The notes under the pieces were generated by a model. The model saw only the letters and a program-made list of their open reading frames with translations. It had not been told where the DNA came from and did no database searches. From NCBI GenBank assembly GCA_018648585.1, contig JABGQW010000014.1, positions 1-64,000 on the forward strand: a stretch of 64,000 nucleotides of DNA, given 5' to 3'. Each line of letters opens with the position of its first letter. Positions within the stretch are counted from its first letter, which is position 1. A program made the translations under genes and the position numbers. The DNA is from a bacterium. Lineage in GTDB: Bacteria; Patescibacteriota; Gracilibacteria; UBA4473. Shown in pieces: positions 1-64,000 of this stretch.

Positions 1-181
1 ACAAACGAAATTGTTTTAAGAATCTCAGTAGCTTGCTGCTGAGTTCTTCAATTTTAAAATAACTCTGCATTGATTCGCCCGCTGACCGCGATGGCAAATC
101 GTAAGAACTGTAATCGAGAGCAAACGCAAATGTCGGCAAAAGCACGACACTCGCAAGAAAAACGGAAAATAATTTTTTCAT
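1..181 (-). CDS. Secreted hypothetical protein, C-terminus cut by window edge
   Basis: Manual reverse-strand translation from ATG at 181: MKKLFSVFLASVVLLPTFAFALDYSSYDLPSRSAGESMQSYFKIEELSSK..., open to the window edge; signal peptide; similar to the next protein. Confidence 0.7.
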   Translation of the reverse strand, partial: MKKLFSVFLASVVLLPTFAFALDYSSYDLPSRSAGESMQSYFKIEELSSKLLRFLKQFRL

Positions 182-448
182 AAGAATTGGGTATTAAAGA
201 ATATGAAAAGATTTTACAAAATCATAACTAGCACGATTTGCTATTTTTGTCAATTTGTTTGTTTTGAGAATTATTTGGGAAAATGAAATCGAAGCTTTTT
301 TCATAACTGGGTGGATTAAAAAACTAAATAGACAAAAGACATAACTGACAAAAAAACTTTTTGTGACACTTTTTTCAAAAAATTCTTTTTTATTAAAAAA
401 AAGCCCACCCGATCGGACGAACTTTTTTTTGTTTTTCAATTTCGAAAA

Positions 449-1015
449 TTAATTTTCTCTCAAAAAAGGATTAAATTTCCGGAGTTTTAGGGCCCGTTTT
501 TGCGCTTCACTTTGCCGTGCTTTTACTTTTTGAATCCCCGTGGACAAGGAATCCACCAACGGTTTTTGTACGTTGTTGGGAATTTTAGCTCCTTGTTTTG
601 GCTGAAAAGAATTTTGACAAAAACTCGACACATTCGAAACGCCACACGTTTCTTCGTTCGGATTTTTGTCGCGCAAAATTCTCCTCGGAACACGGATTTT
701 TCGGACTCCTGGTTGCGTATTTTTCCACGCGTCGCGCTCTACTTCGAACTTGGTGGAAATTGGATTTTTTTCCTCTGGTGAAATTTCTGCCACTGATGGC
801 AATTTTGTCTGTGAAAACTGCGCCTGAATTTCTGCTCGGCGTGCTTCACGGTATCGTTGTTTTAAATTTCGATCGTTTAATTTTGCCTGAAAATATTCGC
901 GCAGCGACTCACCGGATTCTCGCATCGGCAGTCGGTACAAATCGTAATCCAACGCAAAACTTAACGACGGAAAAAAAATCGCACTCGCAACCAAAATTGA
1001 AAAAAGTTTTTTCAT
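449..1015 (-). CDS. Secreted hypothetical protein, paralogue of the protein at 1-181
   Basis: ORF with internal start MKKLFSILVASAIFFPSLSFALDYDLYRLPMRESGESLREYF; signal peptide. Confidence 0.7.
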   Translation of the reverse strand: MKKLFSILVASAIFFPSLSFALDYDLYRLPMRESGESLREYFQAKLNDRNLKQRYREARRAEIQAQFSQTKLPSVAEISPEEKNPISTKFEVERDAWKNTQPGVRKIRVPRRILRDKNPNEETCGVSNVSSFCQNSFQPKQGAKIPNNVQKPLVDSLSTGIQKVKARQSEAQKRALKLRKFNPFLREN

Positions 1016-1095
1016 GGAAAATGGATTAAAAAATAAAAAGTTGTGATTCGTACACCAGAATAACAAAAAATATTTTTTTGTGTGACACGAATTTT

Positions 1096-4000
1096 TTAGT
1101 CGAAAATTTTGGAAATTTTTGTCACGAGCTCGTCATTCACCACGACAGAAAATGGCAGTAAAATTTCTTGCTCGTTGATAAAAATTTTGACGGAACTCGC
1201 GCCAGGTTCGTCTGATTTTTTTTCGAGCAAAAGTTTTTTGAGCGCGTCGACCTGCATTTTTTTTGTTTCTGCAGGAATTTTTATTTCGAAATTTTCGGCC
1301 ACGGGTTCTTTTTTTATTTCTTCGTCGTCGAATGTGTGCGTCGCCTGCACATCTTTCAAATTTCCAAGTTTGAGTTCGTCGGCGATGAAATTTAAATTTC
1401 CGTCGCGCTCCTCGACTTTTCCGCGAATTCGGAGAAACGCGTCAATTTGGAAAACGCGCGAATTCGATTTTTCAAAAATCTGCGGAAACACCGCAATTTC
1501 AATTTTTCCAGAGGTGTCCTCGACCGTCAAAATCGCCATATTTTTTCCACTTTTCGTCAAAATTTTTCGCACGTTCGTGACAATTCCGTGGATCGTGCGC
1601 GATTTTTTCAAATCTTCGTCTGGCGAAAGTTTTCCGATCAGTTTTCCAAATTTTTCAAAATATCCACCGAGACCTTTCAGCGGATGATCCGAAACAAAAA
1701 GTCCCAAACTTTCCCGCTCCCAGAACAAAATATCATCTTTCGTCGCGACGGAATTTTTGAGCGTAAATTCGATCGAAACTTCATCCGCGCCGCCGAACAA
1801 TCCGAGCTGCCCCGCCGATTTTTTTTCTTGAAATTCTTTCGCAAATTGAGCCAAATCTTCGAGCGAATCAACCACCGCTTTTCGATCACCAAATTCGTCG
1901 AACGCGCCAGAAAATGCGAGCGACGTCAGGGTTTTTTTATTCAAAAGTTTCTGCGGAACGCGCCGCGCAAAATCCTGAAGCGACTCAAATTTTCCGTTCC
2001 GCTGCCGCTCAAAAATAATTTGGTCGACGGTGTCCTCCCCCAAACCTTTGATCGCAGTCAATCCGAACCGAGTTTTTTTATCGGAAACCGGTTTTTCGTC
2101 CGCGGAAATTTGTGTCTGCGCCGCGTCATTTTTTTCGAAAATCACGGTAAAATGCGAACCAGAATCGTTGACACTCGGCGGCAAAACTTCGATTTCCATT
2201 TCCGCGCACTCGTTCATTTCCAAAACGATTCGATCCGTGTTGTTGCGATCAGTCGTCATCATCGCCGCCATAAATTCAACAGGGAAATTCGCGCGGAGAA
2301 ACGCGGTTTCGTACGCGATCCGTGCGTAGCAAACCGCGTGAGATCGATTGAAACCGTACCCGACAAACGGCACGACAATTTCGTCGAACATTTTGACCGC
2401 AAGTTTTTCATCGTGTTTCAACTCGATGGCGCCGGCGATGAATTTTTTACGCTGTTCTGCAAGCAACTCGACTTTCTTTTTTCCAATCGCTTTTCGCAAA
2501 ATGTCCGCCTGCCCGAGCGAAAATCCAGAAAAATCCTGCGCAATCCGCATCACCTGTTCCTGGTACACCGCAATTCCGTACGTTTTTTTCAAAATTGGTT
2601 CAAGCACTGGATCCAAAAATTTCACTTTTTTCTTTTTGTTTTTTCCGTCGATGTACGTCGGAATGTACTCCATCGGCCCCGGTCGGTACAACGCGTTCAT
2701 CGCGACGAGATCTTCAAATTCTGTCGGTTTGAGATCTTTCAAATATCGCCGCATTCCTGCGGATTCAAACTGAAAAACGCCGGTCGTCTCCCCTCTCGCA
2801 AACATTTCGAACGTTGCGGAATCGTCGATCGGAATTTTTTGCAAATCGAGCTCGTCGCCAGTCGTGGCACGCACGTGATCGACTGCTTTTTCGAGAATTG
2901 ATAAATTTCGCAGCCCGAGAAAATCCATTTTCAACAGTCCCAAATTTTCAAGTTGCTGGTACGAAAATTGCGTGATTTTAACTTTTTCGGTTCCCGGCGC
3001 CCACTGCAACGCCGTGTGCCGCGTCAAATCTTCGTTGCCGATGATCACTGCGCACGCGTGGACAGAAACGTGTCGCACGCAGCCCTCCAGTTTTTTCGCC
3101 ACGTCAAACACTTTTTTGAGCGGCGGTTTTGCGCCGATAATTTTTTTGAAATCGGGAATTTCGAGTGCATCGTCGAGTTTGAATCCGGGACGATTTGGCA
3201 AAAGTTTGGTGAACGCGTTCATCTCAGAAAACGGAACGCCCTGCGCGCGACCAACATCTTTGAGCGCCGCTTTTGCGGATAAAGTTCCAAACGTGCAGAC
3301 TTTTGAAACGCGATCCGCGCCGTATTTTTCGACAACGTACTGCAGCACTTCCGCTCGTCGTTCGTCGGAAAAATCGATGTCGATATCGGGCATCGAGATT
3401 CGCTCCGGATTGAGAAATCGCTCAAAAAGCAGTTCGTACGCGAGTGGATCAACCGTCGTGATTCCGAGCAGGTACGAAACGAGCGAACCCGCAGCAGATC
3501 CGCGTCCGGGACCGACGGCGATTCCATTTTTTTTCGCAAACTGGATAAAATCCTGCACGATCAAAAAGTACGCCTCAAATCCCATTTTTCCGATCACGGA
3601 CAATTCGTAGTCGAGCCGTTTTTGAATTTTGGAAAATTCCTCAGAATCCGCGTTTGGAAAAAATTTCGAAATTTCTTGTTCACAATTTTTGCGCAACTGC
3701 GACGCCTCGGTTTCGCCATTTTCAACGGAAAAATGTGGCAACAAGTTTTTGCCAAACTGCAATTCGAGATCGATCGAATTTGAAATTTCGAGCGAATTTT
3801 GGCGCGCGGTTTCCAAAAGTTCCGGTGAAAAATCTCTCAATTCCTCCGTCATTTCTTCCCAGGATTTGAACCAGTTTTTTTCAAGAAAATGCACCCGCCC
3901 CGGATCGGAAACTTGCTGGTTTCGTCCGATGCAAAAAAGTGTATCTGCCGCTTCCTCGTCGCCAGGCGCGGCGTACCGCGCGTCGGAAGTCACAACCAAC

Positions 4001-4602
4001 GGCGTGGAAAATTCCTCGTGCAACTGAACACAAAAATTATTCAACTTTTTTTGTTCCGGTTCTGCGCGCGCAACAAGTTCGAGAAAAATATTTTCCGGAG
4101 AAAATGTGGCGCGAACTTTTTCAAACATTTTTATCGCGTGTTCCTCTCCCTGCTGGTAAAAAATCTGCCCCAAAAGTCCGCTGGTTGCGCCCGTCAAAAC
4201 GATCAATCCGTCGGCGTGTTTTTGCAAAAAATCCCAGTCGGTGCGCGGCTGGTGAAAAAATCCCTCGAGGGACGCCGTCGACAAAATTTTGAGCAAATTT
4301 TCAAAACCAGTTTGATTTTTCGCCAGCAGCACGAGTCGCCCCTCGCGTCCGTCAACTCCCGCTCGATTTTCAAATCGCGAATCTTTTGCCACCGCGATTT
4401 CCGCTCCGAGAATCGATTTGATCGAAAAGTTTTTCGCCGTTTCAAAAAAATCAACCAGTCCGTACCCAAAATTTGTGTCGGTCAACGCCACGGATTCGCA
4501 GCCCAATTCTTTCGCTTTTTCCAAAATTTTCTTCGGAGACATCGAAGATTCCTGCAAGGAAAAATGCGAGTGCGTGTGCAGGTTGACGAACGGTTTTTTC
4601 AT
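1096..4602 (-). CDS. dnaE: DNA polymerase III subunit alpha
   Basis: 1168 aa; PHP N-terminus (NLHTHSHFSLQESSMSPKKI), polymerase motifs (PGRGSAAGSLVSYLLGIT, PDIDIDFSDERR), C-terminal OB-like region. Confidence 0.97.
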   Translation of the reverse strand: MKKPFVNLHTHSHFSLQESSMSPKKILEKAKELGCESVALTDTNFGYGLVDFFETAKNFSIKSILGAEIAVAKDSRFENRAGVDGREGRLVLLAKNQTGFENLLKILSTASLEGFFHQPRTDWDFLQKHADGLIVLTGATSGLLGQIFYQQGEEHAIKMFEKVRATFSPENIFLELVARAEPEQKKLNNFCVQLHEEFSTPLVVTSDARYAAPGDEEAADTLFCIGRNQQVSDPGRVHFLEKNWFKSWEEMTEELRDFSPELLETARQNSLEISNSIDLELQFGKNLLPHFSVENGETEASQLRKNCEQEISKFFPNADSEEFSKIQKRLDYELSVIGKMGFEAYFLIVQDFIQFAKKNGIAVGPGRGSAAGSLVSYLLGITTVDPLAYELLFERFLNPERISMPDIDIDFSDERRAEVLQYVVEKYGADRVSKVCTFGTLSAKAALKDVGRAQGVPFSEMNAFTKLLPNRPGFKLDDALEIPDFKKIIGAKPPLKKVFDVAKKLEGCVRHVSVHACAVIIGNEDLTRHTALQWAPGTEKVKITQFSYQQLENLGLLKMDFLGLRNLSILEKAVDHVRATTGDELDLQKIPIDDSATFEMFARGETTGVFQFESAGMRRYLKDLKPTEFEDLVAMNALYRPGPMEYIPTYIDGKNKKKKVKFLDPVLEPILKKTYGIAVYQEQVMRIAQDFSGFSLGQADILRKAIGKKKVELLAEQRKKFIAGAIELKHDEKLAVKMFDEIVVPFVGYGFNRSHAVCYARIAYETAFLRANFPVEFMAAMMTTDRNNTDRIVLEMNECAEMEIEVLPPSVNDSGSHFTVIFEKNDAAQTQISADEKPVSDKKTRFGLTAIKGLGEDTVDQIIFERQRNGKFESLQDFARRVPQKLLNKKTLTSLAFSGAFDEFGDRKAVVDSLEDLAQFAKEFQEKKSAGQLGLFGGADEVSIEFTLKNSVATKDDILFWERESLGLFVSDHPLKGLGGYFEKFGKLIGKLSPDEDLKKSRTIHGIVTNVRKILTKSGKNMAILTVEDTSGKIEIAVFPQIFEKSNSRVFQIDAFLRIRGKVEERDGNLNFIADELKLGNLKDVQATHTFDDEEIKKEPVAENFEIKIPAETKKMQVDALKKLLLEKKSDEPGASSVKIFINEQEILLPFSVVVNDELVTKISKIFD

Positions 4603-4629
4603 CGCGAAAATTGTACCCGATCGGAGAAA

Positions 4630-5700
4630 TTATTGCACGCCGTTCGCCGCCAAAATTGCTTTGAGTTGCTCGGCGTCGTTCGCGTGATCCATCGCCACTT
4701 CTTTTGAAACGCGTCCCGCCATCACAAGTCCCGCGAGCGATTGTTCAAATTCGACCATTTCTCCGGAATTGTCGGTCTGGAGCACGTTTGGAATTTGAAA
4801 AATTTTATTCTGGCGAATGTGATTTTGAATTGCGTAATTATTGGTCAAAATTTCGTACGCGAGTGTCAATTTTCCGTCGACCGTCGGCACAAGTCGCTGC
4901 GAGACAATCATTGAAAGTGTCGACGCGAGCTGCGAACGCACTTGTTCTTGCTGCTCGGGCGCAAAAACGTCGATGATTCGCGCAACCGTTTGCGGTCCGT
5001 CGTTTGTGTGCAACGTCGAGTACACGACGTGCCCCGTCTCCGCCATCGTGAGCGCAGACGAAATTGTTTCGTGATCGCGCATTTCGCCCACCATTAAAAT
5101 GTCCGGATCTTCTCGCAATCCCGCTTTGATTCCGTCTTTGAAATTCGCAACATCGCGCCCAACTTCTCGTTGCCGCACGACGCTAGTTTTTGATTTGAGA
5201 ATGTACTCGATCGGATCTTCGATCGTGATGATGTGCTCCGTTTTTTGCTCCATTTTTTCTTTGAGAATCGATGCGAGCGTCGTACTTTTTCCCTGGCCAG
5301 TTGGTCCCACGACTAAAATGAGTCCATTTTTTTGTTTCAGCATTCGCTCAAAAACAAATTTTGGAAATCCGAGCGTTTCAAATTTTCGAATTTCTTGCGG
5401 AATGATGCGGAACGAAACCGCGATTCCCGATTCTTCAAAAAATGCATTTCCGCGGAGCCGAATTTTGTCCTGAACCTTTACGACGAAATCGGTCTGTCGC
5501 TGTTCCTGCAACTGTTTTTTATTTCGTTCTGGCAAAATACTCATCAACAAATCCTGAATTTGCTGATTTGTCAGTGGTTCTCCCTGCGGAACCGGCTGCA
5601 GTTGCCCGCTGATGCGAAAATACGGCGGCATTCCCACCGCCAAATGAATGTCTGACGCGTTCGATTGAACCGCCCCGACGACGAGTTTTTCGAAATCCAT
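4630..5700 (-). CDS. pilT: Type IV pilus twitching motility ATPase PilT
   Basis: Walker A GPTGQGKSTT, AEIGHVV-like ATETGHVVYSTLHTND region, SDIHLAVGMPPYFRISG N-terminus. Confidence 0.95.
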   Translation of the reverse strand: MDFEKLVVGAVQSNASDIHLAVGMPPYFRISGQLQPVPQGEPLTNQQIQDLLMSILPERNKKQLQEQRQTDFVVKVQDKIRLRGNAFFEESGIAVSFRIIPQEIRKFETLGFPKFVFERMLKQKNGLILVVGPTGQGKSTTLASILKEKMEQKTEHIITIEDPIEYILKSKTSVVRQREVGRDVANFKDGIKAGLREDPDILMVGEMRDHETISSALTMAETGHVVYSTLHTNDGPQTVARIIDVFAPEQQEQVRSQLASTLSMIVSQRLVPTVDGKLTLAYEILTNNYAIQNHIRQNKIFQIPNVLQTDNSGEMVEFEQSLAGLVMAGRVSKEVAMDHANDAEQLKAILAANGVQ

Positions 5701-5779
5701 TTTTCACAAAATTTAAAAAAATACTATTCCGCCACAGAATAACAAATTTTCAAAAATGCAACGAATTTTTATAATTTTT

Positions 5780-6115
5780 TCAAACTTTAAGCGTCTCATC
5801 CGATTTCGCCTTCAAAATTTGATCACAGGCATCGCCCACTGTTCTTATTTTCTCTTCGGCTGCATCCTCAATTGCACAACCAAATTCACGTTGAAGTTCC
5901 ATCGAAAGCTCTACCGTATCGAGCGAATCCGCGCCCAAATCATTTAAAAAACTTGCCTCCTCCGTCACCTCGTTTTCATCCACTCCCAATTTATCAACCA
6001 CAATCGCTTGCACTCTGTTGAAAATTCCTGTTCGGATTTCTTTTTCGGACGATCCTTCTTTTTTTCTTAATTTTCGTTCCAGCACGTTTTCTGTTTCCGG
6101 CAAAGAAATTGTCAT
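5780..6115 (-). CDS. acpP: Acyl carrier protein with N-terminal extension
   Basis: Phosphopantetheine site [19 protein letters not shown]. Confidence 0.9.
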
Positions 6116-6234
6116 TTTTTCTAAAAAAAGTATTTCTGAAAACCTTTTAAACTTTTTGACAAATTTTGCAAGTTTTTTCTCGACTTGTTTTTTCGGTGAA
6201 AAATTTTAAAATCCGCAAGAATTTCTCAGAGAAA

Positions 6235-8874
6235 ATGGGAGTACAACAAATTTTCGACAAAATCGCTGGCGCGTACAACGATCGCCAGGTAAAAAAACTG
6301 GAAAAGTTTGTTCCGCAGATCAACGCGGAAGAACTCGCACTGCAAAAACTTTCCGACGACGAATTGAAACAAAAATTTGCCACGTGGAAAATCGAACTCA
6401 CCGCAAATCCAGAAAAAGTCGATGAAAAAATGGTCGACATTTTTGCCGCGGTAAAAAATGTGTGCCGCCGGCTCGTTGGAAAAAAATTCGAAATCCGCGG
6501 AAAAGATCAAGAATGGCAAATGATTCCGTACGACGTGCAACTTGTCGGGGGAATCGTGCTGCACCAGGGAAAAATTGCCGAAATGAAAACCGGCGAAGGA
6601 AAAACGCTCGTGTGCACGCTGCCAGTGATTTTGAACGCACTGACCGGGCGCGGCGTCCACGTGATCACGGTGAACGATTATCTCGCGCAACGCGACTCGG
6701 AGTGGATGGCGCCGTTGTACGAATTTTGTAATTTGACGACGAACGTGATCGTCCACGGAAAAACAAACGAGGAACGACGAACCGCGTACAAATCCGACAT
6801 CACGTACGGAACCAACAACGAATTTGGATTCGATTATTTGCGCGACAACATGGCGCAGGCAAAAGAAGAACTCGTGCAGCGCGATTTAAATTTTGCAATC
6901 GTGGACGAAGTCGACTCAATTTTGATCGACGAAGCGCGAACACCGCTAATTATTTCAGCGCCCGCGGAGGAAAGTACTGAAAAATATAAAAAATATTCGC
7001 GGCTCGTTCCGCAGCTCGTGGAAAATGTCGACTACAACATCGACGTAAAAATGAAAGCCGTCACGCTCTCCGAAGTTGGCGTAACAAAAATGGAAAATTT
7101 GCTCGGGATCAAAAATATTTACACGGAAGCGGGATTCGACGAAGTGCACCACATCGAAAATTCGTTGAAAGCGCACATCGTTTTTGAAAAAGATCGCGAC
7201 TACGTCGTCCGCGACGGACAAGTCATCATCGTCGACGAATTCACCGGACGAATGATGCCGGGACGGCGATATTCCGACGGATTGCACCAATCGCTCGAAG
7301 CGAAAGAAAATGTGGAAATTCAGCGGGAATCGAAAACGCTCGCGACGATCACATTTCAAAATTATTTCCGATTGTACAAAAAACTCGCGGGAATGACCGG
7401 AACCGCCGAAACCGAAGCGGAAGAATTTGCGAAAATTTACGCGCTCGACACGATCGTGATTCCGACGAACAAACCGACAATTCGCCAGGATTTGCCAGAC
7501 AAAATTTTTAAAAATGAACACGGAAAATTCGTCGCGCTCGCGCAGGAAGTTGAAAAATTGCACAAAAATGGACAGCCCGTTTTGGTGGGAACGGTTTCGA
7601 TTGAAAAATCTGAAGCACTCTCAAATTTATTGAAATCGAGCGGAATCAAACACGAAGTTTTGAACGCAAAATTCCACGAGCGCGAAGCCGAAATCGTCGA
7701 ACACGCGGGACAACCCGGCGTCGTCACGATCGCGACAAATATGGCGGGACGCGGAACCGACATCAAGCTCGGCGCCGGCGTGGTGGAAAAAGGTGGACTG
7801 GCGATTCTCGGAACGGAGCGACACGAATCTCGCCGCATCGACAACCAACTCCGCGGACGCGCCGGACGACAGGGAGATCCCGGATTAACGCAATTTTATG
7901 TGGCGATGACCGACGAACTGATGCGCCGATTTGGTGGAGCGCGGATGAGCGGAATGATGGAAAAATTGGGAATCGGCGAAACCGAAGCGATTGAAAATAA
8001 AATGATCAGCAATTCTGTTCGCAACGCGCAGAAAAAAATTGAAGCGTTCCATTTCGACGCGAGAAAACACGTCGTGCAGTACGACGACGTGATGAACGTG
8101 CACCGAGAAAAAATGTACGAACGGCGTCGCGCGATTTTGTTCGCGGAAAATATGGACGATGAAATCGAAAAAATCACAGAAAATTTTGTACGGGAAATCG
8201 TAAAAACGCACTGCCCGCATCCGACGATCGATCGCGACGCAGATCTCGACGAAATTTCAGAAACTTTTTCCGCGATCATTCCGCATCCGAATTTCAAAAC
8301 AGAAATTTTGGGGAAATTCAACAATCAAGAACGTTTGGTCGCGCACGCAATTCAAACAATTTTGGAAACGTGGCAAGTGCGAAAAAAAACGTTCCCGACC
8401 GACGACATAAATTCGATCGCGCGGTACGTGATTTTAAAATCGTTCGACGAACTCTGGCTCGACCACATAAACGAAATGACGAGTCTGCGAGATCGTGTTT
8501 CTCTGTCGGGGTACGCGCAAAAAGATCCCGTGATGGAGTACCGCCGCGAGGGATTTTTGATGTTCAAAAAAGTGCTGTTCGAAGTTCGCCGCATCGCAAT
8601 TTCAAATTTATTTCGCGTCCAAGTTTCGTCAAATTTTGCGATGGAAAAAACCGATTATTCTGCCGCAAAAACCAACGCCGACCAAATCGAAGAAACGCTC
8701 ACCAGCGGACTCGCCGCAGAAAAAACGCGCGAAAATCACCACCGCTCGGAACATCCAGGAAAATCGATGGCGACAGAAAAATTGGGAAAAAAATACGACG
8801 GCGTCGGGCGCAACGATCCGTGTCCGTGCGGCAGCGGGCAGAAATTTAAAAAATGTCACGGAAAAAATCTATAA
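6235..8874 (+). CDS. secA: Preprotein translocase ATPase SecA
   Basis: MKTGEGKTLVCTLP, VDEVDSILIDEARTPLIIS, GTERHESRRIDNQLRGRAGRQGDPG, C-terminal CPCGSGQKFKKCHG; start chosen at MGVQQIFDKIAG. Confidence 0.97.
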   Translation: MGVQQIFDKIAGAYNDRQVKKLEKFVPQINAEELALQKLSDDELKQKFATWKIELTANPEKVDEKMVDIFAAVKNVCRRLVGKKFEIRGKDQEWQMIPYDVQLVGGIVLHQGKIAEMKTGEGKTLVCTLPVILNALTGRGVHVITVNDYLAQRDSEWMAPLYEFCNLTTNVIVHGKTNEERRTAYKSDITYGTNNEFGFDYLRDNMAQAKEELVQRDLNFAIVDEVDSILIDEARTPLIISAPAEESTEKYKKYSRLVPQLVENVDYNIDVKMKAVTLSEVGVTKMENLLGIKNIYTEAGFDEVHHIENSLKAHIVFEKDRDYVVRDGQVIIVDEFTGRMMPGRRYSDGLHQSLEAKENVEIQRESKTLATITFQNYFRLYKKLAGMTGTAETEAEEFAKIYALDTIVIPTNKPTIRQDLPDKIFKNEHGKFVALAQEVEKLHKNGQPVLVGTVSIEKSEALSNLLKSSGIKHEVLNAKFHEREAEIVEHAGQPGVVTIATNMAGRGTDIKLGAGVVEKGGLAILGTERHESRRIDNQLRGRAGRQGDPGLTQFYVAMTDELMRRFGGARMSGMMEKLGIGETEAIENKMISNSVRNAQKKIEAFHFDARKHVVQYDDVMNVHREKMYERRRAILFAENMDDEIEKITENFVREIVKTHCPHPTIDRDADLDEISETFSAIIPHPNFKTEILGKFNNQERLVAHAIQTILETWQVRKKTFPTDDINSIARYVILKSFDELWLDHINEMTSLRDRVSLSGYAQKDPVMEYRREGFLMFKKVLFEVRRIAISNLFRVQVSSNFAMEKTDYSAAKTNADQIEETLTSGLAAEKTRENHHRSEHPGKSMATEKLGKKYDGVGRNDPCPCGSGQKFKKCHGKNL

Positions 8875-8877
8875 TTT

Positions 8878-9306
8878 TTACGGACACAGCACGGAAGAAT
8901 TTTGTTTGAGACAGGTTTGGTCGATGTGTTCTTGTGTGTTTTTCAATTCGGAATTCACATTTTGCAACGTGGAAATCATCGTTTTAATTTTTTCAATGTG
9001 TGCCGCAACATTTCGATCCATCTGCAACATTTCCCCCGGAATCAAATTTTTTTCGTCGTCAAATTTCCCGACCAATTTCGCGTGCTGTTCGGTTTCCCAC
9101 GTTTCAAAATTTTGTTGTAAAAAATCACTCGCCGACTCTTTTTTTTCAACATCTGAAAATCGCGGAAAATTGGTGTGAAATTCGTCGAGTCCCTCCGACA
9201 ACCACGCGTCGTCGAACACGGAGGCGCGAAAGTTTTCTGCGGAGAAAAATACAACGCCCGCCAGCACAAAAATTCCCACGAAAACGATGAGAAAAACTTT
9301 TTTCAT
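8878..9306 (-). CDS. Exported/membrane-anchored hypothetical protein
   Basis: Start at MKKVFLIVFVGIFVLAGVVFF; N-terminal hydrophobic segment; 4-nt ATGA overlap with upstream gene. Confidence 0.6.
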   Translation of the reverse strand: MKKVFLIVFVGIFVLAGVVFFSAENFRASVFDDAWLSEGLDEFHTNFPRFSDVEKKESASDFLQQNFETWETEQHAKLVGKFDDEKNLIPGEMLQMDRNVAAHIEKIKTMISTLQNVNSELKNTQEHIDQTCLKQNSSVLCP

Positions 9307-10493
9307 TCTTGTGGTTTTTGAAGAAATGTTGTGAACCACTGATTCCACAATTTCGTATTTTCAAGCATCACAGAAAACACCGTGTTCAAATTGTCGAGCG
9401 AGTTGTCGATCTGCACCGCATTTTTTTCCACGCTATTTTTGCGCAGCACGGTTTTGAAATTTTGGATCGTTTTTTTGAAAATATTTTCTCGATTTTTGCG
9501 AATATTTTCCAACGATTCGTGCGCCTCCGTTTTGGACTGCGAAAAAATCGATTCCAGCCGAATCCGCCAATCTTCGGTTTGCTGGTCCACCATCGCCGCG
9601 GATAAAATTCCTTCGAGTTCGTGCCCAAACTGCGCAAGTTTTGAAGTTTCCATTCCGATCGGAACCACCGGCGCGTACGGAGATTCGCTGGCCTGAAACG
9701 ACTGCCCGCTGCCACCAAAAATCCCGCCGGCGAACGGAAGTTCCCACATTTCTTTCGTCGCCATTCCCGCCACGAGCGAGTGCGAATTTAAATTTTGAAA
9801 AATTTTCGTAATTTCCTGGAGCGACGCCGCGACTGACTGATCGGTCGAAGAAAATTCTGTTTTTGACGGCTGCTGCGATTCCCGCTGATCGAGCCACGTT
9901 TCGAAGTCTGTGTCGTAATTTTCGGGATTGGAAATGATGTCGGTTTTTGGTTTTTTTGAAAATTCTGGATCGGGCTGCTCCGCTTTTTCGCCAAACAAAA
10001 TCGAATCAATTTTATTGAGATCCGTGATCACGTCGAACGGAGAATTCGCGGTTTGGTCGCCCGCGTCGCCGTCGGAGAAAATCAGTGCCAAACTTCCGGT
10101 CAGCGCAAGAAAATTTTCCTGGCGCAGCAGCGATCGCTCGAGATCGAAACGATCCGAAACAAAATTTCGAAAACTCGAGTAGCCACTTTTTCCAGAAGTT
10201 CCCTGCGGCCGAAATCCGGGAACGCCGCCGTCGCCGATTTTTTCAAGATCAGAAATTGTCACCAGTTGCGATTCGTCCGAGCACAAAATTTCTGACGACT
10301 GGCACACGCGTTCGAGCAAAATTTCCTCATTTTCTTCGTGCGTGTGATCGTAAATTTTTTGGTACAATCCGAAAAATCCAGAAATTTCAAGCGCGCTGTC
10401 AGGATTTTCAAAAACGCGATCCGGATAAAATTCTGCCTGCGCCGTTCCGCAAATCGCGAGAAAAATAAAAAGCCAGCAAAATTTTTTCATCAT
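9303..10493 (-). CDS. Secreted hypothetical protein (396 aa)
   Basis: Signal peptide MMKKFCWLFIFLAICGTAQA; 4-nt overlaps with both neighbours. Confidence 0.65.
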   Translation of the reverse strand: MMKKFCWLFIFLAICGTAQAEFYPDRVFENPDSALEISGFFGLYQKIYDHTHEENEEILLERVCQSSEILCSDESQLVTISDLEKIGDGGVPGFRPQGTSGKSGYSSFRNFVSDRFDLERSLLRQENFLALTGSLALIFSDGDAGDQTANSPFDVITDLNKIDSILFGEKAEQPDPEFSKKPKTDIISNPENYDTDFETWLDQRESQQPSKTEFSSTDQSVAASLQEITKIFQNLNSHSLVAGMATKEMWELPFAGGIFGGSGQSFQASESPYAPVVPIGMETSKLAQFGHELEGILSAAMVDQQTEDWRIRLESIFSQSKTEAHESLENIRKNRENIFKKTIQNFKTVLRKNSVEKNAVQIDNSLDNLNTVFSVMLENTKLWNQWFTTFLQKPQE

Positions 10494-11272
10494 TTTGAGG
10501 CGTTGATAAATTTCGCAGAAAATTGGTCAAAATCCTGGAGAAAACTTTGAAAATGCGTTTGCGAATCGTTGAGTTCCATCCGCAATCCGACGCTCCACGC
10601 GTGCAGCTGGTACTGCTCGAGGAAATTTGTGTAAAATGACAACATCACCGCCAACGATTCCGCAGATTTTTTTTGTTCGCGATCGAACGCGCGCTGCCAG
10701 ATTTCGAAATCGGACAACAATTCCGCGCGATTTCCCGTCGGATTTTCGTGGGAAAAAGAAACCGTGTCCCGCGATTTTGCCGATAAAAATTGCTGGTACC
10801 CGCACCACTCGCGCAGCGCGATTTCCGAAATCATGCACGCAGAATAATTCGGTTGATCGGCGCAAAAATCGACCGGTTTTTTTGGCAAAACAATCGTGCA
10901 ATTTTCAGAATTTTCGAAATTTGCACCGCGAATTTTTTGCAATTCTGCCCGAACATTTTCTTGTTTTTCACTGGAAGAAAACGCGATCACATTTTCGTCT
11001 GTCTGCGCGACCGCCGTCCGCATCGCTTCGTCAAAAAAACAGCTCATCCCCGCGTGGTACCGCGCAGAAACAATTTCCAGCGTTTCGTCGAGCGAGTACG
11101 AATTTTTATTTCCGCACAACTCGCGCACCAATCCGGCATGTTTTTCGCCCGCAAAACTTTCCCACGGAAAAAGTCGTTCGCGCACCGTCGGATCGAGATC
11201 TGCAGAAATTTGAAAAAAAGGAGTCAGAATCGCTCCGAGAAAAATTCCCGCAAAAAGTTTTTTTATTTTCAC
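10490..11272 (-). CDS. Secreted hypothetical protein (260 aa), GTG start
   Basis: Hydrophobic N-terminus MKIKKLFAGIFLGAILTPFFQISA; 4-nt overlap with downstream gene. Confidence 0.65.
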   Translation of the reverse strand: MKIKKLFAGIFLGAILTPFFQISADLDPTVRERLFPWESFAGEKHAGLVRELCGNKNSYSLDETLEIVSARYHAGMSCFFDEAMRTAVAQTDENVIAFSSSEKQENVRAELQKIRGANFENSENCTIVLPKKPVDFCADQPNYSACMISEIALREWCGYQQFLSAKSRDTVSFSHENPTGNRAELLSDFEIWQRAFDREQKKSAESLAVMLSFYTNFLEQYQLHAWSVGLRMELNDSQTHFQSFLQDFDQFSAKFINASK

Positions 11273-11273
11273 G

Positions 11274-12404
11274 TCAAAATTGTACCACCTCGCGGTAGAT
11301 TTTCAACGTCGCATCTGCGGAAAAATCCCAACTAAATTTTTTGACACGCTCCGCTCCCCGCGCGACCAAATCCGCCGCGAGTTTTGGATTTTCTAAAATT
11401 TCAGAAATTTTCGCCGCCATTTCCTCCGTATTTTTGGGGTTGAAAAAAAGTGCCGCGTCGCCACAAACTTCCGGAATCGCGGACGAATTCGACGCTGCGA
11501 CCGGCGTCCCGGCCGCCATCGCTTCGAGCGGCGGAAGTCCGAAACCTTCGTAAAAACTGGGAAAAACGTACACCGCGGCGGCGGAGTACAATTTTTGGAG
11601 ATCGGCAAAATCGACAAGTCCGACAAATTTTACCGATTTTTCGAGATTTAAATTTTTCACGGTTTCCAAAACTTCCGGATAATTTGGATCCTGTTTTCCA
11701 GTAATCACTAAATTTAAATTTTTAATTTTTAATTCTTCATTTTTAATTCGCGCAAATGCGCGCAAGAGTCCGACCAAATTTTTGTGTTCGCGCCAGACGC
11801 CGGTGTACAACAGAAATTTTTCCGGCAGATCGAATTTTTTTCGGATTTCAAAATGCTCGGATTCCGAGCGCGGAGAAAATTCATTTCCGATCCCGTTCCA
11901 GATCGGCGTAATTTTTTTCGGAGAAACTCGAAACAACTTTTCAACGTCTGCTGCGGTGTTTTTCGAAACGGTGATCACTTTTTTTGATCGGAAAATCGCG
12001 TTCGAAATCACGATCCGGTACGCAATTTTTCGCCACCAGCTGCTGAATTTTTTTCCCGGGAAAAATGAAATCGTCGTGTCGTGAATCGTGACGACAAATT
12101 TTCCGCGGTACAAAATCGGCACGTTAAAATGTGTGAAATGCACGAGATCACATTTTTCGCGATTGAGAATTTTGAGAAAATGAGTCTGCTCCGCGAGCGA
12201 ATAATGTGGCGCGTTGACGCAAATTTTTCGGACATTTTTTGGAAAATCGAACTGCGAAAATTGCGGTTCGTTCAAAAACAAAACCCACTGCACATCCGGA
12301 AATTTTGAGAAAAATCGGCGCGTCAGTTCAAAATTGTACCGCCCGATCCCGGTGAACGCGTCGGAAAACATTCGCGCGTCGATGCCGATTTTGACAGGTT
12401 TCAC
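11274..12404 (-). CDS. GT4-family glycosyltransferase
   Basis: GIGRYNFELTRR N-terminus, YVFPSFYEGFGLPPLEAMAAGTPVAASNSSAIPEVCGDAALFF signature. Confidence 0.93.
   Translation of the reverse strand: MKPVKIGIDARMFSDAFTGIGRYNFELTRRFFSKFPDVQWVLFLNEPQFSQFDFPKNVRKICVNAPHYSLAEQTHFLKILNREKCDLVHFTHFNVPILYRGKFVVTIHDTTISFFPGKKFSSWWRKIAYRIVISNAIFRSKKVITVSKNTAADVEKLFRVSPKKITPIWNGIGNEFSPRSESEHFEIRKKFDLPEKFLLYTGVWREHKNLVGLLRAFARIKNEELKIKNLNLVITGKQDPNYPEVLETVKNLNLEKSVKFVGLVDFADLQKLYSAAAVYVFPSFYEGFGLPPLEAMAAGTPVAASNSSAIPEVCGDAALFFNPKNTEEMAAKISEILENPKLAADLVARGAERVKKFSWDFSADATLKIYREVVQF
11725..11748 (-). repeat. 24-bp AT-rich repeat inside the GT4 gene
   Basis: Minus strand aattaaaaatgaagaattaaaaat, encodes IKNEELKIKN. 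Confidence 0.7.
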
Positions 12405-12424
12405 GCGCGCAGTGTACGGAGAAA

Positions 12425-12448
12425 AATTAAAAATGAAAAATTAAAAAT
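12425..12448 (+). repeat. 24-bp AT-rich repeat upstream of the GT4 gene, inverted relative to the internal copy
   Basis: aattaaaaatgaaaaattaaaaat; one mismatch to the 11725-11748 copy. Confidence 0.7.
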
Positions 12449-12550
12449 GCAGAATTTTCAAAAATTTTGTCATCGCGAATGAAACCAAACAATCTCAGTC
12501 AAAAAGCGAGTTGATTTTTTCTGGAAAAAAAGTAGAGTCCTCCTCGCTGC

Positions 12551-12626
12551 GGCGGACGTAGCTCAGTGGTAGAGCAGCGGATTGTGGTTCCGCTGGCCGT
12601 GGGTTCAATCCCCATCGTCCGCCCCA
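12551..12626 (+). tRNA. tRNA-His (GTG), CCA encoded
   Basis: Cloverleaf; anticodon stem-loop GCGGA-TTGTGGT-TCCGC; extra 5' G pairing with C73 (GGCGGACG/CGTCCGCC), typical of tRNA-His; encoded CCA. Confidence 0.95.
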
Positions 12627-12629
12627 TTT

Positions 12630-13508
12630 TTATTTTTGAAAATCTTCAATCGCGTTTTTCTCGCACCACGAGCGAACTTTTTCTGCGTACGGATCGCCGA
12701 GCGTGAAAGTTTTTGCGCCGAATTTTTTTGCCAAAATCAAAAAATGCAGCCGCTGCCCGATCGCGATTTCCACGGAACTGAAAAGAGCAATCGCCTCGCT
12801 CGCTGTCTCGGGAAAAATAGTTTTTCCGTCCCAATTTTCCGGAGAAAAACGCGCGTCACCGGGTTCCATCGCGACGAAAATTTTTTCGTGATCGGGGAAG
12901 TTTTTCAGAATTTTAGAAAAATCTGCGCGCGCACGAGAATTGATCAAAACTCGTTTTTTCTTTTTTTCAGCGCCAGAAATTTTCCAGGATTCGACACGAT
13001 CGCCGACGACCAAACTTTCGATTTTCAATTTTTTCAAAACCGCTGCGGACGCGGCATCTCGCACGGAAATTTTCGAAATCCCGCGGAGTGATTTTTTCAA
13101 AATTGCGCGCTGCAAAAAATTCTGCGGCTCGTCGATTCCCTGATTTTCGAGAAAAATTTCAGCGTCGGGAAAATATTTTTTCAGCCAAAAAATCGTCGCG
13201 CCCCAAATCCAAAACGCGCGGCTGCGAATCGCGAAAAGTCCCCCGCCGGGAAAAATAATTTTGGAAACCTGTCCGCGCAAAACTCGAAGTTCGCGGCGAA
13301 ATTCTTTTTTCAAAAAAAACGAGAAAAAACTCCGCAACCCACTCGGAAACGGTTGAATCGTTTCAAATGTTCGTTCGGAAAATTTCTGCGAAAATTCCGC
13401 GTCCGCCGTCGCGACGATCGCGTCCGAAAATTTTGACAGCGCGGCGGCGAGGATCAGTTCGTCCCCGACGTTTCGCGCCCCGAAGTTTCCGATCAGGAGA
13501 GTTTTCAT
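12630..13508 (-). CDS. Polysaccharide pyruvyl transferase family protein (CsaB-like)
   Basis: GNFGARNVGDELIL N-terminus, FPGGGLF, GQRLHFLILA C-terminal motif. Confidence 0.85.
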   Translation of the reverse strand: MKTLLIGNFGARNVGDELILAAALSKFSDAIVATADAEFSQKFSERTFETIQPFPSGLRSFFSFFLKKEFRRELRVLRGQVSKIIFPGGGLFAIRSRAFWIWGATIFWLKKYFPDAEIFLENQGIDEPQNFLQRAILKKSLRGISKISVRDAASAAVLKKLKIESLVVGDRVESWKISGAEKKKKRVLINSRARADFSKILKNFPDHEKIFVAMEPGDARFSPENWDGKTIFPETASEAIALFSSVEIAIGQRLHFLILAKKFGAKTFTLGDPYAEKVRSWCEKNAIEDFQK

Positions 13509-13547
13509 GCAAAAAAAATAACGATTTTTCGGAAATTTGTAAAATCT

Positions 13548-14933
13548 TCACGCTCGCACAAACTGCGCCACCGTCTCCACGTGCGCCGTGTGCGGGAACT
13601 GATCGACGAGTGCAAATTTTTCGAGACGAAATCCTGCCGCCATCAAAATTTTCGCATCGCGCGCCTGCGTCGATGGATTGCAGGAAACATAAATAATTTT
13701 TCCCGGAGCGCGCTCAATAATTCGTTCGAGTGATTTTGTTTCGATTCCCGCTCGCGGCGGATCCAAAACCATGACTTCGGTTCCGCGATTTGCTTTTCCC
13801 ACGCACGAAAAATTGTGCGCTTTCAGCCATTTTCGCACATCCGCGCAGGCAAAAGTCACATTTTTAATTTCATTTTTTTCCGCATTTTTTTTCGCATCTT
13901 CCACTGCCGATTCGACAATTTCAACGCCGATCACACGAGAATTTGGGAAATTTTTTGCGACCATCTGCGCGATCGTCCCCGTCCCGCAGAAAAGATCCAG
14001 CACGGATTCCCCGGATTTCAAATCTAAAAATTGAACAACTTTTTTGTACAGCTCTGCGGCCGCCGCAGGATTTGGTTGAAAAAAGGAATCGCGTGAAATT
14101 TCAAATTCCAATCCGCCGAGAACTTCTCGCAATTTTGGCGATCCCAAAATCAACGTTGATTTTTGCTCGGTGTGGCGAGAATCCGTTCGAATTTTTTGCG
14201 TGTGAAAAATTCCCCCGAACCGTTCGCCCATTTTTTTTGAAAGAAAATCTGCCAACAATTTTGGATCAAATTTCGCGTCGGTTCCCGCGGTGACAATTTC
14301 CACGAGAAATTTATTTTCGACACAAGATCGCCGCACCACCAGCGACTCAAAAAATCCCGCGCTTTTTTCATCGAGTGGCGGAAGTTTTGTTTTTTCACAA
14401 AATTTTCGAATCTCGGGAACAAGTTTTTCAAAAAATTCGTCGAACAATCCGCACGGTTTTTCGAGCGATTCAACGATTTGAAATTGTCCGCGTTTTTTCG
14501 ATCCCAGCGCAAAATTTCCGTCGGCATCGATGCCGAACAAAAAATCCATTTTGTTTCGGTACCAAAATTCTTGCGGACTTTTTACAAATTCATCCCAGAC
14601 CGTTTCGAGATCAAACTGAACAAATTTTTTGTACAAATCGACGGTCTGTTTTTTCTTGATTTCTCGCTGCATTTCCACGGGAATCGTAATCCACGGAGCG
14701 CCCGGCACGAGCTGCAAATCAGGAATTTTTTCAAATTTTGAACGGCTCAAAACTTCCACGGCGACCGCCTCGGCAAATCGTTTTTTCACTTTTTTTATTC
14801 TGGCGCGAACTCGCTGTCCGGTGATTCCCCCATCGACGAAAATCACAAAATCTTCCACTTTTGCGACGCCGCTCCCGCCGAACGCGAGATCCACAATTTC
14901 CACATCGAGAACGGTTCCAGGTTCAATTTTCAT
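13548..14933 (-). CDS. TRAM-domain RNA (uracil-5-)-methyltransferase, RlmD/TrmA family
   Basis: TRAM N-terminus, VLDLFCGTGTIAQMVA, MVLDPPRAGIETKSLERI, IYVSCNPSTQARD. Confidence 0.92.
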   Translation of the reverse strand: MKIEPGTVLDVEIVDLAFGGSGVAKVEDFVIFVDGGITGQRVRARIKKVKKRFAEAVAVEVLSRSKFEKIPDLQLVPGAPWITIPVEMQREIKKKQTVDLYKKFVQFDLETVWDEFVKSPQEFWYRNKMDFLFGIDADGNFALGSKKRGQFQIVESLEKPCGLFDEFFEKLVPEIRKFCEKTKLPPLDEKSAGFFESLVVRRSCVENKFLVEIVTAGTDAKFDPKLLADFLSKKMGERFGGIFHTQKIRTDSRHTEQKSTLILGSPKLREVLGGLEFEISRDSFFQPNPAAAAELYKKVVQFLDLKSGESVLDLFCGTGTIAQMVAKNFPNSRVIGVEIVESAVEDAKKNAEKNEIKNVTFACADVRKWLKAHNFSCVGKANRGTEVMVLDPPRAGIETKSLERIIERAPGKIIYVSCNPSTQARDAKILMAAGFRLEKFALVDQFPHTAHVETVAQFVRA

Positions 14934-14971
14934 CTGGAAAGAAAGTAGCTTTTTTTCGAAAATTTGCAAAA

Positions 14972-15775
14972 ATGTCCGCGATGAAATCTGAATTTTTAAA
15001 AGTCGCCGGAATGAAAACGCATTTTTTTCGTGCGGGATCCGGAGAAAAAATCGTGATTTTGCACGGCTGGGATCCGACGATAAATTTGGAAAAAAGTTAC
15101 GGCGCGCTCGTCGCGGAACTGGAGAAAAATTTCGAAGTTTTTGTCGTCGGGATGCCAGGATTTGGCGGTTCAGATTTTCCAGAAAAAACGGGTTGGACGA
15201 CCGAAAAATACGCCGAGTGGCTCGAGAATTTTTTGGAAAAAATGGGCGAGAAAAATGCGCCCGTGGCGCTGTACGGACACTCGTTCGGCTGCCGCGTGAT
15301 CGTGCGATTTTTGCGGAGAAATCCGAAATTCGCGGGAAAAATAATTTTGACGGGAGCCGCCGGAATCAAATGGAATCCCGAACGCGGGCGCCAGAAACTT
15401 TTATTCGCGGTGAACCAAAAATTTCCCGGATTCAAAAAAATGTTTCGGAAATTTTGTCCGCAAAAATTGCGCCCGCTGATCGTGGGAAAACTTCTCGGAG
15501 CGCACGACTGGGCGATCGTCCCCGACGCGCTGGAACAGACTTTGAAAAAAACGCTCGCCGAACCAGATTTTCGAAATGAACTGCCGAAAATTTCGCAGAA
15601 AATTCTGCTGATCTGGGGAGAAAATGACACAATCACGCCGACGAAATCCGCGCACGTTTTCGCCAAAAAATTGCCGCACGCCGAACTGGTAATTTTGCCC
15701 GAAGCGCGGCACGGGCTGCACCGCACACATTTTGAAAAAATTGTGCCGCTCGTGCGAAAATTTTTGGGAAAATGA
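14972..15775 (+). CDS. Alpha/beta hydrolase
   Basis: ILHGWDPT, YGHSFGCRV nucleophile elbow, WGENDTITP, ARHGLHR. Confidence 0.88.
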   Translation: MSAMKSEFLKVAGMKTHFFRAGSGEKIVILHGWDPTINLEKSYGALVAELEKNFEVFVVGMPGFGGSDFPEKTGWTTEKYAEWLENFLEKMGEKNAPVALYGHSFGCRVIVRFLRRNPKFAGKIILTGAAGIKWNPERGRQKLLFAVNQKFPGFKKMFRKFCPQKLRPLIVGKLLGAHDWAIVPDALEQTLKKTLAEPDFRNELPKISQKILLIWGENDTITPTKSAHVFAKKLPHAELVILPEARHGLHRTHFEKIVPLVRKFLGK

Positions 15776-17436
15776 AAAAAATCTGCGCGGTTTCAAAAAA
15801 AGAATTTGAAATCTCGGCCGCAGATTTGGAATTTTACAAAAAAATGGACGTGCCGCCGCCCTCGCTCTGCCCGGAGGAACGGCAACGGAGACGAATTTCG
15901 TACCGGAATTTTCGAAGTTTGTACCGCCGAAAATGCGACGCCACGGGAAAAAATTTGATTTCGATGTACCACGAAAAACAGGAATTTCCTGTTTTTGAAA
16001 ATTCGTACTGGTGGGGCGACGACTGGGACGCGAAAAGTTTCGGGCGCGATTTTGATTTTGAACGAAATTTTTTCGAACAGTACGCAGCGCTGGCGAACGA
16101 AGTTCCGCGGATGGCGACGCTGAACGTGAATTCTGAAAATTGCACGTACTCAAATTTTTCGTGGCTGTCGAAAAATTGCTACCTCGTTTTTGGCTGTGTG
16201 CGCGACGAGGACTGCCTGAACGGCCACATCGTCTGGGATTCGAAAAATTGCATCGACAATTTGTACATTTTTCGCTGCGAGTGGTGCTCCGAGTGCGTCG
16301 ACTGCGTGGATTGCTACGACACGCATTTTTCGACGGAATGCACCACCTGCGCGGAAAGTTTTTTTTGCCACGACTGCCGCGGCTGCAAAAATTGTTTCGG
16401 CTGCACAAACCTGCGGCAAAAAGAATTTTGGTTTTTGAACGAAAAATGTTCGCGTGAAAAATATTTTGAAAAACTGCGCGCGATCCAGCCATTTTCGCGA
16501 GAAACAATTTCAAACGGAAAATTCTGGCTCGAAAAATCGAAAAAAGAATCGTGCATTTTTCCTCCATTTTTTGGCGTGAAAAACGAAAATGTTTCCGGAA
16601 ATCACGTGTACGAATCGAAAGATTGTCACGACTGTTTTGACGTGAAACAGTGCGAGGACTCGAAATTTTTGTACACGGCGCACGGCGAAAAAAATTGCCG
16701 CGACATTTCGTTCACCGGCGCAACCTCGGATTTTTGCCTCGAATGTTTGGCGATCGGCGACGCCAATAATTTGCGATTTTGCCACGCGACCAACAACAGC
16801 TCCAACCTGACGTACTGCGAGTTTTGCTACAATTGTAAAAATTGTTTCGGCTGCAACGGACTGCGAAATGCCGAATTCTGCATTTTGAACAAACAATTTT
16901 CAAAATCCGAGTACGAAACCTTGAGCACAAAAATTATTCAGAAAATGCGAAAGACTGCAGAGTGGGGCGAATTCTTCCCGATGAAAAACTCTCCGTTCGC
17001 GTACAACGAAGCGATCGTGCAAGAATATTTGCCACTGAAAAAAGAAGAAATTCTGGCGCTCGAATTGCGCTGGCACGATACGCCGCCTCGGACGGAAAAG
17101 TCCTCCTTTTTAAAGGAGGATTTAGGAGAATTTAAAATTCCTGAAAAAATGGAAAATATCGGCGACGAGATTTTGGAACAAATTTTGAGCTGCGAAACCT
17201 GCGAAAACAATTTCAAAATTCAGTCGGCGGAACTCAAATTTCATCGAAAAATAAATCTCCCGCTGCCAACAATTTGTCCAGACTGCCGACATTCCGAGCG
17301 AATGAAATTGCGAAATCCTCGAACACTTTTTTTGCGCGAGTGCAAAAATTGTGCACAAAAAATCAAAACGTCATTTTCGCCAAATCGCACGGAGAAAGTT
17401 TTGTGCGAAAAATGTTACCTGAAAAAAATCAACTGA
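15772..17436 (+). CDS. Cysteine-rich repeat protein, putative metal-binding
   Basis: 554 aa with repeated C-x2-C / C-x-DC motifs (CEWCSECVDCVDCYDTHFSTECTTCAESFFCHDCRGCKNCFGC; CEFCYNCKNCFGC) and zinc-ribbon-like ends; overlaps upstream gene by 4 nt. Confidence 0.75.
   Translation: MKKICAVSKKEFEISAADLEFYKKMDVPPPSLCPEERQRRRISYRNFRSLYRRKCDATGKNLISMYHEKQEFPVFENSYWWGDDWDAKSFGRDFDFERNFFEQYAALANEVPRMATLNVNSENCTYSNFSWLSKNCYLVFGCVRDEDCLNGHIVWDSKNCIDNLYIFRCEWCSECVDCVDCYDTHFSTECTTCAESFFCHDCRGCKNCFGCTNLRQKEFWFLNEKCSREKYFEKLRAIQPFSRETISNGKFWLEKSKKESCIFPPFFGVKNENVSGNHVYESKDCHDCFDVKQCEDSKFLYTAHGEKNCRDISFTGATSDFCLECLAIGDANNLRFCHATNNSSNLTYCEFCYNCKNCFGCNGLRNAEFCILNKQFSKSEYETLSTKIIQKMRKTAEWGEFFPMKNSPFAYNEAIVQEYLPLKKEEILALELRWHDTPPRTEKSSFLKEDLGEFKIPEKMENIGDEILEQILSCETCENNFKIQSAELKFHRKINLPLPTICPDCRHSERMKLRNPRTLFLRECKNCAQKIKTSFSPNRTEKVLCEKCYLKKIN
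17101..17130. repeat. In-gene palindromic element A
   Basis: TCCTCCTTT-TT-AAAGGAGGA then TTTAGGAG; encodes KSSFLKEDLGEF in the Cys-rich gene. Confidence 0.75.
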
Positions 17437-17497
17437 TCGGATTTTGAATTTTTTTCAACACTTCCCAAATCGTCGCAAATCAGTACAATCGCGGCGA

Positions 17498-18982
17498 ATG
17501 ACCTGGCAACTCCCCGCCTCCGGAATTCTGATTTTGCTCGGACTGCGCTCGGCGAGCTGGTGGGCAATGTGTTGGCAACTCCGCGAGTACCGCACCGATC
17601 GAATTCTCGCGTGGTTTCGAACACACGACGGACGAAAAAATTTGTGGAATTTTTGGTTTTTTCGCGGGATTTTTCCACGTCCAAAAATTTCTGCGCGCAC
17701 GATTTTAATCGCCGGAATTTTTGGAATTCTTTCGATCACTTTTTTTGTTCTCGTTCAAAATTTTGTTTCAATTTTTTGGACAACTCTGATTTGGAATTTC
17801 ACGCTGTGGATTTTTATTTTTTTCACGGTAAAAATTTCGGCAATTCCTGTTTTTTTCAAAAAACGAAAACTGTTTTTCGCAGCAGAAAAAATCGTTGAAA
17901 AATCGCCCGTGGTGCGGATCGGGATCACCGGGAGTTTTGGAAAAAGTTCGACAAAAACAATTCTCGCGCACCTGCTGCGAGAAAAATTTGGCGCGGAAAA
18001 TGTGCTCACAAATCCCGGCAACGAAAACAACGAAATCGCGATCGCGCGACTGGTTTTGAAAAATAAAAAGTTTTTTTCTCCCCCTTTTTTAAAGGGGGAA
18101 CGAGGGGGATTTCAAAAGTTTTTTGTCTGCGAAATCGGCGCGTACAAAAAAGGAGAAATTCAAAAAGTGTGCGAATTTTTGAAACCGCAGCTCGCAATTT
18201 TGACGGGATTGAACGCGCAGCACGTCGAACTTTTTGGAAGTGCAGAAAAAATCCGTGCGGCGAAATTTGAGCTCGCGGAGGCCGCGACAGAAAAAGTTTT
18301 TTTTAACGCGGACACGCCCGCGCTCGTGGAAATTTTCGAAGACAAAAAAATCGCCGCCGCGCCGATCGGACTCGCGCGCAGCGTTTTGAAAAATGTGCAA
18401 GCCGAAACTGATCGCACAAATTTTGAAGTTTTTGGAGAAAAATTCGAGTTGCCGTGGACGGGTGAATTTTTTGCGGGGAACGCGCTGCTGGCGCTCGAAA
18501 CCGCCCGAGAACTCGGCTGCAACCCGAGTGAACTTTCAAAGTTTTTGAAAAAAATCCCACCGCTGAAACGCGCGCTGCACGCGCGAAAACTAGAATCCGG
18601 CGCGACAATTTTGCTCGATCCGTACTCCGCAAATCCCGACGGCGTCCGCGGCGCGATCGCACATTTGGCGAAATTTTCCGGGCGAAAAATTTTTGTCGGA
18701 ATTCCGCTCCGGGAACTGGGGAAAAATGCAGAAAAAGAACACGAGAAAATTTTTGAAAATCTGAAAAAAATCGGCGCCGAAGTCTGGTGGCTCAAATCTG
18801 ATTTTGCGAAACTCGGGAAAGAAATTCTTGAAAAGAATTTCCACACCGATCAAAAATTGCTGCCAAAAAATCTGAAAAAAAATGACGCGGTGCTGCTCGA
18901 GTCGCGATTGCCGCGGGAGATTGAAAAAAAAATTACTTCTTGCTCATCTCGTAAAAAGGCAGTGGAAAATCCCCTGATTTAA
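17498..18982 (+). CDS. Mur ligase family protein (MurF-like) with N-terminal membrane segments
   Basis: GITGSFGKSSTKTILAHLL P-loop, TNPGNENNEIAIARLVL, GLNAQHVELFGS, LLDPYSANPDGVRGAI; hydrophobic N-terminus. Confidence 0.88.
   Translation: MTWQLPASGILILLGLRSASWWAMCWQLREYRTDRILAWFRTHDGRKNLWNFWFFRGIFPRPKISARTILIAGIFGILSITFFVLVQNFVSIFWTTLIWNFTLWIFIFFTVKISAIPVFFKKRKLFFAAEKIVEKSPVVRIGITGSFGKSSTKTILAHLLREKFGAENVLTNPGNENNEIAIARLVLKNKKFFSPPFLKGERGGFQKFFVCEIGAYKKGEIQKVCEFLKPQLAILTGLNAQHVELFGSAEKIRAAKFELAEAATEKVFFNADTPALVEIFEDKKIAAAPIGLARSVLKNVQAETDRTNFEVFGEKFELPWTGEFFAGNALLALETARELGCNPSELSKFLKKIPPLKRALHARKLESGATILLDPYSANPDGVRGAIAHLAKFSGRKIFVGIPLRELGKNAEKEHEKIFENLKKIGAEVWWLKSDFAKLGKEILEKNFHTDQKLLPKNLKKNDAVLLESRLPREIEKKITSCSSRKKAVENPLI
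18078..18110. repeat. In-gene palindromic element B
   Basis: TCCCCCTTT-TTT-AAAGGGGGA then CGAGGGGGAT; encodes SPPFLKGERGGF in the Mur-ligase gene. Confidence 0.85.
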
Positions 18983-19613
18983 AATTCACAGAATTCCCCT
19001 GCATCAAAACAGCTTTCACGTCATCGGAAACAAAACCCAAATTTGATCGCCCAACAACTTCACCCGAAAAACCAGTTCCTGTTTTTTGTAAAATTCCAAG
19101 TTCGTTTCCACGATCAATCAATGGCATAAATTCCGGTTCGTAATTTATCGATTGAATTTTTTCTATCCGCTGCTGCAAAAGCGAAAGCAAAAACAAACTC
19201 ATTCCAGCGCCTTTCCCCGTTTTTTTCGCATCCAAACTCCTGTCTTTTCCAAACGGATAAAATTCCAAATTCACATTCCCATTCGCTTCAAAATACGTTT
19301 CACAAAACCCCGCAGCACCCTTCTCCCAACTAAAATTGATTTGCTCTATTTTTTCAAGTTCATCACCCATTCCTGCTATCTGCATCATTTCCTGTGTTTG
19401 TGAAACAAATTTTATTTTTAAATTTTCACGTTCCACCGTTTGAAAAACTTTTCGAAGATAATGGAGCATCACCGCAAAAATTTGTTTTTCAGTACCCGAA
19501 AGTGTTTCAAAATACTGCGAAATCTGCTGCGCCTGTTCTGGCAAATAAGTTGTTTCAAGATTTTCCGGATAATTTTCCAGCATTGCATCGCCAGGAATTC
19601 TTTCGGTAGACAT
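18933..19613 (-). CDS. Hypothetical protein (226 aa)
   Basis: Intact ORF between divergent/convergent neighbours; no recognised domain. Confidence 0.6.
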   Translation of the reverse strand: MSTERIPGDAMLENYPENLETTYLPEQAQQISQYFETLSGTEKQIFAVMLHYLRKVFQTVERENLKIKFVSQTQEMMQIAGMGDELEKIEQINFSWEKGAAGFCETYFEANGNVNLEFYPFGKDRSLDAKKTGKGAGMSLFLLSLLQQRIEKIQSINYEPEFMPLIDRGNELGILQKTGTGFSGEVVGRSNLGFVSDDVKAVLMQGNSVNFKSGDFPLPFYEMSKK

Positions 19614-19721
19614 CGTTATTTTTTATAAAACAAGGAGTTTTTAGGATATTCAAGACGAGAAGTCAACTACTAGAACAAGTGAGATTTCTCAACAAAAACA
19701 AACCTGCTACAATCTCTCCGC

Positions 19722-20894
19722 ATGAAACTCGTCTCAAATCAAATTTCTCCAAACTTTTCGTTCGCGGACGCGCTGCACGCGGCGTGGCAAATTTTTGGCG
19801 GAAAAGTTGTGAAAAAAAACGAGTTTGAACAAATTTTTTACACAGAAAAATTTCAGCTCGTCTCGGCAGCTCGCACCGCGCTCGGACTGATCGCGGAAGA
19901 TTTGAAAAAAAGGAACGCGCGAAAAAAAATCGGAATTCCTGCGTTTTGCTGCGCGGTGATGGCGACGCCGTTTTTGGAAAAAAATTTCGAAATCGAGTGG
20001 ATCGACACCGACGAATTTGGAGTCATTTCGGTCGCAGATTTTGAAAAAAAATCGGACGCGCTCGCCGCGATTTTGATCCCGCACATTTTTGGGCAACGCG
20101 CTCCCGTCGCGGAAATTGTAAAAATTGCTCGCGCGAAAAAGATTGTCACAATCGAGGATGCCGCGCATTTTTTTGAAAAAAAGTGTGAAAAAACGGATTT
20201 CAAAATTCTGAGTTTTGGGCGCGAAAAAGATGTTAGTTGCATTTCCGGCGGCGCGCTGCTGTGGAGTGATTCCCTCGATTCTCAAACCGCAACAAAACTT
20301 GAAAACTTGAACCTGCGGCTCCCGACGAAAAGCTGGACGGCGAAACATTTACTGCAGCCGCTAGTTTTTTCGCTGTCTCTCCCGTGGTGGAATTTTGGCG
20401 GGAAAGTTGTCGCCGCTGCGTGCGGAAAAGCTTTTCTCCCGCGAGCCGTGACTGCTGCGGAAAAATCTGGACACGAGGATTTTTTTGCGGGAAAAATGCC
20501 CGCAGCGATTCAACGCGTTTTGCGGAAAAGTTTTGAAAATCACGATCACGATCTCGCGCATCGAAAAAAAATTGCCGCCGCGTGGCGCACCGAACTTTTG
20601 AAAAATTTTCCGGAGGCGAAAATTGTCGTGCCGCCGAATTTTTTGCGCGTGATTTTGATCGGCGTCGATCGCGCGGAAATTTTGAAAAAATCACGAAAAA
20701 TCGGATTTCACCTCGCGGACTGGGACGGTTCCCCGATCGCACCCGCTGGCGTAAATTTGGGAAATTTTGGGTACAAAAAAAACCAGTGTCCCGGCGCAGA
20801 AAATTTTGCGAAAAAATACGTGACATTTCCGACGAACCGGCGAACAAATTTGTCGGACGTGAAAAAATTTGCGAAACTTTTCGGGAAAAAATGA
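19722..20894 (+). CDS. DegT/DnrJ/EryC1/StrS-like PLP-dependent aminotransferase (divergent)
   Basis: IEDAAHFF and SFGREKDVSCISGGALLW resemble the DegT active-site region; C-terminal DWDGSPIAP region. Confidence 0.75.
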   Translation: MKLVSNQISPNFSFADALHAAWQIFGGKVVKKNEFEQIFYTEKFQLVSAARTALGLIAEDLKKRNARKKIGIPAFCCAVMATPFLEKNFEIEWIDTDEFGVISVADFEKKSDALAAILIPHIFGQRAPVAEIVKIARAKKIVTIEDAAHFFEKKCEKTDFKILSFGREKDVSCISGGALLWSDSLDSQTATKLENLNLRLPTKSWTAKHLLQPLVFSLSLPWWNFGGKVVAAACGKAFLPRAVTAAEKSGHEDFFAGKMPAAIQRVLRKSFENHDHDLAHRKKIAAAWRTELLKNFPEAKIVVPPNFLRVILIGVDRAEILKKSRKIGFHLADWDGSPIAPAGVNLGNFGYKKNQCPGAENFAKKYVTFPTNRRTNLSDVKKFAKLFGKK

Positions 20895-21916
20895 AATTTG
20901 AAAAAATCAGCGCCGCGCAGCTCGACGAATTTGTGAAAAAAATCGACGGACCACGAACCTTTTTGCAGGGATCGAAAAATGGAAATTTTCGCGAAAAACT
21001 CGGCGAACAAAATTTCCGAGTCGGAATTTTCGATGGAGAAAAACTCGTCGCTGTCTCGCAGTTTCAAAAAATCACGGCTCGCCGCGGAACATTTTTGCAC
21101 GTGGCGCACGGCCCGCTGATTTCGTGCTCTCCCCCCGTGCGGGGGGAGCCGGAGGGGGGATTTGAGAAAACTCTGAAATTTTTTCTCGCAGAAATTAAAA
21201 AATTCGCGCGCGCGGAAAAATGCGATTTTGTGCGAATTTCACCGCTGGTCGAAGAAAAGTTTGGACACATTTTTTGTTCGGAAAAATTTCGCGCCGCACC
21301 GCTGCACGTCAATCCCGATCAAACGTGGATTTTGGATTTGACGCCACCCGAGGACGAAATTTTGAAAAATATGCGAAAATCCACGCGGTACGAAATCCGC
21401 CGGATTGAAAAAGTTGGGATCAAGATTTTTTCTGGAAACGAAAAAAAAGATTTGAAAATTTTCTGGGATTTGCACTCCGAAACCGCCGCGCGGCAAAAAT
21501 TCACGCCATTTTCAAAAAAAGCAACCGAACTCGAACTCGAAATTTTTGGCGACGACTGCCAGATTTTTTCCGCAAAAATCGAGGAGAAATTTTTCGCCAG
21601 CTCAGTGATTTTGTTCGACGATCATGCTGCGTACTACCACCAGGGCGCGTCAATTTTCTCAAAATTGCCCGCAGCGCACGCGACGATTTGGGCGGCGATT
21701 TTGGAAGCGAAAAAGCGCGGCTGCCGCGAATTTAATTTTTGGGGCGTGGCTCCCGCGGATAATTTGAAACATCCGTGGACCGGACTTTCGCGATTCAAAC
21801 GCGGTTTTGGCGGTGCGGAGGAAAAATTTCTTCCCGCGCAAGATTTTCCGATCACGAAAAAATATTGGCTCAATTTTGCCGTGGAAAAATTTCGAAAATG
21901 GAAACGAAATTATTAA
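20891..21916 (+). CDS. FemAB/FemX-family aminoacyltransferase-like (GNAT fold)
   Basis: FLQGSKNGNFREKLG, MRKSTRYEIRRIEKVG, AAYYHQGAS, FNFWGVAPADNLKHPWTGLSRFKRGFGG; ATGA overlap with DegT-like gene. Confidence 0.87.
   Translation: MKFEKISAAQLDEFVKKIDGPRTFLQGSKNGNFREKLGEQNFRVGIFDGEKLVAVSQFQKITARRGTFLHVAHGPLISCSPPVRGEPEGGFEKTLKFFLAEIKKFARAEKCDFVRISPLVEEKFGHIFCSEKFRAAPLHVNPDQTWILDLTPPEDEILKNMRKSTRYEIRRIEKVGIKIFSGNEKKDLKIFWDLHSETAARQKFTPFSKKATELELEIFGDDCQIFSAKIEEKFFASSVILFDDHAAYYHQGASIFSKLPAAHATIWAAILEAKKRGCREFNFWGVAPADNLKHPWTGLSRFKRGFGGAEEKFLPAQDFPITKKYWLNFAVEKFRKWKRNY
21129..21160. repeat. In-gene palindromic element C
   Basis: CTCCCCCC-GTGC-GGGGGGAG then CCGGAGGGGGGA; encodes SPPVRGEPEGGF in the FemAB gene. 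Confidence 0.85.
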
Positions 21917-22236
21917 GTGACTGGCTCCAATTTTTTTTCAAAAAGATCTTTCCCAAATAATGTTGCCCATGTTTCCAACTCCGGCAACGCCACCATTATT
22001 TTTGCGCAGCACAAACACTTTTCAACTTGATTTTGAATTCCACCTTGAATAATTTCAGCCATCTCATCTTTTTCGATACATGGCTCTGTATTTATTTTTT
22101 GAGAAATATTCAAACAATCAGACAAACAGCTCCGCGCGTCCGGACAGCCAGCTTTTGTTCCTTTTTCGCACGCAGGAATATTTTTTTCAACTGCAGACAA
22201 CACCTGCTGAAACGAAACTACCATTTTTTCTTCCAT
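21913..22236 (-). CDS. Small Cys-rich hypothetical protein (107 aa)
   Basis: ORF with about 8 Cys; convergent 4-nt overlap with FemAB gene. Confidence 0.55.
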   Translation of the reverse strand: MEEKMVVSFQQVLSAVEKNIPACEKGTKAGCPDARSCLSDCLNISQKINTEPCIEKDEMAEIIQGGIQNQVEKCLCCAKIMVALPELETWATLFGKDLFEKKLEPVT

Positions 22237-22316
22237 TTTTCAAAAAAAAACAAATCTCAAAATATTTTTTAAATCATTTTTTAAAATTTGTCAACTCTTT
22301 TTCCAAAATCAGAACA

Positions 22317-22631
22317 TCATCCGCCCAAAAGCTGTTCCAATATTTTCATCGCCTCCGGATCGGACGACTGCAACAAGTTTCCCGGATTTAATCCTTCGAG
22401 AATCGCGTCGAACATCGCCGGCAAAAACAGCAGCGGCACAACGAAAATCAGGATCAACAAAATCCATTTCGCAACATTCCAGAGTTTTTTCGTTTTTTCA
22501 ATTTTCAAAAGTTGCTGATTTTGTTCGAAAATCAGTTTTTGATCCGCGGAAATCTCGGTCAACAGTTCCAAAATTTTCTGATTTTCTGGCGATAAATTCT
22601 GCGCTGAAACCGATTCGGTGAAGTTTTCCAT
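22317..22631 (-). CDS. Small membrane protein
   Basis: MENFTESV... with TM segment WILLILIFVVPLLFLPAMF. Confidence 0.6.
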   Translation of the reverse strand: MENFTESVSAQNLSPENQKILELLTEISADQKLIFEQNQQLLKIEKTKKLWNVAKWILLILIFVVPLLFLPAMFDAILEGLNPGNLLQSSDPEAMKILEQLLGG

Positions 22632-22702
22632 CGAGGAAATTGTGACATCGTTGAAAATTTTTTTCAAATCCGTACACTCGCCGCGCAGTAATTTTTGAAA
22701 AA

Positions 22703-23005
22703 ATGGCAAAAGTCACGATCAAAGACAACGGCGGAAATGTTGTCGCGCAGTTTGATTCAAACTCCGAAGAAAATGTCGCAGCACAGGGACAAGCCGCCGG
22801 CGTCCCAATTCCCGTCGCCTGCGGAGTCGGCGCCTGCAGAATGTGTGTCGGAAAATGCGAAAAAGGCGCAGAGCACATCGACCGCGAAGCACACGGCGAA
22901 GTGCACATTGGCCTCGAGGACGACGAAGTTTTGACCTGCATTGCCGGCGTAAAATCCGATGCGCCAGCAAATGCCGAAATCGAAATTGAGCTGGAAAATC
23001 TGTAA
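22703..23005 (+). CDS. 2Fe-2S ferredoxin
   Basis: ACGVGACRMCVGKC...LTCIAG cluster-binding pattern. Confidence 0.92.
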   Translation: MAKVTIKDNGGNVVAQFDSNSEENVAAQGQAAGVPIPVACGVGACRMCVGKCEKGAEHIDREAHGEVHIGLEDDEVLTCIAGVKSDAPANAEIEIELENL

Positions 23006-23061
23006 AGTTTGACAAAACCGTGGTTGTCACTAAAATTCACGCGAAAATAATTTTTTGAAAA

Positions 23062-23271
23062 ATGGCACGCGCAACAAAAAAACGACACTTTTTCGCCCTC
23101 TGGTGCACCGAGTGCAAAGAACGCGACGACAAACGCCGCGAAAATTATAAAATTCTGATCAACATCCAAAATCAGAATCCAAAAGAATTTGAACTCAATA
23201 AATTTTGTCCGTTTTGCCGAAAACACACGACGCACAAAACAAAACAAATTTCACGCGCACAAAACAAGTAG
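23062..23271 (+). CDS. rpmG: 50S ribosomal protein L33
   Basis: [17 protein letters not shown] and [17 protein letters not shown]. Confidence 0.88.
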
Positions 23272-23327
23272 TTTTTCTGCGAGGAAAAAAGTTGCAGACA
23301 AGCACAGGATGTGCCAAAATTTTCGCG

Positions 23328-24539
23328 ATGAAACAGCTTTTTTCTTCGATTTCAAAACACCTGAAAAAAATACAGGCGCCCGCTCCCACTCCAAAACCGG
23401 AAATAAAAATTCCGCACGCACCGCAGGAGTCCGCTGAAAAATCACAAAAAGTTGAAATCGACATTTCGACAAAAACCGTCGTAAAAATTTTGTTGGTGAT
23501 CGTTTTGTGTTTCGCCGCAATGACCGTCGTCGTGCAACTGAAAAATTTACTGATTATGGTTTTTATTTCTGGGCTGCTGACGCTCGGAATCAGTCCGCTG
23601 CTGGATCGATTGGAAAAAAACAAAATCCCGCGCCCGCTCGCAATCGCCATTTTGTACGTTGTGTTTCTCGGATTGCTGGCGATTTTATTCATTCAAATTA
23701 TTCCAATTCTCTCGGAACAACTGATGGCAATCGCCCATGATTTGAAAAATAATGTTTTCTCGAATAATTTTGAAATCAACATCGGCGGTATTGAATTGAT
23801 AAAACTCGAAACCGACGAATTCCAAACGTTGCTCGCGGACAACTTGGCAGCTTTTTCAAAAAATCTTCAAAATGTTGCCGGATCAACTCTGGACATCATC
23901 AGCTCTATTTTCCAGGGCGTTTTCAATTTGTTGTTCACGCTGACATTATTATTTTTTATGTTGCTGGAACGAGAACGAATCGGGATTTCGTTGCTGAAAC
24001 TTTTTCCAATTAAAAATCAGGCGTACGTCATTCAAAAAACACGATCCGTGCAAAAGAAAATCGCGGAATGGTTTCGCGGACAATTTATTTTGATGCTCAT
24101 CGTGGGACTCTGGATGTACGTCGGAATGATGATTTTGGGCTGGACCGTCGGCATCGAGTACGCCGCGACAATTGCCATTTTGGCCGCATTTGCAGAACTT
24201 CTTCCGTACGTCGGACCATTTATCACGTATATTTTCGTCGGATTGATCGCCAGCAACATTTCGATGCCGGCAGTGATTTTCGGACTCGCATTTGTTGCGC
24301 TCACTCAATTTTTGGAAGGAAATTTCCTCGTTCCCGTCGTAATGAAAAAAGCCGTCGGACTTTCGTCCGTGATGGTAATTCTCGCGTTGGCGATCGGTGG
24401 AGCGCTCGGATACGCGTCCGGCGGTGTCGCAACCGCGATCGTCGGAATGATTTTCTCAATTCCCGTCGCTGCGTCCATCGCAATCATCATCGAAGAAGAA
24501 CAAACTTCTCGTCGCACACGAAAACAGAAACACGAATAA
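23328..24539 (+). CDS. AI-2E family transporter/permease
   Basis: Multi-TM protein with GLTLGISPLLDRLEKNKIPR, ELLPYVGPFI, TQFLEGNFLVPVVMKKAVGLS. Confidence 0.92.
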   Translation: MKQLFSSISKHLKKIQAPAPTPKPEIKIPHAPQESAEKSQKVEIDISTKTVVKILLVIVLCFAAMTVVVQLKNLLIMVFISGLLTLGISPLLDRLEKNKIPRPLAIAILYVVFLGLLAILFIQIIPILSEQLMAIAHDLKNNVFSNNFEINIGGIELIKLETDEFQTLLADNLAAFSKNLQNVAGSTLDIISSIFQGVFNLLFTLTLLFFMLLERERIGISLLKLFPIKNQAYVIQKTRSVQKKIAEWFRGQFILMLIVGLWMYVGMMILGWTVGIEYAATIAILAAFAELLPYVGPFITYIFVGLIASNISMPAVIFGLAFVALTQFLEGNFLVPVVMKKAVGLSSVMVILALAIGGALGYASGGVATAIVGMIFSIPVAASIAIIIEEEQTSRRTRKQKHE

Positions 24540-25382
24540 TTACGGCGTAATTCGTGCGAAAAAAATCTGCCCGCTCGCGTCTGGAAAAAAATCTATTTTT
24601 GACGGAGCAAATATTTTTTTAATTTCCGAAACCTGCGTCGGCAAAAACTCGAGCCAGAGCTCACGGAACTGAACGCGGGAAAGTTTCGATCGAAATTTCC
24701 GCAAATGATCAAGTCCGTCCGAACCAGAAAAAATCGCCGTTTTGGGTTCGCGTCGAACTTCCCGAGAAATTGAAATTTTTGTCGGAACGTACGGCAAATT
24801 TGCCACGATCAAATCGAAAAAATCACCGTCGTCAATTTTTTGGAGAAAATCGGACACGAGAAAATTGACGCAAACCGAGTTCCGTTCGGCATTTTTTTTC
24901 GCAATTTGCAGCGCCGCCGGAGAAAAATCGAGCGCGGTCACAAATGCGTCAGGAAATTTTTTTGCCAAAAAAATCGCGAGATTTCCACTCCCCGTTCCGA
25001 CGTCGAGAATTTTTTCCGGAGAAAAACTGCGTGGTGATTTCCAAATTGTTTCGGCCAAAACCTCCGTTTCATCGCGCGGAATCAACACCGCCGGAGAAAC
25101 ACCGAGCGAAAGATTTGCCCAATTTTTTTCGCCCAAAATGTACGCCACCGGCTCCCCGTGCGCACGACGCCGGATAAATTTTCGAAATTTTTTTTGCTGC
25201 GCCACTGACAAAAAATCGTCCACGTTTTTTTTGAGAAAAACTCGATCCACTTCCAAAACGGCCGCGAGCAAAACTTCCGATTCCAACCGCGACGATTGGA
25301 AATTTTTCAAGACTTTTTCTGCCCAAAAAAGAGCCGACCGAATCGACCACTTTTTTTGAAAAAAGAAATCGCCGAAGATCAT
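24540..25382 (-). CDS. prmC: Release factor glutamine methyltransferase
   Basis: ILDVGTGSGNLAIFLA, VANLPYVPT. Confidence 0.92.
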   Translation of the reverse strand: MIFGDFFFQKKWSIRSALFWAEKVLKNFQSSRLESEVLLAAVLEVDRVFLKKNVDDFLSVAQQKKFRKFIRRRAHGEPVAYILGEKNWANLSLGVSPAVLIPRDETEVLAETIWKSPRSFSPEKILDVGTGSGNLAIFLAKKFPDAFVTALDFSPAALQIAKKNAERNSVCVNFLVSDFLQKIDDGDFFDLIVANLPYVPTKISISREVRREPKTAIFSGSDGLDHLRKFRSKLSRVQFRELWLEFLPTQVSEIKKIFAPSKIDFFPDASGQIFFARITP

Positions 25383-25588
25383 CAGCTCATATACTGCTTT
25401 CGTTTCGCTTCATCGCGGTGTCCCTCTCGAGCGATTGCTGCTTCGCGAACTTTACGTTTTTGTAATTTCTGCGCAAAATAGCGGCCGCTACGAAATTTTT
25501 TGAGGAGTCCGCGCGATTTGATGTGCGAACCGAATCGTTTGATCATTCGATCGACAGATTCTCCGTCTTTGAGTGTCACTTTAATCAT
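25382..25588 (-). CDS. rpsU: 30S ribosomal protein S21
   Basis: MIKVTLKDGESVDRMIKRFGSHIKSRGLLKKFRSGRYF. Confidence 0.9.
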   Translation of the reverse strand: MIKVTLKDGESVDRMIKRFGSHIKSRGLLKKFRSGRYFAQKLQKRKVREAAIAREGHRDEAKRKQYMS

Positions 25589-25631
25589 CGCGGCGAATTT
25601 TAAGTTTTCACAGACTTTTGTCAAAATTTTT

Positions 25632-26846
25632 TCACGGTTCAAACCGAATCGGCGTCAAAAGACGTGATTCAATTTCTGTTGGAGTGGTCTGATAATTCCC
25701 TTTCCCCTGCAAAGATGAGTTGGAATCCCACGAAGAAATCGTCGTTGCGGTCAGCGATTCCAGGGAAAGTGTGCCATCGCCCGCGGTTTGATAAAACGGA
25801 GAATCCTCAATCGGACGCATTTGAATTCGTAAAATGTACTCATCACCCGGAAGTATATTTTGATCCACACCGCTGATAAATGCAGTTCCCGTGCGGGAAA
25901 TTTGTTGCACTTGTTCAAATCCAGGACCGGTTACCAAAATTTCAAAATATCGCACGGGGCCAACGTTTGTTCGAGAAAAACGCAGTCGAAATTCAGTCGA
26001 ATGAACCGTCACCGTGTTTTCGAGTAAATTTTCAAATCGAACATTTCCCACCGATTTCCAGTCATTTCCTGTTTCGAGAACCACTGCCGATTCATCGGCC
26101 TCGGTGGAAATGTTGAGCGTCTGCCGTTTTATGTCGTATCCCTGCAGATTTGGATTGAAATCCGTTCCACGAGGAAGTGCCACGCGACGCGCGTCTCGTT
26201 TGAGCGCTGCTGAAAATTCGTTAACTTTGGACGTTCCCATCAATCGAGGTTTTTCCAAAATCTGTGCGACTTGCCACGCCGCTTCCGATCGGGTGACGAG
26301 TTTTTCTGGCAAAAATTTTGTAGAATCTGGATACCGAATCAAATCATTTTCGTGCAACGCAAAAACGGGATCGGCAAACCAAACTTTCGAAGGAACATCT
26401 TGAAACGAAGGAATTTCATCTCGATCGGGTTCCAGTTCGAATGCGCGCGTCAAAATCGTCGCCCACTCCGCGCGCGTCAACGACGCTCCCGGACGAAATG
26501 TTCCATCGCTGTATCCCTGAATCCATTCTCGTGCGGTCGCCTCCCCCACGGCTTTTTCAAACCATTCGCCACGTGAAACATCTTTGAAACGCGCTTGCGC
26601 CGTACCCGCATCGTAATCGATTCCTTTTGTGCGGAACAAAATAACGAGCGCTTCCGCACGATTTATCACCGTGTTTGGACGAAAAGTTCGATCCGCAAAT
26701 CCAGTCATAATTCCTGCTTCCTGCACTTTTTCAACGGAATTTTCTGCCCACTGCGGAATATCATCTTCGTCGACAAAATCTGTCTGCGAAAAAACAATTC
26801 CGGGGACACACAAAGGAATCACGAGAACGAGAAATATTTTTTTCAT
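25632..26846 (-). CDS. SLH-domain surface protein
   Basis: Signal peptide MKKIFLVLVIPLCVPGIVFS; repeats GIMTGFADRTFRPNTVINRAEALVIL / EWIQGYSDGTFRPGASLTRAEWATIL / third SLH-like. Confidence 0.93.
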   Translation of the reverse strand: MKKIFLVLVIPLCVPGIVFSQTDFVDEDDIPQWAENSVEKVQEAGIMTGFADRTFRPNTVINRAEALVILFRTKGIDYDAGTAQARFKDVSRGEWFEKAVGEATAREWIQGYSDGTFRPGASLTRAEWATILTRAFELEPDRDEIPSFQDVPSKVWFADPVFALHENDLIRYPDSTKFLPEKLVTRSEAAWQVAQILEKPRLMGTSKVNEFSAALKRDARRVALPRGTDFNPNLQGYDIKRQTLNISTEADESAVVLETGNDWKSVGNVRFENLLENTVTVHSTEFRLRFSRTNVGPVRYFEILVTGPGFEQVQQISRTGTAFISGVDQNILPGDEYILRIQMRPIEDSPFYQTAGDGTLSLESLTATTISSWDSNSSLQGKGNYQTTPTEIESRLLTPIRFEP

Positions 26847-26948
26847 TTCAAGAAAAACAACCGAAGAAAAAATTTTTTGTGACAACTTTTGTCGGGATTC
26901 ATTGTACTCGCCTTGCTTTTTTCTGCAAATTCCACTACACATAATCCC

Positions 26949-28067
26949 GTGAGAAAACAAAATATCGTCTTCGTTGGGTTTCGCGGCGCAGGAAAATCGA
27001 AATTTGGTCGTGCCGTCGCTCTCGCTGCAGGTTTGCCGTTTGCAGATCTCGATGCTGAAGTTGAATTTGTCCTCGACGAACCGATCGTCGATTTTGTGGA
27101 GAAACACGGCTGGCAAGTTTTTCGAGAAGTTGAACAGCGCGTGACACACGATTTTTCGCGGAATTTTTCGGGAGTCATCGCCACTGGTGGCGGAACAATC
27201 GAGAATTCGAAGAATCTTCAAAATTTGAAAAAAAACTCAACGTTTGTTTTTATCAACCCAAATTTTTCTGCGGTGAAAAAACATTTAATTGCAGAAGAAT
27301 CCAAAGGTCGATATCAACGAGTAAATCCCGCACTTCCGCTCGCACAAGAACTCGATCAATTGTGGATGCAACGAAAAGATATTTATTCTGCGACAGCCGA
27401 TTTGGAAGTCACTCCTGATTTTAATGGAAACCCAGAGGAAGAAGGGAAACAAATTCTCGAACAGATTTCAAAAACAAATTTTCCAAAAATTCCTCCCGTC
27501 AAAAAAATCGCCATTTTTTCCTCGAGAAATGGAAGTACGCTGCAGGGAATTTTGGATGCACAAAAAAAAGGAAGAATTCCAAATGTGGAACTCGAACTTT
27601 TTGTGACGGACAAAAAAGATGCCGGTGCGCTGAAAAAAGCGAAAGGAAATTTTCACCGCGTGGAAATTTTTGAACAGGACAAAAAAATGTCGCGCGAAGA
27701 ATACGATCGCGAATTGATGAATTTGCTGCGCGAAAATAAACCAGATTTAATTTTGCTCGCGGGCTGGATGCGAATTTTATCGCCACTTTTTTGCGAACAA
27801 TTTGGAAATCAAACATACAACGTACATCCGTCGTTGTTGCCAAAATTCGCAGGTTTGATGGGCGATGACGTGCATCGCGCCGTTCTCGATTCAGAAGAAA
27901 AATACACCGGCTGCACAATTCATCGAGTGAGCGCCACGGTCGACACCGGCGAAACGGTGTTGCAACGAAAAGTGCTCATCGACGAGCAGGACACCATCGA
28001 AAGTCTGCGCAAAAAAGTCCAAAAACAAGAAATTCTGGGATTTTGCGAAGCGCTCGAACGGCGGTAA
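26949..28067 (+). CDS. Shikimate-kinase-like domain fused to phosphoribosylglycinamide formyltransferase (PurN)
   Basis: N-terminal GFRGAGKSKFGRA, FADLDAEVE, ATGGGTI; C-terminal FSSRNGSTLQGILDA, LLAGWMRILSPLF, YNVHPSLLPKFAG, TGCTIHRVSATVDTGETVLQRKV; GTG start proposed. Confidence 0.88.
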   Translation: MRKQNIVFVGFRGAGKSKFGRAVALAAGLPFADLDAEVEFVLDEPIVDFVEKHGWQVFREVEQRVTHDFSRNFSGVIATGGGTIENSKNLQNLKKNSTFVFINPNFSAVKKHLIAEESKGRYQRVNPALPLAQELDQLWMQRKDIYSATADLEVTPDFNGNPEEEGKQILEQISKTNFPKIPPVKKIAIFSSRNGSTLQGILDAQKKGRIPNVELELFVTDKKDAGALKKAKGNFHRVEIFEQDKKMSREEYDRELMNLLRENKPDLILLAGWMRILSPLFCEQFGNQTYNVHPSLLPKFAGLMGDDVHRAVLDSEEKYTGCTIHRVSATVDTGETVLQRKVLIDEQDTIESLRKKVQKQEILGFCEALERR

Positions 28068-28120
28068 AAATTTTCGGAATCAGCGCACAACGAAAAAATA
28101 GGTCGCCAGTTTTTTGAAAA

Positions 28121-29914
28121 TCATTTCCCAAATCTCCGCACCACGGTTGTGTTTGTCGGCAATCCAGAAACCTGGAATCCACTCAACCAGTCGCCAGAAT
28201 TTGTGCTGTGCGGTATTCCTGAAAAATCAGACCAGATGAAGTTTTTTTCGGTGGAACGAAGCGCCGCGAGCGTGTCGACATTGCGCGTCGAATCGCCCAA
28301 AATGTTGACCGAAATCGCATCTCCGTTGGAATTCCCAACCGATTCCGTCGCAACGCGGAGCCCGAATTTTGTGGGAGAATCTTTGGAAATTAAAATTTCT
28401 TTTGTCGGATCAAAAATTACGCGCGTTCCGGAAATGGAAAAATCTCCAGATTCTCGGTACTGCTGCGTTCCGACAATTCGCACGAGTTCAAAATCGTCCG
28501 GAGAAATCGTCCCACCAGCAAAATCGAGTCCGCTGAGAAAAACACCAAATGAAATTCGACCAAGCGACACATCGTTTCGCCCTTCTCCAGAAAGAAAAAA
28601 TCGAAACGCCGTCTCCGGCCCGACTCCGACGGCAAATCCATCCGGTTGATCCGCAACGGAAGCCGTGATTACATTTTTCACAACCGTAAAAGTTTCGTTG
28701 TCGATCGCGAAATTTTTGTTGGCATCCGGCACTTCTTTTCCTGATCCAACGCCCTGCACTTTCAAATCCTGTGATTCGATCGTGAGCCGAAACTGCGTGT
28801 TGACGACACTCGAGCGAATTTTTTCATCAAGCGTCACCTGGAATCCGATCGGGAGCTGCGATCCGCCACGAGCCACTGCCAGCCGTGGTGAAAAATTGAA
28901 TCGCGCCCGTCCGTTGACAAATCGCGAAGTCGCGAGCGTTTTTCCGGTGCGCAAATCAATCGCCGAAATTTTATCGACAAACGAATCCACCGCTCCGTTG
29001 GAAATCGTGTCAGAAACAGTAATTTCGCGAATCAACATGTCATCGTAGTACGCAGAAAATGTCGTGGACAAAACCATCGCGGACTGCCCCGCCGCGAGCA
29101 TTTTTCCGTAAATTTTTGTGTTGCCGCCAGAAAAAACACTCGTTCCCGTCGACACCGGCGTCGGATCAAAAACGATCTGATCGGAAATTGGCGTTCCGAC
29201 AATTTGTACGGGGAAATCTTTGTTTTCAGTCTCGACCGCCGCCCGCGCGCCCGTGAAACGAACCCGAAGCGTTCCCGGAATATTCGGCGTATTTTCTGGA
29301 TCAAAAATTTTAATGGCAATCGGCAACGACAACGTTTCTCCACGCGCCATCCGCGCTCCGTGCAAATTGAGCGTCACTTTTCCATTTGAATCGAAAGAAA
29401 ATTCTTCGTCATTTCCTTCCACCACGAGACGTAAATTTTCAAGATCAGCAGAAATTCCCGTGTTTCCAAAAATCTGAAAATCAAGTTTGTTCAACAGAAC
29501 AGCCGGAATAAATTCCGTACTTTTCGCGGAATTGTGATGTGAAAATCCAAGCGTAAAAATACGCACCGGCGTCGAATCAATTTCCCACACCGAACTGGAC
29601 GCACGCACGGGCGTGACGGTTGCTCGAATGTATTTTTCGGGCGCCGCCGCCTGAAGTGTTTTTGTTCTCTTGACAGTCGAAGTCTGTGCGCCTGCATCGT
29701 TTCCGCTCCGACTACTCCGGTAGTATCGCGGACTGCGATAATTTTTGTTGTACTCCACCGCGTCGGCCAAATCCGATTCTTCGTTCACGTTGTAACTTTG
29801 GATCCAGGTTTTCCAGTACGTTGGGTACCACGCAGCATCTGCCGTGGAAATAAAAAACGTCGCGCCGAAAAAAAAGGTCAATCCCGTCGCCAGCCAAAAA
29901 TTCATTTTTTTCAT
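28121..29914 (-). CDS. Large secreted surface protein (597 aa)
   Basis: Signal peptide; beta-rich body; C-terminal FIWSDFSGIPHSTNSGDWLSGFQVSGLPT. Confidence 0.75.
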   Translation of the reverse strand: MKKMNFWLATGLTFFFGATFFISTADAAWYPTYWKTWIQSYNVNEESDLADAVEYNKNYRSPRYYRSSRSGNDAGAQTSTVKRTKTLQAAAPEKYIRATVTPVRASSSVWEIDSTPVRIFTLGFSHHNSAKSTEFIPAVLLNKLDFQIFGNTGISADLENLRLVVEGNDEEFSFDSNGKVTLNLHGARMARGETLSLPIAIKIFDPENTPNIPGTLRVRFTGARAAVETENKDFPVQIVGTPISDQIVFDPTPVSTGTSVFSGGNTKIYGKMLAAGQSAMVLSTTFSAYYDDMLIREITVSDTISNGAVDSFVDKISAIDLRTGKTLATSRFVNGRARFNFSPRLAVARGGSQLPIGFQVTLDEKIRSSVVNTQFRLTIESQDLKVQGVGSGKEVPDANKNFAIDNETFTVVKNVITASVADQPDGFAVGVGPETAFRFFLSGEGRNDVSLGRISFGVFLSGLDFAGGTISPDDFELVRIVGTQQYRESGDFSISGTRVIFDPTKEILISKDSPTKFGLRVATESVGNSNGDAISVNILGDSTRNVDTLAALRSTEKNFIWSDFSGIPHSTNSGDWLSGFQVSGLPTNTTVVRRFGK

Positions 29915-29964
29915 CTCACGCAGGATAACAAATTTTTGGGAAATTGGTGACAGTTTTTATTTTA

Positions 29965-29990
29965 AAAAAGTCCGCTTCCGCGAACTTTTT
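29965..29990 (-). terminator. Putative Rho-independent terminator
   Basis: aaaaaagtccgc-ttcc-gcgaacttttt hairpin with T-run on minus strand, downstream of 30025 stop. Confidence 0.6.
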
Positions 29991-30024
29991 CTCCCTCATT
30001 TCTGTGTGTTCCTCTCCAGAACTG

Positions 30025-30918
30025 TTATTCGTCGATGTTGAAAATGTGTCGCATCTCCGCCGGATACAATCGAAATGAATCGAAAAAAACTTTTGAAGTA
30101 GCGATCGATTTTGTCGCGGAACTCACATTCGAACGAGTTTCGATGAGAAAAACTTCTCCATCGATTCCAGAAACAAAATGACGCGCAACAAATTCTTCTG
30201 TTCCACCGGACAATCCAACGAAACTTTCTGTGTACTCATTTGTCTGTTCAAACGATCCCAAAATGTTGTCTGATTTTCGTGCGGAACGATAAACCTGGCT
30301 CATGTTTGTCATTTTTTCAAGCGGATTCATCGCGTTTTCATTTTTTGCCAATGCCACCGCACACGTCATAAAACTCTCGCTGGTGCATCCGTTTTCGAAA
30401 CGCTGCACGCTCACCGAAAAATGCGAATCGGATCCCAAATGAAAAATGCCATTTTCATCGTGCGTGGGAATCCAGCCGCTCGGAATCTGCAGTGAAAAAT
30501 AATCGTTGGCGTACGTCACAAATTCGTACGGCGCCGAATCGAGTGTTTTTGGCATCGGAATCGTGAGACGCGCTGAGTTTCGATTTTGAAAACTTCGGAT
30601 GTTCTCACTCGCAGGACGAACAACATGTTTTGAAACCGGTTTGCGCGTGTTGTCGTACAAATATCGTTTGTCACCAGTTGGATAGCGCAGATTTGGAATC
30701 AACTGATTCGTTACTTTTCGATCTTGACGATTTCCCGTTCGCGACGAAAGCGAACGACGCAAAACTCCCTGTCGATCAGAAAAATGACGCTCAGTTCGAT
30801 ACTCCGTCGCTTTTTTGACTAAATATTGTTGGTACACATCCCGCGATGCGCTTCCCAACGGAATGAGCGCTGCCGCCAGAGCTGAAATTCCGAGACCGAT
30901 GAAGAGAAATTTTTTCAT
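30025..30918 (-). CDS. Secreted hypothetical protein (PsbP-like region possible)
   Basis: Hydrophobic N-terminus; YFSLQIPSGWI; similar C-terminal half to the next gene. Confidence 0.65.
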   Translation of the reverse strand: MKKFLFIGLGISALAAALIPLGSASRDVYQQYLVKKATEYRTERHFSDRQGVLRRSLSSRTGNRQDRKVTNQLIPNLRYPTGDKRYLYDNTRKPVSKHVVRPASENIRSFQNRNSARLTIPMPKTLDSAPYEFVTYANDYFSLQIPSGWIPTHDENGIFHLGSDSHFSVSVQRFENGCTSESFMTCAVALAKNENAMNPLEKMTNMSQVYRSARKSDNILGSFEQTNEYTESFVGLSGGTEEFVARHFVSGIDGEVFLIETRSNVSSATKSIATSKVFFDSFRLYPAEMRHIFNIDE

Positions 30919-30936
30919 GAGAAAAATAAAAGAAAA

Positions 30937-31755
30937 TTAATATTGAAACTGAAAACTGAGCGCAAGTGAATGCATCAAATTTTTGGCCACCATCGCATTC
31001 TTTTCCGAAGTTTCACCTTCAAGATACGTGATGCTCCCGTCGACGGGATTGAGAAATTGCGTCACAATGTACGTTTTATCGATTCCGTGATCGTTGACAA
31101 AATACGCTTCGCTCTCCGCCGGATAAAAAAGAATCTGCCCGTCGTGAAACATTTTTTTGAGAACAAACGATCGATCAAATCCTCTCGGCGTCGTCAGATC
31201 GCGGCCACGACGAATGTGTTTTCCGTTGGTGATCGCACAAAACCGAAAACTCGTCGCGTTGCACGTTCCTTCAAATTCTTTGACGGAAACGAGGAGATCG
31301 CTTTTTGGATGGTAAAATTTATTCGCGGAAATTTCTTCAAAATCGGACAAAACACCCAACGAATATTTTTCACGAGCGATTGTTTCCAGTTCTGGCTCGA
31401 AATCCTGGGGAACAAAAGTTTCTCGGAAATCATCCGATGCGCGAACATAATTTTTTTGAGTTTGAACAATATTTTTGTTCCGTGGAAAAAGGTCCGGATG
31501 CATCGATCGGTACAACGAATAATCGCTGCGAGAAAATTGTTTTTCCCGTTGCAATTTCAAACGCAACGCCAAATCTTCGTACGTCTGCGCGGGCTGCGTC
31601 GAACGCTGCGGCTGATATTTTGCGCGCAAATCTTTCAAATATCGGTACGGCGAAATCCGATCGGAGTGCGGTCGGTACTGCGACGCTTCGGAAAGAAAAA
31701 TCATTCCAGCGGCAAGAACCACCGTGGCGAGAACGAGAGCAAGAAATCGTTTCAT
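30937..31755 (-). CDS. Secreted hypothetical protein, tandem paralogue of 30025-30918
   Basis: Signal peptide MKRFLALVLATVVLAAGMIFLSEAS; shared VSVxxFExxCxxxSFxxCA motif. Confidence 0.65.
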   Translation of the reverse strand: MKRFLALVLATVVLAAGMIFLSEASQYRPHSDRISPYRYLKDLRAKYQPQRSTQPAQTYEDLALRLKLQREKQFSRSDYSLYRSMHPDLFPRNKNIVQTQKNYVRASDDFRETFVPQDFEPELETIAREKYSLGVLSDFEEISANKFYHPKSDLLVSVKEFEGTCNATSFRFCAITNGKHIRRGRDLTTPRGFDRSFVLKKMFHDGQILFYPAESEAYFVNDHGIDKTYIVTQFLNPVDGSITYLEGETSEKNAMVAKNLMHSLALSFQFQY

Positions 31756-31888
31756 GGAAAATTGAGTTTAAAAACACCAGCCGACAAGCAGCATTTGGTA
31801 TTTTTTTATTTCAAGTTCGTTTTAAATAAAACGACAAAAAATGTCAAACCATTTTTGACTTTTCACAAAATCTCGTATTTTTATAAAA

Positions 31889-32353
31889 TTACGCCGCGTG
31901 CAAAACGTACTGTCGGTACAAAACTTCGAGTCGTTCTTTTGCCGTGCGAAAAAGGTCTGCAATCAATTTTTGAATGTGGCGAATCTGCGCAATTGTCTGC
32001 TCCAATTTATCAGCAGAAAATCGTCGCGCGTTCTGGATTTTTTTGACCTGTTTCAGCAATTTCCGCTGCTCGCGTTCGAGAGAGCGATGCACTCGCCGTC
32101 GTTGCACCGTTTCAACGGGAAATTTTATTTCTTTCGTTTTTTTCGTCGGAAGAAATTTTGAAATTCGACCAAACACATCCGAAAGATCAAATCCTGCCGT
32201 TTGTGACTGGTGCTGGCTCGAAGCGGCTCCGGCCTCCCCGACCGTCGCGGAAACTTTTTCTGAAAAAACATCCAAATGTTGGAGTTCATCGAGTTCTCCG
32301 CCGACTTCTGCGGCGAATTGCTGTTGCTCGATTTTATTTTTCAAATCGGTCAT
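31889..32353 (-). CDS. Hypothetical coiled-coil protein (154 aa)
   Basis: ORF; basic helical C-terminal half. Confidence 0.55.
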   Translation of the reverse strand: MTDLKNKIEQQQFAAEVGGELDELQHLDVFSEKVSATVGEAGAASSQHQSQTAGFDLSDVFGRISKFLPTKKTKEIKFPVETVQRRRVHRSLEREQRKLLKQVKKIQNARRFSADKLEQTIAQIRHIQKLIADLFRTAKERLEVLYRQYVLHAA

Positions 32354-32409
32354 TTCGAGAAAAATTTAGCGAAAAAATGAAAACTTGTCAAATTATTTTA
32401 CCATCTTTT

Positions 32410-33171
32410 TTACTTTTTTGCAAGCTCCTGCGCCAATTTTTTGTGAACGGAAACATCGTGCACGCGGAGAAATTCTGTGCCGGATTCGATCGCGATTTTT
32501 GCCGCCGCCAAATTCGGTTGAATTTCAAAACGATTTTCCCCCAAAAACCGTTTTCGCGAGTGACCGATCATCACCCGCTCGTTCGGAACAAACGAGGAAA
32601 ATTTCAAAAGTTCACGATTCAAATCCATCGTTTTTCCAAATCCGATTCCCGGATCGAGCACGATTTTTTCAGCAGAAACGCCCGCCGCGATCAATTCTGA
32701 TTTTCGAAAAAGAAGCTCGTCAACGACCTGATTTTTTGAACAAATTTCTTGTTCGTGAGCGTCCGCAGAATTTTTTCCGGGAAAATGGTTGACGATGCAG
32801 AGCGGTTGAAATTTTGCGACGAGATCCCGCATTTTGGGATTTTGGAATCCAGAAACGTCGTTCAAAATCGTGCCACCGAGCGCGAGAAATTTCTCCGCAG
32901 TTTCCGGATGAAACGTGTCAAGCGAAAGATTTTCGGGAATAATTTTAAAAAGTTGATCCAAAATCGGAAAAATTCGCGCCCACTCCTGATCCGGCGAAAT
33001 TGTGTCCGCGTCCGGACGCGTGGATTCTCCACCGACATCGAGAAAGTCTACATTTTCTTCGAGCAAATTTCGTGCGTGCTGCAGTGCCACGAACGGATCG
33101 AGAAACTTCCCCCCGTCCGAGAAACTGTCCGGCGTGACATTTAAAATTCCAAATATTTTTACGTTTTTCAT
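32410..33171 (-). CDS. folP: Dihydropteroate synthase
   Basis: GILNVTPDSFSDGG, DVGGESTRPDA, LDPGIGFGKT, GHSRKRFLG. Confidence 0.95.
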   Translation of the reverse strand: MKNVKIFGILNVTPDSFSDGGKFLDPFVALQHARNLLEENVDFLDVGGESTRPDADTISPDQEWARIFPILDQLFKIIPENLSLDTFHPETAEKFLALGGTILNDVSGFQNPKMRDLVAKFQPLCIVNHFPGKNSADAHEQEICSKNQVVDELLFRKSELIAAGVSAEKIVLDPGIGFGKTMDLNRELLKFSSFVPNERVMIGHSRKRFLGENRFEIQPNLAAAKIAIESGTEFLRVHDVSVHKKLAQELAKK

Positions 33172-33270
33172 CGTACGCGAATTTTACGGAAAATTTTCGT
33201 CGCGTCGAACAAAATAACACATTTTTATTTTTCGAAAATATGGTACACTGGCAGCGCTTTTTTTTGGAAA

Positions 33271-33960
33271 ATGTTTTGCCCAATCATCGCTCTCGACGGA
33301 CTGGACGCCTGCGGAAAATCAACGCAGACAAAACTTTTGATCGAAAATCTGAAAAATCGCGGAATGCGCGTCGGATTTGTGCGATTTCCCGGGTACGAAA
33401 AAACGCCCGCTGGCAAACGCATCGCAGCGTACCTGCGCGGAGAATTTGGCGAAATGACGAAAATCGATCCGCGAATCGTCGCGACGATGTACGCCACCGA
33501 TCGACTGGATCAAATCGAAGAAATTGAAAAATTGCGCACCGAAAATGATGTCATAATTTTTGATCGTGGAGTGAGTTCAAATTTAATTTACACCCCCGCC
33601 CGCGGCGGAAAAAAATCTGAAATTTTGATGCTCGAAAAATTCGTCGAGCAGCTCGAGTACGAAATCAACGGATTTCCACGCGAATCGCTCGTGATTTTTT
33701 TGGACGCAAATCAGAACACACGACAAAAAATTCACGCCGCAAAAAACCGGCTCCCCGATCTGCACGAGGCGGACGAAAAATATTTGTTGCAAGTGCGCGA
33801 AGTCGCGATTGCACGGTGCGAAAAAGATTTTCGGTGGGTAAAAATTTCTGTCGATCACGCCGAAGAACTTCGACGCCGAGAAGAAATTGCGAACGAAATC
33901 TTGGATCTCGTACTCGAAAAACTACAGAAAAAAAACGTCGAACAGACAAAACTTTTGTAA
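33271..33960 (+). CDS. tmk: Thymidylate kinase
   Basis: IALDGLDACGKSTQTKLL, FDRGVSSNLIY. Confidence 0.92.
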   Translation: MFCPIIALDGLDACGKSTQTKLLIENLKNRGMRVGFVRFPGYEKTPAGKRIAAYLRGEFGEMTKIDPRIVATMYATDRLDQIEEIEKLRTENDVIIFDRGVSSNLIYTPARGGKKSEILMLEKFVEQLEYEINGFPRESLVIFLDANQNTRQKIHAAKNRLPDLHEADEKYLLQVREVAIARCEKDFRWVKISVDHAEELRRREEIANEILDLVLEKLQKKNVEQTKLL

Positions 33961-33969
33961 TTTCAAAAA

Positions 33970-34812
33970 ATGGCAAAAATTATTTCCGGGAAACAAATTG
34001 CCGAAAAAATAATTGAAACAGAACTCGTACCGCGAGTCGAAATTTTGAAAAAATCTGGCATCGTTCCAAAACTCGTCGTGGTGCTTGTGGGCGAACATCC
34101 CGCCAGCGCATCGTACGTAAAACAAAAAGAAAAATTCGCCGAAAAAGCTGGAATCCATTCCGAAATTCGCCGATTTTCTGATGAAATTTCAGAAGCCGAA
34201 ATCTTGGGGGAAATCGCAAAAATCAACGCCGATCCAAAAATTCACGGCGTGATCGTCCAACTGCCGGTTCCAGAAAAAATTTCGGTGCCAAAAATTTTGC
34301 GCGCGATCGATCCGCGAAAAGATGTCGACGGATTTACGCCTGAAAATATCGGGAAACTTTTTCTCGGCGAACCGTGTTTGGAGTGCTGCACGCCGAAAGG
34401 AATTATTCGAATGATCGAGGAATCAGGAGAAGTTTTGGAAGGAAAAAAAGTCGTCGTTGTCGGGCGATCAAACATCGTGGGAAAACCTGTCGCGGCGCTC
34501 GCACTCAATCGAAATGCGACCGTGACAATTTGTCATTCTCGAACAAAAAATTTGAACGACGAAATAAAAACGGCGGATATTTTGATCGTGGCGGTCGGGC
34601 GACCGAATTTTGTGCACGGCGACCAGATCAAATCTGGCTGCGTCGTGATCGACGTGGGAATTCACCGCACGGACGACGGGAAACTGTGTGGCGACGTGGA
34701 TTTTGAAAGTGCAGAAAAAGTGGCGGCAAAAATCTCCCCCGTTCCTGGCGGAGTCGGCCCGATGACCGTCGTGAGTTTGATTGGAAATACAGTCGAAGCA
34801 GCCGAAAACTAA
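33970..34812 (+). CDS. folD: Methylenetetrahydrofolate dehydrogenase/cyclohydrolase
   Basis: VGEHPASASYVKQKEKFAEKAGI, VQLPVP, DVDGFTPENIGKL, VVGRSNIVGKPVA, PVPGGVGPMTV. Confidence 0.97.
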   Translation: MAKIISGKQIAEKIIETELVPRVEILKKSGIVPKLVVVLVGEHPASASYVKQKEKFAEKAGIHSEIRRFSDEISEAEILGEIAKINADPKIHGVIVQLPVPEKISVPKILRAIDPRKDVDGFTPENIGKLFLGEPCLECCTPKGIIRMIEESGEVLEGKKVVVVGRSNIVGKPVAALALNRNATVTICHSRTKNLNDEIKTADILIVAVGRPNFVHGDQIKSGCVVIDVGIHRTDDGKLCGDVDFESAEKVAAKISPVPGGVGPMTVVSLIGNTVEAAEN

Positions 34813-35039
34813 ATCCCGAAATGCACGGCTTCGTTCGAAGTTTCCCACGAATTTTTTCCGTAAAAAACAGCTCCCTCCGTGGCCGCCAAAACATCCTCCA
34901 CAAAAGGCGCCGCATATTTTTCTGTTTCAGGTGAAAGATTCCCGAAAACAATTCCCGCCACCAATGGATCCGCCGTTTCTTGGTGATGCGCAAAATTTTC
35001 CGCATCCTCATTACTGTAGTCAATTTCATTTTCCATCAA
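34809..35039 (-). CDS. Small hypothetical protein (76 aa)
   Basis: ORF; convergent 4-nt overlap with folD. Confidence 0.45.
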   Translation of the reverse strand: MMENEIDYSNEDAENFAHHQETADPLVAGIVFGNLSPETEKYAAPFVEDVLAATEGAVFYGKNSWETSNEAVHFGI

Positions 35040-35069
35040 TGACAGATATGAAATGCTTTCTTAAAAAAG

Positions 35070-35939
35070 TCAATTTTTCTTTTTCGGCGCCGGTTTCTTT
35101 TTTCGAATAACTTTGTCGTGCGGATGCAAATAATCCGCACTTCCAAGTTTGTTGACGTCGAGTGGATTTCCGCAGTTTTTACAAAATTTTGCGTCGTGAT
35201 CGTGATGCGGGTACCGACAAAAATCGCATTTGTGAACCCGTTTTCCAAAAAAGTGATCGATAAAAACTTTCGTCAAAATCGCCGTCATCAACGCAATCGT
35301 CGCCAACCCAAGAATCATCACGCAGCCCGCGACAAGTTTCCCGCCGACGGTCACCGGAACCGCGTCGCCGTACCCGACCGTCGTCACCGTCACGACCGCC
35401 CACCAGAGCGCTTCTGGAACCGTGGAAAAATCCGGATTGTGCTGATGTTCAAACGCAAAAAGTCCGAGCGCGCTCGTAAAAACAACAATTCCAAACGTGA
35501 TTCCAAAAATTCGCAGTTCGTCGCGGTAGTACCGAAACGATCGCAAAAACGTCAACATCAAATCCGAGTACCGAATTGTTTTCAACATTTGCAAAATGCG
35601 GAAAACGCGGAACCACCGGAGAAATGTAATATTGAGCACCCCAGAAAAAAGCGGCAAAATCACGAGCAGATCAATAATTCCGAGAAACGAACAAACAAAA
35701 CGGGTTCGATTTCGCGCGATTAAAATTCTCAAAAAATACTCCAACGCAAAAATAGTCAAAACAATTGTGTCGAGAATGTGAAAAATTTTTCGGTACGGCT
35801 GAAAAAATGGAAGATTTTCGAGCACGAAGATTCCCGTCGAAATCCCAATCAAAACAATTAAAAGAACACCAAACCATCTCCCAGCGCGAGATTCGTGGTT
35901 TTCGAGAAGATCGGTCAACAGTTGCCGAATTTTTTTCAT
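35070..35939 (-). CDS. Voltage-gated-type potassium channel with C-terminal zinc ribbon
   Basis: S1-S4-like helices with FLRWFRVFRILQMLKTIRY, TTVGYGDAVP selectivity filter, C-terminal CDFCRYPHHDHDAKFCKNCG. Confidence 0.88.
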   Translation of the reverse strand: MKKIRQLLTDLLENHESRAGRWFGVLLIVLIGISTGIFVLENLPFFQPYRKIFHILDTIVLTIFALEYFLRILIARNRTRFVCSFLGIIDLLVILPLFSGVLNITFLRWFRVFRILQMLKTIRYSDLMLTFLRSFRYYRDELRIFGITFGIVVFTSALGLFAFEHQHNPDFSTVPEALWWAVVTVTTVGYGDAVPVTVGGKLVAGCVMILGLATIALMTAILTKVFIDHFFGKRVHKCDFCRYPHHDHDAKFCKNCGNPLDVNKLGSADYLHPHDKVIRKKKPAPKKKN

Positions 35940-36011
35940 ATTTGTTTCTCGTAAATTTTGCCAAATTTTACAAACTTTGCCAAACTCACTTCACTTCACA
36001 GAAATGGGAAA

Positions 36012-36818
36012 ATGCTGAAAATTACAGATCTCGAGGCCAAATTCGAATCCACATCAATTCTTCGAAACATTTCGTTGGAAATAAAACCGGGAGAAACGCA
36101 CGTAATTTTGGGGCCAAACGGCGCAGGAAAATCAACGCTCGGGCGCATACTTCTCGGCGATCCACAGTACGAAATCTCGAACGGATCGATCACATTTTTT
36201 GATCAGGATTTCCTAGATTTAAAAACGCACGAGCGCGCGCGTCTCGGATTTTTTTTGAGTTTTCAGTCTCCACCAGAAATCGAAGGCGTGAGCGCGAACG
36301 AACTTTTATTTTCGGCAAAAAAATCTCTCGATCCCGATTTTGTGTCGAGTTTTCGATTTCAAAAATCACTCGCAGAAAATTTGAAAAAAGTGCACCTGCC
36401 GGAAAATTTTTCTGAACGAGCAATGCACCGCGGCGCGTCCGGCGGCGAGCGAAAAAAAATGGAAGTCGCGTCGATGCTCGCACTCGATCCGAAACTCGTT
36501 TTTTTGGATGAAATTGATTCTGGGATCGACATCGACGGAATGAAATCGATCGGCTCGGCGCTGCGAGACTTTTTGGGGAATCCGGAAAAATCCGCGATCA
36601 TCGTCAGCCACACGGAGAAATTTTTGCAGGAAATTTTTGAAAACGAATCCGCTCAAAACCTGCACGTTCACGTGCTCTGCGGCGGAACGATCGTTCGCTC
36701 CGGCGACGGAAAATTGATCGCGGAAGTCCACCGCGACGGCTACTGCCCATTTTTGAAAAAAGACGAAAAAACCTGCCCGCTCAAAATTTTGAACAATTTT
36801 AGTGATCAAAAAAAATGA
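36012..36818 (+). CDS. sufC: Fe-S cluster assembly ATPase SufC
   Basis: GPNGAGKSTLGR, FFLSFQSPPEIEGV, SGGERKKMEVASML, LDEIDSGIDIDGM. Confidence 0.95.
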   Translation: MLKITDLEAKFESTSILRNISLEIKPGETHVILGPNGAGKSTLGRILLGDPQYEISNGSITFFDQDFLDLKTHERARLGFFLSFQSPPEIEGVSANELLFSAKKSLDPDFVSSFRFQKSLAENLKKVHLPENFSERAMHRGASGGERKKMEVASMLALDPKLVFLDEIDSGIDIDGMKSIGSALRDFLGNPEKSAIIVSHTEKFLQEIFENESAQNLHVHVLCGGTIVRSGDGKLIAEVHRDGYCPFLKKDEKTCPLKILNNFSDQKK

Positions 36819-38224
36819 ACGATTCGCCGCTCAATTTTGATGATTTACAAACGTCGGATCTTCGCACTGGAAATGATCAAACGTACGCGGAGAAATTCGA
36901 TCGCGGACTGAACAAAAAACTTGTACAAAAAATTTCTTCGGGAAAAAATGAACCCGACTGGCTGCTAAAAATTCGGCTCGCCGCGCTGGAACATTTTGAA
37001 GAAATGCCGCTCCCCGCCTGGGGGCCGAGTTTGGAAAAATTGGATTTGGAAAAAATTCGATATTTCACTTCCGCCAGCGATCGCCAAAACGCGAAATCCT
37101 GGGACGAAGTCGATCCAGAAATTAAAAAAACTTTTGAAAAATTAAAAATTCCCGAAGCCGAACGCGCCGTCCTTGCGGGCGCCGGAGCGCAGTACGAAAG
37201 TGAAAACGTGTATCACTCACTCAAACCCGAGTGGGAAAAGATAGGCGTGATTTTTGAAGATTTTGACGTCGCCGTGAAAAAATATCCGGAACTCGTACGG
37301 AAATATTTTAGAAAGTGCGTGCCGATCGCCGATCACAAATTTGCCGCGCTGCACTTCGCTGTTTTTTCCGGCGGAACATTTTTGTTCGTACCAAAAAACG
37401 TGAAAATTTCGCAGCCGCTGCAGGCGTATTTTCGGATGAATTCGATGAATCAGGGACAATTTGAACACACGCTGATCGTCGTGGAAAACGGCGCCGACGC
37501 GCACTACATCGAGGGTTGCTCCGCTCCAAAATACGGGAGTGAAAGTTTGCACGCGGGCTGCGTGGAAATTTTTGTCGGAGAAAATGCAAAAATGCGGTAC
37601 TCGTCCGTGGAAAATTGGTCGGCCGACACTTTTAATTTGAACACAAAAAGAGCTCTTGTTCAAAAAAATGGAACGATAGAGTGGGTCGGCGGAAATCTCG
37701 GATCCGGCACCACAATGCTGTACCCGTGCTCCGTTCTCACGGGAGAAAATTCGCGCGCAAATCATCTCGGAATCGCGTTCGCCGGAAAAAAACAAAACCA
37801 AGACACCGGCGCAAAAATTCTCATTTCTGGAAAAAATTGTCGCGGCTCCGTAATTTCAAAAAGTCTGTCAAAAGACGGCGGAACCAGCACGTACCGCGGA
37901 ATTGTGAAAATTGGAAAATCCGCAGAAAACGCGATCGTCAACGTCGAGTGCGACGCGCTGCTGCTCGATGAAATTTCAACTTCGGACACCGTGCCACAAA
38001 TCCAAGTCGAAAACCCGACAGCGTCCGTCACGCACGAGGCGAGCGCGGGAAAAATTTCCGAAGAACTGCTCCTGTATTTTCAGAGTCGCGGGCTCGACGA
38101 AGAAACCGCGAAAGGAATCGTCGTCAACGGATTTCTCGATGAAGTTGTCCGCACGCTTCCCCTCGAATTTGCCTCCGAACTCAACCGGCTGATCGAGCTC
38201 GAGATGGAGGGCAGTGTGGGGTGA
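36815..38224 (+). CDS. sufB: Fe-S cluster assembly protein SufB
   Basis: HFAVFSGGTFLFVPKNVKISQPLQAYFRMN, EGCSAPKYGSESLHAGCVEIFV, THEASAGKISEELLLYFQSRGL; 4-nt overlap with sufC. Confidence 0.95.
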   Translation: MNDSPLNFDDLQTSDLRTGNDQTYAEKFDRGLNKKLVQKISSGKNEPDWLLKIRLAALEHFEEMPLPAWGPSLEKLDLEKIRYFTSASDRQNAKSWDEVDPEIKKTFEKLKIPEAERAVLAGAGAQYESENVYHSLKPEWEKIGVIFEDFDVAVKKYPELVRKYFRKCVPIADHKFAALHFAVFSGGTFLFVPKNVKISQPLQAYFRMNSMNQGQFEHTLIVVENGADAHYIEGCSAPKYGSESLHAGCVEIFVGENAKMRYSSVENWSADTFNLNTKRALVQKNGTIEWVGGNLGSGTTMLYPCSVLTGENSRANHLGIAFAGKKQNQDTGAKILISGKNCRGSVISKSLSKDGGTSTYRGIVKIGKSAENAIVNVECDALLLDEISTSDTVPQIQVENPTASVTHEASAGKISEELLLYFQSRGLDEETAKGIVVNGFLDEVVRTLPLEFASELNRLIELEMEGSVG

Positions 38225-38243
38225 TTATTTTTTCAAATAATTC

Positions 38244-41200
38244 CTACAAATTTTCCAATTCTTCATCCAACTGTTTTTCAAGCTCAGCTTGCTCTTGTTC
38301 TATTTTTTCTAGCTCTTTTTGTAGTCGATCCTGTTCACGTTTTTGTCGCTCGCCTACACGTTGATCACGATTTTTTCGCGCCAATTTAGATTTTTTCAAT
38401 AAATTTTCTTCCAACAAAACTTTTTTCTCTTTTGCCAGACTCAATCGCTTTTGCGCAATATCTTTTTTGGTTGCGACAATTTTCTTTTTCACCTCTGCAT
38501 TTGGTCCAGTCAAATCCGCGATGGCTGCACAGTCTGCTTCCGATTTTTTCAATTCTTCTTCGTACTGCTTGATCTCCACATCGAGTTTGCTCTCCGAATC
38601 CAAACCGTTCTTTTTAACATCTTCAAATGTCGCTCGATCATTTTCAAATTTTTTCCGCGCCACTCGATCGTTGTGATTGGCCGTGGCGACACCAGCGTAA
38701 GCCAAACCTGTTCCAACTGCTGCAGCTGCCACACTTCGACCATCTGCAAAACGGATCGTTGAACTTATTGGCACTGGTGGTTTTCTCAATAACTGGGCTT
38801 TTTTCATTGCGCTTGTCATTTTTCGAGTATGCTTCGCAATTGTATTTGTGATACCTGCCGCACGTGGCCTTGGAAACATACTTTTCAAATTTCTAATAAT
38901 CACTCTGTGATTCAAGGCTTCCGCAATCAATGATCTTGATTGTGCTACAGCAGAAGGTGTTCCCGAATGCAAACGTCGTGCCTCTTTAAAAGCTGTTTGC
39001 ATTTTTTGTGTATATCTAGCAATTTTACTCGGAGAAGCACCCTTTGCACGTAACTTATGAATTTTACTTCTATATTTTGCAGCTTTTCTAAATAAATTCT
39101 CAGATCGAATAATATTAAATTCTGCTTTTTTCCACGCCGAAGGTTTCAATATTTTTTCAACGTTTTTCCCCAAACGGCTTGTCGATTTAACCCATTTCAA
39201 AGGCTTCAATCCCCAGCGCAACGACGTGAGCGCCAAATCTCCAGCCATCCCCAACGGACGTTTCCCCACTTTTGCCAACCGTTTTCCCAAACCAGACACC
39301 CTGGAAGAAACTCCCGCTGGAATTTTTACAACTGTTCCCATTTTTCCAGTAACTTTTGAAACCGCTGCAGCCATTTTTCCAACACGACCTGCTACTCCAG
39401 CTCCACGCACAGCACCTGCTGCACCACCAGTGAAAAGAAATGATGCAACATTCCCCGCAATTTCTCCTGCGGCCGCCCATCCTTCTCCGTTTTCTCTCGC
39501 TTCTTTTGCCGTCAATGCATCAATCAACCCATCTCGTGCTTTGCTTGAATATTCCCAATTTCCCCAAGAATCCGCAGAAAAAATACCGCCATTTCCTGGC
39601 TCATACCCAACCGACAAACTCAAAAGCCCTTCCACAACTTTGTCCGGATCAGTGATCAATGTTCCCACTCCGTCGACCAATCCGCCAGCGGCACGAAGAA
39701 CTCCTCCCACAACTCCAATCACCGGAATTTTTGCAAGTTTATCTCCAGCCCAGTTCAAACCTTTTGAAACATTTTTTGTTAAATATCCAACCGACATGTC
39801 CAAAACAGTTGGCGACATAATTTTGAGCCCATGAATGCAACTCGCTGAATCGTACGCTGCCGCCAACGCGAGATCCGTCTGTGGCGACACTTCCATCACC
39901 GAAGATTGAACTTTTGCGTCCAACTCATCCACCGAGGGCTGAATCGCATCTTTTGTTGTTTTTTCAAGATTTTCGACCATCTGATCTACCAACGATTTCC
40001 ACGGCTCCACCGCCGGATCAACTCCCGCTGGCAAAGTACTTTCAACAGACGCACGAATTCCTTGCGTTGCCGTTTCTGCAGAATTTGTTTTTAAATCCGC
40101 AGAACTGGTCGTCAATTTATCTCCGTACGCATCAAGCAAATCTTTTTTCACTTCGAGATCTGAAATTTTATTGTCAAACTGTCCCTGAAAAACATCGCGT
40201 TCCTGCTGTAATTTTTCAGCACGACTGTCGCCGAACCAATCGGCTGGACGTTTCTTGTTTTTCTTAATTCCAAGTCCTTCCAATCCCCAACACCCAAAAT
40301 CAAGAAGGGCGCCCGGGAGAATCGCCACCGAAGCGGCAATACAACGTCCAGCATTTAGAAATGAAAGTTCTGTTTTTTCGTCTTCAAATTTCGCTATTTT
40401 TTCTGCAAATTCTGATCCACGCTCCTGCAAAAAGTCTACCTCCATCCCCATTTTTGCAGACTCGATTCGGTGCTGCACAAATCCTTTTTGAACATCATCG
40501 TACGATGCTGGATCTGGTGGATCGAGCGCCAACGGCGAAACTTCAAATTTTTCGATCGATTTTTTTCCTGCTAATTCTTTTTCAAAATCTGCAACTGCCG
40601 TTTTAATCTGCTCATCAATTTTCCCCAATTCTTCTTGTTGTTGTTTTGCGTTTTCTTGAATTTCTTCTGTTTGCTTTTTTTCAATTGTTTCGAGATCTCC
40701 TCGTAATTTTTTTTCTGTTTCTTTTTCGGTGTACACTTTTTCTTTTGCTTCAAAATCAGTTTTTATTTTTTCAAGCTGTTCGGATGTCGCACCAGCTTTT
40801 TCTGCAGCAGTGATTGCTGCGCGAGCGGCACCAACTTGTGTTTTTATTTCCGGTAAATTTTCAAGCGTCGGCTCCCCGATCGCATCGACCATTGTTCGCG
40901 CTTCGTTTAATTTTTTCTGAATATTTTCTTTTTTCTCAATTTTCACTTTTTCTTTTTCTCGTGCTTCGATCGCTTCAATTTTTTTCAAAAGCGCGTCCAT
41001 TTTTGGTTTCAATTTTTTGTACTCGGACGATGGAAGCTTGTTCACACGCGCGTGCAATTTATTCCAATCGGTACGAAGTTTTGAAGATGGAATTTTTGAA
41101 ATCCCGCTGAGCACATCTGAAACATTTCGACTCAATTCATTGAACGCGTCGTTGACTTCGCGCGTTTCAATGACTTCTGCCGCGGTAAAATTTTCGTGAT

Positions 41201-41720
41201 TTTCATGCCCGCTCCCGTTTCCATTTTCGTGATTTCCATTCTCGTTCCCGCCTCCATTCCCATTTCCATGATTTCCGTTCCCGTTTCCATTCTCAACAAT
41301 AATGCCATTCACGCGCGACTTCACCGCGTCGACTGCCACCACCACTTGATTCGCCAGTTGCTCCAATTCAAATTTGCTTCCTTTCGCTTTAAAAAGTGCA
41401 TCCTCCGACGGACCGCCGACGATGAATTTTTGTTTTCGGTACGTATTTTCAAGAACGGTCTGGTCTTTTCCCCCACGACGCATCACCGGATTTCTTTTCT
41501 CAATATTCCAATTTTCCCCGGAGCGCGCCTCCAATTCCATCTCCAAATTTCGCAGATCCGTCCCAGTCATCGCCCGAACTTTTTCGAACGCTTCCCGTTG
41601 CGCAGAACTTTTGAGAATCATCTCGTCCGCCTGTTTTTGAGGTTTTTTGTAATATTTATCTTTGAAGATAAATCGCGCGGCAGGCGCATCATTTCCGAAA
41701 TTGGCAAACATTTTTTTCAT
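38244..41720 (-). CDS. Giant coiled-coil protein with Gly/Asn linker, hydrophobic central region and internal helical repeat
   Basis: 1158 aa from MKKMFANFG; NGNGNGNHGNGNGGGNENGNHENGNGSGHENHEN linker; long KKxE coiled coils; AAAGEIAGNVASFLFTGGAAGAVRGAGVAGRVG region. Confidence 0.8.
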   Translation of the reverse strand: MKKMFANFGNDAPAARFIFKDKYYKKPQKQADEMILKSSAQREAFEKVRAMTGTDLRNLEMELEARSGENWNIEKRNPVMRRGGKDQTVLENTYRKQKFIVGGPSEDALFKAKGSKFELEQLANQVVVAVDAVKSRVNGIIVENGNGNGNHGNGNGGGNENGNHENGNGSGHENHENFTAAEVIETREVNDAFNELSRNVSDVLSGISKIPSSKLRTDWNKLHARVNKLPSSEYKKLKPKMDALLKKIEAIEAREKEKVKIEKKENIQKKLNEARTMVDAIGEPTLENLPEIKTQVGAARAAITAAEKAGATSEQLEKIKTDFEAKEKVYTEKETEKKLRGDLETIEKKQTEEIQENAKQQQEELGKIDEQIKTAVADFEKELAGKKSIEKFEVSPLALDPPDPASYDDVQKGFVQHRIESAKMGMEVDFLQERGSEFAEKIAKFEDEKTELSFLNAGRCIAASVAILPGALLDFGCWGLEGLGIKKNKKRPADWFGDSRAEKLQQERDVFQGQFDNKISDLEVKKDLLDAYGDKLTTSSADLKTNSAETATQGIRASVESTLPAGVDPAVEPWKSLVDQMVENLEKTTKDAIQPSVDELDAKVQSSVMEVSPQTDLALAAAYDSASCIHGLKIMSPTVLDMSVGYLTKNVSKGLNWAGDKLAKIPVIGVVGGVLRAAGGLVDGVGTLITDPDKVVEGLLSLSVGYEPGNGGIFSADSWGNWEYSSKARDGLIDALTAKEARENGEGWAAAGEIAGNVASFLFTGGAAGAVRGAGVAGRVGKMAAAVSKVTGKMGTVVKIPAGVSSRVSGLGKRLAKVGKRPLGMAGDLALTSLRWGLKPLKWVKSTSRLGKNVEKILKPSAWKKAEFNIIRSENLFRKAAKYRSKIHKLRAKGASPSKIARYTQKMQTAFKEARRLHSGTPSAVAQSRSLIAEALNHRVIIRNLKSMFPRPRAAGITNTIAKHTRKMTSAMKKAQLLRKPPVPISSTIRFADGRSVAAAAVGTGLAYAGVATANHNDRVARKKFENDRATFEDVKKNGLDSESKLDVEIKQYEEELKKSEADCAAIADLTGPNAEVKKKIVATKKDIAQKRLSLAKEKKVLLEENLLKKSKLARKNRDQRVGERQKREQDRLQKELEKIEQEQAELEKQLDEELENL

Positions 41721-41808
41721 GCAAATGTGCAAAAAATCAAATCATTTTACCAGAAATTCTTTGAAAAATCAACTCGCATTTTGGAAAAAAAATGGCACAC
41801 TCGCCGCG

Positions 41809-42336
41809 ATGAAATTGGAAAATCCGAGCGGAGAAAAAAAAGTTGTGGTGCAAAAAAATGAGTCGCTCGAAATTTTTTTGGAAGATTTTGCGCCAGGATC
41901 GCGAGAATTTTTTTTGGAAATTGAGCTCGCGGAAAATAATTCTCGGTGCAAAATTTTTGGACGCACGCACGCAAAAAATTCAGATAAAAAATCGTGGACA
42001 ATCGTTCAAAATTTCAACGGAAAAAATCAGATCGGTCAAATCGAACTCCGCGGAGTCGCAGAAAACAAAAGTCATCTCGAACTCAACGCGACCGGAATTT
42101 TGGAAAAAAAGTCAGTCGACGCGAACGCACGAATTTCAGAAAAAATACTTCTTTTTGACGATGCTCGCGGACGCGCGCTGCCAATTTTGACGGTAAAAAC
42201 AGATCACGTAAAATCCGCATCACACGCAGCATCGATCACTCCGGTGAATGACGAAAATTTACTTTTTCTCACTTCTCGCGGAATCTCCCCCGACAAAGCA
42301 CGACAAATTTTAAAAAATGGCTTTTTACACAAGTGA
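41809..42336 (+). CDS. Short SufD-like Fe-S assembly protein
   Basis: 175 aa; C-terminal DARGRALPILTVKTDHVKSASHAASITPVNDENLLFLTSRGISPDKARQILKNGFL matches the SufB/D C-terminal pattern. Confidence 0.8.
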   Translation: MKLENPSGEKKVVVQKNESLEIFLEDFAPGSREFFLEIELAENNSRCKIFGRTHAKNSDKKSWTIVQNFNGKNQIGQIELRGVAENKSHLELNATGILEKKSVDANARISEKILLFDDARGRALPILTVKTDHVKSASHAASITPVNDENLLFLTSRGISPDKARQILKNGFLHK

Positions 42337-44121
42337 GTATAAATATTGCTCAAACTTCTTTGTTCCTTTTTTTTGATCTTGAACATTTTTTCTGTACAAA
42401 TTTGTGAGCAACGTTTTTTCCTGTGATAAAAATTTTGAAGCCGGATCAAAAAATAAAAAAATGAGATGATCCAACTCGTGCGGAAAATTATTTCGTTCGA
42501 AAAAAACCGTGGAAAATTTTTCAAATCCACCGGGAACTTTTTCAATTTCCCGCATTTTTTCTGGATATTTTTCCCACAAAAATTGGAAGTTTTCCGTATT
42601 TTTCTTCGATCGAGCCGAAGCGTACAAAATCGCAGATTCGGATTTTTTCAAATCATAATTTTTTTCAAGTGCAAAATGGAAGTGCGCGCCGCGCTGCGCC
42701 TCGGTTTTTTTGTAATTTGAAATCCGCCGATCCTCCTGCAAAAGCTCAACAACATTTTTTTGGAAATGCGAATTGTACGCCGCCCGAAAATTTCGAAGAT
42801 AAAAATAGGCGGTTTTCAGTTTCCGTTTGTCGTTGACATCGCCTGTCCGCAGATCAATCGCTCGACCGAAGTGGTGGTGCGACTTTTGGCTGTGTCCATT
42901 TTTTTCAGCACCGCCAGACAAAACAAACGAAATATTTTTTTCCGAATAAAAATCGATCTCCAATTCATGAAAATCTTGCGCAAATTGATTCGTAATTTTT
43001 TGCAATTCCGGACGCAATTTTGAGTACATGTCGTAGTCATTGTTTTTTATTTCCAGAAACTTTTTTTCGCGCAAAAACTCATTGGTTTGTCCCCAGCGAA
43101 TTCGCGTACAAAGCGCATCAAACTGCCACGCAGACAAGTTTTCAAATTTCTGATTTTTCGACAATTCCCAGTGCGAATCGGCAACAAATTTTTTGACGTG
43201 CGCAGGATTTTTCATCAACTGAATCAAATTTTCTCGCGTGGAGAAAAAAACTGCATCCGGCAAAAATCCGTTCGCGTTGTGCATTTTTTTCAGCGTCATA
43301 TTTGCGCGGTACACATATTTTTTGGAAAACTCCGGAAAATCTTTTGAATCGAGTAAAAATTCTGAAAATTTTTCTGGCAATTTTGGCGCTGGTGGCGCGG
43401 AAATTTCTGGCTCGAACGGTTTCGGGAAAAATTCATCGCGAACTTCTCGAGAAAGTTCTCCGGGTTCGAAATCCGGAAATTTTTGTACGACAAATTTTTG
43501 TGCCGTCCGATCCGCCATAATTTTTTGTTCCGACTCAAATTTTGTTTTCAAATCCAAATCCAACAACGAAACCGACGTTTCTGCCTGCGTGGAAACTTTT
43601 TTTCGTTCGAGTTTTTTCTGCTCTTCCAATTTTTGTTTTTCAAGTTTTAATTTTTGTTTTTCAAATTCTGTCGTTGCATTTTTTTCAATTTCTTGAAATT
43701 TTTCCGTGGCAAAATTCGCCCCCAAAAGTTTTTTGACCGGCACGCGAACCGATTCGCCGTCGCGCATTTTGAAATCTTTTTTCCCGTTCATCGCCGCAAT
43801 TTCTTCTGCGATAAAATTCCAATCCTGCTTTTCCCAATTTCCCGCAGACATTTTCAAACCGCGCACCAAAAGCCCGTACAGCGTTTTGTCCCGCGCGAGA
43901 TCGAACGAAATTTCAACGAAAAATTCCCCATTTTTATTTTTTTCAACACGAGAAAAATTTTTCACTTTCCCCGATTTTTGAGCAAAATAATTGTTCAACC
44001 TTTCTGTCACAAAATCTGATTTTGTTTTTTCAATTTCATTTTTCAAATTTTCTGGCAATTCCAATTTTTGCGGAGAATTTTCAAAATTTGCGGAAACTTG
44101 CTCAAGAGTATTTTTTGACAT
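42325..44121 (-). CDS. LAS/M15-type peptidoglycan peptidase-like protein with coiled coil
   Basis: KSHHHFGRAIDLRTGD and RGAHFHFAL resemble the SxHxxGxAxD / HxH zinc motifs of M15/VanY-type LAS enzymes; N-terminal helical/coiled-coil region; no signal peptide. Confidence 0.6.
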   Translation of the reverse strand: MSKNTLEQVSANFENSPQKLELPENLKNEIEKTKSDFVTERLNNYFAQKSGKVKNFSRVEKNKNGEFFVEISFDLARDKTLYGLLVRGLKMSAGNWEKQDWNFIAEEIAAMNGKKDFKMRDGESVRVPVKKLLGANFATEKFQEIEKNATTEFEKQKLKLEKQKLEEQKKLERKKVSTQAETSVSLLDLDLKTKFESEQKIMADRTAQKFVVQKFPDFEPGELSREVRDEFFPKPFEPEISAPPAPKLPEKFSEFLLDSKDFPEFSKKYVYRANMTLKKMHNANGFLPDAVFFSTRENLIQLMKNPAHVKKFVADSHWELSKNQKFENLSAWQFDALCTRIRWGQTNEFLREKKFLEIKNNDYDMYSKLRPELQKITNQFAQDFHELEIDFYSEKNISFVLSGGAEKNGHSQKSHHHFGRAIDLRTGDVNDKRKLKTAYFYLRNFRAAYNSHFQKNVVELLQEDRRISNYKKTEAQRGAHFHFALEKNYDLKKSESAILYASARSKKNTENFQFLWEKYPEKMREIEKVPGGFEKFSTVFFERNNFPHELDHLIFLFFDPASKFLSQEKTLLTNLYRKNVQDQKKGTKKFEQYLYSLV

Positions 44122-44256
44122 CTTGCCATTTTAACATTTTTTCACTAAAATTTCCAGTACAAAAAAACCGCTCGAAACCCGCGCAGTTCAAATTTGAAAA
44201 CTCTGGGAGTGAAAAACATGTATAAAATAGTCATGAATTCCACTCTCTCAATTTCA

Positions 44257-44691
44257 TTACGACACAAACGTCGCTTTGAAATTTTTGTAGTCAAGTAATA
44301 TCATGAGGATAAAACCCGACAATAAAGAGAATATTATACTCATCAATACTCCTAAGGGTTGATGATTCTTCCAAACAGCATGCTCGGCAGAACCTTCAAT
44401 TCGATTTTCCCATCCCTTACTGTTCCACAATGGAGCTGGCAAGGAAAAGGCATAGGCACCATCAATAACTCTATCCGATCCCTGCAAAACTTGCAGTTCC
44501 TCGAATGAATTTACTTTAAATAATTTTTTGATATCGACTTTGTTGGTTGCCCAACTTTCAGCGAAAGCATCACTGTATTCTGTTGCGTAAAACATTTTTA
44601 CAATGCTTTTTGCAACTGGCATCTCCGCGATTAAGAACGAAAATACGAAAAATAGCGCACTAAATATAAGTGCATAAACATAATTTTTCAT
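44257..44691 (-). CDS. Membrane protein with two TM segments
   Basis: MKNYVYALIFSALFFVFSFLIAEM... and LGVLMSIIFSLLSGFILMILL. Confidence 0.55.
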   Translation of the reverse strand: MKNYVYALIFSALFFVFSFLIAEMPVAKSIVKMFYATEYSDAFAESWATNKVDIKKLFKVNSFEELQVLQGSDRVIDGAYAFSLPAPLWNSKGWENRIEGSAEHAVWKNHQPLGVLMSIIFSLLSGFILMILLDYKNFKATFVS

Positions 44692-44716
44692 GGCTTTTGT
44701 TTTAGTTAATAATAGA

Positions 44717-44772
44717 TTATTTGTAAGGATTCTGCCTACTTCAAACCAAAATAAACACAACCTTACAAATAA
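44717..44772. promoter_or_regulatory. Perfect 12-bp inverted repeat upstream of 44691 start (possible operator)
   Basis: ttatttgtaagg (44717-44728) ... ccttacaaataa (44761-44772). Confidence 0.5.
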
Positions 44773-44881
44773 CCATATTCAATCAACATACATGCTTTTC
44801 TCCCACAATTTTCAAAAATGATACTTCAAAGAGCTTGTCTACTATAACCAAAGAAACAAAGAATGTCAACTTTTGTTCGAA

Positions 44882-46993
44882 CTATTTATCTTCCACCGCT
44901 TTCATCGAAAGCTGCGTGCGTCCCATTTTATCAACACCGATCAATTTTACAGTAATTTTTTGCCCTTCTTTTAATTCATCTGAAACATTTTCAACGCGAT
45001 GATTTGCAATTTCTGAAACGTGCACGAGCGCTTCTTTTCCTGGCAAATATTCAACAAATGCGCCGAAATCCATCACATTTTTGACCGTCGCATTTTCGAA
45101 AACATCGCCAACTTCTGGTTCGTACGTGAGCGCTTTTATTGCCGCAATTGCACCTTTCGCTTTTTCTCCGTCGACCGAAGAAACCATCACCAATCCGTCG
45201 TCCTCGATGTCGATTTTTACGTCGAAATCTGCGCAGAGTCCCTGAATTGTTTCTCCACCTTTTCCGATCACCACTCGAATGTATTCTGGATTGATGTGAA
45301 AACTCGTCACGCGCGGCGCGAACGAACTCATTTCTGATCGCACTTCTGGAATCGCAGATTTCATTGATTTCAAAATCTCGGTGCGTCCGACAGTCGCCTG
45401 CGCAAGCGCTTCTTTGAGAAGTGACATGTCCAAACCCTTCAATTTGATGTCCATCTGCAACGCGGTCAAACCGTTTTCGTCGCCGCAAACTTTCAAATCC
45501 ATATCTCCGCAGAAATCTTCCTGCGCCTGGATGTCGGATAAAATTTTGTAATTTCCATCCTCGTCGGTCACCAATCCCATCGCAATTCCAGAAATTGCCG
45601 ATTTGATCGGAATTCCACCGTCCATCAACGCGAGCGTCGATCCGCAAACCGATGCCATCGAACTCGATCCATTGCACGCGAGAATTTCTGAAACGAGCCG
45701 CAACGTGTACGGAAAATTTTCTTCTTTTTTTGGAATCACGTACTCCAGCGCGCGCTCTGCCAAAGTTCCGTGTCCGATTTCTCGGCGTCCGGTTCCACGC
45801 AGCGGTCGCACTTCTCCAACAGAATATGGCGGAAAATTGTAGTGGTGAATATATTGTTTTTTGTATTCTGGTCGATCTGGATCGTCGAGAATCTGTTCGT
45901 CGCTCGGCGCACCGACCGTCAAAACCGTCAACGCCTGCGTGTCTCCTCGTTCAAACAATCCTGTTCCGTGCAGTCGTGGAAAAATCCCCACTTCAGAATT
46001 CAGCGTTCGAATTTCCTCGGCGCCGCGTCCATCGAGACGTTTTCCTGTTTTCAAAATTTGGTTTCGCAGAACTTTTTTAAATTTTTTGGTAAAAAATTCG
46101 AGCAAGTCCCCTTTCTTCAATTCGTCGTTTTCAATTTGATCTGCACACGCATCGAGAAGTTTTTGTTCTGCGGCGTGAATTGCCGTGTGTAATTCTTTTT
46201 TTGATCCACCAGAAATATTTTCAAAATCTGAATCCGTCAAAAATTTATCCACTGCCACTTCGGCCGCTGGATCGATCTGACGAAACTGTGGCTCTTTTGC
46301 AACCACCTCGTGTTTTGCTGCAAATTCTCGCTGCGCGACGCACAATTTTTTGATGTGTGTGTGCGCAAACTCAAATGCTTCGATCATTTTATCGTTTGAA
46401 ACCAAATTGGCTCCGGCCTCCACCATCATAATTGCTTCCTCCGATCCCGCGATGACCAAATCAAGATCACCTTTTTCACTTTCTTCAAATGTCGGATCGA
46501 GAAAAAATGATCCATCTTCTTTCATTCCCACGCGAACCGCCGACACTGGTGCTTCGATCGGAATTCCTGAAAGTTGAACCGCCATCGACGCACCGGTGAT
46601 CGCTGTCGCCGCGAGCGAACGCGTTCCGTCAGTTTGCAACATCGTCGCGATGAGCTGCACGTCGTTTTGCATTCCTTTTGGAAACATCGGTCGCAATGGA
46701 CGATCCATCATTCGTGCGATCAAAATCGCACTTTCGGGTGGTCGACCTTCTCGTTTCATAAATCGTGAACCTTTAATTTTTCCAGCAGCGTAAAACTTCG
46801 ATTCGAAGTCACACATCATTGGGAAAAAATCGATTCCCTGTCGTGGCGATTCCGACATTCCTGCGGTCGCGAGCAAAACACTTTCGCCGTATTTTACGAC
46901 ACAAGACCCCTGCGCCAAATTGGCTAAGTTTCCGGTCTCGAATGTGAACTCTCGTCCCTCGAGATCGACTGAAAACGTTTGTACGTTTTTCAT
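44882..46993 (-). CDS. pnp: Polyribonucleotide nucleotidyltransferase
   Basis: RPPESAILIARMMDRPLRPMFPKG, RLDGRGAEEIRTL, KH (VIGKGGETIQGL) and S1 domains. Confidence 0.97.
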   Translation of the reverse strand: MKNVQTFSVDLEGREFTFETGNLANLAQGSCVVKYGESVLLATAGMSESPRQGIDFFPMMCDFESKFYAAGKIKGSRFMKREGRPPESAILIARMMDRPLRPMFPKGMQNDVQLIATMLQTDGTRSLAATAITGASMAVQLSGIPIEAPVSAVRVGMKEDGSFFLDPTFEESEKGDLDLVIAGSEEAIMMVEAGANLVSNDKMIEAFEFAHTHIKKLCVAQREFAAKHEVVAKEPQFRQIDPAAEVAVDKFLTDSDFENISGGSKKELHTAIHAAEQKLLDACADQIENDELKKGDLLEFFTKKFKKVLRNQILKTGKRLDGRGAEEIRTLNSEVGIFPRLHGTGLFERGDTQALTVLTVGAPSDEQILDDPDRPEYKKQYIHHYNFPPYSVGEVRPLRGTGRREIGHGTLAERALEYVIPKKEENFPYTLRLVSEILACNGSSSMASVCGSTLALMDGGIPIKSAISGIAMGLVTDEDGNYKILSDIQAQEDFCGDMDLKVCGDENGLTALQMDIKLKGLDMSLLKEALAQATVGRTEILKSMKSAIPEVRSEMSSFAPRVTSFHINPEYIRVVIGKGGETIQGLCADFDVKIDIEDDGLVMVSSVDGEKAKGAIAAIKALTYEPEVGDVFENATVKNVMDFGAFVEYLPGKEALVHVSEIANHRVENVSDELKEGQKITVKLIGVDKMGRTQLSMKAVEDK

Positions 46994-47067
46994 GGTATAA
47001 ATGTGATTAGTTTTTTAAGAAAAGCCGCACAGTTTTTGAAAACAAAATTCTGCGCAGAAAAGAAAAA

Positions 47068-47085
47068 CCCCCGACAAGTCGGGGG
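47068..47085 (-). terminator. Rho-independent terminator downstream of rpsO
   Basis: cccccgac-aa-gtcggggg followed by T-rich tract on minus strand. Confidence 0.8.
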
Positions 47086-47091
47086 CTAAAA

Positions 47092-47355
47092 TTATTTTCG
47101 AAGTCCAAGCGACGCAGCAACCTCTTGATATTTTGCTGGATCGTTCATTTGCAGGTGTCGAAGTAGTCGTCGACGTTTTCCCACCATTCCGAGCAAACCG
47201 TGCCGAGAATGTTTGTCTTTTTTGTGAGTTTTCAAGTGCTCACCCAGGCTCGTGATTTTTTCGGTTAAAATCGCCACCTGTACCTGCGAAGAACCCGTAT
47301 CCTTCGCATGCGTCTGAAATTTTTTCATGACGCCCTTTTTGTCGTCTTTTTTCAT
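47092..47355 (-). CDS. rpsO: 30S ribosomal protein S15
   Basis: [53 protein letters not shown]. Confidence 0.95.
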
Positions 47356-47407
47356 CTTTTTAAAATTATTCGCGCAAATTGTACAAGGAAATTTTACGCG
47401 GTCAAAT

Positions 47408-47950
47408 TTATCGTACGTTTTCTTCAAAAAATTCAACAATCGCGTCGGAGCGCACGACAAAAATTTCCGCCGCCACCGGACTCGATCCAATCACCACGCC
47501 GAAAATTTTTCCAGAATCGCCAAAAATCGGCAGCCCCGACTCGATCGCAGAAGTCACGCCGCTGACGACAAATCGCTTATTTTCTACCCGCAAAACTTTT
47601 CCACTCTGGTGTGCACCGTGCGACATCCAAAAAACTTCATTTCCCACCACGGGCGGATGAGATGCAAAATTTGGAATTTTTTCGAGAACCGTCGGTGCGT
47701 GAAAAAAAATTATTTTTTGAGACAAAAATTTCGCTGCAATTTCGAGCACCTGCTCATTCCAAAAAAAATCTTCTGGACCAGATTCTGCTGCAACGAGAAA
47801 ATTTTCTGTCAATGGAATCGCCACCGCCACCGGTTTTTTTTCGAGATCAAAAATTGTAATTTGCGCAGGAGTTTCTATCTCCATCGGCACTGCCGGAGCG
47901 CACGCCGACGCAAAAATTGCACACAGCATTCCCGTCAACCAAATTTTCAT
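47408..47950 (-). CDS. Putative lipoprotein, degenerate trypsin-like fold possible
   Basis: Lipobox-like [31 protein letters not shown] resembles the S1 serine-loop region, but no obvious catalytic His. Confidence 0.45.
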
Positions 47951-48012
47951 TTCGCTCGATTCTTGCAAAAAATTTTGACATCCGCAATCAAAATGCACAA
48001 AATACCGCCCGC

Positions 48013-48089
48013 GAGCGATTAGCTCAGCTGGCTAGAGCGCCTGCTTGACTCGCAGGAGGTCACAGGTTCGAATCCTGTATCGCTCACCA
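48013..48089 (+). tRNA. tRNA-Val (GAC), CCA encoded
   Basis: Acceptor GAGCGAT/ATCGCTC, anticodon stem-loop CCTGC-TTGACTC-GCAGG, T-arm CAGGTTCGAATCCTG, encoded CCA. Confidence 0.93.
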
Positions 48090-48114
48090 TCTTTGAAAAT
48101 TTCCACAAATCTCC

Positions 48115-48191
48115 GAGCGGTTAGCTCAGCTGGCTAGAGCGCCTGTTTCACTCACAGGAGGCCACAGGTTCGACTCCTGTACCGCTCACCA
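48115..48191 (+). tRNA. tRNA-Val (CAC), CCA encoded
   Basis: Acceptor GAGCGGT/ACCGCTC, anticodon stem-loop CCTGT-TTCACTC-ACAGG, encoded CCA. Confidence 0.93.
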
Positions 48192-48285
48192 CAGTGCAAA
48201 TCGCACGATTTTAGACAGAGATTTGGAAATTGACAAATTTGTGAAAAATTCTACACTCGCGCCGCATTTTATTTTCAAAAATCTC

Positions 48286-48636
48286 ATGCCCATCATCAAA
48301 TCCGCCATCAAACGCATGCATCAAACAAAACGACGCACGCAAAAAAACGTGATCGTCAAAAAAGGATTGAAAGAAACACTCAAAAAATTTTTAGGACTCA
48401 TTGCTGAAAAGAAAATGACGGAAGCGACAAAATTGCTCCCAGAAGTTCAGAAAAGAATTGATCTCGCGGTGAAAAAGAATTTGATGCACGCCAACAAAGC
48501 CGCACGTCAAAAATCACAATTTGCGAAAATGATCACGAAAACACCGGCGAAAAAAGTAGCCGCGCCCGCAACGGAGAAAAAAGAGCCCGCAGCAAAAAAA
48601 CCTGCCGCTCAAAAAAAAGAAGCGGAGAAAAAATAG
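48286..48636 (+). CDS. rpsT: 30S ribosomal protein S20 with Lys/Ala-rich tail
   Basis: MPIIKSAIKRMHQTKRRTQKN, HANKAARQKSQFAK; KK/A-rich C-terminal extension. Confidence 0.88.
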   Translation: MPIIKSAIKRMHQTKRRTQKNVIVKKGLKETLKKFLGLIAEKKMTEATKLLPEVQKRIDLAVKKNLMHANKAARQKSQFAKMITKTPAKKVAAPATEKKEPAAKKPAAQKKEAEKK

Positions 48637-48665
48637 TTTCTCTCAAAATTTAGAAATTGAAAAAG

Positions 48666-48690
48666 TCCGCATCACGCGGATTTTTTTTTT
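48666..48690 (+). terminator. Rho-independent terminator downstream of rpsT
   Basis: tccgc-atcac-gcgga followed by T10. Confidence 0.75.
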
Positions 48691-48701
48691 GGAAAAAAAA
48701 G

Positions 48702-48726
48702 TCCTCCCAGAGAAATCTGGGAGGAT
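48702..48726 (-). terminator. Putative terminator facing the minus-strand genes
   Basis: tcctcccag-agaaat-ctgggagga hairpin followed by a T-run on minus strand. Confidence 0.55.
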
Positions 48727-48786
48727 TCATAATAAATTATTCAATTTATCGAACCTAAAAAACGATTCTTTGTTTTTTTCTGCTTT

Positions 48787-48879
48787 TTAATACTCTTCCT
48801 CAGGATAAAAACGCCAAAAGCAATAACACAAAAACACACGAAACAAATCCGCAGAACTGTTGTTCATAATTTCATTCAT
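48787..48879 (-). CDS. Candidate 30-aa small protein
   Basis: Strong SD-like aaaaaaaggag upstream of ATG; MNEIMNNSSADLFRVFLCYCFWRFYPEEEY*. Confidence 0.4.
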   Translation of the reverse strand: MNEIMNNSSADLFRVFLCYCFWRFYPEEEY

Positions 48880-48913
48880 AATTATTTTCTCCTTTTTTTA
48901 AAATTTAAATAAA

Positions 48914-49414
48914 TTACTCATATTTATAAATACCTGAATGCGCAACGGATACACTCATTGCACATAATGCGATCCCACAACATACCAAAAATGGAATCCC
49001 GAAAAAAATAAAAAAAATCATCTGCCCCATTGCGTCCACTTTCACAAAATCCTGCATCCCTGGACACCAGACAATTAAATACTCGTCTCTGAAACTTCCC
49101 TCAATTTCGAAATACCGCAAACGGCATTTTGTTTTTTCCCGAATCGAATCAAATTCATTTTTTTTTGCAAAAACAAATTTTAAACGTTCACCTCGTTCGT
49201 CCAAATATTTGACTATCTTTTTTTCAGAATCCCAGCCAGTCGGGCTTCCTGCGTGTACAAACCCTTGATGTGAACTCAGGAATTTTGAAAAGTTTTTAAA
49301 CTTCGAAATTTTCTCCGGATCCAAAATAATTTTTTCAAAATCAGCCGTCATTTTTATCCTGACAATCGAATCAGGAGTCAAAAAATAACAAATAATCACA
49401 ACGATGACGATCAA
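48914..49414 (-). CDS. Membrane-anchored hypothetical protein (start uncertain)
   Basis: TM segments at both ends; ORF start is TTG. Confidence 0.5.
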   Translation of the reverse strand: MIVIVVIICYFLTPDSIVRIKMTADFEKIILDPEKISKFKNFSKFLSSHQGFVHAGSPTGWDSEKKIVKYLDERGERLKFVFAKKNEFDSIREKTKCRLRYFEIEGSFRDEYLIVWCPGMQDFVKVDAMGQMIFFIFFGIPFLVCCGIALCAMSVSVAHSGIYKYE

Positions 49415-49634
49415 AAAAACGCTCAGTATTTTAATCCCTTTTTTTTGTTTTTCATAATTTTCACTTTTTCTATTTTAAATTCATAATTTCGATTTTTCAG
49501 ATTGATAATTTGAAAGAACTGCCAACTAATTTTGTCGACTGGATTCTCACCAAAAGAACCAACAAACAAGAAATCAATCGCACGTCAACATTTATATTTT
49601 TCACAAAATATGTCAAACAATTAAAATAAAAAAA

Positions 49635-50060
49635 TCACGCAGATTTTTTCGTAGAAAGTTCGTCCCAAATCCACACTGCAATTCCGAGAGAAACGAACGT
49701 GTCGGCGAGATTGAAAATCGGAAACGACCAAAATGCGAGAAAATCTGTCACCGCCCCGAAAAAAATGCGGTCGATCAAATTCCCCACCGCTCCGGAAAAA
49801 ACAAACGCCGCGGCGATTTTTTGAAGTTTTGAAACCGGCGAAAACCAGAGAAATTTTCCGAGGAAAAAGAGCACCACCAACGTCACCGGAACGAGGATCC
49901 AGCGCGCCATCGGAAACGAAAATGCGATGCCAGAATTTTCGACAAACTGCAACCGAAAAAATGGAAAAACTTCTCGAGCAGGATCGAAATTTTGTCGAGC
50001 AAAAATTTTACTCAACTGATCCAAAATCACACCACCGAAAATGAGAAATAAATATCGCAT
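49635..50060 (-). CDS. lspA: Lipoprotein signal peptidase
   Basis: VENSGIAFSF, GAVGNLIDRIFFGAVTDFL, FNLADTFVSLG. Confidence 0.94.
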   Translation of the reverse strand: MRYLFLIFGGVILDQLSKIFARQNFDPAREVFPFFRLQFVENSGIAFSFPMARWILVPVTLVVLFFLGKFLWFSPVSKLQKIAAAFVFSGAVGNLIDRIFFGAVTDFLAFWSFPIFNLADTFVSLGIAVWIWDELSTKKSA

Positions 50061-50360
50061 TAATTTATATTTTTCATGAAATATTTTTCGCAGAAAACTT
50101 TTTCAGAAAAATTGGCAGCAATATTTTTTCAAAAACTTTCACCACCACCGCAGGAATTTTAAATTCTTTTTTCGAAACCGCGCAGACTTTTTTCATCTGC
50201 AGAAAATCTGCCAGACTTCGCGGAAAAAATCAAAATAATTAACTTTTTATTTTTTTTATTTAAAAAAAAACAGTGTTCTCGATTTATTTTTTGAAAGACT
50301 TCGGGAGCCACCCCGCTCTTTTGAAATTTCGAGAAAAAAATAAATTTTTAAAATTATTTT

Positions 50361-50738
50361 TTACAAAAGACTTATTCCAATTCCATGAAAAATGGTTGCC
50401 AGAATATTGATGCCTAAAATAATTGAAATGATGGAAATTCGTTGTTTTTTTGTAAGTTTTCGCTTTTTTAATTCGAGTTGGTCAAATAAAAGTGCGAAAA
50501 GAAGAAATGTGAGAAAGAGCAGTGATAAACTTATCGCCAGTGGTGCTTCTTCACCAGTTTTTAACACGATCTCAATTCCCCAGATAATAATCCTTGTTGC
50601 GATAGCAGGACCAACAACTCCAACGAGAGATTTCCAAAAAGACAGCCGTATTTTTGTGTATTTGCGAATGCGGTTTTGATAAACAAAAGGGAGTGAGATG
50701 GCAGCAACCAAACCGAGAAGCAAAAATATGTAAACCAT
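50361..50738 (-). CDS. Hypothetical integral membrane protein (125 aa)
   Basis: Four hydrophobic segments. Confidence 0.5.
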   Translation of the reverse strand: MVYIFLLLGLVAAISLPFVYQNRIRKYTKIRLSFWKSLVGVVGPAIATRIIIWGIEIVLKTGEEAPLAISLSLLFLTFLLFALLFDQLELKKRKLTKKQRISIISIILGINILATIFHGIGISLL

Positions 50739-50780
50739 GTGGAAATTTTAAATGACTTTCCTATTTTTTTCAAACTTTTT

Positions 50781-51755
50781 TCAGTACAAATATTTCCGTT
50801 TGTTGGCGTTGTGGTCGTCGAGCGTGCGACCGAAATGAACTTGTCCGGTGTTGTCGTGCAAATAATAATAAAATTCTGTGTCGAGCGGATGCACCGCTGC
50901 GTCGATCGATTCGAGCCCCGGATTGGAAATCGCCGTCGGCGGCAATCCCAATTTCCGTCGCGTGTTGTACGGCGAATCGGATTGAAAATCTTCGGTGTAC
51001 AACGGCCGTTTCCAGTCGCCAATTTCGTAGCGCGTGGTCGCGTCGATCCCGAGATGAATTTTTTCGTCGAGTCGCTTCCAAATCACATCCGAGATCATCT
51101 GTTTTTCGGTGAAACTGTCGCCGTGCGCTTCTCGTTCGATCATCGACGCCACGATCACAATTTCATTCAGAGTTCTTCCTGATTCGGAAACGTCGCGCCG
51201 CAAATCATCGATCTGCGCGAGAAAAGTATCGTACAATCTTTGAATAAAATTTTTGTTCGAAAAACTGTTCGGATTCACAAAATACGTACTCGGAAACAAA
51301 AATCCCTCGAGCGACGAAATGCGAAAACCCAGATCACAAAAATTCGCACAATCGAGAAAATCACCCGGATCAATCAGTGATTTTTTTGATAAAATTTCGT
51401 CGATCTGCGCAATCGTGCTGCCCTCCGGAATCGTCACCCGCAGCTCCGAACCTTTTCCTGTTTGCAAAATTTCTGCCACTTCGGCAAACGTCAAATTCCG
51501 CGTGATCACGTACTCGCCGGCCTGTAATTTTGCCGCTAATTTATTTTTTTTTGCCCAAATTTTGAAACTCCACGCATCGCGCACGAGTTCTCTTTCTTCC
51601 AAAATTTCTGAGATTTTGGCAAGCGACATCCCGCGCGAAATCGTGACAGAAACCCGCGCCGTTGAATCCGAATTTGGCAGTGTCCAGGACAAATGGAGCC
51701 GCGCGCCCGCGTACACCAGCGCGATTAACGCCACAACGAGGAGAAACTTTTTCAT
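50781..51755 (-). CDS. mltG: Endolytic transglycosylase MltG
   Basis: VTIPEGSTIAQI, LEGFLFPSTY, ASMIEREAH, PYNTRRKLGLPPTAISNPGLESIDAAVHP. Confidence 0.95.
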   Translation of the reverse strand: MKKFLLVVALIALVYAGARLHLSWTLPNSDSTARVSVTISRGMSLAKISEILEERELVRDAWSFKIWAKKNKLAAKLQAGEYVITRNLTFAEVAEILQTGKGSELRVTIPEGSTIAQIDEILSKKSLIDPGDFLDCANFCDLGFRISSLEGFLFPSTYFVNPNSFSNKNFIQRLYDTFLAQIDDLRRDVSESGRTLNEIVIVASMIEREAHGDSFTEKQMISDVIWKRLDEKIHLGIDATTRYEIGDWKRPLYTEDFQSDSPYNTRRKLGLPPTAISNPGLESIDAAVHPLDTEFYYYLHDNTGQVHFGRTLDDHNANKRKYLY

Positions 51756-51767
51756 TTTGAAGAAAAT

Positions 51768-52070
51768 TTATTGCGGCCCTCCGAGACCGGGAAATCCACC
51801 CATCACTGATTTCATTTTTTCTGCGGAAACCTGTTGTGCTTTTTTTGTCGCACGATTCGTCGCGTCGAGAATCGATCGCTCCAGCTTTTTTTTGTCGGAC
51901 AAAATCGCGTCATCCAAAATTTCAACAGAAATCATTTCCTGTTCGCCAGAAACTGTAACTTTTACGCCGTCGGATTCGGCAAAAACATAAATTTTTGCGA
52001 GTTCTTTTTTAATTTTTTTCGCTTCTTTTTGAAGTTTGTACATGTCACCGAGTTGCCCCAACATTCCCAT
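51768..52070 (-). CDS. YbaB/EbfC nucleoid-associated protein
   Basis: MGMLGQLGDMYKLQKEAKKIKKEL...VTVSGEQEMISVEI. Confidence 0.85.
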   Translation of the reverse strand: MGMLGQLGDMYKLQKEAKKIKKELAKIYVFAESDGVKVTVSGEQEMISVEILDDAILSDKKKLERSILDATNRATKKAQQVSAEKMKSVMGGFPGLGGPQ

Positions 52071-52150
52071 TTTTTTGAAAGTTAAAAATCTTTTGAAGTG
52101 TACCGAAAAAAAAATTTTTGCCAAAAAATTATAAAATTCGCGTCACCAAT

Positions 52151-52179
52151 TTGCATTTTAAAAAAAACATTGGTACAAT
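52151..52179 (+). promoter_or_regulatory. Sigma70-like promoter
   Basis: TTGCAT-N17-TACAAT upstream of 52206 ORF. Confidence 0.6.
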
Positions 52180-52205
52180 GTCCCGATTTCTTAAATTTTT
52201 AAAAA

Positions 52206-52388
52206 ATGAAAAAATCAAAAATAATGGCGTCAAAAGAGTCGATGTTGCTGTCGAAAGAAATTTTCAAAAATCGTTCGACGCAAGTGGTGACGAGCATTCT
52301 GTTGGTTGTTGTGTTGGGAATTCAGGTGTACCTGTTTTTGACTGTCAATCAAATTATGCAGGAAGCACTCGCCGCCAACATGTTTTAA
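52206..52388 (+). CDS. Small single-pass membrane protein (60 aa)
   Basis: MKKSKIMASKESMLL...VVTSILLVVVLGIQVYLFLTV. Confidence 0.6.
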   Translation: MKKSKIMASKESMLLSKEIFKNRSTQVVTSILLVVVLGIQVYLFLTVNQIMQEALAANMF

Positions 52389-52405
52389 TTTTGAAAATTT
52401 TAAAA

Positions 52406-52552
52406 ATGAAATCGACAAATTCTCGTACAAATCGAGAGCGTGATGAACTCTTGGTACATTTGGATCGAATCCGAAAAACTCAATTTTTGTTGCTCGGCGC
52501 GGTAATTGTGCTGATGGGAGTTCAAATAATTTCGCTCCTCTGTCTGAACTAA
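52406..52552 (+). CDS. Small single-pass membrane protein (48 aa)
   Basis: MKSTNSRTNRERDELLVHLDRIRKTQFLLLGAVIVLMGVQIISLLCLN. Confidence 0.55.
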   Translation: MKSTNSRTNRERDELLVHLDRIRKTQFLLLGAVIVLMGVQIISLLCLN

Positions 52553-52580
52553 AAATGTATTCATCTTTTTAAGATTTAAA

Positions 52581-52612
52581 AATCTCGTTTTGTGGGAAGC
52601 GAGATTTTTTTG
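52581..52612 (+). terminator. Rho-independent terminator
   Basis: aatctcg...cgagatttttttg hairpin with T-run after the small ORFs. Confidence 0.7.
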
Positions 52613-52632
52613 TGAAAAAAAGGAGGAAAGGT

Positions 52633-52661
52633 TTGAACTTCTGTGAAAATTTTACTAGAAT
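52633..52661 (+). promoter_or_regulatory. Sigma70-like promoter of gyrB
   Basis: TTGAAC-N17-TAGAAT, about 27 nt before ATG. Confidence 0.65.
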
Positions 52662-52678
52662 TCTGCCGAATTTTTTGA

Positions 52679-54774
<2,096 letters not shown>

Positions 54775-54834
54775 AAATTTACCATAAAGCCGAACAAACT
54801 CCTGACGAAATTCATCAGATTTATTTTCAAGTTT

Positions 54835-55008
54835 TTAACTCTCCTCGTCCCATTTTTTCCATTTTTTTATAAAAGCAGCCGAAACCCCCAAATCTTCCAA
54901 AAAAAGCACGAAACCATCTTTTTTATAATTCAGAAAATACCGCATCTGAAACCGCAGTCGCAAATTTTTTCCGAGTGTTTCAAACAATCGTGGTTTAAAT
55001 TTATCCAC
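54835..55008 (-). CDS. Candidate 57-aa protein (GTG start)
   Basis: VDKFKPRLFETLGKNLRLRFQMRYFLNYKKDGFVLFLEDLGVSAAFIKKWKKWDEES*, 6 nt downstream of the 55015 stop. Confidence 0.45.
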   Translation of the reverse strand: MDKFKPRLFETLGKNLRLRFQMRYFLNYKKDGFVLFLEDLGVSAAFIKKWKKWDEES

Positions 55009-55014
55009 CGTTTT

Positions 55015-55464
55015 TCAGTTAAAAAAATAGCCAAACTTTTCGCGTTCACTCTCAATAATTTCTTTTGTCATTCCCAATAATTTTTTCAAAACGAAGAATC
55101 GATCTGACAAAATTTTAAACATTTCCAAATCCATGTTTTCATTTTCTGGATTTCGCAAAAAACCAAGATCGATCAATTTCACAGTTTTTTCCGCATCATC
55201 CACTTTTTGGATCTCAACCTGAATTTGCAACAAATTTAATAAATTTTCCTGATTTCCGGCCGTCTCACTCCCACCAAAAAAAATATCCGACATCTTGGAT
55301 TTTACCTCCAAAAGCACCACGAATTTTTCTGCTGCAATCCGATCTATCGAGTATTTTTCACTGCGTCTTTTTTCAAAATGATCCCCAACTCTGGAAACCC
55401 GTGGCCCCAAATCAGCAGAATCGCCTATTTTCTTCTCCCAATACAAATCTTGTTTCTTTGACAT
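55015..55464 (-). CDS. Hypothetical protein with a weak D-x(n)-E-x-K pattern
   Basis: YSIDRIAAEKFVVLLEVKSKMSDIFFGGSE. Confidence 0.5.
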   Translation of the reverse strand: MSKKQDLYWEKKIGDSADLGPRVSRVGDHFEKRRSEKYSIDRIAAEKFVVLLEVKSKMSDIFFGGSETAGNQENLLNLLQIQVEIQKVDDAEKTVKLIDLGFLRNPENENMDLEMFKILSDRFFVLKKLLGMTKEIIESEREKFGYFFN

Positions 55465-55502
55465 TTACACAAAAAATACATAATTACCGAGAAAAGTCAA
55501 TT

Positions 55503-56363
55503 TTAGTCCACATCAAAAATCTGGCGCAACGCCCAGTCGACCAGTCGAAATTTTATTTTCCGAACGCCAGAAAAATCACGCTGCACAAACGAAATCATCG
55601 TCTGCCCCGCTACTTCGCGAATTCGCAAATTTTCTTCAAAAATCCCCCGCAACGCTGGATCAAACTGAAATTTTATTTTTTTCTCGTCACAAAATGAAAT
55701 CAAATTTAACGTGTGCTCAAACGCGTCACACTGCACGATCGCGGAAATTTTTTCGTCCGCGCAGACTTTTTCGAGTTTGTCGAGTTTTCCTAAAATTTGA
55801 GTTCCAGAAAAATTTTTTGCCAATCCGTACGGATCGATCACGCCGACAATTTTGTACGGAGCAAACCGATCATTTTGAATTTTGGAAACAAGTTTTTCCG
55901 CGACACGATTGGCTCCGATGATCAAAGTTTTGTACACATTTTTTGATCGCTTTTTTTGGCGGGATAAAATTTCTCGAAAAATAATCCGGGAAAACCACAG
56001 CCACAGATTTGCGAAAACAAAAATGTACACGCCGATCAATCGAGAAAACAAAATTTCTCGCGGAAAAAAATACGACACGATGAGAAATCCCACCGCCACC
56101 ACGCCTCCCGTCAGCGCGAGCGCGTCCTCAAACCACGCCCGAAATCCGGAACGCGGCGGAAGTCGATAATATTTTGTGAAAACGAGAAACCCGATCCACA
56201 CCGCCGTCCCGGCGAGCGCGAGCAGCGCAAATGTCAGAAACGGGAAATCCGTGGAAAAAATCCAGCCCACGCGCACAAAATACGCGATCAAAAACGCCGC
56301 GTACACGCCGAGCGCGTCGAGCAAAATTTGGAACAATCGCCACCAGATCCACTGCCGAAACAT
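55503..56363 (-). CDS. Polyprenyl-phosphate sugar transferase-like protein lacking the catalytic sugar-transferase domain
   Basis: N-terminal TM bundle and CoA-binding-like domain (KTLIIGANRVAEKLVSKI...YKIVGVIDPYG); stops at the point where the catalytic domain usually begins. Confidence 0.75.
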   Translation of the reverse strand: MFRQWIWWRLFQILLDALGVYAAFLIAYFVRVGWIFSTDFPFLTFALLALAGTAVWIGFLVFTKYYRLPPRSGFRAWFEDALALTGGVVAVGFLIVSYFFPREILFSRLIGVYIFVFANLWLWFSRIIFREILSRQKKRSKNVYKTLIIGANRVAEKLVSKIQNDRFAPYKIVGVIDPYGLAKNFSGTQILGKLDKLEKVCADEKISAIVQCDAFEHTLNLISFCDEKKIKFQFDPALRGIFEENLRIREVAGQTMISFVQRDFSGVRKIKFRLVDWALRQIFDVD

Positions 56364-56408
56364 CGCCGGAAGTGTACCAGATTTTTTGGAAAAACAAATT
56401 CTTGAAAA

Positions 56409-57074
56409 TTACAAACTCAAACTGCAACCAGTCCCCCCCACCGACTCAAAAGTGTTGTCCGCAGAACAAATTATTTTACAAGTCCACGCGGGATCTGCAG
56501 CTCCATCACTCGGACGGATTAAAAATTCTCCCGTTAAATATCCTGATTTTTTCCAATAAACACCAACATTCACCGCTGCATCATCTTCATTGTACAAAAT
56601 TGCCGCATCGATTCCGTCCAGAGTTCCCTCCACAAATATTGCCGCCGCCGCAGGCAGAACGTCACCGTCCGAATAATCTATCAATTCCGCCCCCGTCGCA
56701 CTCAAACTTTCTGCATTTGCCGCCACAAAAAAATCTTCGTCAGAAAAACAATAAAAATACCCGAATCCTAATTTTCGCTCCGGCAACGAAAAATCATGGT
56801 CGGAAAAAAGCGTCGTAAAATCTGAATAATTGTACGGATTACTCGTTTTCCCCGCAGAATCGATTTTCACCATTTGCGCGATTGCCTCGATCGCGTTCAA
56901 TTTTGCCACGTCGCGCGCCTCGGTGATCGCCCCACGAAACGAACTCACTCCGATCGTCGAAAGAATTCCGATGATGACGATCACCACCAGCAGCTCGATC
57001 AGAGTGAATCCGCGTTTTTTTTTCGCGAAAAATTTGCATTTTATTTTCACGGAGAAATTGTAAAACAGAATCAC
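56409..57074 (-). CDS. Type IV pilin-like protein
   Basis: Prepilin motif KKKRGFTLIELLVVIVIIGIL. Confidence 0.92.
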   Translation of the reverse strand: MILFYNFSVKIKCKFFAKKKRGFTLIELLVVIVIIGILSTIGVSSFRGAITEARDVAKLNAIEAIAQMVKIDSAGKTSNPYNYSDFTTLFSDHDFSLPERKLGFGYFYCFSDEDFFVAANAESLSATGAELIDYSDGDVLPAAAAIFVEGTLDGIDAAILYNEDDAAVNVGVYWKKSGYLTGEFLIRPSDGAADPAWTCKIICSADNTFESVGGTGCSLSL

Positions 57075-57117
57075 CGATCAGACAACATCTCCCCACTCGC
57101 CTCAAGTTAAAAAAACC

Positions 57118-57143
57118 GAACCCGGGTTCTAGAACCCGGGTTC
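57118..57143. repeat. 26-bp perfect palindrome, copy 1
   Basis: gaacccgggttctagaacccgggttc. Confidence 0.95.
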
Positions 57144-57150
57144 AAAACTC

Positions 57151-57204
57151 TCCCCTCTCGCCCCCCTCATCGAGGGGGGAAATCCCGCGCCTGCGGGATG
57201 GGGA
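57151..57204. repeat. GC-rich nested hairpin element, related to in-gene palindromic elements
   Basis: tcccc[...cccccctc-atc-gagggggg...atcccgc-gcct-gcgggat]gggga. Confidence 0.75.
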
Positions 57205-57221
57205 AAAACCGGTGTCAAAAA

Positions 57222-57291
57222 AAGCCCCCCCCCGCTGCTCACACCCCCAATCCAATCCCGGGCTCTGTTCACCGCTCAATCCGCAGAGCCC
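57222..57291. repeat. About 70-bp direct repeat, copy 1
   Basis: aagccccc...cgctgctcacacccccaatccaatcccgggctctgttcaccgctcaatccgcagagccc. Confidence 0.9.
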
Positions 57292-57309
57292 AAACTCAAT
57301 TCTTAAACC

Positions 57310-57335
57310 GAACCCGGGTTCTAGAACCCGGGTTC
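57310..57335. repeat. 26-bp perfect palindrome, copy 2
   Basis: gaacccgggttctagaacccgggttc. Confidence 0.95.
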
Positions 57336-57363
57336 AAATTCAAAAAAATTCAAAAAAATCGAA

Positions 57364-57435
57364 AAGCCCCCCGCTGCTCACACCCCCAACCCAATCCCGG
57401 GCTCTGTTCGCCGCTCAATCCGCAGAGCCCGGGAT
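57364..57435. repeat. About 70-bp direct repeat, copy 2, with 13-bp stem-loop
   Basis: atcccgggctctg (57394-57406) / cagagcccgggat (57423-57435), 16-nt loop. Confidence 0.9.
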
Positions 57436-57464
57436 TCATTCACAAATCCCAACCAACAAAAAAA

Positions 57465-57480
57465 CCGCCCCGAAGGGCGG
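57465..57480 (-). terminator. Rho-independent terminator with UUCG tetraloop
   Basis: Minus strand CCGCCC-TTCG-GGGCGG followed by TTTTTTTG, downstream of the pilin gene. Confidence 0.85.
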
Positions 57481-57511
57481 CTTTTATATTTTCAATATTT
57501 CAAAACTAAAA

Positions 57512-58030
57512 CTAGTTAATTTTTCCTCCCGTATAAACAGCCAATGTTCCAGCCACATTTCGCGCATCAAACGTGCCCGCAGTTGATTCCGAAATGACAG
57601 CATGCGTCGTTTCTTCTATACAAGAGGTAGAAATCATCGTCTCAACCAACGCCACTGCATCTGGTGTTCCTGAAACAAATCCTCCATCGGAAGCATCATT
57701 ACACATAACTACGTAAAATTCAGTAGCATCAGATGTCAAATAACCAAAATAAACATCTGTATTTCTCGTTAAAGAAGGCATTTCATAATCGTTCGCCGCA
57801 ATCATCGCCTGCAGATCAGCATCCGCAAAATCATACGGAGTAAGTTCTTCGTCCGCACTATCCACTTTTATCATCAACGCAATGTTATCAACCGCACTTT
57901 GACGGATTGCGTCCCGCGCATCTCCAAAATATCCACGGAACGTCGCCGTTGAAATCGTCGCGAGGATCCCGATGATCACGATCACCACGAGCAGCTCGAT
58001 CAGGGTGAAACCGAAATTTTTCTTTTGCAT
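57512..58030 (-). CDS. Type IV pilin-like protein
   Basis: MQKKNFGFTLIELLVVIVIIGILATISTATFRGYFGDARD. Confidence 0.92.
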   Translation of the reverse strand: MQKKNFGFTLIELLVVIVIIGILATISTATFRGYFGDARDAIRQSAVDNIALMIKVDSADEELTPYDFADADLQAMIAANDYEMPSLTRNTDVYFGYLTSDATEFYVVMCNDASDGGFVSGTPDAVALVETMISTSCIEETTHAVISESTAGTFDARNVAGTLAVYTGGKIN

Positions 58031-58169
58031 TTGTTTTTGTGTTAAAAAATGAAAAGTTGTTTCTTCATTCGAGACTTTAATTTGCTCCCCCCGAGAAAAC
58101 AACTTTTTTGTTCAAAAAAAGGTAGCATTTCTCACAATTTTGTGTCGTTGCAGTATTTTTACAAAAACA

Positions 58170-58213
58170 GAGCCCGGACTTTATCCGCTGCTCACTCCGC
58201 CAAGTCCGGGCTC
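58170..58213. repeat. 12-bp stem-loop element overlapping the purC 3' end
   Basis: gagcccggactt (58170-58181) / aagtccgggctc (58202-58213), loop tatccgctgctcactccgcc. Confidence 0.85.
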
Positions 58214-59190
58214 GAAAAACGATCCAAAACTCCCTCGATTCGCACCGTCGCGTCGAGGTTTTCTGGGAATTGAAATTTTTCTCCCGTGACACGTTCAAAA
58301 AGCTCGATGTACCGCGCGCTCGCCTCCGCCCGAAGTTCGTCGTCAAGAAATTTTCCCGGATCAGCGTCCGCGTCGTCCACGTCGTACCCACGATCCACGA
58401 TCGCCGATCGAACAAATTCTTTGCTCAACGCTTCCGGCTCCTGGCCTACGTTAAAACGCGCGTCGTACGAATCCGCGATCCAAAATCGAGAACTGTCGGG
58501 CGTGTGCACTTCGTCGATCACGATCAAATTTCCGTCCGCGTCGATTCCCATTTCGTATTTTGTGTCGACGAGAATCAGTCCCCGCTCGGCGGCAATTTCC
58601 TGCCCGCGGGCGAACATTTTCAGCGCGTATTTTTCACATTTTTCCCAGATTTCCGGCGCGATTATTTTTTGAGATAAAATTTCTTCACGAGAAATCGATT
58701 CGTCGTGCGCCCCGGGTTCGGTCGGCTTGGTCGTCGGAGTCACGATCGGAGCTGTAAATTTCTGATTTTTCTTCATTCCCGCGGGCATCGTCAATCCGCA
58801 AATTTCACGATTTAAATGCTGGTACGCGTACCAACTCGAAGTTTTTGTCGTGCCCGTCAAATACCCGCGAACGATAATTTCGATCGGGAGAACTCGCGCA
58901 TTTTTTGTGAGCGAAATGTTTGGATCCGGCGTTGAAATCAGGTGATGCGGAATCAATCCGTCCATTTTTCGAAACCACCACGCCGCGATTTGATTCAAAA
59001 CTTGACCTTTGAACGGAACCGTTCCGAGAATAAAATCGAACGCAGAAATCCGGTCGGTGACGACGATCGCGCGAGTATTTTCATCGAAAACGAAACTTTC
59101 GCGAACTTTTCCAGAATGATGCGAAACCGCCCCAGAAAAAGAAATTTTGTCGACCGTCGAACCCAGTGCCAGTTTGATTTTTTCGTTCAT
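58192..59190 (-). CDS. purC: Phosphoribosylaminoimidazole-succinocarboxamide synthase
   Basis: GKVRESFVFDENTRAIVVTDRISAFDFIL, RVLPIEIIVRGYLTGT, DTKYEMGIDADG, DEVHTPDSSRFW. Confidence 0.96.
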   Translation of the reverse strand: MNEKIKLALGSTVDKISFSGAVSHHSGKVRESFVFDENTRAIVVTDRISAFDFILGTVPFKGQVLNQIAAWWFRKMDGLIPHHLISTPDPNISLTKNARVLPIEIIVRGYLTGTTKTSSWYAYQHLNREICGLTMPAGMKKNQKFTAPIVTPTTKPTEPGAHDESISREEILSQKIIAPEIWEKCEKYALKMFARGQEIAAERGLILVDTKYEMGIDADGNLIVIDEVHTPDSSRFWIADSYDARFNVGQEPEALSKEFVRSAIVDRGYDVDDADADPGKFLDDELRAEASARYIELFERVTGEKFQFPENLDATVRIEGVLDRFSSPDLAE

Positions 59191-59286
59191 CGTTTCAAAA
59201 AGTTTTCAAAAAATATGCGCCGATATTTTGACACAAAAAAAGAAACAAGACAATCCAGCTCCTCATTTTTTTGGAAACGCTCGATT

Positions 59287-59496
59287 TCAATTTTGCTGCC
59301 AAAAATTAAGTTCTGGCGTTTTCCCTTTTGGAATTTGTGCTGCTCGAATTTCCTCAATTCGTGATCGAACTTCTTCCGTCTTTCTTTCGACCGATTCATC
59401 CGGCTCCACCAGATTCTGTAAAAAAGCTGGCAGTCCAAATTTATTTATAATTTCCTTGGCCGACATTCCCTCAAACTCCGAATTATCTGCACTCAT
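59287..59496 (-). CDS. Small hypothetical protein (69 aa)
   Basis: Standalone ORF in a gap: MSADNSEFEGMSAKEIINKFGLPAFLQNL... Confidence 0.5.
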   Translation of the reverse strand: MSADNSEFEGMSAKEIINKFGLPAFLQNLVEPDESVERKTEEVRSRIEEIRAAQIPKGKTPELNFWQQN

Positions 59497-59544
59497 TTTT
59501 AGAAAAAATTATTTTCATTTAATATTTTTAGGTTTTTTTATTTT

Positions 59545-59573
59545 TTGTCAATTTTTTTTGTTCGTGCTAATCT
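59545..59573 (+). promoter_or_regulatory. Sigma70-like promoter of trmD
   Basis: TTGTCA-N17-TAATCT, 7 nt before ATG. Confidence 0.6.
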
Positions 59574-59580
59574 TCTCTCG

Positions 59581-60252
59581 ATGATTTTCGACATTTTGAC
59601 AATTTTCCCGGAAGCGTTTGAAAGTTTTTTGAAATCTTCAATCATCGGTCGCGCAATCACTGCAGGAAAAATAAAAGTTCGACTGCACGACATTCGAGAA
59701 TTTTCAACGGACAAACACAAAAAAGTCGATGACGTTCCGTTCGGTGGTGGCGCCGGAATGTTGATGATGTGCCAGCCACTTTTTGACGCGATCGAGCACG
59801 TAAAAAAATTGGAAAAAGACGACGCTCCCGTAATTTTTATGACGCCATCGAACAAGAATTTTGATCAAAAAATGGCAGAACGATTTTCTGAACAAAAAAA
59901 ATATTCACGAGTAATTTTATTGTGCGGAAATTATGAAGGAATTGACCAGCGCGTACGCGACGCACTCGTGGACGAGGAGATTTCGGTGGGAAATTTTGTT
60001 TTGACTGGCGGCGAACTTCCGGCACAAATTTTTATTGACGCGGTGGCGCGACTGCTCCCCGGCGTGATCGGAAAAGAAGAAAGCCACCAGGAAGAAAGTT
60101 TTAGCGAAAAACTCGGGCGCAAAAACCTCGAATATCCGCAGTACACGCGGCCTGCGAAATTTCGAGAAATGGAAGTTCCCGAAGTTCTCATTTCTGGCCA
60201 CCACGCAAACATCGAATTGTGGCGAACACAAAACTGCAAAAAACAAGACTGA
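59581..60252 (+). CDS. trmD: tRNA (guanine-N1)-methyltransferase
   Basis: MIFDILTIFPEAFESFLKSSIIGRA, DDVPFGGGAGMLM, LCGNYEGIDQRV, ISVGNFVLTGGE. Confidence 0.96.
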   Translation: MIFDILTIFPEAFESFLKSSIIGRAITAGKIKVRLHDIREFSTDKHKKVDDVPFGGGAGMLMMCQPLFDAIEHVKKLEKDDAPVIFMTPSNKNFDQKMAERFSEQKKYSRVILLCGNYEGIDQRVRDALVDEEISVGNFVLTGGELPAQIFIDAVARLLPGVIGKEESHQEESFSEKLGRKNLEYPQYTRPAKFREMEVPEVLISGHHANIELWRTQNCKKQD

Positions 60253-60255
60253 GAC

Positions 60256-60284
60256 TTGAATTTCCTAAAATTCTGTGGTACAAT
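60256..60284 (+). promoter_or_regulatory. Sigma70-like promoter
   Basis: TTGAAT-N17-TACAAT upstream of 60311. Confidence 0.6.
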
Positions 60285-60310
60285 TTCTTGAAATATTTTT
60301 TGAAAATCAA

Positions 60311-61033
60311 ATGAATCAGCCAAAACCTCTCGGTCTCTCACAAATTTTTATGCGGTTTTTCACCGGACTGGGTGCCGGATTCACCGGAAGTATCGTCCTG
60401 GGAATCGTGTTATTTTTGACCTGGGGAATCGTCGGAAACACGCTTTCCGCAACGCCAACGATGCCCGACGATCTCGGACTTTCAATCGCTCCAAATTCAA
60501 CACATCCGTTGTTTTTATTCTTCGTTATTTTGGGCGTTTTTCTGAGCATTTTAATTGCAAATCTCGCCAACGTATTATTGATCGGAATCGTGGACGAAAA
60601 ATATCAGCATCGATCAACACTGCTCAGCCACACATTTTTTGGAAATCTGGCACTTTTGCTTTTGATCATTCCGGTGTATTTTGCGGTCGCCAAAACCTGG
60701 GGACCAGAATCCGCGGGATTTGCCGCACTTTTCCACGTGATTATTTCTTCGCTGTTTTCATTTTTTGTACTAGAAGTTTTGAATGAAAAAAAATATCTGA
60801 TCGTCAACGTGTACGGCGCGATCATCGGCTTGATTTTATTTGCACTCGCCGGACTCCTCCTTTCGGTCAACACGGCGATGCTCGCATTTTTGGCGTTGCC
60901 GATGTTGCTTGGATTTTTTGCTGCGGGAAACGGAATCGCGCAATCAATTTACGCGTGGATTTACACGACGTACGGCAGCGACTTGCTCAATTCCGATACT
61001 CGTTTTGGAGAAGACTACGGAAAAGAAGAATAA
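60311..61033 (+). CDS. Hypothetical integral membrane protein (240 aa)
   Basis: Multiple TM segments, start MNQPKPLGLSQIFM. Confidence 0.65.
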   Translation: MNQPKPLGLSQIFMRFFTGLGAGFTGSIVLGIVLFLTWGIVGNTLSATPTMPDDLGLSIAPNSTHPLFLFFVILGVFLSILIANLANVLLIGIVDEKYQHRSTLLSHTFFGNLALLLLIIPVYFAVAKTWGPESAGFAALFHVIISSLFSFFVLEVLNEKKYLIVNVYGAIIGLILFALAGLLLSVNTAMLAFLALPMLLGFFAAGNGIAQSIYAWIYTTYGSDLLNSDTRFGEDYGKEE

Positions 61034-61088
61034 AAAAAACACTCGCCCCGTGGGAAAGTGCTTTTTAATTTGAAACGTGTTTTTAAAA

Positions 61089-61454
61089 TTACTGTTCCAC
61101 TGTTTCTGGAACTTCCTGCACTGGTTTTTCCGCCGGCGGCGTTTGCACCGAAGCAGCCTGCTGCTGCGCTTGTTGAATTTGTTCTGCTGTACACGCCGGA
61201 TTCACAAGAGTGATGTCCAATCGATCGGCGCCCCGTCCAGAAAAAAGCTGCACTGGCTGACACTGCCGTCCCAGCGAAATAATTTGTGTAATCGCACTGT
61301 CCTGACCGCGCTGCACGCCACTCGCGTATAAATTATTCACTGAATAATTCCAGAGCGCTCGACCAACAAAAAGAATGGAGAAAACGAGCCAAACGATCAA
61401 AATAATAAAACCGATCGACCACGTTTTGCGCTGAAAAGGGTTGTTCATTTTCAT
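61089..61454 (-). CDS. Single-pass membrane protein with Gln/Pro-rich tail
   Basis: WSIGFIILIVWLVFSILFVG TM, C-terminal QQAQQQAASVQTPPAEKP. Confidence 0.6.
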   Translation of the reverse strand: MKMNNPFQRKTWSIGFIILIVWLVFSILFVGRALWNYSVNNLYASGVQRGQDSAITQIISLGRQCQPVQLFSGRGADRLDITLVNPACTAEQIQQAQQQAASVQTPPAEKPVQEVPETVEQ

Positions 61455-61643
61455 GAAAAAAAAGGTTACAAAAGAAACACAAAAAGAACTGTAATTCGTT
61501 TTTTCTGAAGTTTCAAATTTTTTCGATTGAAATTTTTCAAAAAAAAGTCGAAAAAAAAGTTGCTCCCCCCCTCAAAAGCTTTAAAATCCCCGTGAGTTTC
61601 GTTCTAAACCTTTCTCTTTCAATTTTTTAACTCTCTTGAAATC

Positions 61644-62312
61644 ATGAAAAAAATAGCTTTTCTCACCCTCATCTTGGGACTCGGATTTGCCGTTTGTACC
61701 AGCACAGCAAGTGCGTACAAATACGAAGGTCCAAGCGTAATCAACACCAAAAGCCGAAGCTACAAAAAAGACACGCAAACACGATATCTCGATGCGTTGC
61801 GCGCACGATACGATCTTTCTGCAACAAAAGCATCACAAACAATCGAAGACAAAAATGTGTACAACCAGCAGGCAGTACATCGAATCCGAAAATACATCAG
61901 CAATGTCAACGAAGTCGACACAGAAGTTTCTCGAAAAGGAGAGTTGCAAGATCGAACCGGAGTTGTTCCCGTTGCAAATATTCGTTTTGAACGACCAAAC
62001 GCAAAACAAACTTTTCGTGCACGTGCGATCGATTATTACGTCGATGGTGGCGAAGCCAACGAAGAAGCAATGGCCGCTGGCGTAATTTACGGATCAACGC
62101 ACAAAGTAAATCGAAACAACTGGGTTTCTGACATGTACAAAAAACAACTTGGTGCAACGATCTTGCCCGTTCGCGATATGATCCGCGTTCAAGAAAAACA
62201 AGAAACGGTCGGAAACGGACAAGAAGGACAAATCAGTTACAAAAATCGTGCAGGAAATTTTTACAGAAATTTCTGGTCACCAGCGATGAGCACAAAATGG
62301 CTCGAAGAATAA
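61644..62312 (+). CDS. Secreted hypothetical protein (222 aa)
   Basis: Signal peptide MKKIAFLTLILGLGFAVCTSTASA. Confidence 0.7.
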   Translation: MKKIAFLTLILGLGFAVCTSTASAYKYEGPSVINTKSRSYKKDTQTRYLDALRARYDLSATKASQTIEDKNVYNQQAVHRIRKYISNVNEVDTEVSRKGELQDRTGVVPVANIRFERPNAKQTFRARAIDYYVDGGEANEEAMAAGVIYGSTHKVNRNNWVSDMYKKQLGATILPVRDMIRVQEKQETVGNGQEGQISYKNRAGNFYRNFWSPAMSTKWLEE

Positions 62313-62340
62313 TTTTTCTTCCAAAATAACGAAACAAAAA

Positions 62341-62366
62341 AAACCTCGCCACTGCGGGGTTTTTTC
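62341..62366 (+). terminator. Rho-independent terminator
   Basis: aaacctcgc-cact-gcggggttttttc. Confidence 0.75.
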
Positions 62367-62441
62367 TTTTACATTTTTATATTTCAAAACGGAGCTGACT
62401 TCAAAATCAAAAGTTCAATTCTCCGGCGATTCACATTTTTT

Positions 62442-63299
62442 TTACCAGGAAACTTTTTGTCCTTCCGGTCCGCGATGATAATTTCCAAAATCAGAAAAAC
62501 TCATCGCTTTTTGCGCCGAAACACACGGCCCGATTTGACACATTTTTTCGCCCGTTTCGGTGACGCACTGTCCGCAAACGCCAAAGCCACATTTCATAAA
62601 TCGCTCGATCGAAACTTCGCACGGAACATTTTTCTCCAAACACATTTCTGCGATCGCTTTCATCATTTTTTCTGGACCACAGGTTTGCACGAGATCAATT
62701 TTTTCGGTGGAAATTAATTTTTCCAAAACATGCGTCGTAAATCCCTCGACACCCACCGATCCGTCGTTGGTGGCGATCAAAGTTCGGAATCCTGATTTTT
62801 CAGATTTTTTATCCCAGATGAGCAAATTTTCACTCCGCGCACCGATAATCATCGTGACATCGCTTCCATTTTCGGCGTGAGTTTTCCCCGTGAAATGCAG
62901 CGGTGCTGTCCCGTACCCACCTCCGACGAGCACAACATTTTGTTTTTGTTCTTCCCCTTTTTTAAAGGGGGCTGGGGGGATTTTTTCCAAAATTGTAAAT
63001 CCGTGGCCAAACGCGCCACGCAATCCAATTTTGTCACCTTTTTTAAGAGTGAAAAGTTTTTCGGTCGCGGGACCAACTTTGCAAATCGTGAGCCAGATTT
63101 CACCGTCGTAGTCGCGTGCGATGGAAAAAGGTTTTTCGTCGCAGCCCGGAATCCAGAGCATGCAAAATTGTCCGGGTTTGGAATGCAACGTTCCGTGAAA
63201 AACAAACGTGCGAATGTTTTCCGCTTCTTCCCAAAAATCCGCGATCGCGAACGCGCGCGGTTCTGTGTCAACGCCGTGATGTTTTCCGCAACAAGTCAT
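62442..63299 (-). CDS. pyrK: Dihydroorotate dehydrogenase electron transfer subunit
   Basis: FAD/NAD reductase motifs (GQFCMLWIP, KPFSIA, VGGGYGTAPL) and CGFGVCGQCV 2Fe-2S region. Confidence 0.9.
   Translation of the reverse strand: MTCCGKHHGVDTEPRAFAIADFWEEAENIRTFVFHGTLHSKPGQFCMLWIPGCDEKPFSIARDYDGEIWLTICKVGPATEKLFTLKKGDKIGLRGAFGHGFTILEKIPPAPFKKGEEQKQNVVLVGGGYGTAPLHFTGKTHAENGSDVTMIIGARSENLLIWDKKSEKSGFRTLIATNDGSVGVEGFTTHVLEKLISTEKIDLVQTCGPEKMMKAIAEMCLEKNVPCEVSIERFMKCGFGVCGQCVTETGEKMCQIGPCVSAQKAMSFSDFGNYHRGPEGQKVSW
62954..62980. repeat. In-gene palindromic element D (antisense relative to the gene)
   Basis: CCCCTTT-TTT-AAAGGGG then GCTGGGGGGA; minus strand encodes IPPAPFKKGEE in pyrK. Confidence 0.85.
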
Positions 63300-63751
63300 T
63301 TTTTTAGTTCTAAAATTATAATCGGAATTTCTACTCCATTTCGAAGAATATTTGTTTTTTCTTTTTCTTCAAATCCATATTTTTGATAAAAAGGCACCGC
63401 GTTCAACGATGCTTCCACGATGATCGTTTTTGATTTTGAAGAACGAGCGAGACGAATTCCTTCCTTCAAAAGAACTTTTCCAGCACCTTGTTTCCACTGT
63501 TTTGGATCAACAAAAACCGCCACGACTTCTCCCGGTATCGCATGCCCAAATCCCAATATTTCGTTTTCCCGCTTCGCCACAAACATTTCTCCTCGTTCAA
63601 TCGCAGGAATGTATCCCTGTGGCGTTTTATTTTTGAGCTGTGCGTCAACTTGTTCTTCCGTATAAAAATCTTTGTCCCGCATTCGTACCGCAGTTGTGTG
63701 AATTTCATAAATTCTTTGCGAATCCATAGAGATCGCTTTTTCAATTTTCAT
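63296..63751 (-). CDS. GNAT family N-acetyltransferase
   Basis: VFVDPKQWKQGAGKVLLKEGIRLA, ALNAVPFYQKYGFEEKEK. Confidence 0.9.
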   Translation of the reverse strand: MKIEKAISMDSQRIYEIHTTAVRMRDKDFYTEEQVDAQLKNKTPQGYIPAIERGEMFVAKRENEILGFGHAIPGEVVAVFVDPKQWKQGAGKVLLKEGIRLARSSKSKTIIVEASLNAVPFYQKYGFEEKEKTNILRNGVEIPIIILELKK

Positions 63752-63754
63752 CCA

Positions 63755-64000
63755 TTATTTTTTGTGAAAAATTCCGATCACCTCGGAAATATTTTTAAAA
63801 TTATTTTCATCGAGCCACTCTGTGATTTCTGCTTTTGCATTTTTCCAAAAATCATCGCCGTGGTAGTACAACGCCGTCCCAACTCCGGCCAACGTTCCGC
63901 CCGCCATCATAATTTCCAAAACATCTCGACCAGAATTTATTCCGCCGGTGGCGATGATCGGCGTGTTTGGCAGCGCTGCGTGAATATCAAAAACTGATTT
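63755..64000 (-). CDS. pyrD: Dihydroorotate dehydrogenase, C-terminus (cut by window edge)
   Basis: Manual translation: KSVFDIHAALPNTPIIATGGINSGRDVLEIMMAGGTLAGVGTALYYHGDDFWKNAKAEI... Confidence 0.85.
   Translation of the reverse strand, partial: KSVFDIHAALPNTPIIATGGINSGRDVLEIMMAGGTLAGVGTALYYHGDDFWKNAKAEITEWLDENNFKNISEVIGIFHKK

Follow-up and report, generated by a model that had tools for sequence, protein, structure and literature searches.

The window analysed here is a 64,000-nt stretch of DNA (positions 1 to 64,000 of contig JABGQW010000014.1, assembly GCA_018648585.1) from a member of the Gracilibacteria whose genome we call G000. Its forward strand carries a gene in which a shikimate-kinase-like domain runs into PurN, with the following features.

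26913..26941 (+): putative promoter, TTGCTT-17 nt-TACACA, found by eye and ending 7 nt before the start codon
26949..28067 (+): whole fusion gene, a single open frame of 372 aa with a GTG start at 26949 and TAA at 28065-28067
26949..27467 (+): shikimate-kinase-like domain, type II/AroL-like, residues 1-173 (PF01202, 101-102.5 bits; Foldseek)
26976..27002 (+): P-loop GFRGAGKSK, with Lys18 where coupled relatives (see below) have Thr (MtSK T17)
27186..27194 (+): GGG of the shikimate pocket, G80-G82, intact in G000
27309..27323 (+): degenerate LID segment R-Y-Q-R-V, residues 121-125, replacing x-R-P-R-L
27468..27497 (+): short interdomain linker, residues 174-183, predicted to be ordered (AlphaFold2)
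27498..28064 (+): PurN (GAR transformylase) domain, residues 184-372 (TIGR00639; PDB matches include 3p9x and 1c2t)
27819..27827 (+): PurN catalytic Asn291 and His293, equivalent to E. coli N106 and H108 (alignment with the E. coli PurN chain and the family)
27942..27944 (+): PurN catalytic Asp332, equivalent to E. coli D144 (same alignments)

No internal stop interrupts the frame from 26949 to 28067 (+), and the GTG at 26949 is taken as the start because family-wide conservation begins there and the in-frame sequence upstream (from a TTG at 26889) is not conserved. Pfam SKI matches residues 12-172 with 101 bits (cut-off 22.1) and Formyl_trans_N matches residues 185-368 with 144.5 bits (cut-off 26.1). 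The C-terminal half also passes the NCBIfam PurN equivalog TIGR00639 (159.6 against a cut-off of 150.1). The best shikimate kinase equivalogs of NCBIfam reach 87-90 bits against a cut-off of 186, but a coupled relative (G014) likewise falls below it and the shortfall does not decide the matter. Trp55 of the kinase half corresponds to MtSK position 54 and is a type II/AroL-like feature. The motifs quoted in the initial annotation (GFRGAGKS, DLDAEVE and GGGTI) are all found in the protein, and its description of a shikimate-kinase-like domain and a complete PurN in one reading frame is borne out by the open frame and the Pfam and NCBIfam scores. Two enzymes from unrelated pathways are joined in one protein, and the fusion is real.

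An AlphaFold2 model built with 16 family sequences has a pLDDT of 89.9 and a pTM of 0.85, with block pLDDT values of 84-93 over residues 171-190, so that the linker is ordered in the prediction. These scores exceed those expected for freely oriented domains, and the model thus suggests that the two domains are held in a fixed arrangement. Using Foldseek, the kinase half matched shikimate kinases (3trf, 2iyq and 1l4u) and the other half matched PurN structures; none of the matches listed was a solved chain spanning both halves.

The fusion gene is divergent from an S-layer-homology-like gene (a call read from the sequence), and the locus is syntenic in many relatives. Operon context was considered as a clue to function and set aside, as the gene lies outside any pur or aro operon. 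The putative promoter was not reported by a strict sigma-70 scan, and similar elements (TTGNNN-17-TANANN) are found at a near-constant distance in most family copies, including L005-L014. Most copies have no clear Shine-Dalgarno sequence. This arrangement suggests leaderless mRNA and translation in the family, in which case transcription would start at about the GTG or ATG.

The fusion gene is present in all 20 genomes examined of this Gracilibacteria family (15 genera), which answers the question of whether related genomes carry it. Sixteen copies are intact, the window copy included, with 51-75% identity to the window protein, and the remaining four are interrupted only by contig ends (G005, G013 and G019 are split; G007 retains only the C-terminal end). 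On the contig carrying the G007 end, a stand-alone AroL-like shikimate kinase (L116, 4085-4684, minus strand) lies directly downstream on the same strand. A contig scan recovered 18 fused or contig-cut loci, nearly all from MAGs that carry the label Candidatus Gracilibacteria or Patescibacteria, and nothing fused elsewhere; its patterns came from the kinase half, and a diverged fusion could escape them. Among 380 sampled genomes of the phylum no full-length fusion match was found outside the family, and no description of an AroK-PurN fusion was found in the literature searched. An assembly artefact or a lost stop between two genes was considered and rejected: independent assemblies show the same continuous frame in sixteen intact copies, the gene is present in all 15 genera and synteny is conserved in many, and we regard the chance of such an artefact as negligible.

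Elsewhere in the class, the kinase occurs either alone or after AroA, and PurN occurs alone. The fused kinases form one clade in our tree (99/100), as do the fused PurNs (100/99), and since each half is monophyletic the sequences indicate that the fusion arose once, at the base of this Gracilibacteria family. No member of the family has dropped either half, though both kinds of redundancy occur. In two loci from other families of the class (L065 and L067) AroA (EPSP synthase) carries a shikimate kinase at its C-terminus, so within one class the kinase has been fused to more than one partner.

Per-family searches detected aroC and aroB in most members of the family. In 12 relatives that carry aroB and/or aroC (G003, G004, G005, G008, G010, G012-G016, G018 and G019, the last with aroC only in an 86% complete genome) the fusion is the only SKI gene detected, and hence the only candidate for an SKI-type shikimate kinase. 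Because of this, the ancestral protein was probably a bifunctional AroK-PurN enzyme. Three genomes (G002, G004 and G011) were rejected as examples of a native pathway, as their AroC sequences (L117 on G002:C41, L218 on G004:C47 and L226 on G011:C35) fall outside the native AroC clade of the family and so come from horizontal acquisition or bin contamination.

The window genome itself is different. The initial annotation had noted no other shikimate-pathway gene in the window, and this extends to the whole of G000 (99.8% complete), where per-family searches found no aroA, aroB, aroC or aroE; the one member of the EPSP family encoded there is MurA, which scores 447 bits (cut-off 392.7). Similarly, aroB, aroC, aroE and a second EPSP-family protein are absent from G006 (98% complete), G009 (91%) and G001 (76%). 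G000 does have purD and purH, and the fused PurN is its sole PurN, with no second AroK either. A second formyltransferase in G000 was examined as a possible PurN and discarded; it is Fmt-like, with 193 bits, slightly below the cut-off of 201.5. With no aro partners, purD and purH present and no other PurN, the gene content indicates that G000 needs the PurN half and does not need a shikimate kinase. We grouped the four pathway-less genomes (G000, G001, G006 and G009) with three that have a second, stand-alone SKI gene (G002, G011 and G017) as a decoupled set (n = 7).

Residues of the kinase half follow the need for the pathway. The LID Arg-Pro pair (MtSK R117-P118) is present in all 11 coupled genomes with both residues resolved and in none of the seven decoupled ones, where its replacements vary by lineage (YQ, RM, IP, TP and HQ); in the window protein the family alignment places Tyr-Gln at this position. 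The catalytic arginine sits in the RPLL motif, and Arg117 contacts the ATP gamma-phosphate and the product (PMC3646032, PMC7144000, PMC2593004). T17 is changed to Lys or Arg in six of the seven decoupled genomes, the GGG is destroyed in G006 (GHA) and G017 (GSS), and G009 has Ala in place of the P-loop Ser. In comparison, the equivalents of K15, D32, D34, R58, G79 and R136 are kept in all seven (0/42 cells lost) against a loss of 7% of cells at other conserved kinase positions. The window protein has all of the P-loop Lys, DxD, R58, GGG and R136 equivalents. The LID is flexible and its registration somewhat ambiguous, and because a phmmer alignment can register the nearby R124 with the LID arginine, some shikimate kinase activity may remain in the window protein. 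It is important to note that the seven decoupled genomes trace back to no more than two or three independent events (G000/G001/G002/G009, perhaps with G006, and G011/G017), so the association between residue loss and redundancy is a strong pattern with thin replication. Two non-catalytic stretches of the fusion, residues 67-75 (HDFxRNFSG) and 83-89 (TIENSKN), are nearly invariant family-wide, coupled or not, and are a candidate interface with PurN.

The PurN half of the window protein has its catalytic Asn, His and Asp (N291, H293 and D332), and we infer that it is active. In G014 and G002 the PurN half has lost N106 and D144 along with further invariant residues, and each genome has a second PurN gene. 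In G014 this second gene shares a 141-kb contig with two EPSP-family genes, of which one is likely aroA, and its product scores 130.8, under the PurN equivalog cut-off with PurN still the best family. The second genes of G002 could be contaminants; its AroC is foreign. The two dead PurN halves (L020 in G014 and L017 in G002) have M274E and S278T in common on different branches, possibly through convergence or recombination. Across the family, catalytic residues appear to decay in whichever half is redundant.

To compare selection on the two halves we used G000 and G001, both of which are pathway-less. With synonymous sites saturated, dN is 0.19 for the kinase half and 0.18 for PurN, indicating that between these genomes the kinase half is under purifying selection as strong as that on PurN. 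On a fixed tree, the summed terminal-branch ratio of kinase to PurN is ~1.4 in decoupled and 0.8 in coupled lineages (sums that leave out decoupled G002 and coupled G014). Judged by these ratios, the kinase half in decoupled lineages is mildly relaxed, not neutral.

We think it probable that the window protein is a PurN whose pseudo-shikimate-kinase half has been retained for structural reasons or for sensing a ligand. The one fusion event, at the base of the family, linked PurN to a type-II shikimate kinase. The resulting bifunctional enzyme would still serve both pathways in most relatives, and the shikimate pathway has been lost in G000, G001, G006 and G009. For purine synthesis, the C-terminal half would still convert GAR to formyl-GAR with 10-formyl-THF. 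The N-terminal half, with its LID Arg-Pro gone, would no longer be a working shikimate kinase, and may persist as a folded domain packed against PurN that contributes to PurN stability or acts as a nucleotide- or ligand-binding regulator. A precedent is plant SKL1, which lost RPLL and lacks shikimate kinase activity, with its P-loop and ATP site maintained by purifying selection (PMC2593004); the window protein has likewise lost the catalytic motif, with its fold and ATP site under purifying selection. What speaks against a pseudokinase is that the six pocket residues kept in every decoupled genome are more than a pure scaffold needs. A more specific proposal, which we hold only tentatively, is that the former kinase now controls PurN allosterically by sensing ATP or a metabolite, or else phosphorylates a new substrate connected with purine or one-carbon metabolism. 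If true, a chance fusion of two pathways gave purine synthesis a new control point that has outlived its source pathway.

The initial annotation had suggested that the kinase may have another substrate. This is possible, but a degenerated or repurposed pseudokinase fits the pattern better, as the relatives show an ordinary shikimate kinase ancestrally and the LID Arg-Pro is lost here. In its full form such neofunctionalisation would have the kinase half acting on a different small molecule in the pathway-less lineages with PurN merely attached, and the unchanged P-loop Lys, both Asp, R58 and R136 equivalents, the repeated change of T17 to Lys or Arg and the purifying selection all agree with it; plant SKL1 has been interpreted along these lines too (PMC2593004). 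We nevertheless find it unlikely. The varied LID changes, the loss of GGG in two genomes and the P-loop Ala in a third look like decay and not like one new specificity, and no operon partner points to a substrate. Somewhat less likely again is inertia, where the kinase half has no function and stays folded only because its 5′ end holds the promoter and start codon and PurN would suffer from misfolding at the N-terminus. A conserved promoter-like element does abut the kinase start codon, neither half has been deleted in any genome despite both redundancies, and the rate of the kinase relative to PurN is higher in decoupled lineages; however, the sparing of the six pocket residues relative to other conserved positions and the equal dN in both halves suggest more than a harmless passenger. 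Finally, the kinase half could still be phosphorylating shikimate that the cell scavenges, and the survival of most pocket residues agrees with this. G000, however, lacks the aroA and aroC genes through which shikimate-3-phosphate would be used, and it is precisely the genomes with no need of the kinase that have lost the LID Arg-Pro, so we regard this reading as very improbable.

The family is a natural experiment on the aftermath of fusing two unrelated enzymes. It includes genomes needing both halves, only PurN or only the kinase, and one (G002) in which both look replaced. The redundant half loses catalytic residues, yet in no genome has the protein been split or trimmed. With just two small enzymes, one can test here if such fusions can ever be undone and if an enzyme domain that has lost its activity takes on a structural or regulatory role. 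On a practical note, an aroK match in a reduced genome should not be taken to imply a shikimate pathway.

Compared with type II shikimate kinases (AroL/AroK, PF01202, EC 2.7.1.71), the window kinase has the same fold, P-loop, DxD, R58, GGG and R136 equivalents, and differs in being fused to PurN, in having lost the LID Arg-Pro and in lacking the pathway. The other half is like a standard PurN (TIGR00639) in scoring above the cut-off, in keeping N106, H108 and D144 and in having purD and purH in the genome, but it differs in having a kinase domain ahead of it in the same protein. Known shikimate kinase fusions include AroK-AroB and AROM. These, and AroA-AroK in L065 and L067, also join a shikimate kinase to another enzyme, but they combine steps of one pathway, whereas the window fusion combines two pathways. 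In PMC3602430 a shikimate-kinase-type enzyme domain is related to the transcriptional regulator BzdR, which suggests that such a domain can serve regulation. BzdR-type regulators (PMC3602430; NCBIfam PRK08154) share with the window protein a shikimate-kinase-type domain but are transcriptional regulators, and PRK08154 matches the window kinase weakly (54 bits against a cut-off of 204). The plant proteins SKL1 and SKL2 (PMC2593004) have an SKI fold without the RPLL LID motif, as the window kinase does, but unlike the window protein they are paralogues beside intact shikimate kinase genes and are not fused to PurN.
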